The notes under the pieces are model-generated. The model ran no database searches, was not told where the DNA came from, and was given only the letters and a program-made list of their open reading frames with translations. The translations under genes were made by a program, and so were the position numbers. Positions 1 through 64,000 of a stretch of 64,000 bases of DNA are shown piece by piece. Each line of letters opens with the position of its first letter. Positions within the stretch are counted from its first letter, which is position 1. The DNA comes from Cytophagales bacterium. GTDB lineage: Bacteria > Bacteroidota > Bacteroidia > Cytophagales > Spirosomataceae. The stretch lies in assembly GCA_013298125.1 (NCBI GenBank), contig JAAFJP010000012.1:62001-126000 (forward strand). Direction: 5' to 3'.

Positions 1-2
1 CG

Positions 3-59
3 GCAGAGCATTTGGTCTTTAATCGGACGGTTGGATTGAAGGATAGTTTTAAGAAGTAG
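3..59 (+). CDS. C-terminal end of an unidentified protein (partial)
   Basis: An open frame enters from the left edge and stops with TAG at 57-59, giving the tail AEHLVFNRTVGLKDSFKK. A strong hairpin terminator follows 24 bases later, which supports this being a genuine gene end. Eighteen residues are too few to identify a family. The gene converges on the SGNH hydrolase that follows. Confidence 0.5.
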   Translation, partial: AEHLVFNRTVGLKDSFKK

Positions 60-83
60 ATTTTTAGAGAATAGAGTTTAGAT

Positions 84-143
84 GATAGAGTTCATAAAAA
101 AAGCCCAAATTGACAAATTTGGGCTTTTTTTATGAACTCTATC
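84..143. terminator. Bidirectional terminator hairpin with 28-bp perfect arms
   Basis: Arms 84-111 and 116-143 are perfect reverse complements around a 4-base loop. A GC core (GCCC/GGGC) is flanked by A7 and T7 runs, so both strands would end in a U tract. It lies between convergent genes. The pairing continues well beyond the U tract (GATAGAGTTCAT with its complement), longer than an ordinary intrinsic terminator needs. Confidence 0.85.
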
Positions 144-148
144 TATTC

Positions 149-350
149 AAAGTAGGGGCGTATCACACACGCCCATTTCGCCCAAGTCCGAGGGCGTATG
201 CCATACCAATGCTGTCAATTTAAGAAATTTGTTCGACTAACGCTGGTAGGGTTCAAAACCCTACCAGCGTTCAAACGGGTTTTTTAAATATATTTTGACA
301 AAAGTAAATCCTTAAGTTGACAGCATTGGTATGCCATACGCCCCTACTTT
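149..350. repeat. Nested inverted repeat with GTAG-hairpin ends and an inner 15-bp hairpin
   Basis: Three levels of pairing are visible. The outer arms are 149-163 with 336-350. The middle arms are 193-218 with 317-342, with one mismatch. The inner arms are 239-253 with 257-271, around the loop CAA. Both ends read inward as AAAGTAGGGGCGTAT, a GTAG followed by a sequence able to form a hairpin, as in REP elements. The left side carries about 28 extra bases bounded by a duplicated GGGCGTAT. The element fills the gap between convergent genes, and no coding sequence is seen in it. Confidence 0.8.
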
Positions 351-369
351 AAAAATCATCAATCAATAT

Positions 370-1521
370 TTATTTCTTCAAATACTGAGGATATTTTTCC
401 CGAAGATATTTCCCTAAATCTTTGGAAATAATTTCTCCAATTTTACTTGCCCCTTCGTTAGTATAGTGCATTTCGTCATAAAAATATAGGCTATTTTTAG
501 GCAACGTATTCGCCAAATCTATGAGATGGATTTGGTTATCCTTCGTTATTTGACGGGTAATGTCGTTATAGGCTTGTAGTTTTTGCCAATATAAATCACC
601 ATTACCGTTTTGAATATTTTTTATTTTTGCTAAATTGATATGAGTGACACTATCTTGTCCAAAACCCAATAAAAGTGGTTGCGTAATCAAAATAGGCTCA
701 ATATTCGCTTTTTTACAGGTATTTACTAATTTTCGTAACCTTTCATTATATAAATCAAGCCCGACTTTACAGGTATAAATGGCGTATTTAATAGAATCCT
801 GACTTATCGAAACGGTATCTTTGACACTCATATTCAACTGAATATCATCTCTAAAATTTTGTTTTTGGGTCGCCATTCCTCTTTCCAAAACATAAATAAG
901 ATTGATGACTTCACTCTTTTTGATGAGGTTTCTAAACGTATCTTTTATCCACGAATCGCCCACATTGTACTCAGTCCCAACTGCCGTTTTTTGTTCGTGC
1001 GAGATCATGGAATTATTATCCATATTGGCACGCCCTAAGTCATTGATACCTACCAAAAAAAGTGCAACTTTGGGTTTGAGAGGGACTACAAAATCGTCTA
1101 ACAACATCTGATGCCCAAAGGTAGAATGCCCGTTGAGTCCCGCATTATTAATCCAAAATGGGTTGAATTCTCTCTTTAAGGAAGTATTGACATGAGCAAC
1201 CCAATCTTTTCCATCAGACAAATAATAGCATTCGGTAGTGCTTCCGCCGATGGCTATGACGGAGAGATATTTGTTTAAATCAGTGGGTTTTTCTTCTCCT
1301 CTGAATCCCAAGGCGTTTTTGGTATGATTAATTTCTTTATCTAAACGAGAAATTTTATCGTTTTCAAACTTTATTTTTTGATTAATTGGAAGAATAATTT
1401 TATCCCCCTTCAATCGTGTTTGGAATGGATTATAAAATCGTAAAATTATTTCAAGAGCCAAAAAAATGAATACACATAAAAAAAGTATGTACCGAACTGC
1501 CCCAATGATTTTTTTTGTCAT
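370..1521 (-). CDS. Membrane-anchored SGNH/GDSL-family hydrolase
   Basis: A 383-residue protein with one hydrophobic segment at about residues 7-25, so probably an inner-membrane anchor with the domain outside the cytoplasm. The SGNH blocks can be followed: GGSTTE near residue 92 (nucleophile Ser), GIND near 157 (oxyanion Asn) and DEMHYTNEG near 347 (Asp and His). This class includes lipases, esterases and acyl-polysaccharide-modifying enzymes; the substrate cannot be read from sequence. It is transcribed away from the symporter at 1639 on the same strand, with a gap of 117 bases in which I see no clear signal. Confidence 0.8.
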   Translation of the reverse strand: MTKKIIGAVRYILFLCVFIFLALEIILRFYNPFQTRLKGDKIILPINQKIKFENDKISRLDKEINHTKNALGFRGEEKPTDLNKYLSVIAIGGSTTECYYLSDGKDWVAHVNTSLKREFNPFWINNAGLNGHSTFGHQMLLDDFVVPLKPKVALFLVGINDLGRANMDNNSMISHEQKTAVGTEYNVGDSWIKDTFRNLIKKSEVINLIYVLERGMATQKQNFRDDIQLNMSVKDTVSISQDSIKYAIYTCKVGLDLYNERLRKLVNTCKKANIEPILITQPLLLGFGQDSVTHINLAKIKNIQNGNGDLYWQKLQAYNDITRQITKDNQIHLIDLANTLPKNSLYFYDEMHYTNEGASKIGEIISKDLGKYLREKYPQYLKK

Positions 1522-1638
1522 TTTTATTTCAAATTATTGCACGCCATAAATGTTGTGACAAAGTTAATAGAAGTAATTGGAATGAACTATTTTGAGCATT
1601 GATAAGGCTTCGACGAAACGGTTTCGGGCGAAGATATT

Positions 1639-3327
1639 TTACCTGACTTTGAATTGGTTTTGAAGCATTTGAAATAGAAATCCAAAGATTATTACCAATA
1701 CACACCCAATCAAATTCAACCACAAAAAAGCCGTCAAATCTATCCACCACGTGTAAATCACCACGATTTCTGCCAAAATTGCCGCATAAAATACTGCATT
1801 ACTTTTGATAGATTTGAAGTAAAATGCTACTAAAAAAACGCCCAAAATTGTTCCGTAAAACCATGAACCTAAGATGTTTACGGCTTCAATCAAACTTCCA
1901 ATGTTTGCTGTAAATTGAGCCACAATTATACAGAAAATTCCCCAACACAAAGTCGAGATTTTTGAGGCATTTAAGTAGTGTTTATCAGTATCAACTGGAT
2001 GCAAAATTCGTTGGTAAATATCCACAATCGTACAGGAAGTAAGCGAGCTAAAAGCCGAAGCCATCGACCCCATCGAAGCCAAGAGAATTACCGCAATCAA
2101 AAGTCCCACCAAACCCTGTGGCAAATACTTGGTTACGAAGGACAAAAAGACGTAATTCGTATCGTTTACATCGGCAGATTTATCCGTTTTTTTGATTAAA
2201 TCTTTTACTTCTTTTCGTAAATCATTCGTCTTTTTATCCGCTTCTTGAACTTTTACATTCTGAATATTTATCGCTGTTTCATCTCCTGATTTTAAAGCTA
2301 TTGAAAGCCCTTCTACGGCTTGTTTTTTCTGAGTAAAAACAAGTGTGTTTTTCTTTGTAATTTCTTGATATTCAGTCGTTTGTTCTACTTTTACTAACTC
2401 CGTTTTATTAAAAAATAAAGGTGCTTCGTGGAATTGATAGAACACAAAAACCAACACGCCCACCAACAAAATCAAGAACTGCATTGGGATTTTGAAGATG
2501 CCATTCATCAACAATCCCAAGCGACTTTCACCGACAGATTCACCCGAAAGATAACGCCCAACTTGCGACTGGTCAGTACCAAAATAAGAGAGTTGTAAAA
2601 AGAAGCCTCCAATTAATCCTGACCATACATTATAACGATTATTTAAGTCAAATTTCCAATCTATTACGTTCAGTTTGCCCATCTTACCAGCCACTTTCAA
2701 GGTATCGACAAATCCCATTTCCGAAGGCAATAAATGTACAACCATATATCCTGCCAAAAACATCCCGACCAAAACCACAAACATCTGTTGCAGTTGGGTA
2801 TAAGAAATAGTTTTTGAACCGCCAAACATACAGTAAATCGTCACGACTGTTCCCGTGAGAATGTTGGTCCAATATAAATTCCAGCCTAAGATTGTGGAGA
2901 GAATAATAGAAGGTGCTGCAATGGTTACGCCCGTGGATAATGCCCGAGGGATTAAAAATAAAAAAGAAGTTAACGTTCTGGTTTTCAGGTCGAAACGCCC
3001 TTCTAAGAACTCATACGCCGTATAGATTTTCATTTTATTGAACATCGGTACGAACGTTATCGACAACACAATCATCGCCAAAGGAAGTCCAAAATAGAAC
3101 TGTACAAACCGCATTCCGTCTGTATATGCCTGTCCTGGGGCTGACAAAAACGTGATAGCACTCGCTTGTGTAGCCATCACCGAAAGCGTAACGTGATACC
3201 AAGGCATTTGTCGGTCTGCCAATAAATATCCCTCAATATTTTGTTTTGAAACCCGCCCTTTCCAGAATCCGAAGCCCACAATTCCGCCCAAAGTAAGAAT
3301 TAAAACCAGCCAGTCAATATTTGTCAT
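1639..3327 (-). CDS. Sodium:solute symporter (SSS family)
   Basis: A 562-residue polytopic protein with the SSS fold: about 13 hydrophobic segments, an N-terminal GYLLADRQMPWYHVTLS stretch and a following segment ASAITFLSAPGQAY typical of sugar/sialic-acid-type SSF members. A hydrophilic insertion rich in Lys and Glu at about residues 315-395 separates two membrane blocks and makes the protein somewhat longer than the usual 500-540 residues. It should import a small organic solute with Na+, but the substrate is not predictable. The start lies next to a repeat-filled divergent region shared with the permease at 3603. Confidence 0.85.
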   Translation of the reverse strand: MTNIDWLVLILTLGGIVGFGFWKGRVSKQNIEGYLLADRQMPWYHVTLSVMATQASAITFLSAPGQAYTDGMRFVQFYFGLPLAMIVLSITFVPMFNKMKIYTAYEFLEGRFDLKTRTLTSFLFLIPRALSTGVTIAAPSIILSTILGWNLYWTNILTGTVVTIYCMFGGSKTISYTQLQQMFVVLVGMFLAGYMVVHLLPSEMGFVDTLKVAGKMGKLNVIDWKFDLNNRYNVWSGLIGGFFLQLSYFGTDQSQVGRYLSGESVGESRLGLLMNGIFKIPMQFLILLVGVLVFVFYQFHEAPLFFNKTELVKVEQTTEYQEITKKNTLVFTQKKQAVEGLSIALKSGDETAINIQNVKVQEADKKTNDLRKEVKDLIKKTDKSADVNDTNYVFLSFVTKYLPQGLVGLLIAVILLASMGSMASAFSSLTSCTIVDIYQRILHPVDTDKHYLNASKISTLCWGIFCIIVAQFTANIGSLIEAVNILGSWFYGTILGVFLVAFYFKSIKSNAVFYAAILAEIVVIYTWWIDLTAFLWLNLIGCVLVIIFGFLFQMLQNQFKVR

Positions 3328-3359
3328 TTTTTAAAGTGGTAAGTAGTTATATGACAAAT

Positions 3360-3392
3360 ACGGAAGTCGTCCTTCAAAAGGACGACTTCCGT
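3360..3392. repeat. 15-bp-arm hairpin, loop CAA (TTCAAAA class)
   Basis: Arms 3360-3374 and 3378-3392 pair perfectly around CAA, giving a centre reading CCTTCAAAAGG. The same geometry (14-15 bp arms, 3-4 base loop, TTCAAA core) recurs at 239-271, 13733-13766 and 40364-40394 with unrelated arms. This copy sits between two divergent genes, upstream of both starts, so it is poorly explained as a transcription terminator. Confidence 0.85.
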
Positions 3393-3511
3393 AAATTTCA
3401 GATAAATTATGAAGGATATATTTTTAGAACGCCCAAAGCACCAAAGCTATTGCGGATAATATTAATCTGCAAATTCTTGGCTAAAAAAACTTGAAGGATT
3501 ACATTTGTTGG

Positions 3512-3597
3512 GGCTTTTGGCTGTCGGCTTTCGGCAGTCGGCAGCCAACAAGAACATAACGCCGACAGCCGATTGCTGAAAGCCGATAGCCACAGCC
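3512..3597. repeat. Imperfect inverted repeat of the TCGGCAGTCGGCAG family
   Basis: Left arm 3512-3545 and right arm 3561-3597 are imperfect complements built from short words such as GTCGGC, GCCGACAGCC and AAAGCCGA. The right arm ends only about 5 bases before the chosen ATG of the permease, so the repeat occupies its ribosome-binding region. Related words occur inside the gene at 37352 (positions 39527-39626) and more weakly near 15816-15930. Confidence 0.75.
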
Positions 3598-3602
3598 AAA
3601 AA

Positions 3603-4886
3603 ATGACTCAACTCAAAAAAGTAATCAACTCCTACCAACTCTGGTCAATTGCCGTGGGCTTGGTGATTTCGGGTGAATATTTTGGTTGGAATTATGGTTG
3701 GGGAACTTCGGGAACTATCGGTTTTTTGATTTCTACCTTGATAGTCACTGTCATGTACGTAACCTTCATATTCTCCTACACCGAACTCACCGCAGCCATT
3801 CCAGATGCTGGTGGGGCTTACGAATACGCTCATCGAGCGTTTGGAGCTATTGGCGGTTTTATAGCTGGATTCGCTACATTGGTCGATTTTTTGCTTGCAC
3901 CGCCCACCATTGCCTATGCTTTGGGGAGTTATGCCCACTTTCTGAACGACTCCATTCCAGTCATTCCAGTTGCCATTGGAAGTTATGTTATTTTTATCAC
4001 TATCAATATTCTGGGCATCAAAGAATCGGCTCGTTTTTCGTTGATGATGACCATTTTATCCATCGTAGAATTGGTGATTTTTATGGTTATTATTTTTCCC
4101 TATTTCAAAACGGAAAATTTTATCGCCCATAATCCCCCGACGATTTCTATTGGCGGAGTCTTTGCAGGAATCCCTTTTGCTCTTTGGTTTTTTGTGGCAA
4201 TTGAAGGCGTTGCGATGGTTGCGGAGGAAGTAAAAGACCCTAAAACTACCATTCCGAAGGCTTATATTTCGGGCATTGTTACCTTGGTTATTTTGGCTTT
4301 TGGCATCATGATTTTGAGTGCTGGCGTGGGCGATTGGCGTAAACTGAGCAACATTGATTATCCACTTCCCGAAACGCTTGCGATGGTTTTGGGGCAAAAC
4401 AGTTACTTCGCCAAAATCTTCGCCAGTTTAGGGCTTTTTGGATTGATTGCCTCTTTTCATTGCAATACCATTAGCTATTCTCGACAAATTTATGCCCTCT
4501 CACGGGAGGGCTATCTACCTGATTTTCTGAGTGTTGTAAACGAAAAATTCCAAACGCCACACTGGGCATTGATAGTAGGTGGATTGATTGGCTTTGTGGC
4601 TATTTTTTCAGGAACAAATAGCGACATTATCATTCTGTCAGTTTTGGGGGCAGTCGTGATGTACGGAATTAGTATGTTAAGTTTGATTGTTTTACGTAAA
4701 AAAGAACCTAATCTCGAACGTCCTTTCAAAGCTCCATTTTATCCACTTTTTCCAATCATTGCCTTCATTTTATCAGTGGTTTGTATGGTGGCGATTGTGT
4801 ATTATAATCAAACATTAGGCATGATTTTCTTTTTGGGGATGGTGGTTTGTTTGGGGGGGTATTATTTGAAGAGGAAATTAAAATAA
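3603..4886 (+). CDS. eat: APC-family permease, ethanolamine-permease type
   Basis: A 427-residue protein with 12 predicted membrane segments. Sequences typical of the ethanolamine permease subgroup are SGEYFGWNYGWG near the N-terminus, FAIPFALWFF-type and IEGVAMVAEEVKDP in the middle, and SYSRQIYALSREGYLP near residue 290. I chose the ATG at 3603. An upstream TTG at 3573 would add ten residues, but these are encoded by the inverted repeat and break the family's N-terminus. No ethanolamine ammonia-lyase genes lie nearby, so the physiological substrate is inferred from family only. Confidence 0.8.
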   Translation: MTQLKKVINSYQLWSIAVGLVISGEYFGWNYGWGTSGTIGFLISTLIVTVMYVTFIFSYTELTAAIPDAGGAYEYAHRAFGAIGGFIAGFATLVDFLLAPPTIAYALGSYAHFLNDSIPVIPVAIGSYVIFITINILGIKESARFSLMMTILSIVELVIFMVIIFPYFKTENFIAHNPPTISIGGVFAGIPFALWFFVAIEGVAMVAEEVKDPKTTIPKAYISGIVTLVILAFGIMILSAGVGDWRKLSNIDYPLPETLAMVLGQNSYFAKIFASLGLFGLIASFHCNTISYSRQIYALSREGYLPDFLSVVNEKFQTPHWALIVGGLIGFVAIFSGTNSDIIILSVLGAVVMYGISMLSLIVLRKKEPNLERPFKAPFYPLFPIIAFILSVVCMVAIVYYNQTLGMIFFLGMVVCLGGYYLKRKLK

Positions 4887-4917
4887 ACAAGTACAGGGTA
4901 GATTAAATATCAAAATA

Positions 4918-5154
4918 ATGACTAACAAAAGAAATGAAGACATAGAATTAATAATTCATGACTTAAAAGAAAAAGGGCTTTCTCAGTTTGAATGTTTTAA
5001 ATACCTTACACAAGAACTTAATTTTTCAATGAGCGAGGCGGATATTATAGTGATAAATTCAAGAGCTTGGATAGAAAATAAAGAGAATATAGAAAATTTT
5101 AGAAATTCTTTTTTTGAGCTGATAGATAGAATAGATGATTTGGAAATTGATTGA
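4918..5154 (+). CDS. Small hypothetical acidic protein
   Basis: A 78-residue, charged, largely helical protein (rich in Glu, Ile, Asn; no signal peptide or membrane segment). I do not recognise the family. It follows the permease by 31 bases on the same strand, with no terminator between them. It has no competing long frame and keeps the codon preferences of the neighbours, so it is probably real. Confidence 0.5.
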   Translation: MTNKRNEDIELIIHDLKEKGLSQFECFKYLTQELNFSMSEADIIVINSRAWIENKENIENFRNSFFELIDRIDDLEID

Positions 5155-5208
5155 AATTAATCTCACTTCCTGTGGTAATAGAAAATCGAACTGATAAAAT
5201 ATTTAATT

Positions 5209-5496
5209 ATGGCTAACATCTTAAAAATGACTGAAAAAGACATAAAACAAATTATCATCATTTCCACATTACTCTTTTTTTTCACAAGTATAGTTTTTGG
5301 AACATTTGAGGGTGATCAAGATGGAAAAACTTTAATTGGATTTCCTTTTATTTTTTCAAGTGGTAGTTCAGGGAAATGTGGTGATTGTGAAGAAGTTATA
5401 TGGTTTAAACCATTTTTCCTTGTATTGGATATAATAATAGCACAAGTTGTTGCTTTTTTTATCTTGTTATTTGTTAAACGTTTTCGTAAAAGTTGA
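5209..5496 (+). CDS. Small hypothetical membrane protein
   Basis: A 95-residue protein with two hydrophobic segments (about residues 13-33 and 65-88) separated by a loop containing a Cys pair, CGDC, and several Gly/Ser. The C-terminus is basic (KRFRKS), suggesting both termini face the cytoplasm. I do not recognise a family. It lies 54 bases after the preceding small gene on the same strand. Confidence 0.5.
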   Translation: MANILKMTEKDIKQIIIISTLLFFFTSIVFGTFEGDQDGKTLIGFPFIFSSGSSGKCGDCEEVIWFKPFFLVLDIIIAQVVAFFILLFVKRFRKS

Positions 5497-5552
5497 TGTT
5501 CCCAAATACCTTGGTTAGTGTTCCTACGACATCAACCCCCTGAGTATCTTAG

Positions 5553-5600
5553 GAATTGAAATTAAATAAATTAAACGTGTACTTTATTTAATTTCAATTC
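5553..5600. repeat. AT-rich inverted repeat, 18-bp arms
   Basis: Arms 5553-5570 and 5583-5600 are perfect complements (GAATTGAAATTAAATAAA and its reverse) around a 12-base loop. It lies between two plus-strand genes. The arms contain almost no G or C, and there is no T-run after the stem apart from the arm itself, so a terminator role is uncertain. Confidence 0.7.
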
Positions 5601-5645
5601 CATATCCATAGCGAGATAGCCAAATTTGATTAACTATTCAACAAA

Positions 5646-6026
5646 ATGCAAGACATAAAAACCAGAACAGACATAGAAATCTTGGTCAAAACTTTCTACG
5701 AAAACGTCCACCAAGACCCACTTTTAACAACTATCTTTGAAATGCCCGAAGACGATTGGAATAAACATCTTATTCGTGCTGTTAATTTTTGGGAAAATTG
5801 GTTGTTCCAAACGAGTTCATACACGGGCGGCATGATGTGGACGCACGCCGAGGCAAACCATAAGCACGGGCTCACTACGGAACGTTTTGAGCATTGGCTT
5901 TCGCATTGGTTCGGAACGGTGGATAGCCTTTTTACGGGCGAAAACGCTACCTTTGTCAAAAATAAAGCCTTAGAAATTGGGCAAATTTTAGATTCAAAAT
6001 TTAATCATGTACCTTCAAAACTATGA
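5646..6026 (+). CDS. Truncated hemoglobin, group III type
   Basis: A 126-residue globin-like protein of the normal length for truncated group III globins. The N-terminal helix (DIEILVKTFYENVHQDP) and the segment LTTERFEHWLSHWFGTVD fit the family; the His of FEHW is the likely proximal haem ligand. These cytoplasmic proteins bind O2 or NO, and the physiological role is often unknown. Its stop overlaps the ATG of the downstream hydrolase (ATGA), indicating translational coupling. Confidence 0.85.
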   Translation: MQDIKTRTDIEILVKTFYENVHQDPLLTTIFEMPEDDWNKHLIRAVNFWENWLFQTSSYTGGMMWTHAEANHKHGLTTERFEHWLSHWFGTVDSLFTGENATFVKNKALEIGQILDSKFNHVPSKL

Positions 6027-6745
6027 AAAAAACCGTCGTTTTATTACACGGATTTGGCGAAGACTCCACTATTTGGGAGGATTACGCTGATATATTAACA
6101 AATGACTATAACGTCATTTTGCCCGACTATTCCCGACTGACTCATCTCAAAACGATTGAGGAATATGCCGATTTTGTTCACGGAAAAATACAAGGACAAG
6201 GTATAGAAAAATGTGCCATCATCGGGCATTCGATGGGTGGGTATGTGGCTTTGGCTTTTGCTGAAAAATACCCCCAAATGATGTCTGGATTAGGACTTTT
6301 TCATTCCACATCTTTTGCAGATTCGGACGAAAAGAAAGAGGCACGAACCAAGAATATTGAGTTTATCCAGAAGCACGGTTCGGCACTTTTTATCGGAGCA
6401 TCAACGCCCAATTTATACGCCGAAGAATTTGTAAAAAGGAATCCAGAACTCATTGAAAATCATATCGAAATAGCTTCTCAAATACCCCCAGAGGCGTTAA
6501 TGGCAGGAATGCAAGCCATGCGTGACCGTCCAGACAGGCGAGCGGTTTTGAAGGCTTTACGTTGTTCGGTCATGTTTATTATTGGCGAAAAAGATAAGGC
6601 TGTTTCACCTGCCGATGCCAAGTCACAGATTATGATTCCGAAGTTTTTTTCATCCTCCATTTTGGATAACGTCGCCCACGTGGGAATGATTGAAGAACGT
6701 GACCATTGTTTGGCATTTTTGGAGAAGTTTTTGTTGAAATGTTGA
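6023..6745 (+). CDS. Alpha/beta-hydrolase fold protein
   Basis: A 240-residue protein with the canonical fold: LLHGFGED oxyanion segment near residue 7, GHSMGG nucleophile elbow near residue 73 (catalytic Ser), the Asp likely in IIGEKDKAV near 193, and the His in VAHVGMIE near 218. No signal peptide, so cytoplasmic. The substrate is not predictable. It starts within the stop of the globin gene, so the two are probably co-translated. Confidence 0.85.
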   Translation: MKKTVVLLHGFGEDSTIWEDYADILTNDYNVILPDYSRLTHLKTIEEYADFVHGKIQGQGIEKCAIIGHSMGGYVALAFAEKYPQMMSGLGLFHSTSFADSDEKKEARTKNIEFIQKHGSALFIGASTPNLYAEEFVKRNPELIENHIEIASQIPPEALMAGMQAMRDRPDRRAVLKALRCSVMFIIGEKDKAVSPADAKSQIMIPKFFSSSILDNVAHVGMIEERDHCLAFLEKFLLKC

Positions 6746-6815
6746 GTAAAATGTTTTCCCTTGATGATGAACAAATTTGTATATTTGTCCATCATTTCAA
6801 TTAAATCATAAGGTT

Positions 6816-7043
6816 ATGGTAGATTACAGAGAAATTATCACGATTGAACCTGGAAAGAGAGGCGGAAAACCATGTATTCGAGGTATGAGAATTACGGTTG
6901 GTGATATTCTTGGGTGGTTGTCGGTAGGGATGTCGCACGAAGAGATTTTTGAGGATTTTCCTGAAATAACTGAACAAGATATTTTGGCAGCTTTGGCTTT
7001 TGCGGCTGCACGGGAACAAAAATCACTAATCATAGCGGCATGA
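6816..7043 (+). CDS. DUF433-family antitoxin-like protein
   Basis: A 75-residue protein matching the DUF433 pattern: ITIEPGKRGGKPCIRGMRITV, then a helix-turn-helix-like half with VGDILGWLSVGMSHEEIFEDFPEIT and DILAALAFAA. I chose the ATG at 6816, preceded by AAGG; an upstream start at 6777 would add 13 unrelated residues. DUF433 proteins usually neutralise an adjacent DUF5615/PIN-like protein, and exactly such a gene overlaps this one by 4 bases (ATGA). Confidence 0.85.
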   Translation: MVDYREIITIEPGKRGGKPCIRGMRITVGDILGWLSVGMSHEEIFEDFPEITEQDILAALAFAAAREQKSLIIAA

Positions 7044-7396
7044 AGTTATTATTTGACCAAAACATTTCGTTTCGGGTAGTAAGAAAAATTATTCACGAAT
7101 TTCCATCTGCTATTAGTGTTTGGGACGTTGGTTTGTATGAAGAAGATGATATCCCAATCTGGAAATATGCCAAAGAAAACGACTACACGATTGTTACACA
7201 AGATACAGACTTCGATGATATGTATAACCTTTGGGGACATCCTCCCAAAATTATTATGATTAAAACAGGTAATGTTTCAAATGTGGATTTGGCTAAATTA
7301 CTAATTTCACGAAAAGAAAGAATAGAAAGATTCGTTGATAATACTGATGTTCACAGTGTTGGAAGGCTCGAAATCAATCACATAGAAGTTATTTAA
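7040..7396 (+). CDS. DUF5615-family PIN-like protein (putative toxin)
   Basis: A 118-residue protein beginning MKLLFDQNIS, with conserved acidic residues spaced as in PIN-like nucleases: the first Asp at residue 5, and TQDTDFDDM near residue 54. This is the Mut7-C/DUF5615 pattern. It overlaps the DUF433 gene by 4 bases, the usual order antitoxin then toxin. Ribonuclease activity is inferred from the family; toxicity is not established by sequence. Confidence 0.8.
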   Translation: MKLLFDQNISFRVVRKIIHEFPSAISVWDVGLYEEDDIPIWKYAKENDYTIVTQDTDFDDMYNLWGHPPKIIMIKTGNVSNVDLAKLLISRKERIERFVDNTDVHSVGRLEINHIEVI

Positions 7397-7398
7397 TC

Positions 7399-7896
7399 AT
7401 GTACATAGAAAATAACAAAACCGCCCTACAACAACTTTTTGCAGGAGAAGATATTTACTTGTTGAAAAATGAGTTTGTTGTCGGTGGGGACACCGACCAC
7501 GGGAAGGAGGACATTCCCAAAGAAAAAGCAACCCAACATTACCAACCCAAACAAAAAGTAATCGTTTTGGTAAATCAATTGAACCCAACTGACAGTGAAC
7601 TTCTCGGAAAGATTTTGGGGGCAGTAAAATTAGATTTGCAGTCGGTAGATATTATTGAATTAGATAAAAATCTAGCGGTGAATTTAAGCCAAATTTTTAC
7701 ACAAAATTCTGTAAATCAGCTTATTACTTTTGGAATTGATTTGTCAAAAGTAAGTATTGATGTAAAATTAACGCCTTATCAAATCCTTGAAAATCAGGGT
7801 ATTAAATTCATTTATTCAGATTCATTAACCGCAATTCAGAATGACGTTCCGAAGAAGAAAGCACTTTGGGGGGCTTTACAGGGGATGTTTGTATAA
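7399..7896 (+). CDS. Hypothetical protein with an in-frame repeat hairpin
   Basis: A 165-residue protein, start 2 bases after the DUF5615 stop. I do not recognise a characterised family. The C-terminal two thirds (VIVLVNQLNPTDSELLGKIL onward, ending KKKALWGALQGMFV) looks like a compact alpha/beta domain found in Bacteroidota as an uncharacterised protein. Residues about 27-45 are encoded by a GC-richer stretch with a perfect hairpin (7480-7497), which looks like an inserted repeat. No signal peptide or membrane segment is seen. Confidence 0.65.
   Translation: MYIENNKTALQQLFAGEDIYLLKNEFVVGGDTDHGKEDIPKEKATQHYQPKQKVIVLVNQLNPTDSELLGKILGAVKLDLQSVDIIELDKNLAVNLSQIFTQNSVNQLITFGIDLSKVSIDVKLTPYQILENQGIKFIYSDSLTAIQNDVPKKKALWGALQGMFV
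7480..7497. repeat. Perfect hairpin inside a coding sequence
   Basis: GTCGGTG (7480-7486) pairs with CACCGAC (7491-7497) around GGGA, a GNRA-type loop. A second short pairing GGGA/TCCC follows within 30 bases. Base composition differs from the surrounding gene, suggesting an inserted repetitive element that kept the frame. Confidence 0.6.
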
Positions 7897-8019
7897 GTTG
7901 TTAAGTGATAAGTTTTAAGTTGATAAGTTAGGGGGAAATTGTTAAGTTTTAAGTTGATAAGTTGCTAAAATGTTCAGTTCCAACTTATCAACTTAATGAC
8001 TTAAAACTTAACAACTTAA
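7897..8019. repeat. AAGTTGTTAAG/AAGTTGATAAG inverted and direct repeats
   Basis: The gap between convergent genes is built from near-repeats of AAGTTTTAAGTTGATAAGTT. Two direct copies lie on the left (about 7909-7930 and 7945-7965), and an inverted copy on the right (about 7982-8018) could form a long imperfect hairpin. A shorter relative occurs at 41048-41165. No clear GC core or U tract marks a terminator. Confidence 0.7.
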
Positions 8020-8844
8020 TTACTCCACCTCATTACTCAACGTCCCAATCCCTTCAATCGTGATATTCACGACATCACCGCTCAACAAAGTAAAATCATT
8101 ATCAGGTACAATACCCGTTCCAGTCATTAAAAATGCACCGTTCGGAAACGACATTTCTCTGAATAAATAATGAGCTAAATCCGCTAATTTTCGCTTCATT
8201 CGGTTGATGGCAATACTATTAGAAAACATCGAATTACCACCTCGTAAAATCTCAATCGAAATCTGAGTATCTAAACTGATTTCATCTTTCGGAACATACA
8301 CACAAGGACCAATGGCAGCCGCTTTGTCATAACTTTTAGCTTGGGGTAAATACAAAGGATTTTCGCCCTCAATGTCCCTCGATGACATATCATTCCCAAT
8401 CGTATAACCCACAATTTTACCGCTTGAAGTTATCATCAGCGTTAATTCTGGCTCAGGAACATTCCATGCTGAATCTTTACGGATGCGTACTTTCTCGCCC
8501 GTACCCATACAACGAGCGGCTGTCGATTTAAAAAATAACTCTGGACGTTCTGCCTCATAGACTTTGGCATAAAAATCTGCCCCGCCCGAATCTTGTGACT
8601 CTTCCATACGTGCCTCACGACTACGCATATAGGTTACGCCCGAAGCCCAAATTTCTTGATTGACAATCGGAGCAAGTACGCCTTCTCCATTCCAAGAAAT
8701 TGGACTAAGAGATTGAATGTCAGACGATAATACCTCAAAAAGATTGTCTTGATTGATGTAAGTATCCCAATTGGTAGCATTTGAAAGATAAAATTTTTCG
8801 GAAGCCTCAATGATAATGCCTTGATTTGTTCTATATAATTTCAT
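8020..8844 (-). CDS. Fumarylacetoacetate hydrolase (FAH) family protein
   Basis: A 274-residue protein with the FAH-fold C-terminal domain. Metal ligands are expected in WNVPEPELTLMI (Glu pair near residue 130) and in the Asp of GNDMSSRDIEGENP near 152, followed by KSYDKAAAIGP. FAH-family enzymes hydrolyse or decarboxylate 2-oxo acids or acylpyruvates; several sugar-acid pathways of Bacteroidota use such an enzyme. The neighbouring genes do not define a pathway, so the substrate is open. Confidence 0.8.
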   Translation of the reverse strand: MKLYRTNQGIIIEASEKFYLSNATNWDTYINQDNLFEVLSSDIQSLSPISWNGEGVLAPIVNQEIWASGVTYMRSREARMEESQDSGGADFYAKVYEAERPELFFKSTAARCMGTGEKVRIRKDSAWNVPEPELTLMITSSGKIVGYTIGNDMSSRDIEGENPLYLPQAKSYDKAAAIGPCVYVPKDEISLDTQISIEILRGGNSMFSNSIAINRMKRKLADLAHYLFREMSFPNGAFLMTGTGIVPDNDFTLLSGDVVNITIEGIGTLSNEVE

Positions 8845-9048
8845 GGAGATTTTAATAAATGAATAAGGTTGTTCTACAATTTTAAGAAAATTACTTCATA
8901 AAACAAAATGGTTCTACGATGATTTCTTTACGGGATTATAGAGTAGAATAGGTTGGCAACCTGTTCTACTTTTGCCCTCTAATGATAAAATAAGGAGTAT
9001 TTTCACACTCTTCTACACATAAATTTTAAAAAGTGATATTTTTACTGG

Positions 9049-10629
9049 CTATTTTAAGGCTGATTTAATCACCTTCTCCGCCATCTCCTCCATCATTTTA
9101 TACCCTTTCAAATTTGGATGAACGCCATCAGGGGCAATATCTGGATTCATCCCATTTTGTTCATTTTTCATTGCTGAATGGTAGTCAATGTATGGAATTT
9201 TGTTGCTTTCGGCATAACTTTTAATCCGATTATTCAAAGCAACTATCATGGCAGAACGATTGCCGAGCGAACGTCTCCATTCAAAATTAGTAGCGGGTAA
9301 AATGGATGCTAAAATCACCTTCACTTTATTCGCTTGGGCGATTTCTACCATTGATTGGATATTCCCAAAAGTAAAATCTTCGTTATAAGGACCTGTATTT
9401 TCAGCCACGTCATTTATCCCAATTTGAATCACAACCGCTTTTGGGTTCAACGAAAGTATATCTTGACGAAAACGGAGCAAAGTCTGCACAGAAGTTTGCC
9501 CACTGATTCCCCGCCCAATAAAATTATTTTTGTTGAAAAAAGTAGAATCTGCATTGACCCAACCTTCCGTGATTGAATTACCCAAAAACACCACTCGATT
9601 TTCATTAGCTTTGGGTGGAGAGACCTTTTTATTTGCCTCTTTGTATCTTGCCAAATAGCCAAAATCACTCTTCATTCGCTCCCATTCGCTGATTTGGTAT
9701 TGGGCGGTGGCATCTTCGCCAAACTGTTTTTCGTATTTATTGGGATATAATTTCTTTAAATAACCCTGCAATTTGAGCCATTCTCCAAATCTCTCGTACC
9801 ATTTATCCGTAGGCACATTTTGTTTTCTCATACCAAAACCGTGTCCACCTTTTTCAAAAATATGTAGTTCGGCAGGTTGTTTGGCATCATACCATTTTTT
9901 GTAAATATCAAGGCTATGCGACATCAAACCCAACTGGTCGTCACCCGCAACGACTACGAAAATAGGTGTTTTTGCATTCGGAATCGTTGAGCCAATGATA
10001 GCATTTGCATACGTATAGATGGGAGCAATAAAATTTGGGCGATTTTCGTCCGTAGCATTATAAACCACTGACATCGTGACAGTTCCACCCGCCGAGAAGC
10101 CCATGAATCCGATTTTATTAGGGTCAATATCCATCTCTTTTGCATGGCTACGGACGTATTGCATGGCAGTCAGACCATCCGCCATTGCCAAAGGGACAAC
10201 GGGGGCATTTTCTTCATCTAATTTTTTGAAATCAGCCATCTTGGGCAATAACTCCTTCACAGGGTCATCGGTGAGGCTACGGACTACTCTGTATTTTAAA
10301 ACAAAGGCAGCTACTCCTTTGGAATTGAGCCACTTAGCCAAGTCAATCCCTTCACTATTGATGCTTAAAGTGTGAAATCCACCACCAGGAGCAATGATGA
10401 CTGCCGTACCCGTAGCGAGGTCTTTGGGAGGTAAAAAGGCAGTAATTGTTGGCTGAACTACGTTATAAACCAACTCTGTATTGAACATATTTTTGAGACT
10501 CATTTGCTCAGTCCAAGTCCAATTTTCAGAGCCTTTTGGTTTGCCTTCGTATAGTTGAATGACTTGTTGGGAAAGGGCGTTGAAGCAAATTCCGAGGGAT
10601 AAGATGGTTAGGGTGGTTATTTTTTTCAT
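9049..10629 (-). CDS. Exported two-domain esterase: alpha/beta hydrolase fused to SGNH hydrolase
   Basis: A 526-residue protein with a signal peptide (about residues 1-21, ending NALSQQ). The first domain (about 40-290) is an alpha/beta hydrolase with GFSAGG near 177, an Asp in VVAGDDQLG and a His in KGGHGFG. The second (about 340-526) is an SGNH hydrolase with FLGNSITEGW, GISGQTS, IGINDVAEN and DGVHPN. Both triads look intact. This arrangement is seen in carbohydrate esterases that deacetylate plant polysaccharides, so a periplasmic or surface deacetylase is likely. I chose the ATG at 10629; a TTG at 10656 lacks support. Confidence 0.85.
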   Translation of the reverse strand: MKKITTLTILSLGICFNALSQQVIQLYEGKPKGSENWTWTEQMSLKNMFNTELVYNVVQPTITAFLPPKDLATGTAVIIAPGGGFHTLSINSEGIDLAKWLNSKGVAAFVLKYRVVRSLTDDPVKELLPKMADFKKLDEENAPVVPLAMADGLTAMQYVRSHAKEMDIDPNKIGFMGFSAGGTVTMSVVYNATDENRPNFIAPIYTYANAIIGSTIPNAKTPIFVVVAGDDQLGLMSHSLDIYKKWYDAKQPAELHIFEKGGHGFGMRKQNVPTDKWYERFGEWLKLQGYLKKLYPNKYEKQFGEDATAQYQISEWERMKSDFGYLARYKEANKKVSPPKANENRVVFLGNSITEGWVNADSTFFNKNNFIGRGISGQTSVQTLLRFRQDILSLNPKAVVIQIGINDVAENTGPYNEDFTFGNIQSMVEIAQANKVKVILASILPATNFEWRRSLGNRSAMIVALNNRIKSYAESNKIPYIDYHSAMKNEQNGMNPDIAPDGVHPNLKGYKMMEEMAEKVIKSALK

Positions 10630-10721
10630 TTGATATTTGAGACGTTTATTTAACAAATATCAAAAAATAATTATACTTTATCTTCTAAAAATAAAAAATA
10701 GTGATACTATTAGACCAAATG

Positions 10722-12257
10722 TCATTTTTTTACGACAATATCCTTCTTCGGAATCACCAAACGTTTCAAAATCCTCTCTTCCCCATTTTTCACTTCCATA
10801 GTTTTGCGATGTCCCCAGATTCGGTCTTTGGCTAATTTTGTATTTTCTTCAAGGTCGATGATAGGGTAGGGGTAGCCCTCATTTCCCAATCTAAAATTGT
10901 ATAATTCCTGTTCCATCAAAGTCATTTTCCAAGGTTCGTGGATAAATGCCTCTGGACAATCTCGTAATTCTGGAATCCATTGTTTGATAAAAATGCCTTG
11001 CGGGTCGTGTTCTTGGGATTGCTTCACGGGGTTATAAATTCTTACGGTATTGATACCCGTCACGCCCGCTTGCATCTGGAACTGTGGATAGTGAATCCCA
11101 GGTTCAAAATCTAAGAATAGTTGAGCTAAATGAATTGCCCCGTCCTTCCAATGGTGCATTAATTGATGCGTCAAAAACGAAACCGTCATGGCTCGCATTC
11201 GGAAGTTCATGTAGCCCGTTTTTTGCAGACATCTCATGCACGCATCCACGAGAGGATAGCCTGTTTTGCCATCTTTCCATGCTTGTAAATGTGCTTGATT
11301 ATCAGAGAGTTGAATAGAATCATAACCTCGATTGACATTCTCAAACTCCATTGATTCTTCATTCTCGAATTTCTGAATAAAATGACAATGCCAACGTAAT
11401 CGTGAACCAAAATTCTCCAAAGGTCTCTTGAAAGAGGGCTTCTTTTTGGCGGCTTCGAGTGAGGTTTTATAGACTTGACGAATAGATAAATTTCCCCATG
11501 CAATGTAGGGTGACAAACGGCTACAACCCTTCCGACTTTCGAGCGGTTTTGAGATAAATTTTGAGTAATTTATGGCTCTTTCTTCCATAAAACTCTTCAT
11601 GTACTTGTGAGCTAAAACTTCGCCTCCTTTTTGGAATTGGAAAGGCTGTTCAGAGGTAGGATTTTCATCTAAAAAAAGTGACTCTCTGAAAGTAGTTTTT
11701 ACATTAAATATTTTGATTAAATTCTCATCCGTAACAACTAATTTTTGTAATAAATCAATGGAAACATTCACAATTGGTTTCGACATAAAAACGTGCCAAT
11801 CTTTTACCCAATCCACACGATTAGGCTTGCCTCTGACGATTCCATTGGTCTGATATTCAGGGCATTGAATGCCGTTATCTCTTACAAATTGTCCTAATAT
11901 TTTATCACGGTCATACGTTACTTTAATGCCCGTTTCTTCATGTAAAAAGATTTTATTGATACCGATTTGTTCGTGAATTTTGGGAATAATATCAATCATT
12001 TCTCCGTACAAAATGGTCATTTGCGGAGGATTTTCAGAAGGGCAAAGTGATGCTAATTGTTTGTTCAAATCCACCAAAGATTCATCGACAAAACGCCAAT
12101 GTCGGGCGGAATAGTGAGGGTCATTCCAGACGGAAGGCTCAAAGACGTAGAGAAGCATGACGGGCAACCCTTCTGCGAGGGCATCGTGTAGAGGGGCGTG
12201 GTCACGGAGGCGTAAATCACGCTTGAACCACACTATATTTATCGGATTTTCTTTCAC
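10722..12257 (-). CDS. Photolyase/cryptochrome-family FAD protein
   Basis: A 511-residue protein. The N-terminal Rossmann-like antenna domain begins [18 protein letters not shown], and the C-terminal FAD-binding half contains [22 protein letters not shown] and [20 protein letters not shown], both characteristic of the family. It would repair pyrimidine dimers with blue light or act as a light sensor; sequence alone does not decide. Its start overlaps the stop of the upstream GNAT gene by 4 bases, so the two form an operon. Confidence 0.85.
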
Positions 12258-12736
12258 AATTTTTGATACATAATATAAGCATTAACATATCCAAACTGAG
12301 AATGTTTGTAAGCATCAGGGATTTCTCCAATTATTTCAAAACCCATTTTCAACCATAATTTAACGGCTTTTTCATTGGTTTTTACGACCAAATTAAACTG
12401 CATTCCACGAAAGCCTAAACTTCGGGCTTCTTCGAGTGAAAACTCCGCCATTGCTTTCCCAAGTCCTTTTCCTCGGGCATTTTCAGAGACCATATAGCCC
12501 GCATTTACAATGTGCGAACCCAAATCCATTTGATTTTCTTTTAGGTAAAAAGTACCTAAGATTTCGTTATTTTCTTCGGCAACATAAGTTCTCTTATCGC
12601 TTGAAAACCAATAGTTTAGCATTTTTTCTTTGGAAGAATCAGGAGCAAAAACGTAGGTGTCACCCGTAGCAATTACATTACTGATAATTTGCCAAACGGC
12701 TTCGTGGTCTGATGGGGTGGATAGTCTGATGGTCAT
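12254..12736 (-). CDS. GNAT-family N-acetyltransferase
   Basis: A 160-residue single-domain acetyltransferase with the acetyl-CoA-binding motif [18 protein letters not shown] near residue 90 and a following [20 protein letters not shown] motif. The acceptor is unknown. It is the first gene of a two-gene operon with the photolyase-like gene, coupled through a 4-base overlap. Confidence 0.85.
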
Positions 12737-12778
12737 GGTTTGGTCAATGTTTAAAATTTATGCTTTACTCTGAGTTAA

Positions 12779-12867
12779 GCCTCACCCCCAGCCCCTCTCC
12801 CGTGGAGAGGGGAGAGTTAAATCAGGTAGAACTCCCCTCTCCACGGGAGAGGGGCTGGGGGTGAGGC
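12779..12867. repeat. BIME-like double hairpin, 36-bp perfect arms
   Basis: Arms 12779-12814 and 12832-12867 are perfect complements, separated by 17 bases. Each arm can itself fold as CCCCTCTCC-CGT-GGAGAGGGG, so the unit is two hairpins in opposite orientation with an outer tail GCCTCACCCCCAG. A second member of the same family lies at 51624-51712. It sits between two minus-strand genes and could also act as a transcription barrier. Confidence 0.9.
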
Positions 12868-12917
12868 TCTTAAAATATTTCTATAATGCAAGTATAAATC
12901 ATAGAAGAATCAAAAAT

Positions 12918-13700
12918 TTAACAATTCTTCCAAACGGGCTTTCTTTTCTCTACAAAAGCATTAATTCCCTCTTGGGCATCGTTGGTATTTCGGAGTTTGT
13001 CAATTTCGTTTTTTAGATATTTATGTTTTTCGTTTTCTTGGATGGAAGACATTTTTTTTAAAACTTCAATACCTGTCGAAACTGCCAAAGGTGCGGCAGA
13101 TAAAATATTGTCAATCAGGGTATTAACGTTATTTTTGAATTCACTTTTTTTAAAATAATGGGTCACTAAACCCCATGATTCTGCATCTTTTGCAGTATAA
13201 GTTTTTGCCAAAATACACAATTCCATAATCTTTCTTTCAGACATAATTTTGCTTAACGAATTCATAACTTGGAATGGAAAAAGCCCCCGCTGAACTTCTG
13301 GTAAACTAAAAGTTGCCCCTGCGTGTGCAATCACAAAGGTACATTCGGCAACAATCAAAAAACCACCCGCAATCACAGGACCTTCGACAATTGCCAATGT
13401 GGGTTTATTGACAGACCTAATGACTTCTCCCAAAGGTAAATTCGACTGAGGAATATGCTCATTCTGAATATCTAAATCTGGATTTTGGAATACTTTTAAA
13501 TCCATCCCCGCACAAAAAACTGAGCCTTCTGCCTCAAAAACAATTAACCAAATATTTGTATCATTCTGTGCATCCTGCAAAGCATCCGCAATTTCAGAAA
13601 TCATGGTAGGAGTGAAGGCATTTCGCTTCTCTGGACGATTTAAGGTCAGATAAAAAACGGAATTTTCTATGCGGGTTTTTATGAGATGGTATTTTTTCAA
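12918..13700 (-). CDS. Enoyl-CoA hydratase/isomerase family protein, probably methylglutaconyl-CoA hydratase
   Basis: A 260-residue crotonase-fold protein (NRPEKRNAFTP near residue 20, FCAGMDLKVF near 62, SLPEVQRGLFP near 133). Next to HMG-CoA lyase and the methylcrotonyl-CoA carboxylase beta subunit, the natural role is hydration of 3-methylglutaconyl-CoA in leucine catabolism. Oddly, the usual GGGxE loop that supplies one catalytic Glu reads IAGGFLIVAEC, with no Glu at that position; the other Glu (in LPEVQ) is kept. The role is therefore inferred from context. Confidence 0.75.
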   Translation of the reverse strand: MKKYHLIKTRIENSVFYLTLNRPEKRNAFTPTMISEIADALQDAQNDTNIWLIVFEAEGSVFCAGMDLKVFQNPDLDIQNEHIPQSNLPLGEVIRSVNKPTLAIVEGPVIAGGFLIVAECTFVIAHAGATFSLPEVQRGLFPFQVMNSLSKIMSERKIMELCILAKTYTAKDAESWGLVTHYFKKSEFKNNVNTLIDNILSAAPLAVSTGIEVLKKMSSIQENEKHKYLKNEIDKLRNTNDAQEGINAFVEKRKPVWKNC

Positions 13701-13732
13701 CGTTATATAAATTTTATTTTAGATTGATTCAC

Positions 13733-13766
13733 AAACCTATAAGGTTTTTGAAAACCTTATAGGTTT
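13733..13766. repeat. 15-bp-arm hairpin (TTCAAAA class, reverse orientation)
   Basis: Arms 13733-13747 and 13752-13766 pair perfectly around a 4-base loop. Read on the minus strand, the centre is GGTTTTCAAAAACC. It has the same size class as the hairpins at 239, 3360 and 40364. It lies in the 77-base gap of the leucine-degradation genes. An outer pair TGATTCA/TGAATCA flanks it. Confidence 0.8.
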
Positions 13767-13777
13767 AACTGTATGAA

Positions 13778-14632
13778 TCACGAAATCAACGCCCCAAACA
13801 TCCTCTTCAAATCATTAATCTCGTCCATATTTGTTCTTCCAAAATGCTCCAATAAATTTTCCATTGGCATATTTCCAACGAGTTCATCTTGTGCCATTGG
13901 GCAACCTCCGTAGCCCAACATTGCCCCGTCAAATCTCTGACAACCATTTTTTAACGCTGCCTCAATTTTAGGTTTCCAAGAATGTTTTTCTGTGTGAAGA
14001 TGTACGCCAATTTCTAAGTTTTTATACTTCGGAATAATGTTTTTACAGAGATAATCAATACTCTCAACTGTCGCAACTCCAATTGTATCCGACAAGCTAA
14101 ATATTTCTATATCAAATACTTGTAACTTTTCAATCCATTCTAAAACAATTTCTGAATTCCAAATATCATTGTACGGATTTCCAAAAGCCATCGACAAATA
14201 GACCACTAATTTTTTGTTTGATTTTACACAAATTTCTTGAATCTTTTGCAGATTTTGTACAGATTCTTCAATTGTAGCATTAGTATTTCTGATTTGAAAA
14301 GTTTCGGAAACTGAGAAAGGATAGCCCAAATACGAAATTTGTTCATACTCAGAAGCTGCAATTGCACCACGTTCATTGGCAATAATTGCTAAGAGTTTTG
14401 TGGAGGAATTAGACAAATCTAATCCCTTCACAACCTCATGCGTATCAGCCATTTGTGGAATGGCTTTTGGCGAAACAAAACTTCCAAAATCAATGGTATC
14501 AAATATCCCGAGCGACAATAAATGGTTGATATACTTTATCTTTTTGTCGGTAGGAATAAACGTATGAATCCCTTGAATTGCATCCCTCGGACATTCAATT
14601 AATTTTACGGAATCGTTCATTTTATCTGCCAA
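13778..14632 (-). CDS. Hydroxymethylglutaryl-CoA lyase
   Basis: A 284-residue TIM-barrel enzyme cleaving HMG-CoA to acetoacetate and acetyl-CoA, the last step of leucine catabolism. Landmarks are KLIECPRDAIQGI near residue 10 (a variant of the substrate-binding ExPRDG segment), DFGSFVSPKAIPQM near 46, and the metal-binding region VHLHTEKH. The catalytic Cys loop FDGAMLGYGGCPMAQDELVG is near 237. Its start overlaps the preceding acyl-CoA dehydrogenase by 11 bases, indicating an operon. Confidence 0.88.
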   Translation of the reverse strand: MADKMNDSVKLIECPRDAIQGIHTFIPTDKKIKYINHLLSLGIFDTIDFGSFVSPKAIPQMADTHEVVKGLDLSNSSTKLLAIIANERGAIAASEYEQISYLGYPFSVSETFQIRNTNATIEESVQNLQKIQEICVKSNKKLVVYLSMAFGNPYNDIWNSEIVLEWIEKLQVFDIEIFSLSDTIGVATVESIDYLCKNIIPKYKNLEIGVHLHTEKHSWKPKIEAALKNGCQRFDGAMLGYGGCPMAQDELVGNMPMENLLEHFGRTNMDEINDLKRMFGALIS

Positions 14633-15770
14633 TTTCTCTTGTAATGACTAATTTTTGTATTTCAGACGTTCCTTCGCCAATCGTACATAATTTGGCATCA
14701 CGATAATGTTTTTCTACTGGAAAATCCTTCAAATAACCATATCCACCGTGTATTTGGATGGCTTCGTTAGATACTCTCACGGCAGTTTCAGAGGCAAAAT
14801 ACTTTGCCATTGCGGCTTCTTTGGTATTTTTTACTCCATCATTTTTCATTTGTCCAGCTTGCCGAGTTAATAATTCTGAGGCTTCAATTTCAGTAGCCAT
14901 GTCTGCCAATTTGAAACTAATTCCTTGAAAATTAAATATCTCTTGTCCAAATTGTTTTCTTTCTCTCGAATACCTTAGAGCGGCTTCATAAGCACCTTTG
15001 GCAATGCCCAATGCTAAGGCGGCAATCGAGATTCTGCCTCCATCTAATAGTTTTAAAGATTGCACAAAACCATCACCTACTTTGCCAATAATTTGGTCTT
15101 TATGCACTCGACAATTATCAAAAAACAAACAAGCCGTCTCAGATGCCCTCATGCCTAATTTATTCTCTTTTTTCCCCGCAGAAAATCCATCCAAACCTTT
15201 TTCAATGATAAAAGCGGTCATCCCGTGCGAATCTCCTTGTTTTCCTGTGCGAGTAATCACCACGGCAACCTCTGAACTAATGGCGTGCGTAATGAAGTTT
15301 TTAGAACCATTCAATACAAAATAATCGCCATCTTCTACTGCCGTCGTCATCATTCCACCTGCATCTGACCCAGTTCCTGTTTCGGTCAATCCCCAAGCAC
15401 CAATCCATTCTCCTGATGCTAATTTGGGCAGGTATTTTTGTTTTTGAGATTCATTCGCAAAAGTCAGTATGTGATTGGTACAGAGGGAGTTATGGGCAGC
15501 AACTGACAGCCCAATCGAACCACAGACTTTTGAAATCTCATCAATAATTGTGATGTATTCTTGATAACCCAAGCCAGAACCGCCGTAGATTTCGGGTACT
15601 AAAACCCCCATTAATCCGTATTCTCCCATTTTGTGAAATAAATCGACGGGGAAAGTTTGGGCTTCGTCCCATTCCATTACGTGTGGGCGAATGAACTTTT
15701 CAGCAAAGTCACGAGTGCTTTGCCTAATTTGTTCCATTTGTTCGTTGTTTTCAGAAGTTAAATATGCCAT
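14622..15770 (-). CDS. Acyl-CoA dehydrogenase, short-chain type
   Basis: A 382-residue flavoprotein with the full acyl-CoA dehydrogenase fold (WGLTETGTGSDAGG near residue 130, IHGGYGYLKDFPVEKHYRD near 345). The catalytic Glu appears in IGEGTSEIQK near the C-terminus, the position used by butyryl/short-chain enzymes. The position used in isovaleryl-CoA dehydrogenase reads LDGGRISIA, without Glu. Context points to isovaleryl-CoA oxidation, but residue placement suggests a SCAD-like enzyme. It is the first gene of the minus-strand leucine-degradation operon. Confidence 0.85.
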   Translation of the reverse strand: MAYLTSENNEQMEQIRQSTRDFAEKFIRPHVMEWDEAQTFPVDLFHKMGEYGLMGVLVPEIYGGSGLGYQEYITIIDEISKVCGSIGLSVAAHNSLCTNHILTFANESQKQKYLPKLASGEWIGAWGLTETGTGSDAGGMMTTAVEDGDYFVLNGSKNFITHAISSEVAVVITRTGKQGDSHGMTAFIIEKGLDGFSAGKKENKLGMRASETACLFFDNCRVHKDQIIGKVGDGFVQSLKLLDGGRISIAALALGIAKGAYEAALRYSRERKQFGQEIFNFQGISFKLADMATEIEASELLTRQAGQMKNDGVKNTKEAAMAKYFASETAVRVSNEAIQIHGGYGYLKDFPVEKHYRDAKLCTIGEGTSEIQKLVITREIGR

Positions 15771-15815
15771 TTTGTTTTTTGTTGAAGTGTAATTGAAATT
15801 AAGTTGGTAGTAATT

Positions 15816-15908
15816 TTAGTTTGCAGTAGGCAGTGATAAAGTTTTACAATAAGTTTCTGTTAATCAGATAGTTGTATGATTTTTTTCTTACTGCCTACTG
15901 CAAACTAA
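15816..15908. repeat. 19-bp perfect inverted repeat with 55-base spacer
   Basis: TTAGTTTGCAGTAGGCAGT (15816-15834) and its exact complement (15890-15908) frame 55 AT-rich bases. A degenerate copy, ACTGCCGACTAATAA, follows. The element occupies the divergent promoter region between the acyl-CoA dehydrogenase and the carboxylase gene, so any promoters must lie within or around it. Confidence 0.8.
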
Positions 15909-16020
15909 TAACTGCCGACTAATAAACTAATGTTTACCGTATTAAATGTAGATAAAATATTGATATTAAAAGAAAATTTTAGCTTATATTGTTGTTCAAC
16001 AAATTAAAAATACTAAAACT

Positions 16021-17616
16021 GTGAAAGAATTATTAGAAGAATTAACGAAGAAAACCGCCCAATTACGTCTCGGAGGGGGCATTAAAAGCACAGAAAGTCA
16101 TAAAGCAAAAGGAAAAATGACCGCTTTTGAAAGGATTAGTTTTTTATTGGACAATGATACAGATTCAATAGAAATTGGTTCTTTTGCAGGCGAAGGACTT
16201 TATCCAGAAGACGGAGGTTGTCCAAATGGCGGGGCAGTATCTTTTTTGGGGTATGTTATGGGCAAAATGTGCATTGTAGTTGCCCACGATGCTACGGTAA
16301 AAGCGGGTGCCAATTTTCCGATAACTGTCAAAAAAACGCTTAGGGCTCAGGAGATTGCGATGGAAAATCGTTTGCCCATTATTTATTTAGTGGATTCGGC
16401 AGGAGCATTTTTACCAAGACAAAACGAGGTTTTTCCAGACAAAGAACATTTCGGAAGAATTTTTAGAAATAATGCTAAAATGTCGTCTATGGGCATTCCT
16501 CAGATTTCGGCAATTATGGGCAGTTGCGTAGCGGGAGGGGCATATTTACCCATTATGTCTGACTATGCTTTTATTGTAGAAGGTACAGGAAGTGTATTTT
16601 TGGCGGGTTCATTTTTAGTAAAATCTTCTATCGGAGAGGACGTTGATAGCGAAACATTGGGAGGAGCATCAACCCATTGTGAGATTTCGGGCGTGACCGA
16701 TAATAAATACCCAAATGATGAGAGTTGTTTGGATGCCATCAAGAAAGTAGTTGATAAAATTGGCGGATTTCCGAAGGCAGATTTTGATAGAAAAGAAGCA
16801 AAAGAACCTAAGAGAAAAGCTACCGATATTTACGAAATTCTGCCCCAAGAACGCACAAAGCCATATGATATGAAAGAAATCATTGATTGTATTGTTGACA
16901 ACGGAAGTTTTGATGAATACAAAGCACTTTACGGTCAAACAGTTATTTGTGGACTCGGCAGAGTGAATGGTTGGGCGGTTGGCATCGTTGCAAATCAACG
17001 TTTGATTGTGAAAACCAAGAAAAAAGAAATGCAAATGGGAGGGGTTATTTATTCAGATTCTGCTGATAAATCTGCCCGTTTTATTATGAATTGTAACCAG
17101 CAAAAAATTCCTTTGGTTTTCATGCAAGATGTCAATGGTTTTATGGTTGGTAGTCGGTCTGAGCATGGCGGAATTATTAAAGACGGAGCAAAAATGGTGA
17201 ATGCTATGGCAAATTCAGTTGTGCCAAAATTTACTTTTTTAATTGGTAATTCTTACGGAGCAGGCAATTACGCTATGTGTGGCAAGGCGTATGACCCCCG
17301 CCTCATATACGCATATCCGACTGCCCAAATGGCGGTTATGAGTGGAGCTTCTGCCTCAAAAACATTGCTTCAAGTTGAAGAAAGAAAGTTGGAAAGACAA
17401 GGAAAAGTAATTACCGAAGAAGATAAACAAAACCTTTTGAATGAAATTACGGATAAATACAATTCAGAATTAAGTCCGTATTATGCCGCTGCAAGACTTT
17501 GGGTCGATGGTGTAATTGACCCCGCCGAAACCCGAAAAATTATTTCAATGGGGATAGAAGCCGCCAATCATTCGCCTATAACTGAGCGGTATAATGTTGG
17601 GGTGATTCAGACGTAG
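16021..17616 (+). CDS. Acyl-CoA carboxylase carboxyltransferase, methylcrotonyl-CoA carboxylase beta type
   Basis: A 531-residue biotin-dependent carboxyltransferase with both crotonase-like halves. The N-terminal glycine-rich segment is GGAYLPIMSDYAFIVEGTGS near residue 180, and the C-terminal one is GNSYGAGNYAMCGKAYDPR near 412. With HMG-CoA lyase and an enoyl-CoA hydratase diverging from it, it most likely carboxylates 3-methylcrotonyl-CoA. The start is GTG at 16021; no suitable ATG is in frame nearby. The biotin carboxylase/alpha subunit is not in the window, so it must be encoded elsewhere. Confidence 0.85.
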   Translation: MKELLEELTKKTAQLRLGGGIKSTESHKAKGKMTAFERISFLLDNDTDSIEIGSFAGEGLYPEDGGCPNGGAVSFLGYVMGKMCIVVAHDATVKAGANFPITVKKTLRAQEIAMENRLPIIYLVDSAGAFLPRQNEVFPDKEHFGRIFRNNAKMSSMGIPQISAIMGSCVAGGAYLPIMSDYAFIVEGTGSVFLAGSFLVKSSIGEDVDSETLGGASTHCEISGVTDNKYPNDESCLDAIKKVVDKIGGFPKADFDRKEAKEPKRKATDIYEILPQERTKPYDMKEIIDCIVDNGSFDEYKALYGQTVICGLGRVNGWAVGIVANQRLIVKTKKKEMQMGGVIYSDSADKSARFIMNCNQQKIPLVFMQDVNGFMVGSRSEHGGIIKDGAKMVNAMANSVVPKFTFLIGNSYGAGNYAMCGKAYDPRLIYAYPTAQMAVMSGASASKTLLQVEERKLERQGKVITEEDKQNLLNEITDKYNSELSPYYAAARLWVDGVIDPAETRKIISMGIEAANHSPITERYNVGVIQT

Positions 17617-18089
17617 AGTTAATTTTAAACTTAGAGGTTTTATTAGAGGTTTTAGAGAAATGGAGTTGATGTTGTTATTTTCTCTAATCCTTTAACCTGA
17701 ACTGGTTAAACTAAGTTGTACTCATCAAAAAAATCTCCCAAGGTTTTTAATCTCTTGGGAAGGTTAGTCTATAAAATTTTCCTTGGACACAACTTAATCA
17801 ACCAGTTCATTTTAACCTTCTAAGTTTTAAAATAGCTCTAACTCTCTAAGTTTAAAATCAAATACAAACTCTAAGTGGACTGTGTTAAAAAAACTAATTT
17901 TAGACCAGATATTACTCTAAGTTCAATTTACGATAAAATTCACAAAAGAATCTCTTTGAGAAACATTATTTTAAAACGGGGGGTTATCTAAAAAGTGTAT
18001 CGTAATTTTGTTGTACTAATTTTAAATTTTATGGGCATCAGAGAAAATGGCAATTACAGAACTGCCTCCCGTCTCCTGCCTCCTGTCCA
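17617..18089. repeat. Intergenic region with nested imperfect inverted repeats
   Basis: No coding sequence is seen in this 473-base gap. Three pairings are nested: 17623-17639 with 17814-17832 (TTTTAAACTTAGAGGTT and near-complement), 17698-17719 with 17789-17809 (TGAACTGGTTAAACTAAG and near-complement), and inner TCCCAAG/CTTGGGA at 17736/17754. A side hairpin TAGAGAAA/TTTCTCTA lies at 17652-17686. The right third (17880-18089) shows no clear structure apart from a CTCC-rich stretch ending at the ubiE start. Confidence 0.65.
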
Positions 18090-18812
18090 ATGACCGTAGT
18101 TCCATATAAAGAGCAAGATGCTTCTAAGAAAGAGCAAGTGGCTCAAATGTTTGATAATGTTTCACCCAAATATGATTTTCTGAATCATCTGTTAAGTGGT
18201 GGAATAGATATTCTTTGGCGTAAAAAAGCCATCAAATTATTGAAAAAAGCCCAACCCAAAACCATTTTGGACATTGCCACGGGTACGGGAGACTTTGCCA
18301 TTGAGGCTTTGGCTCTGAAACCTGATAAAATCGTGGGGGTAGATATTTCGGAAGGAATGTTGAGTTTTGGTCGTGAAAAAATCAAGAAACTTGGCATGGA
18401 TTCTGTAATTACTTTGCAAAGCGGCGATTCAGAAAGATTGGCTTTTGAAGACAATACTTTTGATGCAGTCATCGTTAGTTTTGGAGTACGGAACTTTGAA
18501 AATCTCGAAAAAGGTTTGACAGATATGTGCCGTGTGATGAAATCGGGAGGGACTTGTGTGGTGCTTGAATTTTCAAAACCACAAACATTTCCGATGAAAC
18601 AATTATATAATTTTTATTTCAAAAATATTCTGCCTACCGTTGGCAAAATCGTCTCGAAGGATACTTCCGCCTATACGTACTTATATGATTCCGTACAAGC
18701 ATTCCCAGAGGGAAACGATTTTATGAAAGTATTTCAACGTGCAGGCTTTACCCAAACTCAATGTTTACCACTCACATTTGGCATCAGTACAATTTATGTA
18801 GGCAGAAAGTAA
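18090..18812 (+). CDS. ubiE: Demethylmenaquinone methyltransferase
   Basis: A 240-residue SAM-dependent methyltransferase of the UbiE/MenG family: FDNVSPKYDFLNHLLSGGID near residue 22, the SAM-binding loop ILDIATGTGDFAIEAL near 60, and FGVRNFENLEKGL near 130. It performs the C-methylation that converts demethylmenaquinone to menaquinone (menG in naphthoquinone users such as Bacteroidota). Its 3' end overlaps the next gene by 52 bases. Confidence 0.92.
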   Translation: MTVVPYKEQDASKKEQVAQMFDNVSPKYDFLNHLLSGGIDILWRKKAIKLLKKAQPKTILDIATGTGDFAIEALALKPDKIVGVDISEGMLSFGREKIKKLGMDSVITLQSGDSERLAFEDNTFDAVIVSFGVRNFENLEKGLTDMCRVMKSGGTCVVLEFSKPQTFPMKQLYNFYFKNILPTVGKIVSKDTSAYTYLYDSVQAFPEGNDFMKVFQRAGFTQTQCLPLTFGISTIYVGRK

Positions 18813-19519
18813 TTCTTTTTGCCATTTTGACGTGTATATTCATCGCTGGTTTTTCTCAAAATTCCAAAGCTCAAAAATATGAATACAAAAGGATTTATGA
18901 TGAATTTTATGACGATAAAATAGTTCATTTTGGGTTCTTATTTGGCTTTGGTTCATCTCGTTTCAATGTTTATCATAGTCCAAGTTTTGCTACTGGTAAT
19001 GCCCAAACGATTGTTTCTCCTGGTAACTTCGCTTTTCAGGTTGGTGGTTTGGTCAATTTCAAATTAACGGACAGATTTGATTTTAAAACAGGAGCAAATA
19101 TTGCCTTGTACGGACGTGAGGTAGATTATCGTTTCATTACGCCCGCCTCAGAATTATTAGAATTAAGAGAATCTACATGGTTAGAGATTCCATTACTTTT
19201 GAAGTATAAATCTCAGAGAAGAGGTAATTCGAGAATGTTTGTGGATGCAGGTTTTAAACTTGGACTCGAAGCCAATGTTCGTAAAAATGCAGCTTCTACC
19301 AGAAAATTAGATACTCGTACTGCCGATATTTCATTTGAGTATGGTGTAGGTTTTGAACAGTTTTTTAAGTATTTTAAATATACTCCCGAGCTACGTTTCT
19401 CGCATGGATTAACTAATATGTTCATCTCTCCTACTCCTGTTACTGCTCAAAATGCTTACTTAAAAGATGTTCAACGGCTTAATGCACATACAGTTACACT
19501 CTATTTGATGTTTGAGTAA
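18761..19519 (+). CDS. porT: PorT-like outer-membrane beta-barrel protein
   Basis: A 252-residue protein with a signal peptide (hydrophobic VILFAILTCIFIAG, then SQNSKAQK) followed by a barrel-like sequence with alternating aromatic strands and a C-terminal strand HTVTLYLMFE. The PorT/SprT component of the type IX secretion system has this length and frequently follows ubiE in Bacteroidota, which supports the name. The only in-frame ATG lies 52 bases inside ubiE. A T9SS substrate is encoded at 51733. Confidence 0.7.
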   Translation: MFTTHIWHQYNLCRQKVILFAILTCIFIAGFSQNSKAQKYEYKRIYDEFYDDKIVHFGFLFGFGSSRFNVYHSPSFATGNAQTIVSPGNFAFQVGGLVNFKLTDRFDFKTGANIALYGREVDYRFITPASELLELRESTWLEIPLLLKYKSQRRGNSRMFVDAGFKLGLEANVRKNAASTRKLDTRTADISFEYGVGFEQFFKYFKYTPELRFSHGLTNMFISPTPVTAQNAYLKDVQRLNAHTVTLYLMFE

Positions 19520-19557
19520 ATCAAAAAAGGATTGACTTTCGTCAATCCTTTTTTGAT
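19520..19557. terminator. Bidirectional terminator between convergent genes
   Basis: Arms 19520-19536 and 19541-19557 (ATCAAAAAAGGATTGAC and its complement) surround TTTC, with an A6 run upstream and T6 downstream of the GC-containing stem. It serves both the PorT-like gene and the gene ending at 19542, whose stop codon lies inside the stem. Confidence 0.9.
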
Positions 19558-20495
19558 AATAATTTTCGTAATTCTTCTAATTCTTTTTGCTGTTCTAACA
19601 ACTTTAAATCTTTTTCTTTTAGCTCAATATCCTTCTGTTCTATGACAGCTTCTTTCTGTTCTATGACGGCTTCTTTCTGTTCTATGACGGCTTCTTTCTG
19701 TTCTATAACTGCTTCTTTCTGTTCTATAACTGCTTCTTTTTCTTCGATAACTATTTCTTTCATTCTTAAAGCTCTATCCATCGAATCATCAAATGTTTCT
19801 TCTGCTTTTATTCTATCTTTTACTTCATTGCTCTCTGCGGCAATAGACAAACGTTTTAGAATTTTTCGAGTTTCTTCATCAAGGTCTTTATTATCTTCAT
19901 CGTATTGCAATAGCCATTTTTTATCTTCATCAAAAATCCATTTTTGATTAAATATTGATAAAATTCTCTCTAATTTGGTTTTCATCTCACCATGCAATTT
20001 AGAGATTTGAACTACAAAACTATCATGACTAAGACTCTCAATGAATTCATCTTTCTGATTCAGAATTTCACCCGATGACAAATCTTCATACCTTCTACCA
20101 ATTTTGAGAACTGTATTTGGAATAGATAATGGAAAACCTATAAAGTATATTGGTACTATTGGTAATGATATTCGATATCCGTCCAAATCGTCTGGGGTAC
20201 TATAATTTTTACCCAGATAATGTCTAAAACGTTGTAAATCAAAGGAGTTTTTACTTTTTTGAAGTTCAATCAAGACCTTTTTTTCTGCACCATCGGCTGT
20301 TTTTATGATGGCTTTAAAGTCAAGTCTAAAAACTGTCAAAAAATATTTTTCAGAAAAAGTAGTCTCTTCTTGCGGTTTTACACTTAAATCGACAATCTCT
20401 TCTCCGATAATTACAGATATTATCGTTTTAGCAATGGAAAGGTCTTCCATCAAAAACTTAAAAACAGTATCATATATCGGATTGGCAATTATCAT
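19542..20495 (-). CDS. PD-(D/E)XK nuclease-family protein (Rpn/transposase-like) with repetitive coiled coil
   Basis: A 317-residue protein. The N-terminus ANPIYDTVFKFLMEDLSIAK, followed by RLDFKA and VLIELQKSKN near residues 58-80, gives the D...ExQ core of the PD-(D/E)XK family often annotated as putative transposase or recombination-promoting nuclease. Residues about 252-285 are five copies of EAVIEQK followed by a Glu/Lys/Leu-rich coiled coil ending LRKLLSKKD. Nuclease function is by family only. It stands alone between a terminator and the sugar-porter gene. Confidence 0.7.
   Translation of the reverse strand: MIIANPIYDTVFKFLMEDLSIAKTIISVIIGEEIVDLSVKPQEETTFSEKYFLTVFRLDFKAIIKTADGAEKKVLIELQKSKNSFDLQRFRHYLGKNYSTPDDLDGYRISLPIVPIYFIGFPLSIPNTVLKIGRRYEDLSSGEILNQKDEFIESLSHDSFVVQISKLHGEMKTKLERILSIFNQKWIFDEDKKWLLQYDEDNKDLDEETRKILKRLSIAAESNEVKDRIKAEETFDDSMDRALRMKEIVIEEKEAVIEQKEAVIEQKEAVIEQKEAVIEQKEAVIEQKDIELKEKDLKLLEQQKELEELRKLLSKKD
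19633..19741. repeat. 21-bp tandem repeat (minisatellite) in coding sequence
   Basis: About five successive 21-base units encode identical EAVIEQK heptads on the minus strand. Units differ by a few silent changes (GACAGC, GACGGC, AACTGC at the same place), so the array is not brand new. A unit of seven codons keeps both frame and coiled-coil register when copy number changes. Confidence 0.85.
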
Positions 20496-20534
20496 TTTTC
20501 TCGTTGAATTTATTACAAAGATAAAAAATAAACA

Positions 20535-21857
20535 TCAATGTCCAACCCGCACATCCATATCTTCCAAAGCCACCCCTTTTGTTTCAGGCATCATAAACCA
20601 GACGTATAATAATTGACACACCATCATTATTGCAAAGAAGATAAAGATGGGTGTTCCACCAAATTTACCCGCAAAATAGGGGAATACGTTGGTGATAATT
20701 GCCGCAAAAACCCAGTGTGTCAGACTACCAAAGGCTTGTCCAGAAGCACGAACTTCATTTGGAAAAATCTCTGAAATAAATACCCAAATCACCGCTCCTT
20801 GTCCAATGGCGTGGGCTGCAATGAAGGCAAAGACGAAGAAGGTCATTCCGTCAAATTGATTTGCATAAAATGCTCTGGCGATTAATGAAAGGGAAATAAT
20901 ATATCCAAATGAACCAATGAACATCAAGGTTCTTCTGCCTAATTTATCAATTAAAGTAACGCCTAACATGGTGAAAATCAAGTTAGTAAGACCAATCCCA
21001 ACCGAAGAAAGTAATGCACTTGATTTAGCCAATCCTGCCATTTCAAATACTCTTGGGGCATAATAAATGATGGCGTTAATACCCGAAACTTGATTAAAAA
21101 ATGCCATTAAAAAAGCTAATAAAATCGGAAAAGCATATTGTTTTGAGAAGAAATTAACATTACCCATTTTGGCATTATTTTGCTGAGAATTCAAAATTGA
21201 TGCTAAGGTTTTATCGGCAGCATCTGTGTCAATTTCGTTTAAAACGGCTTTTGCTGATTGAATGTCATTTTTTTGAAGAATCAACCATCGTGGGCTTTCT
21301 GAAATTAATAATGTTAAAGCTGTAAAAATCAAAGATGGTATTCCGACAATTCCCAACATCCAACGCCAATCACTTTCGCCTCCCATTTGTTGGAATAAAT
21401 AGTTGGAAACGTATGCAATCATGATTCCGAAAACGATATTGAATTGGAACAAAGCCACTAAAAATCCACGACTTTTGGCGGGTGCAATTTCTGAAATATA
21501 CAGCGGAGAAACCACCGATGAAGCACCTATACAGAGTCCGCCGATGAAACGAAATATCATGAAAGTATAAACATCTTGGGCAACTGCCGAACCCACGGCT
21601 GAAATGAAAAACAACGCTCCAAGCCAAAATAAGGCTTTTTTACGTCCTAATTTATCAGCATACCAACCTCCAAAAGCCGCCCCAAAGACCGTTCCATAAA
21701 GAGCAATGGCAATCGCAAGTCCGTGCATAGGATCACTCAATGACCAAAGCGATTGAATTTTTTGTTCTGCACCTGAGATTACTGCGGTGTCTAAACCGAA
21801 TAAAAAGCCACTTAGTGCGACTGTTAATGACCAAAGGAGGAGTTTTTTGTTTTTCAT
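20535..21857 (-). CDS. Sugar-porter MFS transporter
   Basis: A 440-residue 12-helix transporter of the sugar porter family. Signatures are GFLFGLDTAVISGA in helix 1, GGWYADKLGRKKAL between helices 2 and 3, RFIGGLCIGASSVVSPLYISEIAP in helices 4-5, and the C-terminal motif MPETKG. It imports a hexose or pentose by proton symport. It is the last gene of the minus-strand locus that begins with susC, only 26 bases after the third FG-GAP lipoprotein, so it probably imports a sugar released or captured by that system. Confidence 0.88.
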   Translation of the reverse strand: MKNKKLLLWSLTVALSGFLFGLDTAVISGAEQKIQSLWSLSDPMHGLAIAIALYGTVFGAAFGGWYADKLGRKKALFWLGALFFISAVGSAVAQDVYTFMIFRFIGGLCIGASSVVSPLYISEIAPAKSRGFLVALFQFNIVFGIMIAYVSNYLFQQMGGESDWRWMLGIVGIPSLIFTALTLLISESPRWLILQKNDIQSAKAVLNEIDTDAADKTLASILNSQQNNAKMGNVNFFSKQYAFPILLAFLMAFFNQVSGINAIIYYAPRVFEMAGLAKSSALLSSVGIGLTNLIFTMLGVTLIDKLGRRTLMFIGSFGYIISLSLIARAFYANQFDGMTFFVFAFIAAHAIGQGAVIWVFISEIFPNEVRASGQAFGSLTHWVFAAIITNVFPYFAGKFGGTPIFIFFAIMMVCQLLYVWFMMPETKGVALEDMDVRVGH

Positions 21858-21883
21858 TTTTTATGTGGTTTTAGTAATCAATT

Positions 21884-24800
21884 TTATCTCAATTTAAACA
21901 CCTTCGGCACATCATTATTTATCAAAGCAATAAAATTTGTTTTGCCTTGAATCATCAACGGGCTAATCTGTTTTACTTCTCCATTCATCAGAAAGCCACT
22001 TTCTTGATTGGTCAATGCTTTGAAACTGCCTTTGCCTTTGTTGATTAAAACATTGCCTCGGCTGGCATCAATCGCACCTAATTGTGGAATGAAACCAGTA
22101 TAATTTCCTCCCATTACAAGGTCTTTCAATCCATCCTTGTTTAGGTCATAACAGGCAATGGCATTTATACAAGATAACTGTATCGTCTCTGGCAAATCAA
22201 CGGTTGTGAATTTTCCTTTGCCATCATTTAGAGCAACGACTGATTTGCAAGACTTGATACTTTTTACCACAGCTCCTTCCAAAATATCGGCAGGGAATAA
22301 ATCACTCAATGATTTTTGAGCATAATCAACGTGTTTCAAGATTTGCTTTTTGAGTAATGGGAATTGTTCCGCCATTTCTTTTTTCAAAAATACCGTAACG
22401 TCCTTACCTTCAATGGTTTTGGTCATGATTTTATCAATTGAACCATTGCTATCAAAGTCTTTAACCCAAATTTTTAGAGGTGCTTCTGTTGAGGCTTTTA
22501 GCGTGAAATTTTCGCCCATATTACCCATAATCAAATCGTTATCTCCGTCATTATCAACATCTTGTACTTGCAAAGCACCCCAAAAGCCCGTCATTTCTTC
22601 CAGGCCTGTTTCGAGCTTTTGAAGTGTTTTTCCTTTTACAGTAAAAATCGTGGGCGACATCCAATCTCCTACTACAATCAGTTCCTTCTTTTTATCGCCA
22701 TTGACATCTTCCCAATACGCATCTCTGACCATACCCAGCGTTGTTAAATCAGCACTTACTTTTGCTGTAATATCCGTAAATTTTCCTTTGCCATCATTTT
22801 CATACAAAAAACTGGATGGACTCAGCCCGTATTGCATGGGTTGGCTACGACTTCCTACGAATAAATCAATATCGCCATCACCGTCAAAATCATAAGGAGC
22901 GACTACGGCTGTATTGGTAGTATTGAGGGGAATAGCACCATTATCCAGCGTGAAACTGCCTTTTCCATTATTCACATAGAGTTTATCCATTAACTCCCCC
23001 CTACCATATTCTACCTCATTGCCACCATTTCCTACGTACAAATCCAAATCACCGTCTTTGTCAGCATCAAAAAAACTTATTGCTGTTTGCTCAATATTAA
23101 TAAATTTTTCAAACTCTTTTTGCGGTGATTTCTTAAAACCAGAAACCGTTTGAAGATATAATTGTCCTGCCTGATTCTTAGCTCCTCCGATATAAACATC
23201 TTCCAAACCATCACCATTTACATCTCCAATTGCCGCCTTAGGTCCTTCTTTTGAGAGCAAAGCAGGAAGATTTTTTTCTTGATAAAAATCAAAATATTCG
23301 TCTTCCTGATGTTTATCGAAAGTTGAGTTTACATTTTCAAATATTCCTTTTGATGTGAAGTTTTGAGGTAAGGTTTTTACTATTTTAGCATCTTTAATAG
23401 AAACCGTAAGCAATTGGTCAATCTTTGGATTTTTAATAACTGAAACTCTCATATCTGCCCACGTAATGCGAACTGAGTCAATTTTGGTGCTTGTACCTAA
23501 TCCATACACAAGCGTATATTCCGTGCTTGACTGAAATCCTCTGGATGGAATCACGGAGCGAGTTTGCACCATACCATTCGCATAAACGTCTGCCTTTGAA
23601 CCAATGCCAAAAGTATTTTTACCTTCGCCTTTCAAGTTTAGTTTGAAATAATGATTTTTCTCAGCTTTTTTGTCGGTCTTATTTCGATAGATAAAGCAAT
23701 CCATATTGACGTTATTGACTACTAAATCCAAATCACCGTCATTGTCCAAATCTGCATACGTTGCTCCGTTTGAAAATGAAGGTGTTGCCAACCCAAATTC
23801 CTCCGCTTTTTCTTCAAATTTCAAAGTCTTGGTATTATGGAAAAAGTTGTTTGGAATGGGTACAGAAGGCATTTTATCAATAATTGACTTATAACTTTTC
23901 TTAACACCGCTTGCTTTCATGGCATCGGCTTCGTCGGCAAAAAAATCAATAAAATCTTGATCAATTACGTCATTATAAACACCGTTGCATACATAAATAT
24001 CATTATAAGCATCGTTATCAACATCAAAAATTAATGCTCCCCATGACCAATCGCTGGCAGCAACTCCTGCATAATTCCCTACTTCACTATATGTGCCGTC
24101 TTGGTTATTTAATTGAAGACTATTTTGTTGAAATTGATGATAAAAACCTCGGTCTTCTTTCAATTTATAGACATAATGATTGTCAAATGAAGTAGTGGTT
24201 TTCAGACGATATTCAGACCGAGGAAGCATATCAGTCGTGATAATTTCTGGAAATCCATCATTATTTACATCGCCCATATCTGCCCCCATTGATGCCAGAC
24301 TGATGTGTTTAGTACGTTGCTCTACCTCCTCCGAAAATTTGCCGTTTTTTTGATTGATATAAATATAATCTTTCTCATAAAAATCGTTTGAAACGTAAAT
24401 GTCAGGGTAATTATCGTTATTCACGTCACCCACCGTAACACCCAAACCGAAGCCAATTAAACTACTATAAATGCCAGCTTCTTTGGAAACGTCCTTGTAA
24501 TGCCCATCATCATTTCGCATCAATTTATCGCCTCCGCCCTTCAAAAAGTCTTTCACCGCCCAATCTTCCGCTCGTAAATTGCGGTCATTGGCGTAGTCAA
24601 GCGTATTCACAGGAATAAAACTATTGTTGAGGATATAACAATCCAAATCTCCATCTAAATCATAATCGAAAAAGGCGGCGTGCGTTGTATATCCGCCTTC
24701 ATCAAGTCCATACTGAGCGGCAGATTCCGTAAAAGTCAAATCTTTATTGTTGATAAAAAGGGCATTCGTTTGCTTCTTGGTAAATTTTCGATAGCCCGCA

Positions 24801-25189
24801 TTACATACGTATATGTCCAACCAACCGTCTGCGTTTACGTCCACCATCACTACGCCAGTATTCCATTTATCGGTTTCAGCTACGCCCGCTTTTTGGGTAA
24901 TATCATCAAATTTAAAATCACCTTTATTGAGATACAATTTATTTGACCCCATGTTTGCCGTGAAGAAAACATCGGATAGCCCATCGTTGTTGATGTCTCC
25001 AACCGCTACGCCGCCACCATTATAGAAATTGCGATAATTGAAGATGTTGCCATCGTCAGTATTTTCAATTTTATTGATAAAATCAATGCCCGTTTCGCTT
25101 TTGTCCATCAACTCAAAAAGCCTGTCATTTCGATCTTTTGAGCATGAAAAACAAGCGATTAGGCACAAGGAGAATAGTATCTTTTTCAA
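21884..25189 (-). CDS. FG-GAP/ASPIC-UnbV repeat lipoprotein (third copy)
   Basis: A 1,101-residue protein with a lipoprotein signal (LIACFSC). It carries many Ca2+-binding FG-GAP/VCBS repeats of the form DxNxDGxxDIY (for example DVNADGWLDIYVCN and DADKDGDLDLYVGN) in two beta-propeller blocks. Between them, near residue 545, is an ASPIC/UnbV domain (RSVIPSRGFQSSTEYTLV). It is probably a surface or periplasmic binding protein; some databases label such proteins 'RNA-binding' without basis. Third of three paralogues after susCD. Confidence 0.85.
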   Translation of the reverse strand: MKKILFSLCLIACFSCSKDRNDRLFELMDKSETGIDFINKIENTDDGNIFNYRNFYNGGGVAVGDINNDGLSDVFFTANMGSNKLYLNKGDFKFDDITQKAGVAETDKWNTGVVMVDVNADGWLDIYVCNAGYRKFTKKQTNALFINNKDLTFTESAAQYGLDEGGYTTHAAFFDYDLDGDLDCYILNNSFIPVNTLDYANDRNLRAEDWAVKDFLKGGGDKLMRNDDGHYKDVSKEAGIYSSLIGFGLGVTVGDVNNDNYPDIYVSNDFYEKDYIYINQKNGKFSEEVEQRTKHISLASMGADMGDVNNDGFPEIITTDMLPRSEYRLKTTTSFDNHYVYKLKEDRGFYHQFQQNSLQLNNQDGTYSEVGNYAGVAASDWSWGALIFDVDNDAYNDIYVCNGVYNDVIDQDFIDFFADEADAMKASGVKKSYKSIIDKMPSVPIPNNFFHNTKTLKFEEKAEEFGLATPSFSNGATYADLDNDGDLDLVVNNVNMDCFIYRNKTDKKAEKNHYFKLNLKGEGKNTFGIGSKADVYANGMVQTRSVIPSRGFQSSTEYTLVYGLGTSTKIDSVRITWADMRVSVIKNPKIDQLLTVSIKDAKIVKTLPQNFTSKGIFENVNSTFDKHQEDEYFDFYQEKNLPALLSKEGPKAAIGDVNGDGLEDVYIGGAKNQAGQLYLQTVSGFKKSPQKEFEKFINIEQTAISFFDADKDGDLDLYVGNGGNEVEYGRGELMDKLYVNNGKGSFTLDNGAIPLNTTNTAVVAPYDFDGDGDIDLFVGSRSQPMQYGLSPSSFLYENDGKGKFTDITAKVSADLTTLGMVRDAYWEDVNGDKKKELIVVGDWMSPTIFTVKGKTLQKLETGLEEMTGFWGALQVQDVDNDGDNDLIMGNMGENFTLKASTEAPLKIWVKDFDSNGSIDKIMTKTIEGKDVTVFLKKEMAEQFPLLKKQILKHVDYAQKSLSDLFPADILEGAVVKSIKSCKSVVALNDGKGKFTTVDLPETIQLSCINAIACYDLNKDGLKDLVMGGNYTGFIPQLGAIDASRGNVLINKGKGSFKALTNQESGFLMNGEVKQISPLMIQGKTNFIALINNDVPKVFKLR

Positions 25190-25212
25190 TTTTTATATTT
25201 TTAAAATGGTTT

Positions 25213-25300
25213 TAGGTGTTAGGTGTTAGGTATCAGATGAAAGTAAGAGAATAAAAGATTTTATTACTCCTAACACCTAAACCCTAAAACCTAACACCTA
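25213..25300. repeat. TTAGGTGTTAGG inverted repeat
   Basis: The left part (25213-25232) has TAGGTGT repeated about three times. The right part (25271-25300) has the complement CCTAACACCTA twice. Together they can form an imperfect hairpin in the gap between the second and third FG-GAP genes. Short reiterated words make slippage likely. Confidence 0.7.
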
Positions 25301-25302
25301 TT

Positions 25303-28300
25303 TTATTTATAACTAACCACCTTCCCATCATCTACCGAAAAAATAAATGATGTTCCAATGTGTTTAATATCTCTCACATCACCCCTGAGCCATAACCCCG
25401 AAGTTGCAGGAGTTTGATATTCGTAATTTAACTTTCCTTTTCCTTTCAGCAAAACCCCATGATTAGCATCTATTTTACCAATCCGAAGGCGAAATTTACT
25501 TTGATTTCCACAAAGCAAAATATCTTTTTTGCCGTCTTTATCAATATCTTCAATCGCAATGGCACATACGGGAGCATATTGAGCCTGTATGGGTAATTGT
25601 CTGATAATAAATCCTTTACCCGTATTTTCAAGGAGGATTGTCTCGAAATTTTCGGCAATGAGTTTTTTATTTTTTTCTATAATATCGTTAGGGAATAAAT
25701 CAGTAATACTGGCATTGCTGAAAGATCTATAATCGGTAAAGGTCTTTCGTAAGGAAACCACCTGTTCAAGGGCTTCGTCTCGACCAATAGCAGGGTATGA
25801 TTTTCCTTGAATGTAGTATGATAAGTATGGGTCAAGGGTCATATTACCGTCCAAATCTCCATAATTCAGAGTCGCAGGTTCGTTTACGTTGGCTTTCACT
25901 ATGGAATTTAAACCTAAATTACCCATAACTAAATCAATGTCTCCATCACCATCCAAATCATCAGCAACAACACCATTCCACCAACCGTGCATATTTGGCG
26001 GTATCATTTCAGAAGCATCAGCCGTAAAATTTCCTTTTTGATTTAATAAAATGGCAGGTTGCATCCATTCGCCCACTACCATGAGGTCAAGCTGTTTATC
26101 TTTATTGAAATCCGCCACTGTCATACTCGTTACCAAGCCCAATCTGCCCAATGATTTCATACTAAATCTACCCTTTCCATCATTGATAAGCAGATAACTA
26201 TCTTCGCAGTAGGGATAGGAATTGGGCAAAACTCCACCACCTATTACCAAATCTTGGTCTCCGTCATTATCTGCATCAAAGGCTTTTACACACGAACTAT
26301 TGATGTTTTCGGTAGGTAAGGCAGATACATTTTTCTTGAAATTTCCCTTGCCATCATTGACATACAATCTATCCGCTTGCCAGTCTCCTTTTAGTCTTTC
26401 GCTATAATTGCCACTCACGACATACAAGTCGAGGTCGCCGTCTTTATCCACATCCAAAAACACAGCATCACGGTCTTCGGCAGGGCTATCTTTGGCAAAA
26501 TTGGGATTCATTTTCACGATAAATTTGCCATCATTTTTTTGCAAATATAAAGCCCCACTTTGGTCTTTTGCCCCTCCGATATACACATCTTCCAAACCAT
26601 CATTATCAACATCTCCAACTGCCATTTTACTGCCTTGATACGATGGATGATAAGGCAACAAAATCTGATGGTCGAAATCGTTTTTACTATCTTCTTTATG
26701 AATAAAATCTATTCCATTGTTCGCTTCAACCAATAAAGGCTGTGTTTCGGGAGCGAGTTGTGTTTTTTGTTCTACTGATTTTGAATAATCTAAGGTGATG
26801 GTTTCATTAGGATTAATATTCGTTAAAGTTTGAGTACGGAGGTCAGCCCAAATAACTTTAACCGTTAATTGTTTTGTCTCACCAATCCCAAACAAAAGGG
26901 CATCGTGGCTTGAAGATTCAAAGCCTCTCACTGGTGAAAATTCTTGCGATTGCTTAAGAGAATCTGTCTGTACAAATACCTTTGCTCCCACGCCAAACGG
27001 ATTCATTTGTGAGCCTTTTAGCTTGATTTTTAGATAATTAACTGGCGATTCTTCCTGCGTAGTATTCTGATAAATACAAGCCGTTGCATTGTTGTTATTC
27101 GTGATAAGGTCAAGGTCTCCGTCATTGTCTAAATCCGCACTTACTGTTCCGTTTGAAATCGTTGGTTCGTCAAAACCCCAAGCAACTTGTTCATTTGAAA
27201 AAGTAAGATTATGCTTATTTCTGAAAACATAATTCTTGGTTTGAGACGATTCCATTTTCTTAATTACCTCACTAACAGGCATTTGCACACCATTCGCAGA
27301 AAGGTCTTCTTGGAATTTCACAAAATCAGAATTGGTAAAGTCTTTCAAAATTCCATTACTCACAAAAATGTCTTTATAACCATCCAAATCAAAATCTGCC
27401 ATAATCGTTCCCCAACTCCAATCTGTTGTAGCTACGCCCGCCAGATGTCCGATTTCTGAGAAACGACCTTGGCTATTCACCTGCAACATATTCCGCATAT
27501 TCTGATGCCAAAATCCGTTGTTTAGTTGCGATTGATAGACATTCCAGTTATCAGGAAAAAGTAATGACTTTTGCCTTGCATTATCTTCTGGGAGCATATC
27601 CAAACTAAAAATATCAGGCAATTGGTCATTGTTTATGTCGGCAATATCAACGCCCATCGAGAAATTAGAAGTATGGTCTATTCGTTCACGGAGTTCATCC
27701 CTGTAAGTTCCATCCTTTTGATTGATGTATAAATAATCATCCTCCACGTAGTCATTTCCCACATAAATATCTGGATAACCATCATTATTTACATCAGAAA
27801 TAACCAATCCTAATCCAAAACCCAAAGCATTACTTTTGATTCCAGTCTCGGTGGTTACTTCGACAAATTTCTGATTATCATTCCTAAACAACTTATCCCC
27901 AGCATTATAATCTCGTTCCGCACGCATGACGGCTGCCTCTTTGCGTTGATAGTTTTTAAGATTATGATTCATCAGAAAGCAATCTAAATCACCATCCATA
28001 TCATAATCAAAAAATGCAGCTTGGGTCGAATATCCTGAATCATCTAAACCATATTCTTTCGCTTTCTCGGTAAATCGTGGCGACGAACCGTTTAGATTAT
28101 GATTATTAATAAAAAGTTGATTTTTACGAAGCGAATCTTCCTTTTTCCCAGAATAACAAACATAAATATCCAACCAACCATCGGCATTGATATCTACCAT
28201 AGTTACGCCTGTTTTCCAAGCTCCTTTTCTACCCTCAATGCCAGCTTTAGCAGAAATATCTTCAAATTTCAGAGGAGTATTTTCATCCCCTTTATTGAGA

Positions 28301-28554
28301 TATAACCTATTGGCTACTTGATTACCCGTAAAAAAAACATCAACCTTTCCGTCATTGTTGACATCCCCAACTGCCACACCTCCACCGTTATAAAAGTATT
28401 CATAACTGAGAATATTCTCTTCTTCGGTTTCTTGCAAAGTATTAGCAAACGTTATTCCTGTAACAGATGGGTCTGTTTTTTGGAATAAGGTTTGACTTTT
28501 TTTACAAGAAAAAAGTGAGCAGGACAGTATGGTTAGGATGATATACTTTTTCAT
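25303..28554 (-). CDS. FG-GAP/ASPIC-UnbV repeat lipoprotein (second copy)
   Basis: A 1,083-residue paralogue of its neighbours with a lipoprotein signal (ILSCSLFSC). FG-GAP/VCBS motifs such as DVNNDGKVDVFFTGN, DINADGWLDIYVCY and DLDGDGDIDLVMGN recur through the protein. The ASPIC/UnbV segment FSPVRGFESSSHDALLFGIG lies near residue 540. Probably outer-membrane anchored and Ca2+-dependent. Direct pairwise identities with the other two copies were not computed. The middle gene of the tandem set. Confidence 0.85.
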   Translation of the reverse strand: MKKYIILTILSCSLFSCKKSQTLFQKTDPSVTGITFANTLQETEEENILSYEYFYNGGGVAVGDVNNDGKVDVFFTGNQVANRLYLNKGDENTPLKFEDISAKAGIEGRKGAWKTGVTMVDINADGWLDIYVCYSGKKEDSLRKNQLFINNHNLNGSSPRFTEKAKEYGLDDSGYSTQAAFFDYDMDGDLDCFLMNHNLKNYQRKEAAVMRAERDYNAGDKLFRNDNQKFVEVTTETGIKSNALGFGLGLVISDVNNDGYPDIYVGNDYVEDDYLYINQKDGTYRDELRERIDHTSNFSMGVDIADINNDQLPDIFSLDMLPEDNARQKSLLFPDNWNVYQSQLNNGFWHQNMRNMLQVNSQGRFSEIGHLAGVATTDWSWGTIMADFDLDGYKDIFVSNGILKDFTNSDFVKFQEDLSANGVQMPVSEVIKKMESSQTKNYVFRNKHNLTFSNEQVAWGFDEPTISNGTVSADLDNDGDLDLITNNNNATACIYQNTTQEESPVNYLKIKLKGSQMNPFGVGAKVFVQTDSLKQSQEFSPVRGFESSSHDALLFGIGETKQLTVKVIWADLRTQTLTNINPNETITLDYSKSVEQKTQLAPETQPLLVEANNGIDFIHKEDSKNDFDHQILLPYHPSYQGSKMAVGDVDNDGLEDVYIGGAKDQSGALYLQKNDGKFIVKMNPNFAKDSPAEDRDAVFLDVDKDGDLDLYVVSGNYSERLKGDWQADRLYVNDGKGNFKKNVSALPTENINSSCVKAFDADNDGDQDLVIGGGVLPNSYPYCEDSYLLINDGKGRFSMKSLGRLGLVTSMTVADFNKDKQLDLMVVGEWMQPAILLNQKGNFTADASEMIPPNMHGWWNGVVADDLDGDGDIDLVMGNLGLNSIVKANVNEPATLNYGDLDGNMTLDPYLSYYIQGKSYPAIGRDEALEQVVSLRKTFTDYRSFSNASITDLFPNDIIEKNKKLIAENFETILLENTGKGFIIRQLPIQAQYAPVCAIAIEDIDKDGKKDILLCGNQSKFRLRIGKIDANHGVLLKGKGKLNYEYQTPATSGLWLRGDVRDIKHIGTSFIFSVDDGKVVSYK

Positions 28555-28584
28555 TTATTTTACGTAAGCGACCAATAATCAGCA

Positions 28585-28660
28585 TACTACTGTAGCTCGA
28601 AGTGGCACTTCGAGTAGTTGGAGTCCGATTCTCGAAGTGCCACTTCGAGCTACAGTAGTA
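28585..28660. repeat. REP/BIME-like double hairpin with 5' GTAG, 30-bp perfect arms
   Basis: Arms 28585-28614 and 28631-28660 are perfect complements with a 16-base spacer. Each arm consists of an outer tail ending in GTAG, then a hairpin CTCGAAGTG-G-CACTTCGAG. A GTAG tetranucleotide just 5' of a hairpin, with two copies inverted, is the layout of REP pairs (BIMEs). It sits between the first and second FG-GAP genes. Confidence 0.88.
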
Positions 28661-28671
28661 TCAATCTTTAT

Positions 28672-31600
28672 TTATTTACCTATCTCAAAAACTTGCGGAG
28701 TCTGATTATTTCTTCCCACTACCAACAGATTGCCCTTAGCAGTTTTAACTTTCTTAATATCCCTAATTTCACCATTTAATATAAACCCTGTTTGGGTTGG
28801 AGGAAGTGCGACGAAACCTTTGGAAGTATATTTCAAAATATTTCCATAACTGGCATCGTATCTGCCTTGGTAGGTACTTACGCCGTATAAATTCCCCCCT
28901 AATAAAATTTCGGGTTTCTTATCACCATCTACATCAATAGCTTTTATAGCATATACTTTTGATACCTGTGCTTCTCGTGGAAGTGGTTTTACTTCAAAAT
29001 CGCCATCACCTTTGTTTTCAATATATACTGACTCAAAGGTATTCACTTCGTACATTTTGGCAGTTTTACCATTCAATTCTTCGTCTTTGAATAGCTTTTC
29101 AACCGTTTTTCCCGCATAAGTTTTATAATTAGGAAAACGATTATTAATAAGAGCTGGTGCCATCCGAGACAGGTCATCTCTTGAAGCCGCAGGATACCAA
29201 TTATCACCTCGTTGATAGGCGATTATTTGTTCCATCATACCATTCCCGTCCATGTCATTAGTGTACATTCTGAGTTTACCATTGGCTTGTTTGAGGTATT
29301 TTGTATTAGTCCCTAAGTTCCCCACAATCAAGTCAATATCTCCGTCATTGTCCATGTCAGCGGCTTCTAATCCTTTCCAAAAACCTGTTAATTCCTCCAA
29401 GCCATTTTCGGTAGATTCTAATTTTTTATTTTTATTCAAGAATGTATGTATTCCCATCCATTCGCCCACAACTACCAAATCGGGGTTATTATCTTTATCC
29501 AAATCTGCCCAAACTGCATTCGTAACCATTCCGATATTTCTGAGTTCTTCGGGTGTTTGGTCTTTGAAATGCCCACTTCCGTCATTCACCCACAATAAAG
29601 ATTTTGGGACTTTTCCATAATTTGAACTGACAGTATGGCTACCCACAAAAATATCCATGTCACCATCCCTATCAAAATCGCAAGGTTTTACACAACTTTT
29701 ATTATGATTTGTTCCGTCTGGTAAGGCATTAGTTGATAAAGTAAAATTACCTTTTCCATCATTCAACAATAGCTTATCCTTACTTTCAGTCATTTTTTCG
29801 AGAAACTCATTTCCACCGCTGGTAAGATAAAGGTCAAGGTCTTTGTCGCCATCTGCATCAAAAAAGATAACATCTGTTTCTTCAAAATTCAAATCTCCAT
29901 TCAACGAAGCCTGTTTAGACTCTTTAAATGAACCGTCCGCAGACTGAATCATTAAATACCGAGGCTTATATCGAGAACCCGATTGGTAAATATCATCTAA
30001 TCCATCACCATTAACATCACCAACCGCCAATTTAGGGGCTTGACTCGAAGCTAAAAATGGAATGAGTGGCTCTCTGATAAAGTCAATAAAATCATTCTCT
30101 TCGTGTTTTGAGGTTATCAGATTCTGGATTTCATTTACTAATGGAATAATGGATTTATTAATCTGAAAATCATCTCCGTTTAAAGTAGCCTCCTGTTGTT
30201 TACATATAAGCGTCTGATTAGCTTTTACGTTTGCTTTAACCTCCATTTTTCCATCTCCCCAAATCACAATTACTGACTCAACTTTTACATTTGCTCCTAA
30301 GCCTACGTGAATAATTGGGTCATTAGACGACATGAAACCTCTTACAGGTTGTTGTTGAACATATTGTAATTTATCTCCATTTTTCACATAAATTTTTGCT
30401 CCAATTCCCTGCGTATTACCTGCTTTACCTTCAAGTTTTATTTTTAAATAATTAGACTGTTTATTAATACTTTCAGATTGATTTTGATAAATTCCAGCAG
30501 GTGAATCTAAGTCATTGGTAATAATGTCTAAATCTCCATCATTATCCAAATCTGCATAAATTGCTCCGTTAGAAATCGTAGCTTCCGAAAAGCCCCAAGC
30601 CTTCGATTTATCTTCAAATTTCCAACCGTCAGTTCCCTTAAAAATATAATTTGGCACTTTTCCCGATGGCATTTGGTCGATAGCTTTTTGATCTTTTATT
30701 TTATCACCAAATACAGGTACGCCATGCTCCACCATTTCGCCATTACCTTTATTTAGATATTTAATATAGTCCATATTATTCGGTCTTCGAGTGATTCCAT
30801 TAGACACAAACAAATCTTTAACCCCATCATTATCAAAATCTGCCAATAGAGGTGACCAACTCCAATCAGTAGAAGCCACACCCGCCATCATCGAAATATC
30901 ACTAAAATTTTTTCCTTGATTACTCAGTTGCAAGCAGTTACGGCTGTATTGATTATAAAAACCAAACTGCAATTTGTATAAATAAATATCATAAGCATCT
31001 TCTCCCAATGATAATTTCTCTACCGTTTCGTCTTCGGGGTGCATATCCGTAGTAAATACATCGTGATAACCGTCATTATTAACATCAGCAATATCACAGC
31101 CCATCGAAAACTTGCTCAAATGCCTAAATGACTCTTTGACAGATTCTTTGAAAGTACCATTTTTTTGATTGATGTAATAATAATCATCTTCGTGAAAGTC
31201 ATTGGATACATAAATATCATCCCAACCATCATTGTTTACATCGGCAGTAACTACTCCTAAACCATAGCCCATCGCAGCCCCGTAAATACCAGCAGTTTTA
31301 CTAACATCTTTAAATTTGCCATTATCATTTCTCAACAGATAATCTCCCGCCTCATTATCACGCAATGAACGAGCCGACACTCGGTCATACGAACTTACAC
31401 TATGCACAGCGTGCGTAAGGATATAACAATCTAAGTCTCCATCTTTATCATAATCAAAAAAGGAAGCCTGAGTGGCAAATCCTTTAAAATCTAAACCATA
31501 TTCAGCCGCTTTCTCTGTGAAAGTTCCGTTTTGATTATTAATGTATAATTCATTTTTACCTACTAAACCCTTGTATTTGCCCACCACACTTACATATATA

Positions 31601-31998
31601 TCCAACCAACCATCTGCGTTGATATCCACCATTGCCACACCTGTTTTCCAGTTAGATTTTCCTGCGACTCCTGCCGTTTGGGTAATGTCCTTAAATTTCA
31701 TGCTACCTTCATTCAAATAGAGCTTGTTTTCTCCTCGATTTGATATAAAATAAAGGTCGGTTTTTCCATCATTGTTCACATCGCCAGATGATACCCCTCC
31801 ACCATTGTAATAATACAGATAGTCCAGAATAGTGAGGCTATCGTTTTTTGTAATTTTATTGTTAAAACTAATATTAGTTGATGTGGAGCTAAGTTTTTTG
31901 AATAGTAGTTTTTCAGAGTTTCCTCCCTCATTTTTTGACTGGCAACCAATGGTAATAATACTCGTTACCACTATGATATTTAGCAATAAATACTTCAT
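28672..31998 (-). CDS. FG-GAP/ASPIC-UnbV repeat lipoprotein (first copy)
   Basis: A 1,108-residue lipoprotein (signal with TIGC) of the same architecture as the two downstream genes: DVNNDGKTDLYFISN and DINADGWLDIYVSV near the start, an ASPIC/UnbV segment QPVRGFMSSNDPIIHVGLG near residue 550, and a second FG-GAP block ending at the C-terminus. It follows susD after a terminator-like hairpin, so it may be expressed at a lower level than susCD. A role in binding or presenting glycans with SusCD is inferred from position. Confidence 0.85.
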   Translation of the reverse strand: MKYLLLNIIVVTSIITIGCQSKNEGGNSEKLLFKKLSSTSTNISFNNKITKNDSLTILDYLYYYNGGGVSSGDVNNDGKTDLYFISNRGENKLYLNEGSMKFKDITQTAGVAGKSNWKTGVAMVDINADGWLDIYVSVVGKYKGLVGKNELYINNQNGTFTEKAAEYGLDFKGFATQASFFDYDKDGDLDCYILTHAVHSVSSYDRVSARSLRDNEAGDYLLRNDNGKFKDVSKTAGIYGAAMGYGLGVVTADVNNDGWDDIYVSNDFHEDDYYYINQKNGTFKESVKESFRHLSKFSMGCDIADVNNDGYHDVFTTDMHPEDETVEKLSLGEDAYDIYLYKLQFGFYNQYSRNCLQLSNQGKNFSDISMMAGVASTDWSWSPLLADFDNDGVKDLFVSNGITRRPNNMDYIKYLNKGNGEMVEHGVPVFGDKIKDQKAIDQMPSGKVPNYIFKGTDGWKFEDKSKAWGFSEATISNGAIYADLDNDGDLDIITNDLDSPAGIYQNQSESINKQSNYLKIKLEGKAGNTQGIGAKIYVKNGDKLQYVQQQPVRGFMSSNDPIIHVGLGANVKVESVIVIWGDGKMEVKANVKANQTLICKQQEATLNGDDFQINKSIIPLVNEIQNLITSKHEENDFIDFIREPLIPFLASSQAPKLAVGDVNGDGLDDIYQSGSRYKPRYLMIQSADGSFKESKQASLNGDLNFEETDVIFFDADGDKDLDLYLTSGGNEFLEKMTESKDKLLLNDGKGNFTLSTNALPDGTNHNKSCVKPCDFDRDGDMDIFVGSHTVSSNYGKVPKSLLWVNDGSGHFKDQTPEELRNIGMVTNAVWADLDKDNNPDLVVVGEWMGIHTFLNKNKKLESTENGLEELTGFWKGLEAADMDNDGDIDLIVGNLGTNTKYLKQANGKLRMYTNDMDGNGMMEQIIAYQRGDNWYPAASRDDLSRMAPALINNRFPNYKTYAGKTVEKLFKDEELNGKTAKMYEVNTFESVYIENKGDGDFEVKPLPREAQVSKVYAIKAIDVDGDKKPEILLGGNLYGVSTYQGRYDASYGNILKYTSKGFVALPPTQTGFILNGEIRDIKKVKTAKGNLLVVGRNNQTPQVFEIGK

Positions 31999-32087
31999 TT
32001 TTTGTTTGTTAAGTTCAAGACAAAATTATCAATTAATAACGTTAAAAGGACTAAACAAGGTTATTGTTTTTTAGAGATAGGATTATA

Positions 32088-32116
32088 AAAAAAGGGGCAA
32101 AAGATGCCCCTTTTTT
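32088..32116 (-). terminator. Intrinsic terminator after susD
   Basis: AAAAAAGGGGCA (32088-32099) pairs with TGCCCCTTTTTT (32105-32116) around a 5-base loop. Read on the minus strand, the stem is followed by a U7 tract. It lies 22 bases after the susD stop, and probably ends or attenuates the susCD transcript before the FG-GAP genes. Confidence 0.85.
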
Positions 32117-32137
32117 ACTTTTTTATTACACTAATTC

Positions 32138-33640
32138 TTAATAACCAGGGTTTTGCTTCAAGTTTGGATTAGAAGCCAAAGCGTTAGTAGGAATTGGGAA
32201 TAACAAATATTTAGGATCCGACTTAGTATTCTTGTTTGTGTATGGATCCAAAAATTTACCAAAACGGATTTGGTCTTGACGACGAACACCTTCCCAAAGC
32301 ATTTCATAAGATCTTTCTTTGAAAATATCTTCAACAGTTACTGCTGTCAATGCTGGCATTTTAGAACGAGTACGAACTGCATTCAATACTGGCAAAGCAG
32401 CAGCAGCTTGTCCTTGTCTTACTAATGCCTCTGCTTTTACCAACATGATGTCAGCCAAACGAAGAATCAAGAAATCGTTTTCACCTTGTCCACCAGGAGC
32501 AGTAACATCTGGCTGGTACTTTGGAACACGAATACCATTTACTTCACTTGCATTTACCATTGGAGCATCTTTTGTAAAAATCAACAGATTACCTGGACGA
32601 TCTTTTACTAATGAACCAGTAGTAGCTTTTGCAGGCCAACCTAAATCTGAATATTGTTGTCCTTCCCACATGATTGAACGACGTGGATCTTTTGCATCAA
32701 AAGCATCGTAAACTTCAGCAATTACACAAAAGCCATTCCATGGTTCAGCACCAATCTGCTTATAGTGTAGAGTACGCATATAGAAGTTCATGTTAGGAAA
32801 ACCCAAATCTCTTGCAGAAGAAAAAGCAGCTGCTAAAATAGTTTCAGTAGAGCCTTGATTAGCTATTTTGAAATTGTCAAAATACTCACTTGCCAAACTA
32901 TACTTACCAGAGTTAATTACAGCATCTGCGGCAGTAACAGCATCTGCCCAACGAGCAGTACCAGTCCAAACCTGAGCATTAATATACAATTTAGCTAAGA
33001 TAGCATTCGCAACTCCTTTATCAAAACGTCCATAAGGAGCTTTGTCTAACAAACCTGGCAAAGAAGCCTTCAATTCACTTTCAACGAAAGCAAAAACTTC
33101 AGCACGAGTCTTTTGTGCGGGTGGGTTGTTTGGATCAGACTGTGCTACTGTTACGATTGGAGCTGAACCAAAAGTATCGCAAAGCAAATAATAGTACCAA
33201 GCACGCAAAGCACGTGATTCAGCAATAAAAAGTGCTTTTTCCTTTACTGAATCTGGAGCTTTACTGAATGTTTCGATAGCGTTGTTTGCACGAGAAACAC
33301 CTGTAAAAAGGTCATTCCATAAATCATTTACTAAGCCTTCGTTAGCACCAAAAGTATGCTGATTTAAACGAACCCATTGTCCACCGTCTCCCCAGTCACC
33401 CCCACGAGTAGGAGCTTGTGTTTCGTCAGAAGTGTGCTGGCTTAAATTCCAGTAGTTCCAGATATAACCACGAAGCGAAGCATACGCAGGAACCAACGCT
33501 GATTCAAATGATGCCGTGTTTACAAAAAAGTTTTCTGGCTTTGCATCACTGTATGGTTTTTCAACCAAGTCAGTACATGCAGTTGTTGAAAGAAGACCTA
33601 TCCCCAAAACAAGAGATGACCTCAAAAGATATTTTTTCAT
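32138..33640 (-). CDS. SusD/RagB-family nutrient-binding lipoprotein
   Basis: A 500-residue lipoprotein (LLSTTACTD lipobox) with the SusD layout: an N-terminal helical region containing WNYWNLSQHTSDETQAPTRG and ALRAWYYYLLCDTFGSAPIV, and a C-terminal region RTRSKMPALTAVTVEDIFKE followed by SYEMLWEGVRRQDQIRFGKF. These proteins form the lid over a SusC transporter at the outer surface and bind oligosaccharides or peptides. It follows susC by 132 bases. Confidence 0.93.
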   Translation of the reverse strand: MKKYLLRSSLVLGIGLLSTTACTDLVEKPYSDAKPENFFVNTASFESALVPAYASLRGYIWNYWNLSQHTSDETQAPTRGGDWGDGGQWVRLNQHTFGANEGLVNDLWNDLFTGVSRANNAIETFSKAPDSVKEKALFIAESRALRAWYYYLLCDTFGSAPIVTVAQSDPNNPPAQKTRAEVFAFVESELKASLPGLLDKAPYGRFDKGVANAILAKLYINAQVWTGTARWADAVTAADAVINSGKYSLASEYFDNFKIANQGSTETILAAAFSSARDLGFPNMNFYMRTLHYKQIGAEPWNGFCVIAEVYDAFDAKDPRRSIMWEGQQYSDLGWPAKATTGSLVKDRPGNLLIFTKDAPMVNASEVNGIRVPKYQPDVTAPGGQGENDFLILRLADIMLVKAEALVRQGQAAAALPVLNAVRTRSKMPALTAVTVEDIFKERSYEMLWEGVRRQDQIRFGKFLDPYTNKNTKSDPKYLLFPIPTNALASNPNLKQNPGY

Positions 33641-33772
33641 CTGTTTATTAATTAAATATTTTTGTATAAATGATTAATTTAAAAAGTATAATCATAACAA
33701 TTTAATAATGATTCGTTCAATACTAATGTTTTAACAATTATTATTAAATCCTAATAATTGTTAAAACATTAA

Positions 33773-36700
33773 TTAAAATCCTAATTGCACACCAAAGATA
33801 ACATTGCGTGGTAATGGATAAGCCAAATAGTCAAGACTCAAACCAGTTGTACCATTTGCTCCCTCAAGCGGAGTATTGATTGCTGGGTCATATCCTTTGT
33901 ATGAAGTAAATACGTGAAGGTTTTGAGCCGAGGCATAAATACGAGCATTCTTCACATACTTGTTACTTCCCAATTTATAACCAACGGTTACGTTAGCAAT
34001 ACGTAAGAAATTCCCACTTGACAAAAAGTCTTCGTTAAATTTCGTTGCAGGATCATTATACAAAGGCTTAACTGCACCATAGCTATTTTTTGTGATGTTA
34101 TCTAAACGGCTAAATTCATAAAACGTATTGTTCAAGATTTTGTTTCCACCAGAATATTGTAAGAAGATACTTGCATCCAAATTACCGTAAGTGAAGCTAT
34201 TGTTTAAACCACCATACCAAGTTGGCAAACCACTACCAAAAGAAATACTTTCGCCAGATTTAGCTAAATCAATGCTTGATTTAGCACCATAAGTAGGTGT
34301 TTCATATCCACCTGTACCTACTTGCTTACTTGCAATTGGATCTAAAATATAAGTACCTACTGGATATCCCACTTTCAAGACTTGCACAGGAGCATTAGAA
34401 GCACCCGCACCTACACCTCTGGCAAATACTAAGAAATCATTACCACTGGCAATTTCTGTAACTTCATTTTTCAAAGTCGTGAAATTGAAGTTTGTCTTCC
34501 ATGTAAAGTCCTTAGTCTCTACGTTAGTCGTGTTGATTTCAAGTTCAATACCTGTGTTTTTCATTCCTCCTACGTTTGCCAACTGGTTATCAAATGGAGC
34601 AGGTTGTGGTACAGGAATTTTGTAAAGTAGATTATTGGTAGTCTTACTGAAGAATTCAATTGAACCTTGAATACGGTTGTTTAAGATACCGTAGTCAAGA
34701 CCGAAGTTCAAAGAAGATGTTGATTCCCATTGCAAATTTGGGTTAGATGCACGAGAAAGACCAGTTCCTGATTTAAACGCATTATCAAGTATTGCAGATT
34801 TACCAGGGTCAGCAACCACAGTAGTCAATGAAGAATATGGATCGATATTAGCATTACCAACAGTTCCCCATCCTGCACGGAATTTTAAATTAGAGAATAA
34901 CTTTTGGTTTTTCATGAAATCTTCATCCGAGATTCTCCAACCTACAGAGAACGATGGGAAAATACCATACTTGTTATTATCTCCAAATACGGATGCACCA
35001 TCACGACGCAAGGTAGCAGTAACCAAATATTTTCCAGCAATGTCATAATTAACACGACCAAAGAAAGATTGAATTTCTCTCAAAGTACGTTCTGAGGTTG
35101 AAGGTACAGTACCATCTGAACCAGACTCCAATCTATTAGTACCAAGTACATCATTCAAGAAACCACGCACCGTGATGCCAGAAACTTGTTTATCAAAAGT
35201 TTGATAAGAAAAACCTCCTAGTACAGAAAGGTTCTGATTAGAGCCTATTTTCTTATTGTAACTCAAAGTATAATCGATCTGATAACTGGCTAATTTAACA
35301 TTACCTACAGTTGCAACACCACCAAAAGGCTTGTAATTCAATAAATCTTGAGAGTAGTATGAATTACGATTTCCTGTTGATGTGTTAGCTGAAACAAAGG
35401 CTTTTGCTTTTAAACCTGGCAAAATCTCTAATTCAGCCGAGAAGTTAGCTAATAAACGGTCGATGTTAATACGGTCGTCAACAAGGCTAATCATTGCCAA
35501 TGGGTTTGGGTTTGATGCAGATAGTTGATTGAAAGAACCGTCAGCATTTATTAAAGGAACAGTTGGATTCCATTTGTAAAGACCTGCAAGGATACCACCA
35601 CGGAAATCTCCACCCCCACCTGATGCAGGAACTTCCTTGCGAGCCTCACGAGAACCCGTTAACCCAAAATCTAATAATAATTTATTGTCCAACGCTTTCT
35701 GTTGCAAATTTACACGAGCCGAATAACGATCCATGTTACCACCTTTCACGATACCTTCCTGACCAGCATAACTCAAAGAAACATAGTAATTAGAGTTATC
35801 TGAGCCACCACTGAATCCTAAAGCGTGATTTTTCAAAGCACCTGTCTGGAATACTTCTTTCTGTAAGTCAACGTTAGCATTTCCACCAGCAGCTCCGCCA
35901 TTGGCTTTTGAGATTGCTCTCCATTCATCAGCACTAACTAAATCAACGCCTTGACGAAGGTTAGAGAAGCCATAATAGCCATCATAAGTGACACGTCCCG
36001 CACCTTTTGCACCTCTTTTGGTTGTAACCAAAACTACACCGTTAGCAGCACGAGCACCATAAATAGCCGTTGCAGATGCATCTTTCAAAATGTCAATCGA
36101 GGCAATATCACCTGGATTCAAGAAGTTCAAAGGGTTTGAATCTTCATTGTTTGGAATACCTGAATTGGTATTGTTTGAACGAGCGTTACTTGCTGGATTT
36201 GTTGAAGTGTTGTCTAAAGGCACACCATCGATTACGTACAATGGATCGTTACCTGCCGTGATTGAAGTACCTCCACGAATACGTACAGAAGTCTTAGCAC
36301 CAGGAGAACCATTGTTTTGAACAATGTTTACACCTGAAGCACGTCCTTGCATCAATTGGTCAGCAGAAGCACTAACACCAGGGTTGAAATCCGCCGCTTT
36401 CAAAGCAGAAACCGAACCTGTGATGTCTCTTTTTTGTTGAGTACCGTAACCTACAACAACTACCTCATCAAGAGATTTGTCTTCTGATACTAATCTCACA
36501 TCAAGCGTTGAGCGATTGCCAACAGCAACGTCTTGCTTTGCAAAACCTACAAAAGAGAATGATAATGTCGCATTTGCTGGTACAGCAATTTTGTAAGCAC
36601 CATTGACATCTGTCTGTGTACCTTTATTAGTACCTTTCACCGCTACGGTTACACCAGGCAAGCCTGACCCGCCATCGTCTGTTACTTTACCTGTAACATT

Positions 36701-36829
36701 TCTGTCCTGAGCATACACGCCCACAGACACCAGCATAGTAATAGCCATCAATGCTACTTTCATGAAAGTATTTGATGCTACACCTTGTCGCATCGAGCGA
36801 CCAAACCACTTGTAAAAATGATTATTCAT
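33773..36829 (-). CDS. SusC/RagA-family TonB-dependent outer-membrane transporter
   Basis: A 1,018-residue protein. A long N-terminal leader precedes the signal core VALMAITMLVSVGVYAQ. It is followed by a carboxypeptidase-regulatory-like domain (NVTGKVTDDGGSGLPGVTV), a TonB-box region DEVVVVGYGTQQKRDITGSV, the plug, and a barrel ending PRNVIFGVQLGF. It imports ligands captured by SusD using TonB energy. First gene of the uptake locus. No sigma/anti-sigma or hybrid two-component regulator is adjacent, so regulation is not evident. Confidence 0.93.
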   Translation of the reverse strand: MNNHFYKWFGRSMRQGVASNTFMKVALMAITMLVSVGVYAQDRNVTGKVTDDGGSGLPGVTVAVKGTNKGTQTDVNGAYKIAVPANATLSFSFVGFAKQDVAVGNRSTLDVRLVSEDKSLDEVVVVGYGTQQKRDITGSVSALKAADFNPGVSASADQLMQGRASGVNIVQNNGSPGAKTSVRIRGGTSITAGNDPLYVIDGVPLDNTSTNPASNARSNNTNSGIPNNEDSNPLNFLNPGDIASIDILKDASATAIYGARAANGVVLVTTKRGAKGAGRVTYDGYYGFSNLRQGVDLVSADEWRAISKANGGAAGGNANVDLQKEVFQTGALKNHALGFSGGSDNSNYYVSLSYAGQEGIVKGGNMDRYSARVNLQQKALDNKLLLDFGLTGSREARKEVPASGGGGDFRGGILAGLYKWNPTVPLINADGSFNQLSASNPNPLAMISLVDDRINIDRLLANFSAELEILPGLKAKAFVSANTSTGNRNSYYSQDLLNYKPFGGVATVGNVKLASYQIDYTLSYNKKIGSNQNLSVLGGFSYQTFDKQVSGITVRGFLNDVLGTNRLESGSDGTVPSTSERTLREIQSFFGRVNYDIAGKYLVTATLRRDGASVFGDNNKYGIFPSFSVGWRISDEDFMKNQKLFSNLKFRAGWGTVGNANIDPYSSLTTVVADPGKSAILDNAFKSGTGLSRASNPNLQWESTSSLNFGLDYGILNNRIQGSIEFFSKTTNNLLYKIPVPQPAPFDNQLANVGGMKNTGIELEINTTNVETKDFTWKTNFNFTTLKNEVTEIASGNDFLVFARGVGAGASNAPVQVLKVGYPVGTYILDPIASKQVGTGGYETPTYGAKSSIDLAKSGESISFGSGLPTWYGGLNNSFTYGNLDASIFLQYSGGNKILNNTFYEFSRLDNITKNSYGAVKPLYNDPATKFNEDFLSSGNFLRIANVTVGYKLGSNKYVKNARIYASAQNLHVFTSYKGYDPAINTPLEGANGTTGLSLDYLAYPLPRNVIFGVQLGF

Positions 36830-37351
36830 AAGGTTTTGTTAAGATTGGAAATGGTTAATGAAAAATTTAACACTTGCATATTTATCCTTACTTATGTAGA
36901 GGATGTTAAGTAAAAATACCAATGTTCTGCCTAAGCTGAAGATTTGTTATGGGTTAGGCAAATTTGGCACTTTCACAAGACTAAATATGAAATTGCTTTA
37001 AAAATATCTTACAAAATAGGTGAGAATATTTTTATAATTCAACTTTTTTTAAGAAAAATTTTATTTAATACGTTCTTTATCAAATTAGTAAATTGTACTT
37101 AATTTGACTCTGCAAAGTTTAGCACACATTAGAACAGTGTTTGCAAAAGTTTGCAAGATTCATTGAATATAGCCTTTTTGTTAAATAATGTTAAAAAAAG
37201 ACCCCATTAAATATTCATAATAATTTGTACTTTTCTAATATAAATAGCCCTAAAAAATATTTCAAGCAACATCGAATAGAATTTATTGGTAAATTTGTCT
37301 TTTAAAAATATAACTTAGAAAAAGTATATCTTTCTTCGTAAAATCCAAAAA
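36830..37351. other. Divergent intergenic region upstream of susC and the FAD/Fe-S oxidase
   Basis: A 522-base AT-rich gap without a coding frame I would accept. It must hold the promoters of two divergent genes. A short near-repeat TTTGCAAAAGTTTGCAAG lies near 37139. Apart from a possible -7 element at 37290, no confident promoter, riboswitch or hairpin was recognised, and unlike most gaps in the window it holds no strong inverted repeat. Confidence 0.5.
37290..37297 (+). promoter_or_regulatory. Possible Bacteroidota -7 element TAAATTTG
   Basis: The octamer fits the Bacteroidota -7 consensus TAnnTTTG and lies 55 bases before the ATG at 37352. No TTTG at the expected ~19-base upstream spacing was found, so only half of the promoter pattern is present. 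Confidence 0.3.
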
Positions 37352-40351
37352 ATGATTAATAATCAGCTACTTACAAAATTTGCTACTGAATTAGAAGGCG
37401 AACTGCACTTTGATACCGTCATGCGTACACTTTACGCTACAGATGCCTCTGCGTATCGGGAGATGCCAACGGCGGTAGCTATTCCCAAAACTGTCTCCGA
37501 TATTAAGAAATTAATCAATTTCGCTCGTGAAAATGGTTCGTCTATTATTCCTCGGACGGCTGGGACATCTTTGGCTGGACAAGTTGTGGGTAATGGAATA
37601 GTGGTAGATGTTTCTAAGAATTTTACGCAAATTTTGGAAATAAATAAAGATGAACATTGGGTACGGGTTCAGCCTGGGGTGGTGCGTGATGTGTTGAACA
37701 TGGAATTGAAGAAACATGGACTCTTCTTTGGTCCTGAGACTTCAACTGCCAACCGTGCAATGATTGGAGGAATGGTTGGGAACAATTCATGTGGTTCAAA
37801 TTCGGTGGTTTATGGTTCTACTCGTGAGCATTTGATGGAAGTGAAGGCGATTTTAGCAGATGGTTCAGAAGTGGAGTTTAAGGGTTCAGGTGTTCAAGAG
37901 TTCAAAGGTTTATTGAACACGGCTGAACGCAAAAATGGAACGGCAAGTTTATCCGAAAAAATTTATAGAGAAACTAATAAAATCTTAGCTGATAAGTCTA
38001 ATCAATCTGAAATCAGAAAAGAATTCCCAAAGCCAACTATCGAAAGACGAAACACAGGTTATGCCTTAGATATGCTTTTGAATTGTGAGCCTTTTACTGA
38101 AGGTGGAAAGCCTTTTAATTTCTGTGAACTCATTGCGGGTTCAGAAGGTACGCTTTGCTTTTTGACAGAAATAAAACTTCACGTCGATGATCTCCCTCCT
38201 TCTGAGATTGGTTTGGTGTGTGGACATTTCAATACAGTTGATGAATCGTTAAGGGCAAATTTGATTGCTTTGAAATATAAACCTTCTGCCTCTGAGTTGA
38301 TGGATCATTATATTCTGGAATGTACCAAAGCTAATAAAGAACATAGCCAAAATCGTTTCTTCGTTCAAGGTGACCCTGGGGCAATTTTGGTAGTTGAATT
38401 AAGAGGAAATTCTCGGGAGGAAATAGAACAAAAAGCCGTAGCAATGGAGGCTGAAATGCGAGCGGCTAATTTGGGCTATCATTTTCCAGTGGTTTATGGA
38501 GCTGATACCAAGAAGGTTTGGGATTTGAGAAAAGCAGGTTTAGGTTTACTTTCAAATCTCCCAGGTGACGAAAAAGCGGTTGCCGTAATTGAAGATACTG
38601 CCGTGGATGTCAATGACTTACCTGATTTTATTCGTGAGTTTAATGAGATTTTGGATAAAAATAATCTCTACTGTGTACATTATGCTCATGCGGGTTCGGG
38701 CGAGATTCATTTACGACCTATTATTAATCTGAAAACGGTTGAGGGAAATAAACAATTTCGTTTGATTGCGGAGGAGATTGCGACTTTGGTGAAAAAATAT
38801 AAAGGTTCGCTTTCGGGTGAACATGGTGACGGGCGTTTGCGTGGGGAGTTTATCAAGCAAATGGTAGGCGAACATAACTACCAATTGATGAAGGATGTGA
38901 AGCAAATTTGGGACCCGTACAATGTTTTTAATCCTAACAAAATCGTGGATACGCCTCCGATGGATACGTTCCTACGATACACGCCTGGGCAACAAACGCC
39001 TGAATTTGAGACGACTTTTAGATTTACTGACCAAAATATTTTGCAACACGCCGAACAATGCAACGGTTCAGGAGATTGCAGAAAAACGCACCTCTCGGGC
39101 GGAACGATGTGTCCTTCATACATGGCTACTCGTAACGAAATGGAAACTACTCGGGCGAGGGCAAATATTTTGAGGGAATTTTTGACGAATTCGGATAAAG
39201 CCAATCGTTTTGACCATAAGGAAATCAAGGAGGTCATGGATTTGTGTTTGGCTTGTAAAGGTTGTAAATCTGACTGTCCTTCTAACGTGGATGTGGCGAA
39301 GTTGAAGATGGAATTTTTACATCAATACTACAAAGAAAATGGCGTGCCGATTCGTAGTCGTTTGGTGGGTAATTTTTCAACCCTCTCAAAAGTGGCTTCT
39401 TACGTTCCGTGGGCTTATAATTTGATTTTTGATACGCCTTTTTTACGTAGAATCGCCAATACGGTTGTGGGTTTCCATCCTGATAGAACGATGCCTTTAT
39501 TGGCGAAAAAGACGTTTATGAAGAGCTATCGGCAGTCGGCAGTCAGCAATCAGCAATCGGCAATCGGCAGTCAGCAGTTAAATTTAGAAAGCCATTTGCC
39601 GAAAGCCGAGAGCCGAAAGTCGAGAACCGTCCATCTTTTCGTAGATGAATTTACCAATTATAATGATGTAGAAATCGGTATCACTGCAGTTAAATTATTG
39701 AATCGTTTGGGATATGAAGTCATCGTTCCGAGTCATGTAGAATCTGGTCGTCCGCAATTATCAAAAGGGCTTTTGGATGATGCTAAACGCCTTGCTAATC
39801 AGAATGTTAGTTTGTTGAAAGATATAATTACAGAGGACATTCCACTCGTTGGAATTGAGCCTTCTGCCATCTTGACTTTCAGAGATGAGTATCCTGATTT
39901 GGTTGATAAAAATTTGGAAGAAGGTGCTAAAAGTTTAGCAAAAAATGTCTTTATGATTGAGGAGTTTTTATCGAAAGAAATTGAAGCAAAACGCATTTCA
40001 AAAAGTGCATTTACTACCGAAAAACGTTTGATAAAACTACACGGTCATTGTCAGCAAAAATCATTGTCGAGCATGATTCCTGCAAAGAGAACGCTCTCAT
40101 TACCAGAGAATTATGAAGTACAATTAATACCGTCGGGATGTTGTGGGATGGCGGGTTCTTTTGGGTATGAAAAAGAGCATTTTGAACTCTCAAACCAGAT
40201 TGGTGAGTTGGTACTTTTCCCGACGATTCGCCAGCAAGGTGAAGATGTAATTATAGCTGCTTCGGGTACAAGTTGTCGCCATCAAATTCATGATGGAACT
40301 GGACGGACAGCCAAGCACGCTGTTGAGATTTTGTTTGAAGCGTTGGTATAG
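37352..40351 (+). CDS. FAD-binding and Fe-S-binding oxidoreductase (D-lactate/2-hydroxyacid dehydrogenase type)
   Basis: A 999-residue fusion. An FAD_binding_4 domain (RTAGTSLAGQVVGNG near residue 70, GMVGNNSCGSNSVVYG near 143) and an FAD-oxidase C domain extend to about 540. Cys-rich segments then carry CNGSGDC near 569 and CLACKGCKSDCPSN near 632 for 4Fe-4S binding, with a final CCG-type region PSGCCGMAGSFGYEKEH near 929. It should oxidise a D-2-hydroxyacid and pass electrons to the quinone pool. Residues about 726-760 are encoded by an inserted repeat (39527-39626), rich in Gln, Ser and Lys and unlike the family. Confidence 0.85.
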   Translation: MINNQLLTKFATELEGELHFDTVMRTLYATDASAYREMPTAVAIPKTVSDIKKLINFARENGSSIIPRTAGTSLAGQVVGNGIVVDVSKNFTQILEINKDEHWVRVQPGVVRDVLNMELKKHGLFFGPETSTANRAMIGGMVGNNSCGSNSVVYGSTREHLMEVKAILADGSEVEFKGSGVQEFKGLLNTAERKNGTASLSEKIYRETNKILADKSNQSEIRKEFPKPTIERRNTGYALDMLLNCEPFTEGGKPFNFCELIAGSEGTLCFLTEIKLHVDDLPPSEIGLVCGHFNTVDESLRANLIALKYKPSASELMDHYILECTKANKEHSQNRFFVQGDPGAILVVELRGNSREEIEQKAVAMEAEMRAANLGYHFPVVYGADTKKVWDLRKAGLGLLSNLPGDEKAVAVIEDTAVDVNDLPDFIREFNEILDKNNLYCVHYAHAGSGEIHLRPIINLKTVEGNKQFRLIAEEIATLVKKYKGSLSGEHGDGRLRGEFIKQMVGEHNYQLMKDVKQIWDPYNVFNPNKIVDTPPMDTFLRYTPGQQTPEFETTFRFTDQNILQHAEQCNGSGDCRKTHLSGGTMCPSYMATRNEMETTRARANILREFLTNSDKANRFDHKEIKEVMDLCLACKGCKSDCPSNVDVAKLKMEFLHQYYKENGVPIRSRLVGNFSTLSKVASYVPWAYNLIFDTPFLRRIANTVVGFHPDRTMPLLAKKTFMKSYRQSAVSNQQSAIGSQQLNLESHLPKAESRKSRTVHLFVDEFTNYNDVEIGITAVKLLNRLGYEVIVPSHVESGRPQLSKGLLDDAKRLANQNVSLLKDIITEDIPLVGIEPSAILTFRDEYPDLVDKNLEEGAKSLAKNVFMIEEFLSKEIEAKRISKSAFTTEKRLIKLHGHCQQKSLSSMIPAKRTLSLPENYEVQLIPSGCCGMAGSFGYEKEHFELSNQIGELVLFPTIRQQGEDVIIAASGTSCRHQIHDGTGRTAKHAVEILFEALV
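39527..39626. repeat. TCGGCAGTCGGCAG-family repeat inserted in frame
   Basis: Within the oxidase gene, reiterated words TCGGCAGTCGGCAGTCAGCA and then GCCGAAAGCCGAGAGCCGAA form an inverted pair around TTAAATTTAGAAAGCC. The same words make up the intergenic element at 3512-3597. The translation here (SYRQSAVSNQQSAIGSQQ and PKAESRKSR) is low in complexity and separates the Fe-S domain from the CCG domain. Confidence 0.8.
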
Positions 40352-40363
40352 TATTGTAATCAA

Positions 40364-40394
40364 CCCTTGCAAGCGTTCAAAACGCTTGCAAGGG
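40364..40394. repeat. 14-bp-arm hairpin, loop CAA (TTCAAAA class)
   Basis: Arms 40364-40377 and 40381-40394 pair perfectly around CAA; the centre reads CGTTCAAAACG. It lies 12 bases after the oxidase stop and is followed by a short T-poor stretch (CTTTAAATTTTAC), so it may terminate transcription, but its geometry matches the non-terminator copy at 3360. Confidence 0.8.
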
Positions 40395-40441
40395 CTTTAA
40401 ATTTTACTTTGACGGTCTAAAAAAGTAATCTATTTTATAAA

Positions 40442-41047
40442 ATGAATCCACAAATCATAGAATCTATCATTCAAAGCTCTGGTTTCCAAAAACTTAGAGA
40501 CAAATACGAATTTTTGAAGATAGAAGATATTGTGGAATTAATGAGCATCGGAAAGTTTCATTTTATCCCTAAAAATGAGCATTTTATCAAAGCGGGAGAC
40601 ACCACAAAAAAAGTAGGATTTATCATCAATGGGCTAATTCGGTTTTATCATTTAAAGGACGGTGAAGAGTATAATATCATCTTCAAAAAAGAATTTGAAA
40701 TGGCTTCATCTTTTGAATCTATTGTACTCAATCAACCAAGTTCGTATAATTTTGAAGCCTTGGAAGATACCCAAATATTGGTCTATGATTATACTGAAAT
40801 GGAGCAGTTATTTGCTCAGAATCATCAATTAGAGCGTTTTGGTAGATATTTTATTCAACAAGAATTAGCCAAAGCTGTGAAAACTTACGAGGGACACCTT
40901 TTCTATTCTCCCGAAGAACGCTATCTGAAATTCATCGAAGATTATCCTGATTTGATGAATCGTATTCCCCTTAAACATCTGTCTTCTTTCTTGGGAATAA
41001 CGTCCGTTTCTTTGAGCAGGATTCGTAAACGGATTACGGATAAGTAG
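40442..41047 (+). CDS. Crp/Fnr-family transcriptional regulator
   Basis: A 201-residue protein with an N-terminal cyclic-nucleotide-binding-like beta-roll (about residues 25-130; FIKAGDTTKKVGFIINGLIRFY) and a short C-terminal helix-turn-helix (RIPLKHLSSFLGITSVSLSRIRKRI). The family is common in Bacteroidota; effector and targets are unknown. It stands between the oxidase and a sterol-desaturase-type gene, but repeats separate it from both. Confidence 0.85.
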   Translation: MNPQIIESIIQSSGFQKLRDKYEFLKIEDIVELMSIGKFHFIPKNEHFIKAGDTTKKVGFIINGLIRFYHLKDGEEYNIIFKKEFEMASSFESIVLNQPSSYNFEALEDTQILVYDYTEMEQLFAQNHQLERFGRYFIQQELAKAVKTYEGHLFYSPEERYLKFIEDYPDLMNRIPLKHLSSFLGITSVSLSRIRKRITDK

Positions 41048-41165
41048 TTATCAAATTTTAAGTTACTAAGTTGATAAATTAAAAATAAACCCTTGTCTTT
41101 CAGAAACTTAATTCATTTTTTTAGCGAATATTTTATCAACTTAACAACTTAAAAATTAGTAACTT
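41048..41165. repeat. AAGTTGATAAA/ATCAACTTAACAACTT inverted repeat
   Basis: The left part near 41050-41082 (AGTTACTAAGTTGATAAATT) is complementary, with interruptions, to the right part near 41133-41165 (ATCAACTTAACAACTTAAAA and ATTAGTAACTT). The words match the family at 7897-8019. It lies between two plus-strand genes. Confidence 0.65.
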
Positions 41166-41247
41166 CTTAACGAACTTATCTTTTGTAAATTTTTTCTTCA
41201 AAATCGTTGCCCAAATTTGCTGTATCATTTTAAAAAATAAGTGAATT

Positions 41248-41970
41248 ATGGAAACGTCAATGCCTTTCGGAATCTTTATTTTTCTCGTCAATTTTCTGCG
41301 TTATCTCATCGTTGCGGGAATACCCTTCATAGTGTTTTATTACTTTTTGAAAAACGCTAAATCTGTCTCAAAACTACAATCTAAATTTCCGAAACTATCT
41401 GATTATCAGCGAGAAATAGAATATTCTACTTTAACTTGCATGGTCTTTGGAGTTGTGGGATGGGTGGCTTTTAAAACGCCTTTCTACAGCTATACATTAG
41501 CGTATGAAAATATTGAGGACTATCCGACTTGGTATTTTTGGGTGAGTATTTTCTTGATGATTTTGTTACACGATGCTTATTTTTACTGGACTCACAGACT
41601 GATTCATCACAAAGCACTTTTCAAGAATTTTCATGCTTTACATCATAAATCTCATAATCCGAGTCCGTGGGCAGCGTTTGCTTTTGACCCTTTAGAAGCC
41701 GTTACAAATGGCTGTTTTCAGTTTGTTTTGATGCTCGTAATTCCTGCCCATCTTTATGCAGTGGCAATATTTTACTTAATCTCTTTGGTAGTAAATGTCT
41801 ATGGTCATTTGGGCTATGAAATTTACCCAAAAGCCATTCACACACATTGGTTGGGGCGTTGGATAAATACTTCAACTGCCCACAATTATCATCACCATCA
41901 CGGAAAAGGAAATTATGGATTTTATTTTACTTTTTGGGATAAATTGATGAAGACGGAAAAATTAGGGTAG
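41248..41970 (+). CDS. Sterol desaturase/fatty acid hydroxylase superfamily protein
   Basis: A 240-residue integral membrane di-iron enzyme with the three histidine clusters of the family: HDAYFYWTHRLIHH near residue 110, HALHHKSHNPSPW near 130, and HNYHHHHGKGNYGFYF near 211. About four or five membrane helices surround them. It would hydroxylate or desaturate a lipid; the substrate (fatty acid, carotenoid or hopanoid/sterol) cannot be chosen from sequence. Confidence 0.88.
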   Translation: METSMPFGIFIFLVNFLRYLIVAGIPFIVFYYFLKNAKSVSKLQSKFPKLSDYQREIEYSTLTCMVFGVVGWVAFKTPFYSYTLAYENIEDYPTWYFWVSIFLMILLHDAYFYWTHRLIHHKALFKNFHALHHKSHNPSPWAAFAFDPLEAVTNGCFQFVLMLVIPAHLYAVAIFYLISLVVNVYGHLGYEIYPKAIHTHWLGRWINTSTAHNYHHHHGKGNYGFYFTFWDKLMKTEKLG

Positions 41971-41975
41971 TTTAC

Positions 41976-44555
41976 CTAAAACTCCACCTCAATCCGACTA
42001 ACGCCTAAATTATCAACCGAAAAAATTAAATACTCAGAGTTTTCTATTTTATTGATAATCAAAGGCTTACTATTACTATTTGTCTTTAAACTAATTGGTT
42101 TTTTATTTTGGGGTAATAAAATTTCCCAATCTGAAATTGTGCCTGTTCCTGTGAAATTGATGGTCAATTTGTTGCCAGAAAATTTATATTGATACGAAAT
42201 ATAACCTCCCGATGCTTCGTATTTTACGGTTACGGCAACTTCTTTTTCGCCTGTTGCTTCCCATCTTGGCGAAACTTTTACTTTCTCAAACATCGTTACC
42301 GTGTCTTTTACACCCGCCAAACCTTCTAAAAGTGAATACGTTACCGCCGCAGCACCCCAACGGTCAGGAACTCCGAAGGATAAATCTTCTTTTGAGGTAT
42401 CTTTTGACTTTATATCAATTACTGAATTTCCCAGAGTTAAACCAGCAATCATCCATCGAGATTTAGAATTTTTCATCCCAAACAATTCGACCGCTTCAAT
42501 TTTTTTATCAGGATTTGGATTCACAATTTGCGTAATTCCTAAGCCCACAAAAGGTGATTTTTTGTTTTTGCCCGACCATGCTACTTTAAAATTAGGCTTG
42601 TCTTGCGGAAACCACCAATTATCAATTTTATCTCCATGAATATACTCCGTGAAAGTCGAGCCATCGTCATAACGCAAAGCCATCATTCCGATAATTTCAC
42701 CTTTTGAACGTGCATGAAGAAGGTAAATCGTGGTCGTTTTTCTTGCCAAAATTACTGCAGTTGAGATTTGATAATCCTTCTCCAAATCATCAGAAAGCAC
42801 AATTGCACCTTTTCCAGCATTATCAAGCGGGTCAGTTATTTGAAAAGGAATATTCAAAAACAAATGTTGCCCCAATGGAATTTCGGAAGCATCATTTCCT
42901 TCGCCATCACCATTCCAACCCGGGATTCCTTGACTGCCTTTTCCAGAAAAATCTGCATTTGCGGCTTTTGCTAAACTGATAGTTGTAAAGTTGCCAATCT
43001 TAGTTTCGGGTAATTTTCCTTTATACGTTCCGTGAAGATAATTGTCATGTTTACGAGCCAAATTCAATACTCGATTTAGAATATCGACTCCGTAAGTTTC
43101 GTAACCATTTTGAAAAGCCCCATGTGCCAATTCACCCGCTACAATGGTACTCACGCCCCCGTTCATATACTCCCACAATTCTCCATCACTTTGAAATCCT
43201 TTTTCAAAAGGTGGATAAATATTATACCACTCAGCCGTTGAAGTTTTAGGCATTTCTCCTCTGATTTTTTGATATTCGTTCAAAATACCAAGGGCTTGTA
43301 AGTGCGAAATACCACGATTGAGGGCATAGGCATTCGACAAAGAAACTTGTTCTTCGGTTTTGGTTTTTCCTATGTTTCTTTTGGTAAAAAACTGTGGGTC
43401 TTCGGGTACAAAATGAACATAATGACGACCATTCCAAGTCAATTTATCTAAACGCTCTTGGAGATTTCGGGCTTCTTGATTGTAGAAATTTCCATCGTCT
43501 CTTTTTCCAGAGGCTATCAGCATTTCTGCCAACATTTTGTAAGCCGAAATCAAGCCGTTATTATCGCCAAACATGATTCCGAAATCGGTTTTTTCGTTAA
43601 TCATCATGTTTGCACCATCCGTTACCAAATTGTCGTATTCGTGCTTAAAGTCCCACGTATCAATCGTGAAGGCTCTTTTTACTAACTGATATTTATTTGA
43701 CCAACGATATTTGTCAGTCGTAATGTATTTAATTGCTTTGATGGCTGGCTCTAAATTCTTACGCATCCAAGCATTATCTCCCGTTGCTTTCCACGATTCA
43801 TACAGACATTGTACGAACAAATATTCCACGTCAGCCTCCACAGGTTGGCGTTTCAATTCAAAGGTTCCACCTTCGATTTTTTTGATAAAATTATCTTTTT
43901 CTAAAACAGAATCCCACCAGTTTGGTTCTTTGGTTCGGGGGTAAATATTATCCCAAATCATGCCGTCTTCTCGTTGATAATCAGCGTATAAATCGAAGCC
44001 GTCTTTGAGGTTTGGATTAAAATATTTCATCGCCTTCATCGTATGCGTATGGTCACGCAACCAACCCACGAAGACTTTGTAAATTTTACCGTTAATTCTA
44101 TACGCTGAGGTTTCGCCCCACTCACCAATCATCGACCAATAAAGGGTGCTTAATAGTTCTTTATAAATGCCAGAACTATCCACAATTTCGGTTTGACAAT
44201 TCACAGGAAAGTAGATAGAATCAATCCTATCGCCATTATTATTCCGTAATTCACAAAAATGATTTCCTAATGCCCCGCCCACTTTGAAGGTAATACTACT
44301 GACTTTCCCGTCTCCCTTGCGGTACATCCTAAAACGTCCATCACGGATAAAAAAGTAGCCAGGTTCGGTAGTGGAAATGGTAACGACATCAAGCGGTTTT
44401 ACAACTTGTCCTTTTTCGTGAGAAGTGATTGTGAGTTTACCGTTTTGACTTTCGATGGGAAAAATAGTAGTTGGACCTTCACCAAAACCAGTGAAGCCTA
44501 ATCCACCAAGTAGAGAGGTATTTTTAAGAAATTTACGACGACTTTCGTGGTTCAT
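41976..44555 (-). CDS. Tat-exported six-hairpin glycosidase-like protein
   Basis: An 859-residue protein starting with a twin-arginine signal (SRRKFLKNTSLLGG). An N-terminal beta domain of about 130 residues precedes an (alpha/alpha)6 barrel with VGWLRDHTHTMKAMKYF near 168, YQREDGMIWDNIYP near 195 and KTDFGIMFGDNNGLISA near 325, then a long C-terminal beta region. The fold is that of six-hairpin glycosidases; I cannot name a GH family. Acidic residues in these segments are candidate catalytic positions. Export folded via Tat suggests a cofactor or metal. Confidence 0.65.
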   Translation of the reverse strand: MNHESRRKFLKNTSLLGGLGFTGFGEGPTTIFPIESQNGKLTITSHEKGQVVKPLDVVTISTTEPGYFFIRDGRFRMYRKGDGKVSSITFKVGGALGNHFCELRNNNGDRIDSIYFPVNCQTEIVDSSGIYKELLSTLYWSMIGEWGETSAYRINGKIYKVFVGWLRDHTHTMKAMKYFNPNLKDGFDLYADYQREDGMIWDNIYPRTKEPNWWDSVLEKDNFIKKIEGGTFELKRQPVEADVEYLFVQCLYESWKATGDNAWMRKNLEPAIKAIKYITTDKYRWSNKYQLVKRAFTIDTWDFKHEYDNLVTDGANMMINEKTDFGIMFGDNNGLISAYKMLAEMLIASGKRDDGNFYNQEARNLQERLDKLTWNGRHYVHFVPEDPQFFTKRNIGKTKTEEQVSLSNAYALNRGISHLQALGILNEYQKIRGEMPKTSTAEWYNIYPPFEKGFQSDGELWEYMNGGVSTIVAGELAHGAFQNGYETYGVDILNRVLNLARKHDNYLHGTYKGKLPETKIGNFTTISLAKAANADFSGKGSQGIPGWNGDGEGNDASEIPLGQHLFLNIPFQITDPLDNAGKGAIVLSDDLEKDYQISTAVILARKTTTIYLLHARSKGEIIGMMALRYDDGSTFTEYIHGDKIDNWWFPQDKPNFKVAWSGKNKKSPFVGLGITQIVNPNPDKKIEAVELFGMKNSKSRWMIAGLTLGNSVIDIKSKDTSKEDLSFGVPDRWGAAAVTYSLLEGLAGVKDTVTMFEKVKVSPRWEATGEKEVAVTVKYEASGGYISYQYKFSGNKLTINFTGTGTISDWEILLPQNKKPISLKTNSNSKPLIINKIENSEYLIFSVDNLGVSRIEVEF

Positions 44556-44804
44556 CAGTTCAACAGACGTTAATTAGGGCTTGGTTGGGTAAGTAATTTT
44601 AGTTTTTTTCGGGGCGGAAAAAATCGGAGCGGATTGGAAGTACGAAATAACAAAATTTTATCTTAGCGTACAAAAAAACGCCTTTGTATTTCGATTTTTT
44701 TTAATAATTTCTTCATTTTTTTGATGAATCTATCTATTCTATTTGCATATTAAATTTTCCACGTTTTACTTTGCAACATCAAATCAATCATCCTCCGAGA
44801 TTTC
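44556..44804. other. Leader region upstream of the SAM riboswitch
   Basis: About 250 bases without a gene, shared by the divergent glycosidase gene and the methionine operon. A hairpin-forming GAGATTTCATCTC lies at about 44797-44809, just before the riboswitch. GTACGAAATAAC and AGCGTAC near 44639-44670 give a weak pairing. No certain promoter was identified. Confidence 0.4.
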
Positions 44805-44915
44805 ATCTCATGCAGGTAATTGATTTATAAAGAAGAAGGGAGAGAATAGGCTCAATGAACTTCTGGCAACCTACCAAACCGTAAAGGCAAGGTGCTAATT
44901 CCTACCTGTGTTCAA
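44805..44915 (+). promoter_or_regulatory. SAM-I (S-box) riboswitch
   Basis: The conserved core is plain: TTATAAAGAAGAAGGGAGAG, then GGCTCAATGAACTTCTGGCA followed by ACC, and near the 3' side AAGGTGCTAATTCC. CAGGTA at 44813-44818 pairs with TACCTG at 44903-44908 to close stem P1. These elements match the S-adenosylmethionine riboswitch of class I. It should repress the downstream YfiT/DinB-metY-metX genes when SAM is abundant. An obvious intrinsic terminator was not found in the following 160 bases. Confidence 0.88.
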
Positions 44916-45179
44916 TTAACAATTAACAATTAACAATTAACAGTATTCTGATAATTGCTTATTGATAATTGCTCATTGCTATCGGGAAATATAAACCAAT
45001 TACGATTCAATTCCAGTCTTTTTTACTGTTAATTATTCGTCAGGTTTAGGGCAAATTTCGTTTTCAATATTCAAGAAATCACTTGAACATTGGACATTGA
45101 ATATTGCAAATTGAACATTTTTTTAATTCTCAATTTGCAATGCTCAATGTTCAATTTTCAAGTAAAAAGAAACAATCGT
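44913..45179. repeat. Repeat-rich leader: AATTAAC tandem repeat and imperfect 33-bp inverted repeat
   Basis: CAATTAA/AATTAAC is reiterated about four times at 44913-44942, followed by a doubled GATAATTGCTYATTG. AATTAACAGTA near 44935 can pair with TACTGTTAATT near 45026. An inverted repeat, 45082-45114 with 45130-45162, has about four mismatches. Its right arm ends 18 bases before the chosen start of the next gene and would encode a spurious N-terminal extension if read through. Confidence 0.7.
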
Positions 45180-45710
45180 ATGACACTCGAACAAATTCAG
45201 TACCCCGTAGGAAAATGGGCTTCAAAAGACCATTATTCACCCGAAGAAATTGAGCAAAACATTGCTGATATGTTGGCTTATCCTTTGAAATACAGGGAAT
45301 TAACGCAACATCTTTCGGAAGAAGATTTAGAAAAAACGTATCGTGAAGGTTCGTGGACGATTCGCCAATTGGTGCATCATGTGGCGGATACGCATTTGTG
45401 GCATTTTATCAGAATCAAACAGGCTCTGACGGAAGAAAATCCAGCGGGTGTTTTTGGAAATGTGAATGCTCTTGCAACTTTGCCAGATACCGCCAAAGCA
45501 CCGATTGAAGATTCTTTGCAGATGATTGAAAGCACGCATAAACGTTACGCATATCTATTCTCGAATATTCCAACAAGTGATTATGGGCGGGCTTATTATC
45601 ATCCGTTTAGACAAATAAATGTCAATCTGCCACAAGCAATTAATATGACGGTTTGGCACGCCAAGCATCATTTAGGGCATATTGAGATTGCTTTGGGACT
45701 TAAATCATAA
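45180..45710 (+). CDS. YfiT-like DinB-superfamily protein (putative metal-dependent thiol transferase)
   Basis: A 176-residue DinB-fold protein very like Bacillus YfiT: YPVGKWASKDHYSPEEIEQN at the start, YREGSWTIRQLVHHVADTHL near residue 58, and WHAKHHLGHIE near the end. Three His residues (one in LVHHVAD, two in HAKHHLGH) form the metal site. Relatives transfer bacillithiol or act as metal hydrolases. I chose the ATG at 45180; a frame from 45090 starts inside the inverted repeat. First gene after the SAM riboswitch. Confidence 0.85.
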   Translation: MTLEQIQYPVGKWASKDHYSPEEIEQNIADMLAYPLKYRELTQHLSEEDLEKTYREGSWTIRQLVHHVADTHLWHFIRIKQALTEENPAGVFGNVNALATLPDTAKAPIEDSLQMIESTHKRYAYLFSNIPTSDYGRAYYHPFRQINVNLPQAINMTVWHAKHHLGHIEIALGLKS

Positions 45711-45714
45711 TCTA

Positions 45715-46185
45715 ATGATTTCAACCGAATTACTTATCCTAAATTTTGAAGAAATCAGAAGGCGAAGTATCATACTTTGGTCTGGAATACCTGTTGAATT
45801 TTATGCTTGGAAACCTGATAAAGAAGCAATGGGAATTTTGGAAATGGTTAGGCACGTGTTAGAAGGCGAGCATCTTTTTCATAAAATTGTGGAGAATAGA
45901 GGCAATTTAGGCGATTATGTTTCTCCGTGGGAAGACAGAAATTATACAAATGTGCAGGATGAAATAGATTTTGCTAAACCATTCCGAGAAGATTTTTTCA
46001 AGACAATCAGAGCGTTTTCTTTGGAAGATTTGAGTCAAATAGAAATCATCCGTTCAGAGAAAGGACAAAGACGAAAATTGGGCGATTATTTACAACGAAT
46101 TGCCTACCATGAGGCAGTTCATACTGGACAAATGTTGTCGTATTTGAGAACATTAGGCATCGAACGACCACAGATTTGGGATTAA
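45715..46185 (+). CDS. DinB-superfamily protein
   Basis: A 156-residue four-helix DinB-type protein with His residues in MVRHVLEGEHLFHK near residue 45 and RIAYHEAVHTGQMLSYLR near 130, a pattern suited to a metal-binding thiol transferase. It begins 4 bases after the first DinB gene. The pair between a SAM riboswitch and metY suggests a role in thiol or sulfur metabolism. The ATG at 45715 is chosen over an in-frame start at 45682 that would overlap the previous gene. Confidence 0.8.
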   Translation: MISTELLILNFEEIRRRSIILWSGIPVEFYAWKPDKEAMGILEMVRHVLEGEHLFHKIVENRGNLGDYVSPWEDRNYTNVQDEIDFAKPFREDFFKTIRAFSLEDLSQIEIIRSEKGQRRKLGDYLQRIAYHEAVHTGQMLSYLRTLGIERPQIWD

Positions 46186-46292
46186 AACTTTCAAAAGTAA
46201 CGAGTAGATGCTAATTCCTAAGAATTCCCCTCTCTCTCAACGTCCGAAACGAATTACAATACAAAAATAACGATTTATATAAAACACAATAA

Positions 46293-47591
<1,299 letters not shown>

Positions 47592-47596
47592 AATGT

Positions 47597-47643
47597 AAAA
47601 CCTTTACAAATTTGCAATTGGATTGCAGATTTGTAAAGGTTTT
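47597..47643 (+). terminator. Possible terminator hairpin after metY
   Basis: AAAACCTTTACAAAT (47597-47611) pairs with ATTTGTAAAGGTTTT (47629-47643); an inner TTGCAA/TTGCAG region fills the loop. A short T-run ends the stem. It begins 6 bases after the metY stop, so it may separate metY from the transposase unit and metX. Confidence 0.6.
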
Positions 47644-47683
47644 AGAAAGGAAATATAAATCAAAAACCTTTTATTTTGAGATT

Positions 47684-47743
47684 TTCGGGTTCTCTATTCC
47701 TAACGAGGGGTTTAAACCCCTCGTTAGGAATAGAGAACCCGAA
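47684..47743. repeat. Perfect 60-bp palindrome 1 (centre GGGTTTAAACCC)
   Basis: Arms 47684-47713 and 47714-47743 are exact complements with no loop. The core ACGAGGGGTTT and its complement are shared with palindromes 2 and 3; the outer arms (TTCGGGTTCTCTATTCCTA) are unrelated to theirs but perfectly paired. It lies 35 bases upstream of the transposase start. Confidence 0.95.
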
Positions 47744-47778
47744 GTAAACAGTATTTCAATATTAACCACATACTTAAA

Positions 47779-48219
47779 ATGGCTCAATCACGTAGTTTTA
47801 TAAATATTTGGATTCATTTCGTCTGGGCAGTAAAAAAGAGAGAACCATTATTATCTAAATCATTTCGAACTAATTTATGCAAACATATCCTTGAAAATGG
47901 ACGTAGTAAAAATATTTATGTGGATATGATTAATGGAGTAGAAGACCATTTGCATTGTTTGGTAAGCTTAAAATCTATTCAGAATGTTTCTGATATTGCC
48001 CAAAAACTAAAAGGAGAATCCTCCAAATGGATTAATGATAATGGATTAGTGAATGGAATTTTTGAATGGCAAGAAGGTTATGGAGCTTTTTCGGTAAGTC
48101 CAGACCCTAAGCATTTAAAAAGAGTTAGAAATTATATTAAAAATCAAGAGAAACACCATGAGCGGAAATCATTTGATGAGGAAATGGAGGAGTTTGAGCG
48201 AATGATTGGAGCTGAATGA
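47779..48219 (+). CDS. Y1 (HUH) transposase, IS200/REP-associated type
   Basis: A 146-residue single-domain HUH enzyme. The HUH motif is H57-L58-H59 in GVEDHLHCLVSL; W97 onward reads WQEGYGAFSVSPD, typical of REP-associated Y1 transposases; the catalytic Tyr is Y119 in RVRNYIKNQEKHH with Q123. All key residues are present. Such enzymes cut and join single-stranded DNA at hairpins. It is bracketed by three perfect palindromes and interrupts the metY-metX interval, with no second (TnpB-like) gene. Confidence 0.92.
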   Translation: MAQSRSFINIWIHFVWAVKKREPLLSKSFRTNLCKHILENGRSKNIYVDMINGVEDHLHCLVSLKSIQNVSDIAQKLKGESSKWINDNGLVNGIFEWQEGYGAFSVSPDPKHLKRVRNYIKNQEKHHERKSFDEEMEEFERMIGAE

Positions 48220-48287
48220 TTTTATATTATAAATAGAGAATACAAATTTATTATCACAATTCATTTTGGTCTATATATAAAAGAAGA

Positions 48288-48347
48288 GTTTTGTTCAATA
48301 TCCATAACGAGGGGTTTAAACCCCTCGTTATGGATATTGAACAAAAC
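48288..48347. repeat. Perfect 60-bp palindrome 2 (centre GGGTTTAAACCC)
   Basis: Arms 48288-48317 and 48318-48347 are exact complements. The core ATAACGAGGGGTTT differs from palindrome 3 (ATAGCGAGGGGTTT) by one base that is compensated in the other arm. The outer arm GTTTTGTTCAATATCC differs from palindrome 1. Confidence 0.95.
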
Positions 48348-48410
48348 AGGTTGAAAAATACTATTGAATACTTTATTACTTCAATTTACATTTGCCTTGA
48401 ATACGAAGAA

Positions 48411-48468
48411 TTTTGTCGACTATCCATAGCGAGGGGTTTAAACCCCTCGCTATGGATAGTCGACAAAA
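48411..48468. repeat. Perfect 58-bp palindrome 3 (centre GGGTTTAAACCC)
   Basis: Arms 48411-48439 and 48440-48468 are exact complements, TTTTGTCGACTATCCATAGC plus the shared GAGGGGTTT core. It is followed at 48474-48484 by GAAATACTGTT, the reverse complement of AACAGTATTTC that follows palindrome 1 at 47747-47757. It lies 45 bases before the metX start. Confidence 0.95.
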
Positions 48469-48513
48469 CCGCAGAAATACTGTTGAGTAACTAAACTGAG
48501 AAGACATGAAATA

Positions 48514-49626
48514 TTGAATCAGTTAGAATCTAAGAAAACATTGAACAACATAAACACATACAAACACAATAACCCCTTCCCATTAGAAGCAGGAGGCATT
48601 TTACCCGAACTTGAACTCAGTTATCAGGCTTTGGGAGAACTCAATCAAGAGCGTTCAAATGTCGTGTGGGTATGCCATGCCTTCACGGGGTCGCAGGATG
48701 CGGAGGACTGGTGGCAAGGGCTGATTGGTCGTGGAAAATTATTTGACCCAGATAAACATTTTATCATTTGCGTAAACGTTTTGGGTTCGCATTATGGTAG
48801 TACGGGACCACTTTCGATTAATTCCGAAACTGGAAAACCGTACTACCATGATTTCCCTTTAATCACGATTCGAGACATTGTTAATTCCTTTGACATTCTC
48901 CGTGAACACCTCGGAATCCATCAGATTTATACCTGCATCGGTGGTTCTTTGGGTGGGCAACAGTGCGTTGAGTGGGCGATTTCTCAACCAGAACTCATTG
49001 AAAATCTGATACTTATCGCTACCAATGCACAACATTCTCCTTGGGGGATTGCCTTTAATGAATCCCAAAGAATGTCCATCGAAGTTGATCCAACTTGGAT
49101 TGAAAGTAATGCACAGGCGGGACTCAAAGGTATGATGGCAGCAAGAGCAACGGCATTGATTTCGTATCGTAATTATGAAACCTACGGCGTTACGCAAGCC
49201 CGTCGGGATGAACCTTTGGGCAAATCACATAGGGCGGTAACTTATCAGCGTTATCAGGGTGAAAAATTAGCACAACGATTCAATGCCTTTTCGTATTATG
49301 TACTCTCGCAAGTGATGGATTCGCAGGATGTTGGGCGTGGACGAGGCGGTGCAATCAAGGCATTATCCCAAATAAAATCAAGAACTTTGGTGATGGGCAT
49401 TAAGTCGGATGCTTTGTTTCCGATAAATGAACAGGCATTTTTGGCAAAACACATTCCTGACTCCACTTTCCAATCTTTGGATTCATTGTACGGTCACGAT
49501 GGTTTTTTGATTGAAAGTCAGTTGATAACGAAAGCGATAAAATTATGGCAAAAATTCATTCGATTTGACGTTAATCCGATGTATGAGTTTTTCAAGAAAT
49601 TGGAAATGAAAGAAGAATTGGTATAG
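48514..49626 (+). CDS. metX: Homoserine O-acetyltransferase
   Basis: A 370-residue alpha/beta-hydrolase-fold acyltransferase. It opens with FPLEAGGILPELELSYQALG and has GSHYGSTGPLS near residue 92, the nucleophile elbow GGSLGGQQ near 145, and the His in YGHDGFLIES near 330. It acetylates homoserine to give the metY substrate. The only start I can place is TTG at 48514 (TTG 48541 is an alternative); the nearby ATG at 48506 is out of frame and stops after three codons. Confidence 0.9.
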   Translation: MNQLESKKTLNNINTYKHNNPFPLEAGGILPELELSYQALGELNQERSNVVWVCHAFTGSQDAEDWWQGLIGRGKLFDPDKHFIICVNVLGSHYGSTGPLSINSETGKPYYHDFPLITIRDIVNSFDILREHLGIHQIYTCIGGSLGGQQCVEWAISQPELIENLILIATNAQHSPWGIAFNESQRMSIEVDPTWIESNAQAGLKGMMAARATALISYRNYETYGVTQARRDEPLGKSHRAVTYQRYQGEKLAQRFNAFSYYVLSQVMDSQDVGRGRGGAIKALSQIKSRTLVMGIKSDALFPINEQAFLAKHIPDSTFQSLDSLYGHDGFLIESQLITKAIKLWQKFIRFDVNPMYEFFKKLEMKEELV

Positions 49627-49651
49627 AAATTCGATACTAAAAAAATCTATT

Positions 49652-49682
49652 AAAAGGGTTGAGGATTGTCCTCAACCCTTTT
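49652..49682 (+). terminator. Intrinsic terminator after metX
   Basis: AAAAGGGTTGAGGA (49652-49665) pairs with its complement at 49669-49682 around TTG and runs into a T6 tract. It ends the SAM-controlled operon 25 bases after the metX stop. Confidence 0.9.
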
Positions 49683-50033
49683 TTGTATCTACTAATCTTC
49701 TATTTCCTCTTTTAAAATAGAATATTATTTTACTTTTCCAATTTATAAAGAGAGTACAATTTTCAAAAAAGCCGTTTAGAGTATGTTTGGATGTGGTTTG
49801 AAAAATAAATTAAAAATAATTTTACTTTTATTTGGTTATAATTTAACAAAGGTATAACTTGCCTGAGTTATTTACCAAATAACATTCTCCTCAGTAGTCC
49901 TTATAAAATAGCCCTTAAAACTTTATTTACAGTACTTTATTCTCTAAAATTATACATTTTAGGGCTGGAAAATCTATTGCCTTTTAAAACGTAATATCGC
50001 AAACTTTATATAATTAAAACCAACAAAACAATT
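49683..50033. other. Intergenic region upstream of the metalloprotease
   Basis: About 350 AT-rich bases without an acceptable coding frame or a strong inverted repeat. It should contain the promoter of the gene at 50034; I could not match both boxes of a Bacteroidota promoter with confidence. Confidence 0.4.
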
Positions 50034-50822
50034 ATGAATTTAAGACTATTTTCCGCTGCCCTTATCGTAGGGGCTTTTATGTTTACTTCATGTTCTGACA
50101 TTGCAGAACCATCAACATTAACTCAAACAATTTCAAAAGAAACTGCCGCCAAAATCAATGCTCTTGGTTTTAATGCAGCTAATACTACCAGAATCGCAGA
50201 AGGATATTTGGTAGAAAAAGACATCGTTTTGACAGATGCTGATTTGGCAAAAGGTGCTTTAATGTATGATAAATCAGCACCAAAAGAGGAGCAATATCGT
50301 ACTACTCAGTTAGTTACAGGCTTACCAAGAGTTATCAAAGTAAAAGTTTCAACTACTCTTCCAACTATTTTTGTACAAGGAACTGACGAGATGATTAGCC
50401 GTTATAATGCTCGGGGTTTGCAAATTACTTTTCAAAGAATTACGAGTGGAACAGCAAATATCAATATCACAAAAGATGAGACTTTACCATCTGGTGTATT
50501 AGGTTCTGGTGGCTTCCCAACTTCGTCAGGTAATCCTTTCGGAACTATCAAAATGAAACCATCAACTTTTGGTAGCAGTCCAAGTTTAGGATATGTTGCA
50601 ACTGTACTTACGCACGAAGTAGGGCATTGCATCGGTTTCCGCCATACAGACTATTTTGCACGTGTTTGCGGTGGTGGTAACGAAGGACAGGCTGGTATTG
50701 GAGCAATTCAAATTCCTGGAACGCCCGCTACAATTGACAATGCTTCTTTCATGATTTCATGTACTGGTGGCAACGTTCCATTCTCAGCAAATGACAAAAT
50801 TGCATTAGATGCACTTTATTAA
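50034..50822 (+). CDS. Zinc metalloprotease lipoprotein (HEIGH/M57 type)
   Basis: A 262-residue lipoprotein (signal ending FTSCSD). The zinc motif is HEVGHCIGFRHTD near residue 200, an HExxHxxGxxH pattern; two Cys pairs are likely. The downstream stretch ends with SFMISCTGG and a FSANDKIALDALY tail typical of the dual-action HEIGH peptidases. Likely periplasmic or surface anchored. Single gene with its own terminator. Confidence 0.8.
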   Translation: MNLRLFSAALIVGAFMFTSCSDIAEPSTLTQTISKETAAKINALGFNAANTTRIAEGYLVEKDIVLTDADLAKGALMYDKSAPKEEQYRTTQLVTGLPRVIKVKVSTTLPTIFVQGTDEMISRYNARGLQITFQRITSGTANINITKDETLPSGVLGSGGFPTSSGNPFGTIKMKPSTFGSSPSLGYVATVLTHEVGHCIGFRHTDYFARVCGGGNEGQAGIGAIQIPGTPATIDNASFMISCTGGNVPFSANDKIALDALY

Positions 50823-50869
50823 TATTACTTTTTCCATAAGCTAAACTTTTTTCGTTTGCGGTATTAATA

Positions 50870-50903
50870 AAAACAGGCTCTAATTCATTTTAGAGCCTGT
50901 TTT
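50870..50903. terminator. Bidirectional terminator
   Basis: AAAACAGGCTCTA (50870-50882) pairs with TAGAGCCTGTTTT (50891-50903) around an 8-base loop. It lies between the convergent metalloprotease and PAP2 genes, whose stop at 50907 is immediately adjacent. Confidence 0.88.
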
Positions 50904-50906
50904 GTA

Positions 50907-51551
50907 TTAATTAAGGAGGTTTTTCTTGTGCCAATTTTTAGGTATCTTTAAGAATATTTTAGTGCAAATAAAATAGATACATAAACTACTAAAAGTACCA
51001 ATCACAGCCCCGCCAAGTACATCTTCTGGAAAATGCTGGAATAAATAATTGCGTGAATAACCTACCAACCAAGCCATTAAAACGAAGATAAATCCAGTAT
51101 TTTTATGTTTTGAAAAAAAAGTCAATAGAGTAAAAATGGCAAAGCCAGAAGTAGTATGCCCCGACGGGAAACTTTGATGAATATGAATATCAAGCCCTTC
51201 CACAAAATGCCAATTGATATTTAATTCTTTGAAAAACGCCACAGGTCGAAGTGTATCAAAATATAGTTTTAAAGAGCTGGAAATCAAGGTACTAATAATT
51301 AATGTTGTGACTAAAATTAATGCTCTGTCGTATCTTATAAATAAAAAAGCAATGATTAATAATCCCCAAAACCAACCTTCTCCCATTTGGGTAGCCGTAT
51401 AGAAAAACCAATCCGCCCACAATGAATTATGCGAATTTATGAAGGTCATTTGCTCTAATTTTGTGGTTGATAAAACCAATAGTAAAACACAAAACCAGAT
51501 GATTGTGTAGGGAATAAAAAAAGGGAGGTTACTTTTGATAAGTTGTTTCAT
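50907..51551 (-). CDS. PAP2-superfamily membrane phosphatase
   Basis: A 214-residue protein with about six membrane helices and the complete phosphatase signature: K-x6-RP in LKLYFDTLRPVAFF near residue 95, PSGHTTSGF near 129, and SRNYLFQHFPEDVLGG near 168. These enzymes dephosphorylate phosphatidic acid, undecaprenyl pyrophosphate or phosphatidylglycerophosphate at the outer face of the inner membrane. Context does not choose between them. Confidence 0.88.
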   Translation of the reverse strand: MKQLIKSNLPFFIPYTIIWFCVLLLVLSTTKLEQMTFINSHNSLWADWFFYTATQMGEGWFWGLLIIAFLFIRYDRALILVTTLIISTLISSSLKLYFDTLRPVAFFKELNINWHFVEGLDIHIHQSFPSGHTTSGFAIFTLLTFFSKHKNTGFIFVLMAWLVGYSRNYLFQHFPEDVLGGAVIGTFSSLCIYFICTKIFLKIPKNWHKKNLLN

Positions 51552-51623
51552 TTTGTAAAGTTCGGAATGGAAAATGTTTATTCAAAATGGGTATAAATTT
51601 TGCTTTTAAAATCGTTGTAATAA

Positions 51624-51712
51624 AACCTCACCCCCGACCCCTCTCCGATGGAGAGGGGAGTTTTATTGTCGTATTACTCCCCTCTCCATCGGAGAGGGGC
51701 AGGGGTGAGGTT
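51624..51712. repeat. BIME-like double hairpin, second member of the CCTCACCCCC family
   Basis: Left arm 51624-51660 and right arm 51677-51712 pair with one mismatch and one extra base, around a 16-base spacer. Each arm folds as CCCCTCTCC-GAT-GGAGAGGGG, and the outer tail reads AACCTCACCCC. The plan is the same as 12779-12867, but the loop bases changed from CGT to GAT in both arms. It lies between divergent genes. Confidence 0.88.
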
Positions 51713-51732
51713 AAATCCTGAAATTCATCAAC

Positions 51733-54084
51733 TTGAAAAACCTTTATCTCTTTTTAATTTTCTTAACATCATCCATTTTCGCCCAAACGATTCAACCCGA
51801 AAGTAATGTAGCTGAGATGGAATTGAGTTTGAATAAAATCAATCTCATACATCGCTTTTTGCCCTTAATCAATGGCGAAGGGTTCACGGTTGCAGTGAAA
51901 GAAAATAAGATAGATTCTCTGGATATTGACTTTCAAGGACGCTTGCTTCGTTCTCCATTAACTTCTTCTTTAATCTCAAATCACGCCGCCGATATGGCTA
52001 CAATTTTGGCGGGCGGAGGTAATAGTTCCGTACTACGCAAAGGAATTGCGTGGAAGGCAAAAATTATGTCCATTTCGTTTTCCAATCTTTTTCCAGAGTC
52101 GGATGATTTCTATCGAAAAAATCAAATTTATCTTGAAAATCATTCGTATGGTACTGATATTCAGAATGTTTACAGTAACGTTGCTCTTGCGTACGATGCT
52201 TCAATTAGTCGTCTGAATGACGTTATACACGTTTTTTCTTCTGGAAATTCTGGAAATATTACTCCCACCGATGGGAATTTTAAAGGCATCGCCAACTACT
52301 CAAATCTGACGGGAAGTTTCAAACAAGCAAAGAATATTATAACAGTCGGGGCTGTTGATTCTGTCGGAAAAATTGAACTCAGAAGCTCTCGTGGACCTAC
52401 CTACGACGGGCGACTCAAACCCGAAATGGTGGCTTTTGGACAGGATGGAAGTTCGGGTGCAGCGGCTTTGGTTTCTGGAGTGGCTACTTTGCTACAACAA
52501 CAATATGCTCAGAGTCGGAATGGTGTTAGACCTCCCTCCCATTTAGTCAAAGCTCTTTTAATCAATAGTGCTGAGAATGTAGGCACGAAAGGCATTGATT
52601 ATCAGAGTGGTTATGGAAATGTCAATGCTTTTGCAGCTATCAAAACACTCAATTCTGGACGTTTTTTGACAGGGGAAATCACAAATTCAAGTACCCAAAC
52701 TTTCAATATTTCAGTACCTTCAAACGTTAAAAACCTGAAAGTTACAATCGTCTGGAACGACCCTCCCGCTCTCGAAAAAGCAACAACAGCCTTAGTGAAT
52801 GACCTTGATTTACAAGTAGTTACTCCCAATGGAATCAGAATTTTGCCTTGGGTTTTGAGTAGCTTTCCAAATGCAGATTCATTAAAAAAACTACCAACTC
52901 GAAGACGAGACGTACTCAATAATATAGAACAAGTTACGATAGAAAACGCTGATGCGGGCAAGTATTTAATTTTAGTTTCAGGATTCAAAATTCCGAAGGG
53001 GACGCAGACTTTTTCAGTAGTTTATGATTGGGAATTGGGAGATGAATTTCAATGGCAATTTCCATTGAGTCAGGATAATATTACGCCCAATGAAAACAAT
53101 CTAATCCGTTGGAAATCAACGTTTTCAGACACAAAAGGAGTATTAGAATACTTACCAAACGGTAGTCGCTCGTGGGTGAGGGTGAGTGATATTGACCTGT
53201 CGAAAGGCTCTTATAAATGGAAAGTACCCAACCTGTTTTATTCTCCTTCTCGTCTGCGAATGAATGTTGCCAATAAAGCCTTTGTGAGTGATACTTTTAG
53301 CGTATCAAAACTCTTAGAAATTAAGTTGGGGTATAATTGTACGGACTCACTTTTATTGTTTTGGAATGCACCCGTTTTTGTGAATAAATATGTAGTTTAT
53401 CAATTAGGCAAGCAATATTTAGAACCCATTTTTCAGACAAATCGGTCATCAATTGTTCTTAATAAAAAGCAATATCAGGGCAAATATTTTGCCGTCGCAC
53501 CCATATTAGATAATGGTAAATTAGGAGCAAGAAGTAATGCAATAGCTATTGATAATCAAGGCGTTGGATGTTTTTTAAGAACGTTTACTGTGGATAATAC
53601 TGATGATAAAAAGGCAGAATTGAAAGTAGAGTTTTCTACCTTAAAACAAGTTTCTTACATCATTTTTCAAAAACTAATTGATGGCATTTACCAAGATTTA
53701 TACAGCTTCATTCCTTTTGAAACAAATCTAAAATACCGATACCAAAACGAGTTAGAACAAGGCGAAAATACGTACAGAATGAAGGTGATTTTTCAGAATA
53801 ATTCCGAAGGTTTTTCAAATAGCGAAACGGTCTTTGTTTTTGGAGAAAATGAATACGTAATTTATCCAAATCCTGTCAGAAAATATGATGATTTGAAGTT
53901 CAAAATCAAAAATCCAAGCAATGAAATTTGGCAACTATACAATGGACTCGGGACTTTGGTTTTACAAAAAGAATTAAAAAATATTGAAGAAATCGAAACG
54001 ATAAATCTACCTTCTGGAATGTATTTTTATCGTATTTTGGATGGGAAAAAGGTTTCGGCTTCGGGGAAATTGGTGGTGGAGTGA
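51733..54084 (+). CDS. S8 subtilase-like peptidase with T9SS sorting domain
   Basis: A 783-residue protein with signal peptide (1-18, ending IFAQ). Its S8 domain spans about 45-310 and shows H84 in SNHAADMATIL, Asn in VFSSGNSGNI near 173 and Ser241 in DGSSGAAALVSG. Where subtilisins have the catalytic Asp (AVxDTG), this protein has VAVKENKID, with Glu57 instead. Beta domains follow, and the last ~75 residues form a type A T9SS C-terminal domain (YVIYPNPVRKYDD, GMYFYRILDGKKV, GKLVVE). So it is exported through type IX secretion. The start is TTG at 51733. Confidence 0.82.
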   Translation: MKNLYLFLIFLTSSIFAQTIQPESNVAEMELSLNKINLIHRFLPLINGEGFTVAVKENKIDSLDIDFQGRLLRSPLTSSLISNHAADMATILAGGGNSSVLRKGIAWKAKIMSISFSNLFPESDDFYRKNQIYLENHSYGTDIQNVYSNVALAYDASISRLNDVIHVFSSGNSGNITPTDGNFKGIANYSNLTGSFKQAKNIITVGAVDSVGKIELRSSRGPTYDGRLKPEMVAFGQDGSSGAAALVSGVATLLQQQYAQSRNGVRPPSHLVKALLINSAENVGTKGIDYQSGYGNVNAFAAIKTLNSGRFLTGEITNSSTQTFNISVPSNVKNLKVTIVWNDPPALEKATTALVNDLDLQVVTPNGIRILPWVLSSFPNADSLKKLPTRRRDVLNNIEQVTIENADAGKYLILVSGFKIPKGTQTFSVVYDWELGDEFQWQFPLSQDNITPNENNLIRWKSTFSDTKGVLEYLPNGSRSWVRVSDIDLSKGSYKWKVPNLFYSPSRLRMNVANKAFVSDTFSVSKLLEIKLGYNCTDSLLLFWNAPVFVNKYVVYQLGKQYLEPIFQTNRSSIVLNKKQYQGKYFAVAPILDNGKLGARSNAIAIDNQGVGCFLRTFTVDNTDDKKAELKVEFSTLKQVSYIIFQKLIDGIYQDLYSFIPFETNLKYRYQNELEQGENTYRMKVIFQNNSEGFSNSETVFVFGENEYVIYPNPVRKYDDLKFKIKNPSNEIWQLYNGLGTLVLQKELKNIEEIETINLPSGMYFYRILDGKKVSASGKLVVE

Positions 54085-54087
54085 GGG

Positions 54088-55995
54088 TTAATTCACCCCC
54101 AAACCCGCCAAACTCTTCTTCGCCGCCTCATAATTTGGTTGTAATTCCAAAGTCTTTTTAAAGTCTGCAATTGCCCCTGATTTATCTCCTAAAGTTTGCT
54201 TCGACAATCCTCTGTTGTACCAATGCACTGCATCCGTACTGCCCTCTTTATCAATCACTTGATTGAAATTTTCTAAGGCTTTTGTGGCATTTCCTGTGGC
54301 TAAAAATGCCGTCCCCAAAAAGCCTCTTGCTTGGGTTTGTTTTTCGTTTTTCATGGTCAAAGATTTCTCAAAATCGGGCAATGCTTTTGCCGCTTGGTTG
54401 AGGTTGAAATACGCAATTCCACGATTCATGTATGTCTCGCCCGAACTCGCCCCACGCTTGATGGCTTCCGAAAAATATTCGATGGCTTTTTTGGTATCTC
54501 CTTTGATGCCATAAGCTGTTCCCAAGTTTTCCCAAGGTCCAGCATCTTCTTTGTAACCTAATTCTATGGCTTTTAAATTGGCAGAAATTGACTCGTCCAA
54601 TTTGCCTTCTTTCTCGCCTACGTACTTCCCGTAGGTATAATACGCACGAAAATCGTTGGGGTAAAGTTTGATGATTTGTCCAAATAATGTCCCCGTATTT
54701 TGCCACGTTTCGACCTGTTTTTTGGTTTGAAATAAACAGAATCCCGCAAAGGCAAAAGCTCCCACCCAAACCACTTGTTTCAAACTCTGATTTCGTTCTG
54801 CCAACTTATCCAAAAGCATTGCCAAAACGAAGAATAATCCAATGTACGGAATGTAAGTATAACGGTCTGCCATGATAGCGGCACCTACTGAAATGAACTG
54901 CAAAACCAAAGCAACCGTAACGGCAAAAAAGCCAATTCCGAAGAGAAATAATTTGGTTCTACGAGCTGATAAAATGGTCAATCCGACGACTACTAAGGCA
55001 AAAACTACTCCGAAGGAATAGAATTTTACGTTTGGACCTGTGGCTTCGTAAGGATAAAAAGTACAGAGATTTAGGGGTAAAAATAAATGATAAAAATACA
55101 TCAAAAAGCCGTAGCCAGCGTACTGAATTCTATCTACCATCGTAAAGACTTTCATGCTCAAAGCCGAGCGTTGTTCGCCAATAATATGAATCATTCCGTG
55201 GAAATCTCCACCACTTTGGACGTTGGTCGCAATCAAACCGAAGAGTAGTGAAAAGGCTAAAAAAGGCACTTTTTCAAGAATAGCTTTGGTATCAATTTTA
55301 CGATCTCTCCAATAATCAAATAACAAGAAAACAATGGGTAAAACAACCGCTTGGGCTTTTGATAAACACGACAAAATAAATAGCAACAAACTGATTATTA
55401 AATATTTACGAATTTTTCCAGAATCTAAATAATACAAATATGAAAGACATCCTGCAATAAAAAAGAAGCCATACAAAACGTCTTTACGTTCCGAAATCCA
55501 CGTAACCGATTCAACCCGCATCGGGTGAATAGCGAACAGTAAAGCGGTGAAAAAAGAGGGCATCAAACGGCGTTTGGTCAAAAGCATAATCAACCAAAAA
55601 ACCATGAGGGTATTGAGTAGATGGATAATGAAATTCGTAATAATAAACGCCTTCGGATTCTCAGCACCAGACATCGCAGAATTTATCATCAATGAAACTA
55701 TCGTCAGTGGATGATAATTCAAGGCAACGTGGCTTTTAAATGCTTCGCCATAATGACCTTTGGGTTCGGTTACGAGATAATCATTTTCGATATAAACATG
55801 GTCGTCCCAATCCACAAATTGATTATCGAAACCACCTGAAAAAGCCACAAAAAGGGTAATGATTAAAACGCCAATCGCCAACCATTTTCCATAACTTGGA
55901 GAAGATTTTGTGAGCGTATTTTTGTTTTCAATAGCCTGATTAACAGATGGTTGTGTGTTAATGGGTTTCTTTTGGTATTTATTATTTTTAGACAT
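54088..55995 (-). CDS. TMTC-like membrane protein with C-terminal TPR repeats
   Basis: A 635-residue protein. One hydrophobic segment near residue 35 is followed by VDWDDHVYIEN and LNYHPLTIVSLMINSAMSGA, and then LLFAIHPMRVESVTWISERKD near residue 155, motifs shared with TMTC/DUF1736 O-mannosyltransferase-like proteins. About ten membrane helices precede four or five TPR units from about residue 450 (for example YNRGLSKQTLGDKSGAIADF). It may transfer sugars to exported proteins, an inference from resemblance only. Confidence 0.75.
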   Translation of the reverse strand: MSKNNKYQKKPINTQPSVNQAIENKNTLTKSSPSYGKWLAIGVLIITLFVAFSGGFDNQFVDWDDHVYIENDYLVTEPKGHYGEAFKSHVALNYHPLTIVSLMINSAMSGAENPKAFIITNFIIHLLNTLMVFWLIMLLTKRRLMPSFFTALLFAIHPMRVESVTWISERKDVLYGFFFIAGCLSYLYYLDSGKIRKYLIISLLLFILSCLSKAQAVVLPIVFLLFDYWRDRKIDTKAILEKVPFLAFSLLFGLIATNVQSGGDFHGMIHIIGEQRSALSMKVFTMVDRIQYAGYGFLMYFYHLFLPLNLCTFYPYEATGPNVKFYSFGVVFALVVVGLTILSARRTKLFLFGIGFFAVTVALVLQFISVGAAIMADRYTYIPYIGLFFVLAMLLDKLAERNQSLKQVVWVGAFAFAGFCLFQTKKQVETWQNTGTLFGQIIKLYPNDFRAYYTYGKYVGEKEGKLDESISANLKAIELGYKEDAGPWENLGTAYGIKGDTKKAIEYFSEAIKRGASSGETYMNRGIAYFNLNQAAKALPDFEKSLTMKNEKQTQARGFLGTAFLATGNATKALENFNQVIDKEGSTDAVHWYNRGLSKQTLGDKSGAIADFKKTLELQPNYEAAKKSLAGLGVN

Positions 55996-56018
55996 TGGGT
56001 AAGGAATGTTTTTTTGGT

Positions 56019-56067
56019 ACCACAGACTTCAGTCTGTATTATCGTCAAACAGACTAAAGTCTGTGTT
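56019..56067. repeat. Double hairpin ACAGACT/AGTCTGT
   Basis: Two short hairpins, ACAGACT-TC-AGTCTGT (left) and ACAGACT-AA-AGTCTGT (right), stand in inverted orientation 11 bases apart. Overall arms 56019-56037 and 56049-56067 pair imperfectly. It lies between the divergent TMTC-like and GNAT genes. Confidence 0.78.
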
Positions 56068-56140
56068 ACTAAAATATTCAACAATCATTCCAAAAATACG
56101 CTAAATTTTGAGATATTTACGAAAAATAAACGCCTTAATT

Positions 56141-56668
56141 ATGTCGAGCAATCAAACAAAAACAAATTTCACTTTACGTCATTTCAAAAATGGAGACCAA
56201 GAATCATTAGTAGAAAATGGCAATAACATCAAGATTTTCAACAACGTAAAAGATACCTTCCCGCATCCTTACACCTACGAAGATGCCAGTTGGTGGATTG
56301 AGTTTTGTAAGAAGGTAGATAGACCAGTAACAAGTTTTGCTATTGATGTTAATGGACAAGTTGCGGGGGGAATTGGAATAATTATTGGCTCTGACGTCCA
56401 GCGAGTTACGGCTGAAATTGGCTATTGGCTGGGAGAGAAATATTGGGGTCAAGGCATTGTAGTGGAAGCCCTCAAACAAATGACAAGTTATGCTTTTCAG
56501 ACCTTTCCAGAAATCGTGAGGCTTTGGGCAGCAGTTTTTGAACACAACAAACCTTCGATGCGAGTTTTAGAAAAAGCGGGCTATGAATTTGAGGGAGTTC
56601 GGAAAAAGGCGGTGATTAAAAATGGGGTTGTGCTTGATGAGTATGTGTATGTGATGTTTAGGGAATAG
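56141..56668 (+). CDS. GNAT acetyltransferase, RimJ/RimL type
   Basis: A 175-residue protein with the Acetyltransf_3 layout: FTLRHFKNGDQESLVENGNN at the start, GYWLGEKYWGQGIVVEALKQM near residue 105 as the acetyl-CoA loop, and KPSMRVLEKAGYEFEGVRKK near 145. Acceptor unknown (amino group of a protein or small molecule). I chose the ATG at 56141; an upstream TTG at 56108 adds 11 residues without family support. Confidence 0.85.
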   Translation: MSSNQTKTNFTLRHFKNGDQESLVENGNNIKIFNNVKDTFPHPYTYEDASWWIEFCKKVDRPVTSFAIDVNGQVAGGIGIIIGSDVQRVTAEIGYWLGEKYWGQGIVVEALKQMTSYAFQTFPEIVRLWAAVFEHNKPSMRVLEKAGYEFEGVRKKAVIKNGVVLDEYVYVMFRE

Positions 56669-57089
56669 TTGGAGGATGTTCGCCGATAGCAATTAACGCT
56701 CTTCTAAGATTTTTTATTGGACGACGATTCAATTTCAGAGCCATGATTGTAGCACGTCCAGTAGCTGTTTTTCCAAGCATTCCAGTCAAAGATTCATCCC
56801 AAATAAAATGTTCATCCCATTGCATAATTCTTGGATTAAATAATGAAACTATTGTCTGAGATAAAATATCCAAAGCCTCTATTTTATCTGATTTATAAAT
56901 ATTGCGACCAATACAGGCGTAAGCAAGATTTTCTAAATCATCAGAACCTTGTTTTGAGCGGGGAACGATATGCTCCATTGAAAAAGGTTCAGTAGAGCAA
57001 TCAGAAGAGCATTTACAATATTCACAATATCCATGAGAACGTTCAACAATAAAACGCTTAAGAGTAGCAGGAATACTATTTTTAGCCAT
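56658..57089 (-). CDS. HNH endonuclease-family protein with a changed zinc ligand
   Basis: A 143-residue protein. C22-x2-C25 in HGYCEYC, the HNH core MEHIVPRSKQGSDDLENL with H40, and N54 are present. In the following AC59-IG-R62-N63-IYKSDK the second Cys expected of the usual CxxC pair is Arg62. The structural zinc site may therefore be altered. It overlaps the preceding gene by 8 bases, and its stop overlaps the convergent GNAT gene's end. Target and role are unknown. Confidence 0.8.
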   Translation of the reverse strand: MAKNSIPATLKRFIVERSHGYCEYCKCSSDCSTEPFSMEHIVPRSKQGSDDLENLAYACIGRNIYKSDKIEALDILSQTIVSLFNPRIMQWDEHFIWDESLTGMLGKTATGRATIMALKLNRRPIKNLRRALIAIGEHPPTIP

Positions 57090-57453
57090 TATTGAGATTG
57101 AGTTGAACCATTAAATCACGAACTGAGACTTTGCGAATACGTGCGAGGGTTATTAAGTATTTAAGTCGATTAACGTTCAGTTTTTCGATTTTTTCTACCA
57201 ATTTTTCAATTTCAAAATACTCTTCTTTGCTAATCGTTTCATCAAAACGTTTTTGATTTAAAAATTGGTAACGTTCTGATTCTTTCAAAGACAAGCCTTT
57301 ATTTATCTTTAACAGCAATTGAGATTCCTGAATTTGTCTATCAGAAAGCTCACGACGAACACGCAAAGACAAAATATTTTCAATGAATGTGTCCAAAGAA
57401 CGCTTATCTAAGCCCTCTAATTCGTGGTAGATTGTATTAATTGATAATGTCAT
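57082..57453 (-). CDS. Small helical protein paired with the HNH gene
   Basis: A 123-residue, charged, mostly helical protein (LDKRSLDTFIENILSLRVRR near residue 14 and EYFEIEKLVEKIEKLNVNR near 77). I do not recognise a family name. I chose the ATG at 57453; a frame from 57522 would add a hydrophobic stretch unlike the rest. Its 8-base overlap with the HNH gene means the two are translated together, suggesting a partner or immunity-type protein, which is inference. Confidence 0.65.
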   Translation of the reverse strand: MTLSINTIYHELEGLDKRSLDTFIENILSLRVRRELSDRQIQESQLLLKINKGLSLKESERYQFLNQKRFDETISKEEYFEIEKLVEKIEKLNVNRLKYLITLARIRKVSVRDLMVQLNLNNG

Positions 57454-57508
57454 AAAACAAAAATAAATGATTTGCAAAACAAAACAAAGGAAGCCATAAG
57501 TTTTAAGA

Positions 57509-57988
57509 TTATTCCTTAACAATCAAAGCCACACATTGAGCCGCCACTCCTTCACCACGACCAACGAATCCGATATGCTCGGAAGTAGTCGCTTTGATGG
57601 ATAAATCTTCTTCTGGAATGTTCATTACTTCTGCCAAACAAGCCTTCATTGTAGGGATGTGAGGATTGAGTTTTGGTTCTTGCAAGATAATCGTTACGTC
57701 CAAATTATTAACCTCCCAACCCGCTCCACGTACCATTTCAAGCACTTTTTTGACTAAAACCTTTGAATCTACACCTTTATATTGTGGGTCTTTATCAGAA
57801 AAATGATACCCAATATTTCGCATATTGGCAGCACCCAAAAGGGCATCACATATCACATGACAAACAATATCCGCATCCGAATGTCCGACTGCCCCGTGTG
57901 TATGCGGGACGATGATTCCTCCCAACCAAAAATCTCTGCCTTCTTCGAGGCGATGTACATCGTAACCTTGTCCTATTCTTAATTTCAT
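57509..57988 (-). CDS. ispF: 2-C-methyl-D-erythritol 2,4-cyclodiphosphate synthase
   Basis: A 159-residue MECDP synthase of normal length. It begins RIGQGYDVHRLEEGRDFWLG (metal ligands Asp and His in DVH), has GHSDADIVCHVICDALLGAA near residue 33 (second His), and ends with AATTSE-type ATTSEHIGFVGRGEGVA. It performs the cyclisation step of the non-mevalonate isoprenoid pathway in the cytoplasm. It starts 17 bases after the permease gene that precedes it on the minus strand. Confidence 0.95.
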   Translation of the reverse strand: MKLRIGQGYDVHRLEEGRDFWLGGIIVPHTHGAVGHSDADIVCHVICDALLGAANMRNIGYHFSDKDPQYKGVDSKVLVKKVLEMVRGAGWEVNNLDVTIILQEPKLNPHIPTMKACLAEVMNIPEEDLSIKATTSEHIGFVGRGEGVAAQCVALIVKE

Positions 57989-58005
57989 AAATTTTTATAA
58001 TTAAA

Positions 58006-59079
58006 TTACTTCTTCCCACGCACAGGTTCACCCAAAATATATCCATAAGGCTTTAAATCAGGCACTGCATCGAAAATTACTTTCAAAATGGCAATCGTGG
58101 GCAATGACAACGCCATGCCCGCAATGCCCCAAAGTGCTGAACCCAACAAGAGGGCAATGATGGCTACCAAACCATTGATGCTGACCTTTGAGCCTACAAC
58201 GTAAGGCGTGATAAAATTTCCTTCCAAAAACTGCACGAACACAAACACACCCGCCACGCCCACTGCATACATGGGAGAGTCTTTGGTAATGAGGGCAATG
58301 ATGATGGGCAAAATTGAGCCTATCAGAATACCGATGAAGGGAATGACTAAAAGAAATGCCGCCAAGAAGCCAAAGAAAACTGCGTAATCAATGCCTAAAA
58401 TTAATAATCCGATGGTATTGAGACTTCCAACGATAAGCGTAACTGTCACTAAACCAGTGAGATAGCTACGGACTACCTCATAAATTCTATTTAATACTTC
58501 ATCTACTTTCTTTTTACTGACTTGATGAAAAAGTTTATGGAAAAATGTCCTGAAAAAATCTCGGTAATAGAGAAAAAAGAACATATAAATCGGAATCAGG
58601 GACATATCGCCCAAAACATTACCCGTTGTGGAGAGGGCATTGGTAAAAAAAGAACCGCCCGTACTCAATCCCGTGCCTAACATTCCCGTTCCGTATTTTT
58701 TGAGATTGGCGATTTGAGTTCTCTTTCCTACATTAAAATTCTCTTGTACCCATCTTTGGATTTGGTTGAACCAAAGCGTAAATTTTTGTTCTAATTGTGG
58801 TAGCATATCACCAAAATCGGCGATTTGGGTTGAGGCTAAATAAATGATAATAACGGAAATGATAATGAAAAGGAATAAAGTAAGAATGGAAGCCAAAATT
58901 CTACTTAATCGCTTCTTTTCTAACCAATTAGCTACTGGTAAAATCGCCATTGAAAAGATGGTTGCGATAAAAAAAGGCACAAGAATATCCTGTAAAACCA
59001 TCAGCCAATACACCAATATCGTAACGGAGATAAGGGCAAAGGCAAACTTTGCGATGAAAGGAAATTGATAGTTTTTCAT
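58006..59079 (-). CDS. AI-2E-family transporter (PF01594 permease)
   Basis: A 357-residue membrane protein with about eight helices and the family's central soluble region (QNFN-type WVQENFNVGKRTQ), then PFIGILIGSILPIIIAL near residue 248 and EGNFITPYVVGSKVSINGL near 285. Members are ascribed diverse roles (autoinducer export, Na+/H+ antiport), so function is open. It probably shares a transcript with ispF. Confidence 0.85.
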   Translation of the reverse strand: MKNYQFPFIAKFAFALISVTILVYWLMVLQDILVPFFIATIFSMAILPVANWLEKKRLSRILASILTLFLFIIISVIIIYLASTQIADFGDMLPQLEQKFTLWFNQIQRWVQENFNVGKRTQIANLKKYGTGMLGTGLSTGGSFFTNALSTTGNVLGDMSLIPIYMFFFLYYRDFFRTFFHKLFHQVSKKKVDEVLNRIYEVVRSYLTGLVTVTLIVGSLNTIGLLILGIDYAVFFGFLAAFLLVIPFIGILIGSILPIIIALITKDSPMYAVGVAGVFVFVQFLEGNFITPYVVGSKVSINGLVAIIALLLGSALWGIAGMALSLPTIAILKVIFDAVPDLKPYGYILGEPVRGKK

Positions 59080-59087
59080 TAGTTTTT

Positions 59088-59199
59088 CAACGGGTTTAAA
59101 CCCGTTGTTAAGACATCTACCGTCCCTCTGGGACTTTTAATTTACAGTAACAGTTCCGTAGGAACGACTTATTTCCTAACAACGGATTTTAATCCGTTG
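59088..59199. repeat. Array of four hairpins between minus-strand genes
   Basis: In order: CAACGGGTTTAAACCCGTTG (59088-59107, perfect palindrome), GTCCC-TCT-GGGAC (59122-59134), GTTCC-GTA-GGAAC (59153-59165), and CAACGGATT-TT-AATCCGTTG (59180-59199). The first and last form a larger imperfect inverted repeat around the inner two. The first centre, GGGTTTAAACCC, equals that of the transposase-flanking palindromes. Confidence 0.85.
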
Positions 59200-59219
59200 A
59201 GTAAAAGATGGTTGATTAA

Positions 59220-60311
59220 TTACTTCCAACGACCTAATGGGTAAGAAATTGTACCGTTTGTGGTTACCAAAGAAACCGTTTTTGATGTCAAATCTCCTAC
59301 TAAAATCAAATCTGTATTTACTTGATAACCAAGTGTTTTTGCCTGATTTTGGGCTTTTGCAATTAGATTTTGTGGTACTTTAACTCTGGCATTCACACAT
59401 GGACAAGGCTTTTCTCTTTTATGTTTATTCAGTTCAATCAATAACTCTTTGGTATCGCCAGCTTTGGCTTCTTTTCCCCAGCCAATCATCTTGTTCATCC
59501 ATGTGTTGTATTGTGGACGATAGGGTTCAAATTCAAAAATTAGGTCGGGGTATTTTCTTAACATTTCCGCCCCGTTTTTGAAATATTGGATGTGTCCAGG
59601 GTCTAAAAATCCGATGAAATTCCCGCCCCAAGTCATGCCATTTTGTGCTGTGAGGTCGTTGAGAGGGCGATAATGTGATAAATTATTTGAAATTTTATTA
59701 TTTCGCATCACGGCAAAATCTGCCGCAAATCCAAAATTGTGCATCGAAATTGGCGAAGCGGTTTTGTTACTTCCCAAGTATTTTTGCTGATTTGCCATTG
59801 ACCGTAAATCCGAAATAATCCTGACTGAACCATTCAAATCTTTCATTACCTGATGGATTGAGTCTCGTTTTGAAAGGAAGTTAGCACGGTCTTGGGCTAA
59901 TAATTTTTCCCAACGAGTGAACAAGTATCTTGGTTGAACCGCCAACGCCCAGAGGTATTCTTGCTCTTGCCAAGTCATGGCGGGCGTGTTGGGCAATGTT
60001 TGTGGGCGTTCGTCTCCTTGGGCAGTTACGCCTGAGATTTTTAGGTTTCCTTGCGGGTCTGAGATGGCAACAAAAACTCGTTGTGGGCTAAGGTTTTGTT
60101 TTAGTAAAGTATCGGTCAAGTAAAAACTCTGAGCTATTTCTTGAATACTTAAATCATTGACTTTCAGGGTAGTATCGCAAGATGAATTCTGCCAACTTAC
60201 TTCTGTTTCTAATAATTTCCCAGATTTATTGATTAAATCACACGCCAAAAGACTGATACAGGTAAGGGATATTTTGAGAAAATGCTTCAATAGTAAATTT
60301 GTTAAAAACAT
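59220..60311 (-). CDS. M15-type peptidase (VanY/L,D- or D,D-carboxypeptidase-like) lipoprotein
   Basis: A 363-residue protein with a probable lipoprotein signal (CISLLACD). The M15 zinc residues are recognisable: SMHNFGFAADFAV near residue 188 (SxHxxGxAxD) and the later DPGHIQYF near 228. It should cleave peptides of peptidoglycan in the periplasm. A basic linker and a C-terminal domain of about 80 residues, ending TTNGTISYPLGRWK, extend it beyond the minimal M15 fold. Confidence 0.8.
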   Translation of the reverse strand: MFLTNLLLKHFLKISLTCISLLACDLINKSGKLLETEVSWQNSSCDTTLKVNDLSIQEIAQSFYLTDTLLKQNLSPQRVFVAISDPQGNLKISGVTAQGDERPQTLPNTPAMTWQEQEYLWALAVQPRYLFTRWEKLLAQDRANFLSKRDSIHQVMKDLNGSVRIISDLRSMANQQKYLGSNKTASPISMHNFGFAADFAVMRNNKISNNLSHYRPLNDLTAQNGMTWGGNFIGFLDPGHIQYFKNGAEMLRKYPDLIFEFEPYRPQYNTWMNKMIGWGKEAKAGDTKELLIELNKHKREKPCPCVNARVKVPQNLIAKAQNQAKTLGYQVNTDLILVGDLTSKTVSLVTTNGTISYPLGRWK

Positions 60312-60350
60312 TGATTTTTAGTGGTTTTTGTGTGTGTTTGACAAATATTT

Positions 60351-60404
60351 ACCGCAAGGACGCTATGTCGCAAGGTTTTTTCCGTGTCTTTGCGACTTTG
60401 CGGT
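60351..60404. repeat. Degenerate ACCGCAAGG/CTTTGCGGT inverted repeat
   Basis: ACCGCAAGGACGC (60351-60363) and TGTCGCAAGG are opposed by GTCTTTGCGACTTTGCGGT (60386-60404). The pairing is imperfect. It lies between the M15-type gene and the EamA gene, and no coding sequence is seen around it. Confidence 0.6.
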
Positions 60405-60460
60405 TGAATCTTTAAAATCTAAAAATAGAGAAAAATTCTGAGAAACCCAATCCCTAAAAA

Positions 60461-61324
60461 TCACCTAAACTTCTCCCGCTGAGCCAAATACAGTCCCACA
60501 ATAACGAGCAATGTACCTATATACGTATATGAAGTGATGGGTTCTTTCAATAAAAATGAGGCATAAATGAATCCAAAAATGGGGCATAAAAACAACCATA
60601 GTGAAGCCTTTACGGGGTCAAGTTTTAGTAAATATAACCATAGTTGTACCGCTCCAATCGAGACTGGAATCACGAGCCAAAAGACTGAGCCCCAGAACTT
60701 TATGTCATAATTATTGTTTGACCAATCTGTAAAAAAGAAGGTTATTGGCACTAATAAAATTCCGCCCAAAAGCACTTGCCAACCATTAATTATCAAGAGT
60801 GGCAAATCCCATTTTTGAGAAGAATAATAGACAGTTCCGACGGAATAGGAAATCATGGAAATGGATAAAATAATTAAGCCTTCTGCATCGGCAAAACTAT
60901 TTTTTAGTAATGGGTAAGTGGCAATTCCTACGCCCGTAATACCGAGGATCAAACCTAAAACCTCTGATTTTTTCACAGAGCGTCCCAACCAAAATGCTGA
61001 TAAAATACTGATTATTAATGGATTAGTAGCGGTAGATAAACTCCCGATTCCTGCCGAGACGTGCTTGATAGCGATGACAAAACAACCTAAATAGAGGGTG
61101 ACATTCAAGAATCCGTAGATGGCTAATTGTTGCCATTCTGAACCTTTTGGTAGTCTGTTTTTTTGAAATAAATAGGCATAACCCAACATCAATGCTCCCG
61201 CAATAAAGAATCTAAAATTGCCAATCACCAAAGGTTGGGCGGACTGAATTCCGATTTTTGTAGCCGAAGAAGCGGATGCCCAAAGCATGGCGAAAAGTAT
61301 TCCAATCAGTAAATTTTTTATCAT
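60461..61324 (-). CDS. EamA/DMT-superfamily transporter
   Basis: A 287-residue protein with ten hydrophobic helices in two EamA halves; the first begins LIGILFAMLWASASSATKIG and the second near residue 150. KHVSAGIGSLSTATNPLIIS and LKLDPVKASLWLFLCPIFGF are typical of the family. Probably a metabolite or amino-acid exporter. It overlaps the end of the deaminase gene by 4 bases, so it is co-expressed with it. Confidence 0.85.
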   Translation of the reverse strand: MIKNLLIGILFAMLWASASSATKIGIQSAQPLVIGNFRFFIAGALMLGYAYLFQKNRLPKGSEWQQLAIYGFLNVTLYLGCFVIAIKHVSAGIGSLSTATNPLIISILSAFWLGRSVKKSEVLGLILGITGVGIATYPLLKNSFADAEGLIILSISMISYSVGTVYYSSQKWDLPLLIINGWQVLLGGILLVPITFFFTDWSNNNYDIKFWGSVFWLVIPVSIGAVQLWLYLLKLDPVKASLWLFLCPIFGFIYASFLLKEPITSYTYIGTLLVIVGLYLAQREKFR

Positions 61325-62034
61325 AATTTTTGGGCAGCTTCTTGGTCTAACATCACGATACTATTTTCTATTTTTTGAAAAATACTTGCTGGAAATTGCT
61401 CGGTAATTTCTTCTGTTAATGCCTTATTTATTACGTCAGCTTTACGGTTTCCGTTGGCAATCAAAATTGGTAATTTTGCTTCTTGTAAATGAGCTAAACC
61501 GAGGGTAATCCCTTGGGTTAAAATGGTTTCTTTCGTAAAATATTTTTGCCCAACGGTTTTTGTAACTGCTTCTAATTCAGATACATGAGCGTAAATATCA
61601 AATGGCGTATTAGGTTCGTTTAAAGCAATATGTCCGTTCATACCCACGCCTACGAGCATGACATCTAAGCCCCCACGAGAAGCGATAAATTCATTAATTT
61701 TTTGACATTCTGAGTCTAAATCTTGGGCTTTTGCATCAAAATATTTGATACGTTCTGCGGGAAAATTTAGGGGAATTAATAGGTTTTGATAAATGCCATA
61801 TTTGCAAGAACCCTCATCATTTTCGTCCATACCTACCCATTCGTCAAGCCCTACAAAAGTGCATTTTTCAAAGAGATTTTTATCAGATTTTGCCAAGAAT
61901 TTGCACACGCCCAAAGGGGTATCGCCCGAGGCAATGCAGATGATTGCATCAGGTTTTTTCTTCAAAATTTCGATGATGAGATTGGCAGTTGCTTCGGAAA
62001 GGGCTTCGTAATCGGGGAAAGTATTTATGGTCAT
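61321..62034 (-). CDS. nagB: Glucosamine-6-phosphate deaminase-like protein
   Basis: A 237-residue protein of the glucosamine/galactosamine-6-phosphate isomerase family: IASGDTPLGVCKFLAK near residue 34, FVGLDEWVGMDENDEGS near 60, and VGVGMNGHIALNEPNTPF near 130. This last segment carries the ring-opening His and the neighbouring Glu. It would convert an amino-sugar phosphate to a ketose phosphate plus ammonia. At 237 residues it is in the size class of short monomer-type NagB. First gene of a pair with the EamA transporter. Confidence 0.8.
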   Translation of the reverse strand: MTINTFPDYEALSEATANLIIEILKKKPDAIICIASGDTPLGVCKFLAKSDKNLFEKCTFVGLDEWVGMDENDEGSCKYGIYQNLLIPLNFPAERIKYFDAKAQDLDSECQKINEFIASRGGLDVMLVGVGMNGHIALNEPNTPFDIYAHVSELEAVTKTVGQKYFTKETILTQGITLGLAHLQEAKLPILIANGNRKADVINKALTEEITEQFPASIFQKIENSIVMLDQEAAQKL

Positions 62035-62112
62035 AATTTGAGGATTTGATATAAAAAAACCACGAGCGTAACCCGTGGTACAATATTAGGAATTTTTACC
62101 GAGCGTCGGTCG

Positions 62113-62233
62113 CCACAAAGACATAAAGAAAACAAAGGTTTACATCGATAAGTATTAAATCAGAAAGTATATTTCTCAAAATTTACTGCAAAATATGGTT
62201 TGAGAAAACTTTGTTTCCTTTATGCCTTTGTGG
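62113..62233. repeat. CCACAAAGACATAAAG inverted repeat
   Basis: The left arm 62113-62138 (CCACAAAGACATAAAGAAAA then CAAAGG) and right arm 62208-62233 are imperfect complements. An inner TTTCTCAAA/TTTGAGAAA pairing near 62172-62208 lies between them. It separates the deaminase from the peptide deformylase gene. Confidence 0.7.
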
Positions 62234-62242
62234 TAATAAAAA

Positions 62243-62821
62243 TTACAACTTCGGAAATTTCATTTTATAGTCCACATCGACTCTCCCCTTCGTGATTTTG
62301 GCGAGTTTATTTTTCAACATTCGCTTTTTTACAGGGTTGAGATGGTCGGTAAAAAGGATTCCGTCCACGTGGTCGTATTCGTGTTGGATGATTCGGGCGG
62401 CAAGTCCTTCGTATTCTTCCGTATGCTCGTTCCAGTCTTCATCAAAATACCTAATCGTCAGAAATTCAGGACGATAGACATCTTCACGCACGTCAGGAAT
62501 CGACAAACAACCTTCTTCAAAACCCCAATCGTCGCCGTCTTCTTCCAAAATTTCGGCATTGATAAATACCTTTTTGAAATCAATCAGTGAAGGGTCTTTA
62601 TCACGTTCTTCCATGTCTTCGCCTTCATTAAACGGACGACCATCGACTACGAAAATCCGTAAATTTAGACCAATTTGGGGTGCTGCCAAACCAACACCTT
62701 TGGCATTATACATGGTCTCGAACATATCTTCCGAGAGTTTTTTTACATCGTAAGATTTGTCTATATCAACGGTTACTTTTCTTAAAACGGGGTCTCCGTA
62801 TGCGACTATGGGGTAAATCAT
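62243..62821 (-). CDS. def: Peptide deformylase
   Basis: A 192-residue metalloenzyme removing the N-formyl group of nascent proteins. All three family motifs are present: GVGLAAPQIG near residue 39, EEGCLSIP near 106, and IQHEYDHVDGILFTD near 147 (HExxH-type metal site with the Cys of motif 2). I chose the ATG at 62821, beginning MIYPIVAYGDPVLRK; a frame from 62872 is encoded by a repeat of AATTGG words. Confidence 0.94.
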   Translation of the reverse strand: MIYPIVAYGDPVLRKVTVDIDKSYDVKKLSEDMFETMYNAKGVGLAAPQIGLNLRIFVVDGRPFNEGEDMEERDKDPSLIDFKKVFINAEILEEDGDDWGFEEGCLSIPDVREDVYRPEFLTIRYFDEDWNEHTEEYEGLAARIIQHEYDHVDGILFTDHLNPVKKRMLKNKLAKITKGRVDVDYKMKFPKL

Positions 62822-62872
62822 TGGTTGGTTAATTGGAAATTGGTTATTGAAAATTGGTATTTCAAATAACAT
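62822..62872. repeat. AATTGG/TTGGTT low-complexity repeat upstream of def
   Basis: Words TTGGTTGG, AATTGGAAATTGGTTATTG and AAAATTGGTA are reiterated immediately before the def start. They encode a plausible but spurious N-terminal extension on the minus strand, and may influence the 5' untranslated region. Confidence 0.55.
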
Positions 62873-62987
62873 AACGTCTAAATTTTATACAAAATTAAGT
62901 AAAAAATCTTGAAAATGTGGTACGGAATAGCCTAAGAACGTATAAATGATAACGGTTAAAATGGACAGTTCATCTGATAAATTTGAA

Positions 62988-63054
62988 GTAGGGACGAATA
63001 GCATTCGTCTGCTGCCTTGAATAGGCACATTGGACGAATGCTATTCGTCCCTAC
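62988..63054. repeat. REP/BIME-like double hairpin with 5' GTAG, 22-bp perfect arms
   Basis: Arms 62988-63009 and 63033-63054 are exact complements with a 23-base spacer. Each arm is GTAGG followed by the hairpin GACGAAT-AGC-ATTCGTC. GACAGTT (62964) and AACTGTC (63072) give an outer pairing. The beginning AAGTAGGGACG resembles AAAGTAGGGGCG at 149, so these two loci may be related. Confidence 0.88.
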
Positions 63055-63166
63055 ATTAGTTATGTCGCTAAAACTGTCAGTGAACTAATGTACACAAAGC
63101 CCGACTTGTTGCAATTCAAGTAAAATTAGAGTATTATTACATTTACAAAATTAACCAAACCGCAAA

Positions 63167-63988
63167 GTGGCTAAAAAGATTACTGACTACGATTTTTCCT
63201 TACCAATTATTGAGGCTCAGGATGAGTACAAAACATTATCTGGTGGCAGAAATAAACCATTATTGTTTCGTGGTGTTTGTCAGAATACATACCAAAAGGG
63301 TGACTATGTTGTAAAATTCAGAAATAGTAAAGAGATGAGTAATGAGGCTTCTGCCCGTGAATTATTAGCATCTTTTATTGCATTACAATTAGGGTTATTA
63401 ATTCCACCTCCTGTATTGGTTAATATTAGCTATGGTTTTGTGCAGACTATCAAAGGGAAAGAGTCTTATGTTGATGCTAACAACAGTATTGGTATAAATT
63501 TTGGGTGTAAATTTGTATCAGGAAATATTGATATAATTCATAATCAAGCCCTTACGGAAATTCAAAAGAGTCAAGCGAGTCAAATTTTTCCATTTGATGT
63601 TTTTATCAGTAATTCTGATCGTAGGGTTGATAAGCCCAATCTTTTGATGGATGATGGGGGCAATATTTTTATTTTTGACCATGAATTAGCATTTGGGTTT
63701 GTTTTCGACATATTCAAAAATAAAACACCTTGGGAGTTTCGTCCACAGGATAAAGATTGGATTAAAAACCATTTTTTTTACTCATATCTTAAAAATAAGT
63801 TTCCTGACTTTTCAATTTTAGTCAATAAACTAACACAATTGGATGATAGTTTTTGGGATAAGGCATTTGCATTGATTCCAAAAGAATGGCAGACGGAACA
63901 ATTAGATGAAATTAAAAACTATTGCCACTCGTTAATTGCTAACAAAGACTTATTTTTGCAAGAACTAAAAAACGTTTTATTCAAATGA
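63167..63988 (+). CDS. HipA-like kinase-fold protein (HipA_2 type)
   Basis: A 273-residue protein similar to the C-terminal kinase part of HipA: VVKFRNSKEMSNEASARELLAS near residue 48 (ATP-binding Lys and helix Glu), FDVFISNSDRRVDKPNLLMD near 143 (catalytic Asp and Asn), and IFIFDHELAF near 168 (metal-binding Asp). It lacks HipA's N-terminal domain and no HipB-like gene precedes it. The start is GTG at 63167. Its stop overlaps the next start (ATGA), so it is the first of at least two coupled genes. Confidence 0.8.
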   Translation: MAKKITDYDFSLPIIEAQDEYKTLSGGRNKPLLFRGVCQNTYQKGDYVVKFRNSKEMSNEASARELLASFIALQLGLLIPPPVLVNISYGFVQTIKGKESYVDANNSIGINFGCKFVSGNIDIIHNQALTEIQKSQASQIFPFDVFISNSDRRVDKPNLLMDDGGNIFIFDHELAFGFVFDIFKNKTPWEFRPQDKDWIKNHFFYSYLKNKFPDFSILVNKLTQLDDSFWDKAFALIPKEWQTEQLDEIKNYCHSLIANKDLFLQELKNVLFK

Positions 63989-64000
63989 AAACTTACCAAT
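63985..64000 (+). CDS. Start of next gene (partial; possibly DUF3037)
   Basis: An ATG within the stop of the kinase gene begins MKTYQ before the window ends. HipA_2-type kinases are commonly followed by a DUF3037 gene whose product starts in this style, so that is the likely identity; five residues cannot prove it. Confidence 0.45.

Follow-up and report, generated by a model that had tools for sequence, protein, structure and literature searches.

We describe a Y1 transposase-like gene that lies, in a 64,000-nucleotide stretch of Cytophagales DNA (hereafter, the window), between perfect palindromes, and whose protein belongs to a single clade repeatedly found beside long palindromes. The protein retains intact Y1 motifs, the palindrome arms have drifted in mirrored fashion, and dispersed copies of the palindromes occur in MITE-like frames. 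We consider it slightly better than an even chance (probability about 0.52) that the locus is REPtron-like, with a Y1 protein of TnpAY1 subclass 1.2 accompanied by its own family of spacerless palindromes built on the core TARCGAGGGGTTT and its mirror. Y1 proteins are HUH single-strand DNA nucleases related to the transposases of IS200/IS605 elements. The features of the locus are listed in Table 1.

Table 1. Features of the Y1 locus, in positions of the window.
Feature	Position	Strand	Description
Segment with Y1 gene and palindromes	47669..48561	.	No counterpart in genome G043 (BLAST against L155)
Palindrome 1	47684..47743	.	60 bp, perfect, spacerless; 35 bp before the Y1 start codon
Y1 (HUH) transposase-like gene	47779..48219	+	146 aa; Pfam match, invariant residues, structure model; fits TnpAY1 subclass 1.2
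Palindrome 2	48288..48347	.	60 bp, perfect, spacerless; 68 bp after the Y1 stop codon
Palindrome 3	48411..48468	.	58 bp, perfect, spacerless; mirrored core change relative to palindrome 2

As claimed in a preliminary description of this DNA, three spacerless palindromes (60, 60, and 58 bp) surround the gene, and their arms are 100% complementary; by chance, the expected number of 58-bp palindromes in 64 kb is about 2e-13 at equal base frequencies. The mirrored core change said to separate palindromes 2 and 3 was confirmed as an A/G difference (ATAACGAGG vs. ATAGCGAGG). The outer arms had been called unrelated from copy to copy yet perfectly paired; the pairing held, but the arms proved to be partly related, palindromes 3 and 1 sharing 86 and 69% identity, respectively, with palindrome 2 over 65 nt. 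No GTAG tag was seen by eye at the feet of the three palindromes, an Rfam search of positions 47500-48600 returned no family at the gathering score, and palindrome 2 (48290-48345) had no match among phage and plasmid records. Two matches among viral contigs were palindromic over 18 bp only. The sequence AACAGTATTTC lies directly 3′ of palindrome 1 (47744-47765), and its reverse complement, GAAATACTGTT, directly 3′ of palindrome 3 (48469-48485).

The Y1 gene stands between genes that, from their translations, we take to be metY and metX. When positions 46305-49626 were compared by BLAST with locus L155 of G043, homology ended at 47668 and restarted at 48562; the flanks were 87-88% identical, with a different sequence in place of the segment listed in Table 1. 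Since G043 has the flanks without the segment, the segment is variable between relatives, and no match to the Y1 protein was found in G043. A terminator-like hairpin after metY (47596-47644) has, by eye, one mismatch in the window's own genome (G000) and three in G043, and one of its base changes between the two genomes is mirrored.

The preliminary reading of an intact HUH/Y1 gene with H57-x-H59 and Y119 was borne out by a Pfam search and an alignment. The 146-aa protein matched PF01797 (Y1_Tnp, E 9.2e-24) and contains the motif D56-H57-L58-H59 together with Y119; H57, H59, Y119, Q123, and H126 were invariant across 21 aligned proteins, the window protein included. An AlphaFold2 model (mean pLDDT 86.8) was closest to the ISDra2 and IS608 transposases (E 1e-9 to 1e-7, TM about 0.64), with the REP transposase 4er8 ranking lower (E 2e-6). 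By sequence, the protein fits TnpAY1 subclass 1.2: it bears the Y---Q--HH signature as YIKNQEKHH, its 146 aa compare with about 148 aa for the subclass, and its copy number is low. Only two proteins matched it in G000, one being the window protein itself, and the remaining Y1 matches there were distant, none of them a near-identical copy. Among the 30 best homologue loci of the family (the window's included), Y---Q--HH was present in 28 and a WQ motif in 27. The window protein has DHLH where the subclass is tabulated as DH[IV]H, a consensus form and not an absolute rule; D-H-[VILF]-H occurred in 13 of the 30 homologues, the others having mostly DHCH or DHAH. At the position of the Y---NP motif of REPtron transposases (TnpAREP), the window protein has Y---Q. 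Phage records gave one match to the Y1 protein, at 28% identity, and matches were also found on two Cytophagales plasmids; the 1.6-kb stretch around the one from Bernardetia held no palindrome of score ≥8.

A search for the core in this genome and its relatives, proposed in the preliminary description, found copies dispersed through G000 and present in the relatives G041 and G045 and in more distant MAGs. G000 contains 21 core palindromes, 17 with GGGGTTTAAACCCC and four with the mirrored core GGGATTTAAATCCC, and 18 of the 21 lie elsewhere than at the Y1 gene. As in a REPtron, then, the hairpins on either side of the gene belong to a family dispersed in the genome. All 17 copies of GGGGTTTAAACCCC sit at the centers of long palindromes, 16 of them perfect over 50-62 bp and the other (L005) with a single unpaired base in an otherwise long stem; the four GGGATTTAAATCCC palindromes span 52-64 bp. 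Allowing one mismatch with GRGGTTTAAACCYC revealed no copies in G000 beyond the 17. Among 222 genomes of the family, the first core (as an 18-base pattern) occurred in two (17 copies in G000, one in G041) and the second core in three (four in G000, one in G041, five in G045); a further G041 site, at C435, was left out of the counts. Across a collection of 84,980 species, the 18-base pattern was found in 30 stretches, 14 of which were perfect palindromes over at least 34 bp: eight in the spirochaete MAG RBG_16_49_21, four in the Bacteroidetes MAG-72, and two in Cytophagales MAGs. The other 16, at 18-32 bp, may be unrelated. When the flanks of 19 G000 loci were compared with seven loci of G041 and G045 to find orthologous palindrome loci, only the Y1 gene matched. 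The core string was not found in the open-licence literature.

The 21 sites in G000 lie between codirectional genes in 13 cases and between convergent genes in three, and with so few convergent neighbors a role as bidirectional terminators was not favored. Copies in frame exist inside open frames of 383, 403, and 774 codons; the first two belong to the spirochaete MAG (L049 6821 and L055 2416, respectively), where the core is read in frame as SEGFKPL or ARGLNPSL. A palindrome of genome G211 (L175) lies in frame within a variable loop of what is presumably an FAD-oxidase gene. At orthologous sites in the same genus, g33 (L175/L188), other species hold different inverted repeats or short linkers, and the empty-site comparison of L175 likewise found different hairpins in different species. 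Judging from these sequences, the site is apparently a hot spot for hairpin insertion. In G192, another g33 genome, the palindrome portion of the L175 query had many matches, and this genome may hold a large palindrome family.

The association of Y1 gene and palindromes, first noted at a single locus, is found again in G045 and in three genomes of g33. When the 30 best homologue loci were placed in a tree, the window protein fell in a six-member clade (support 100/100), also marked by a GYGA motif, with proteins of G045 (73% identity to the window protein), of G182, G191, and G211 in genus g33, and of G104 in genus g8 (44-45% for the g33 members and G104). A palindrome of score ≥15 stood beside the gene in five of the six clade members vs. 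one of the 24 others (p 2.4e-4, although related rows are not independent). The clade's palindromes span two genera, and their cores are similar but drifting. In G045, GCGAGGGATTT palindromes lie on either side of the Y1 gene, one with a mismatch, and the core change is mirrored. Five palindromes of score ≥9 surround the gene in G182, one lies on each side in G191, and one lies downstream in G211; no long palindrome was found beside the gene of G104. The g33 cores (e.g., AGCGGGCGAATT) resemble the window core AGCGAGGGGTTT without being equal to it, and at up to two mismatches the g33 pattern occurred six, 13, and six times in G182, G191, and G211, respectively, and not at all in controls. These sequence data support a cognate, REPtron-like pairing of Y1 protein and palindrome that would operate with no tag, loop, or bulge.

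A broader association, with short palindromes beside subclass 1.2 genes, looked overwhelming against arbitrary windows (palindromes on either side of 21 of 30 Y1 genes, strand-corrected, vs. 12 of 536) but proved weak when the comparison windows lay next to other genes of the same loci, both downstream (18/30 vs. 6/20, p 0.048) and upstream (8/30 vs. 0/16, p 0.037). We therefore set it aside and restrict the claim to one clade and its long palindromes. An identical 20-bp palindrome, CCTCCAGATAAATCTGGAGG, follows four related Y1 genes (L072, L075, L077, and L083) at a distance of about 40 bp; it may act as a terminator or correspond, in short form, to the long palindromes.

The tie to this clade is not exclusive. 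According to the preliminary description, its reading would fall if the palindromes were equally present in related genomes lacking this Y1 subgroup; this is partly the case, since the spirochaete MAG, MAG-72, and G041 carry them. Neither the spirochaete MAG nor MAG-72 gave a match to the window protein at E 0.001; they encode four and one PF01797 proteins, respectively, with other motifs (e.g., NHFH, YNP), and the only hairpins found near these were short or spaced, with unrelated sequences. In G041, an assembly that is 86% complete, the nearest Y1 protein (53% identity) falls outside the clade and for that reason was dropped as support. Palindromes in such genomes may be the remains of lost partners, or the Y1 protein may not be needed.

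How the palindromes became dispersed was examined in the 24 copies that lie away from Y1 genes according to two exact core searches (18 in G000, two in G041, and four in G045). Sixteen of them are framed by terminal repeats (CGGAAYTAT.. type) and 8-bp target duplications in which at least 7 of the 8 bases agree, all 8 doing so in ten copies; shifts of up to two bases were allowed, and two of the 7/8 cases are A/T runs. The other eight copies have no clear frame. In the 16 framed copies, the terminal repeats are mismatched at 1 to 12 of about 24 positions and the palindromes are perfect over 42-60 bp. At the Y1 locus (C4:109684-110468) no match to the terminal repeats was found at up to three mismatches; thus most of the dispersed copies, but not the palindromes of the Y1 locus, show the terminal inverted repeats and constant-length target duplication that characterize MITEs. 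The g33 and spirochaete copies shared no common frame in the flanks inspected. Terminal inverted repeats with 8-bp target duplications are the mark of a DDE transposase. Since 16 of the 24 copies are framed in this way, such an enzyme is probably behind much of the dispersal, and in the window's genus a putative DDE-type transposase has probably spread many palindromes as cargo. The preliminary picture of a minimal system whose palindromes are moved by the Y1 protein is thus not supported as stated. Frames with terminal repeats of the same type carry quite different inner hairpins at other loci of G000 (L091-L098, L100, L102, L103, L105, and L106), as though several unrelated palindromes had become the cargo of a single MITE family.

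Mirrored drift of the arms was counted at positions 10 to 22 from the center, outside the search pattern. The 28 copies of G000, G041, and G045, three genomes of the window's genus (364 arm pairs), contain 41 mirrored differences from consensus and two unpaired ones; these figures count copies and not events, as changes are shared among related copies. The arms thus vary and the symmetry is preserved, as the preliminary description had proposed, in a way consistent with one arm serving as template for the other. Had the arms evolved by compensation, by way of mismatched intermediates, many one-arm changes would be expected to remain, which arm copying would not leave. Nine spirochaete copies (117 pairs; L056, with its run of N, was left out) have 19 mirrored and nine unpaired differences, all nine in L039. 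In ten hand-picked framed elements (L001, L002, L005, L006, L009, L012, L014, L015, L057, and L127), the terminal repeats are mismatched at 50 of 240 pairs, with 16 mirrored, vs. one unpaired of 220 over the inner 22 positions of the palindromes, with eight mirrored (mismatch contrast, p 2e-14). This choice omits L004 (gapped repeats), L125 (ungapped, 12/24 mismatched), copies with repeats of a second type, and copies whose frame is unclear, and it includes L005, in which the target match is just 6/8. The terminal repeats possibly differed from the start, so the contrast does not purely reflect age. Symmetry is also not kept everywhere, since ten of the 25 g33 sites found at up to two mismatches are asymmetric and 15 symmetric; G191 and G211 hold several asymmetric, apparently decaying sites. 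Overall, the sequences give good evidence for concerted change of the palindrome arms, and the mirrored changes would be best explained by template switching in hairpins, which is a known process (PMC8794818; PMC6649704). Elements with differing terminal repeats around intact central palindromes offer a natural yardstick for such template switching in bacteria.

On the REPtron-like reading, the palindromes would fold into hairpins in single-stranded DNA, for example at the replication fork. The Y1 protein most likely acts on the hairpin, which it would recognize through the core, as suggested by the clade association and the known activity of its family. An arm change would then be copied onto the opposite arm by template switching within the hairpin, and because one-arm changes are so copied, the outer arms could drift freely. 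Most dispersed copies in the window's genus travel in MITE-like frames, many of them probably moved by a DDE transposase. We infer the dispersal route, the binding or cutting by the Y1 protein, and template switching as the copying step. It is conceivable, if improbable, that a HUH nuclease with a strand-symmetric, loop-free palindrome as substrate itself drives the copying between arms. Nicked at its foot, the hairpin would offer a self-primed 3′ end from which a polymerase rewrites one arm; recognition by the protein would keep the core, and the arms might drift or grow. Were this so, what the palindrome renews as a DNA repeat would be its own structure and not its sequence.

Other explanations deserve consideration. 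Unlikely, but the one to be taken most seriously, is that the palindromes are the centers of DDE-type MITEs with no working link to the Y1 protein. The Y1 gene would then have come to lie among three of them by chance or nearby insertion, and their symmetry would reflect template switching as it occurs generally in close inverted repeats. The framed copies, ten of them with full-length target matches, and the palindromes in genomes without a match to the window protein speak for this account; it fits less well with the missing terminal-repeat match at the Y1 locus, with the g33 and spirochaete flanks that share no frame, and with a Y1 link that recurs in G045 and three g33 genomes with different cores. 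We are more doubtful that the palindromes are selected RNA or DNA hairpins (terminators, attenuators, or mRNA ends) whose arms stay paired through ordinary compensatory mutation. Most copies are indeed intergenic, and in G000 codirectional neighbors outnumber convergent ones (13 vs. three of 21), but compensation should leave many intermediates where two unpaired vs. 41 mirrored differences were counted in 364 pairs. Moreover, an ordinary terminator beside the locus has accumulated one and three mismatches in two genomes (by eye), and some copies lie in frame inside the long open frames mentioned above.

Slightly less probable still is the view that symmetry was made once, at birth, when a nicked hairpin primed itself and copied adjacent DNA into a second arm, the palindrome decaying normally afterwards. 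In its favor, the spirochaete and g33 have outer arms that each occur in one copy alone, and G191 and G211 hold the asymmetric sites; against it, copies with badly decayed terminal repeats keep perfect palindromes, and no empty site was found that matched an arm to native flanking sequence. That the palindromes are an assembly artefact is highly improbable, even though several of the genomes are fragmented MAGs: the same core appears with different arms in several assemblies, and L005 retains an uncorrected base. An artefact of one assembly is unlikely because the same kind of palindrome occurs in others.

Among known systems, the protein fits TnpAY1 subclass 1.2, with which it shares Y---Q--HH, a length of about 148 aa, a WQ motif, low copy number, and occurrence in Bacteroidetes; it differs in the long palindromes that bracket the gene and in its HUH motif, DHLH vs. 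the tabulated DH[IV]H (PMC6006769). In the sections of the defining paper on this subclass, no REP is listed for it, typical terminal IS200 structures are generally absent (Quentin et al., 2018; PMC6006769), and a palindrome association is not described; among open-licence papers, this one alone appears to treat the subclass, and nothing on an IS200 element with a palindrome in Spirosoma was found in that literature. The locus would thus give subclass 1.2 Y1 proteins, previously without a described DNA partner, a candidate substrate, a core sequence, and a definite clade. The fold predicted for the protein is nearest to that of IS200/IS605 transposases (IS608, ISDra2), which also have the Y---Q motif, but the genome holds no near-identical copies, the ends here are perfect loop-free palindromes, and unit boundaries were not seen. 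Like bacterial MITEs, 16 of the 24 dispersed copies sit between terminal repeats and 8-bp target duplications, a frame that the Y1-locus palindromes lack. Rickettsia palindromic elements likewise occur in frame within genes, but they are said to lose arm identity over time, whereas the palindromes here keep it (PMC6649704). Perfect, co-changing arms for which template switching has been proposed are known from Nematomorpha mitochondrial palindromes (PMC6649704) and template-switch hairpins (PMC8794818); in contrast to these, the palindromes here make up a bacterial family of dispersed repeats that share a conserved core and are accompanied by an HUH nuclease. REPtrons (TnpAREP/RAYT) offer a close parallel, a Y1 gene flanked by a genome-dispersed hairpin family and probably forming a cognate pair with it, but the locus here has Y---Q rather than Y---NP and no GTAG tag, and its palindromes are strand-symmetric, 42-70 bp long, and without loop or bulge beyond the turn (PMC6006769; PMC8266576). 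Those TnpAREP and IS200/IS605 enzymes that have been characterized act strand-specifically and rely on loops, irregular stems, or a GTAG tag (PMC8266576). A perfect loop-free palindrome gives few such cues, and this raises the sharpest biochemical question of the system, namely how a member of an enzyme family that normally distinguishes strands would do so here. The association of Y1 gene and palindromes is real and orderly, and we regard it as a variation on the REPtron theme, not as a system of a new kind.

Follow-up and report, generated by a model that had tools for sequence, protein, structure and literature searches.

Does a subtilase with glutamate in place of the catalytic aspartate still cut, and does it work alone? 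The question is posed by a gene at positions 51733-54084 (forward strand) of a 64,000-nucleotide stretch of DNA, called the window here, by which we mean the whole stretch that was analysed. The open reading frame begins with a TTG codon and encodes 783 residues, and the open frame upstream adds only six more codons. The genome carrying the window measures 5.85 Mb. The initial annotation had described the product as a subtilase exported by the type IX secretion system (T9SS), with Glu57 at the position of the catalytic Asp and with the His, Asn and Ser residues retained, and had offered two readings: an active variant, or a pseudo-peptidase with a binding role. The reading that we prefer, with moderate confidence and mainly on comparative sequence grounds, is that of an active Glu-His-Ser endopeptidase of the KP-43 branch, which would be T9SS-borne and would work with a neighbouring M57 metallopeptidase as a two-protease unit.

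We infer that in such an enzyme Glu57 would take over the role of the Asp, holding and polarizing His84, which would serve as the base, while Ser241 would act as the nucleophile and Asn172 would stabilize the oxyanion. The subtilase would be carried by the T9SS to the cell surface, and a shortened loop together with altered residues behind the Ser would make the active site more open on its leaving-group side. The M57 zinc metallopeptidase would lie near the subtilase on the surface, probably as a lipoprotein, and one protease may mature the other, or both may cut the same substrate in turn.

The subtilase and its catalytic residues

The gene and its parts, all on the forward strand, are as follows.

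51733..54084, forward strand: Glu-His-Ser subtilase (S8, KP-43 type) with T9SS tail, 783 residues (Pfam, NCBIfam, family alignment and fold match)
51733..51786, forward strand: hydrophobic N-terminus, likely a Sec signal peptide, residues 1-18 (by eye; highest dN/dS among the parts compared)
51877..52617, forward strand: Peptidase_S8 domain, residues 49-295 (Pfam PF00082, E 1.8e-25)
51901..51903, forward strand: GAA codon of Glu57, at the catalytic Asp position (family alignment and KP-43 alignment)
51982..51984, forward strand: CAC codon of His84 (His in 88/88 family members)
52246..52248, forward strand: AAT codon of Asn172, at the oxyanion position (Asn in 88/88)
52423..52449, forward strand: shortened pre-nucleophile loop, residues 231-239, with 7 residues between (18-29 in 41 outside relatives)
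52453..52455, forward strand: TCG codon of Ser241, the nucleophile (Ser in 88/88)
52660..53043, forward strand: beta-sandwich domain, PPC-like, as in KP-43 and SubHal, at about residues 310-437 (PPC below the Pfam cut-off; fold match)
53860..54078, forward strand: T9SS type A C-terminal sorting domain, residues 710-782 (TIGR04183 and PF18962)

Membership of the S8 family is clear, with the Peptidase_S8 model (PF00082) scoring 90.3 bits against a cut-off of 21.8, and the succession of an S8 domain and a C-terminal beta-barrel, with KP-43 as the closest match, agrees with the KP-43 subfamily. More beta-rich modules lie between the PPC-like domain and the tail. The tail itself is recognized at residues 710-782 by Por_Secre_tail of Pfam (E 5.9e-8) and as a T9SS type A domain by TIGR04183 of NCBIfam (46.6 bits, cut-off 23), and the genome holds a full-length gene for the SprA translocon (2167 bits, cut-off 200). 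With a sorting domain and the secretion system in one genome, the subtilase is a predicted T9SS type A cargo, in line with the export that the initial annotation had proposed. In a set of ten family members (A1), the S8 domain was found in all ten and Por_Secre_tail in seven; the tail falls under the Pfam cut-off of 27 bits in some members, namely L002 (25.0), L014 (16.3) and L082 (20.8).

To place the catalytic residues, a family of 88 full-length members with scores of at least 561 (the next best sequence scored 442) was drawn from 59 relatives, two named records and larger samples of the order (390 genomes) and the phylum (395 genomes). The 88 are the members that were fetched; of the 86 order genomes that gave a full-length match at E 1e-200 or better, 17 are not represented. 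The 41 outside relatives used for comparison are those brought up by the searches and no survey of S8. The profile used for alignment with KP-43 comprised 82 sequences, 74 from the family and eight from outside.

In this alignment Glu57 stands opposite residue 30, an Asp, of the KP-43 chain (PDB 1wmd), and His84 and Ser241 stand opposite its HGTH and GTSMA motifs; the segment around Glu57 reads VAVKENKID, exactly as given in the initial annotation. The annotation had also suggested that the family be aligned to see whether the Glu is conserved, and it is: position 57 holds Glu in 84 of the 88 members and Asp in four, and thus an acid in all. The four Asp carriers (L082-L085) belong to a single genus. 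His84, Ser241 and the retained Asn, identified here as Asn172, each occur in 88/88 members and are among the 23 invariant columns of the 252 in the S8 domain, in a family whose mean pairwise identity over residues 30-437 is 48%. A sequencing error or chance as the cause of Glu57 is ruled out because the position is conserved across the family. Outside the family, Glu replaces Asp in 4/41 relatives (L004, L005, L006 and L041), all with the long loop retained. The protein thus carries Glu57-His84-Ser241 instead of the classical Asp-His-Ser triad of S8, and is filed as an S8 variant rather than as a classical member because Glu replaces the triad Asp; it agrees with the Glu-His-Ser subtilases, which are defined by Glu at the Asp position with His and Ser kept.

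The M57 gene beside the subtilase

Two further genes of the window lie upstream, outside the subtilase coordinates 51733-54084.

50034..50822, forward strand: M57 'HEIGH' metallopeptidase of 262 residues with a lipoprotein-like N-terminus, the conserved subtilase partner (PF12388, E 1.1e-43)
50907..51551, reverse strand: membrane-protein gene between the two proteases, PAP2-phosphatase-like by eye (ORF list and neighbour comparison)

A homologue of the membrane-protein gene adjoins the subtilase in L139 too. The product of 50034-50822 carries the HExxHxxGxxH zinc motif as well as the PF12388 match that define M57, and the M57 protein is a conserved partner of the Glu-type subtilase. In an all-versus-all comparison of the neighbours at 19 loci, an M57 homologue was near the subtilase in 14, and no other recurring neighbour family appeared in more than three of the 19. 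Across 87 loci (L019, on a short contig, was omitted), 72 have an M57 homologue at most 3 kb away, of which 44 are downstream and convergent, 23 upstream and divergent and five upstream in tandem, the window among the latter. The other 15 loci (L139, L141, L142, L150, L154, L175, L185, L186, L196, L202, L204-L207 and L210), among which L186 is counted with a flank of 92 bp on one side, come from 13 genomes; 12 of these carry M57 elsewhere and G012 has none. At nine S8 loci outside the family (L003-L011, with flanks of at most 5 kb and in part far shorter), no M57 gene was found beside the subtilase (0/9).

The M57 homologues in the 87 regions number 95, and all of them carry HExGHxxGxRH. A lipobox-like Cys is found in 92/95 by a loose regular expression that includes some false matches, and an acidic residue follows soon after it in 76 of the 92. 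In Bacteroidota, the export signal of surface lipoproteins is an acidic stretch following the lipobox Cys. The lipobox-like Cys and the acidic stretch therefore suggest a surface lipoprotein, and the M57 partner is probably one. We read the pair as a putative two-protease surface system.

The linkage is found in paralogues and on plasmids as well. Genome G040 encodes two subtilase paralogues (37% identity), each of them paired with an M57 of its own (35% identity between the two), and over 72 pairs the distances between subtilases correlate with those between their partners (Spearman 0.73, with species relations left in). On a mobilizable Flagellimonas plasmid, 21 bp separate M57 from a Glu-type subtilase in tandem with it, and an Arenibacter plasmid has matches to both with the same spacing; no M57 gene was present in the 11 kb read of a Persicobacter plasmid with a subtilase match. 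Since adjacency is kept while orientation changes, the arrangement points to functional linkage rather than to a single inherited operon.

Co-occurrence was counted in two samples of genomes. Among 380 genomes of the order, 82 carry both genes, one the subtilase only (G012), six M57 only and 291 neither (Fisher 7.6e-75), and among 395 genomes of the phylum the corresponding numbers are 18, 0, 5 and 372 (Fisher 5.8e-27), both Fisher values overstating the significance because genomes share ancestry. The 18 phylum genomes with both genes comprise 11 outside the order and seven common to both samples. Thresholds were E 1e-200 (order) and 2e-167 (phylum) for the subtilase and 1e-20 and 1e-15 for M57, with the best two subtilase or best six M57 candidates scored per genome; the 380-genome table takes the sample as a subset of the 390 and omits G402, G407 and G410, in which both genes are present. 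M57 is missing from G012, a good genome with a full-length subtilase, and from G032, which is 66% complete. The co-occurrence extends to the smaller scale of the window's genus, represented by eight genomes, where M57 occurs in G000, G002 and G007 only. G002 combines a tail-end fragment of the subtilase with a full paralogue, G004 has a broken copy and lacks M57, and G001, G003, G005 and G006 have neither a close match to the subtilase nor M57. With M57 in only three of the eight genomes and a broken subtilase in G004, the pair is evidently dispensable.

These data have to be weighed against the possibility, which we take seriously but hold to be on the doubtful side, that the two are ordinary digestive proteases which share regulation or habitat and have no direct interplay. 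Both proteins look extracellular, and the orientation of the genes varies, so that a shared operon is usually absent. Co-regulation would also fit algicidal Kordia, where, according to the excerpts of PMC10565126 consulted, an M57 and an S8 gene (assigned by family label) with non-adjacent locus numbers head the list of up-regulated protease genes. However, independent genes would often be expected apart, whereas M57 is present in 82/83 of the order genomes and in 18/18 of the phylum genomes that have the subtilase, the paralogue pairs of G040 are matched one to one, and no second neighbour family recurs at the 19 loci to any similar degree.

Cooperation between the subtilase and M57 could take a stricter form, in which the subtilase depends on M57, one protease switches the other on, and the subtilase is rarely kept without its partner. 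We put this forward only tentatively and consider it possible rather than likely. If true, both the deletion in the loop and the change from Asp to Glu would have arisen as adaptations to the M57 partnership, the active site of the subtilase being, for example, completed or unlocked by M57. A narrower role, in which M57 would serve solely to remove an N-terminal extension of the subtilase, has been weakened. This extension is absent from nine of the 88 members, including the window protein, and spans at least 82 residues from the preceding stop codon in the other 79, and no I9 propeptide was matched by Pfam in the six members scanned. In G000, G007, G015, G017, G147 and G257 the short form is the only full-length copy and M57 is present, while two other genomes with a short form, G012 and the incomplete G032, lack M57; the extension-removal idea loses force because short forms coexist with M57.

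The pairing provides a specific hypothesis for about 100 genomes in which the genes would otherwise be taken as unrelated extracellular proteases. The subtilase and M57 thus merit joint study, and inactivity of either protein alone may stem from a missing partner.

The remodelled active site and the acid of the triad

The family differs from its relatives around the nucleophile. The spacing between KPE and the Gly of the GxS motif is seven residues in 84 members, eight in two and 12 in two, compared with 18-29 in the 41 outside relatives, and relative to 1wmd the family profile shows a 26-residue gap directly ahead of the nucleophile motif. Directly after the Ser the family has one of E, D, N, G, S and Y, with Met in 0/88 members (35/41 outside), and three residues further on all 88 members have Ala or Ser where all 41 outside relatives have Pro. 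The long loop and the GTSM-AP motif of the KP-43 subfamily are thus both lacking. We take the remodelled sites to be the stretch before Ser221, Met222 and Pro225 of subtilisin, on the side of the active site that faces the leaving group. In an active subtilase, it is unusual for this loop to be missing and for Met and Pro behind the Ser to be lost.

In the tree, all 88 members are split from 20 outsiders with a support of 100 (SH-aLRT, quick method), and the branch that has the 84 Glu members on one side is supported at only 74. The Asp clade is long-branched and sits close to the family's root, and its four members carry the same loop and the same changes behind the Ser. As the Asp members share the remodelling, either Glu arose after it or these members have reverted to Asp.

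A structural model of residues 30-437 built from the 82 sequences has a mean pLDDT of 97.5 and a pTM of 0.96; an earlier model from ten sequences was poor near the active-site loop. In the model, residue 57 comes directly after the strand formed by residues 52-56 and Asn172 follows the strand at 165-169, while helices 83-93 and 240-261 have His84 and Ser241, respectively, as their second residues. These are the places that the catalytic residues take in subtilisin. The best matches among solved folds are 1wmd (TM 0.78) and 5fax (TM 0.79, both by query length). In a comparison with an Arcicella orthologue (80% identity), dN/dS is lowest in the S8 domain, at about 0.03, and amounts to 0.06-0.07 in the two later parts, 0.15 in the PPC-like domain and 0.45 in the 18-residue signal peptide, all values being rough because dS is near saturation.

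It is improbable, in our estimate, that the protein is a pseudo-protease whose fold is retained for binding, for instance for presenting or scaffolding M57, and whose active site no longer cuts. Across a sample of this breadth, pseudo-enzymes have usually lost one or more of these catalytic residues. Here, His, Asn and Ser are kept throughout, neither the nucleophile nor the base is lost in any member, position 57 is always acidic and the strongest constraint falls on the S8 domain, although the shortened loop, the absence of Met and the exchange of Pro for Ala or Ser, all found in 88/88 members, would suit a protein that has ceased to cut. A precedent for inactivity with an intact triad is SpBcC, a propeptide-less T9SS protease of the KP-43 type (PMC11982257, in the excerpts consulted). 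Because the triad residues are present in all members and the region is remodelled family-wide, we favour an active enzyme, and of the two readings offered by the initial annotation it is the active variant that gains ground and the pseudo-peptidase that recedes.

An active enzyme could also use another acid, Asp61, Asp64 or Asp66, with Glu57 as a bystander. Asp64 has some appeal, as it is found in 86 members, with Asn in the other two, at a position that holds His in 41/41 outside relatives, and position 66 is Asp in 87 members and Asn in one. However, 39/41 outside relatives have D or E at position 66, which therefore looks structural, and Glu57 is present in all three members with Asn at 64 or 66. 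Position 61 (D in 72 members, N in 14, Q in one and E in one) departs from Asp in 16/88 and is non-acidic in 15/88. Among positions 57, 61, 64 and 66, position 57 alone is acidic in every member. Another acid in the triad is thus very unlikely, and Asp61 and Asp64, which the initial annotation had named as candidates, lose their standing by sequence, neither being acidic in all 88 members.

A sedolisin-like enzyme with Glu as the base can be dismissed: sedolisins (S53, serine-carboxyl peptidases) share a related fold and clan and likewise have Glu in the active site, the only point in favour of such a reading, but their Glu is the base and stands in place of His, with the acid four residues on in the same helix (PMC11593635, in the excerpts consulted), whereas here Glu is in the acid's place and His84 is present in 88/88 members. 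The parallel with sedolisins drawn in the initial annotation is wrong for the same reason.

A subfamily-wide natural Glu-for-Asp triad, with one Asp genus in the same remodelled frame, puts a test case at hand for the demands on the acid of the classic Ser-His-Asp triad and for the surrounding changes that accompany the longer side chain.

Relation to known systems

The closest characterized relatives are KP-43 (PDB 1wmd) and SubHal (PDB 5fax), S8 proteases of Bacillus that share the S8 fold, the C-terminal beta-sandwich and the His, Asn and Ser residues and are the best matches of the family's sequence profile (E 5.7e-58 and 3.8e-55, respectively). Compared with KP-43, Asp30 has become Glu57, 26 residues ahead of the nucleophile are gone, Met and Pro are changed and a T9SS tail has been gained. 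M57 peptidases at large (PF12388, 'dual-action HEIGH metallo-peptidase') include the window gene by its match and by a zinc motif that is intact in 95/95 homologues, but here the form is small and lipoprotein-like and is tied to one subtilase subfamily.

A Glu-His-Ser subset of subtilases is reportedly named by Siezen et al. (2007), from which we know of no loop deletion and no M57 pairing. An earlier report of Glu for Asp in prokaryotic subtilases is credited to the same study (Siezen et al. 2007, Proteins 67:681) in the excerpt of PMC2827410 consulted, and the likeness to the Asp-to-Glu change described here is by description only. The excerpts seen of PMC9549277, PMC3339403 and PMC2605481 hold nothing on Glu at the Asp position, and a direct text search of the searched literature returned no subtilisin with Glu replacing the catalytic Asp. 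Among the titles and abstract openings of the searched literature, no description of a subtilase-M57 pair was found.

The proteases SpBcA, SpBcB and SpBcC of Bergeyella cardium likewise join a KP-43-type S8 domain to a T9SS C-terminal domain and are putative T9SS cargo. SpBcA and SpBcB are active, while SpBcC, which is without a propeptide, is not; the triad of the two active enzymes is Asp133-His160-Ser388, unlike the Glu-His-Ser triad found here, a comparison made by description, and the excerpts of PMC11982257 on which this account draws mention no M57 partner for any of the three. The triad variant as such is therefore already precedented, and what is new is a subfamily with a loop deletion and a near-constant M57 partner.

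Acidic residues at and beyond the catalytic position

Besides the catalytic Asp position of the subtilase, another position differs between the family, whose members share a shortened loop before the nucleophile, and its long-loop relatives. The alignment column concerned corresponds to the following codon in the window:

51922-51924, + strand: Asp64 of the subtilase (family position 64)

This position is occupied by His in all 41 relatives outside the family and by Asp in 86 of the 88 family members, including members that have Asp57. Together with Asp61 and Asp66, Asp64 forms an acidic cluster, which could bind a metal. Glu at the catalytic Asp position is also found outside the family, in four sequences that keep the long loop (L004, L005, L006 and L041). 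Over the tree of 88 family members and 20 outsiders, the catalytic acid position requires a minimum of four changes in total, and therefore Glu looks to have arisen separately in some of these four sequences.

Repeated palindromes and a transposase in the window

51624-51712: long GC-rich palindrome directly upstream of the subtilase start, with 30-nt arms that are 93% complementary
12780-12866: second occurrence of the palindrome motifs
47779-48219: IS200/IS605-type transposase (58.1 bits versus a cut-off of 55)

The motifs of the upstream palindrome occur once more in the window, and the palindrome looks like a REP-type element. The transposase matches REP-associated tyrosine transposases, but below threshold, and is possibly related to the palindromes.

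Occurrence of the subtilase and its M57 partner

Two S8 proteases encoded on Bradyrhizobium septentrionale plasmids (H4 and H5) share 34% identity with the window protein at 80% query coverage; their host is a proteobacterium. L016, L018 and L019 group in a clade of related sequences whose N-terminus is short and whose motif reads QKE. Three genomes carry this clade, and in two of them, G012 and G032 (the latter incomplete), the M57 metallopeptidase was not found. In G004, which belongs to the same genus as the window, a subtilase copy is broken by in-frame stops (L023; G004:C177:4581-5343), and a genome search found M57 to be absent. In Flagellimonas marinaquae, M57 and the subtilase lie in tandem, separated by 21 bp, on plasmid NZ_CP092416.1 (L224, 3636-7259). 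This plasmid is mobilizable, and hence the M57-subtilase pair may move between species.
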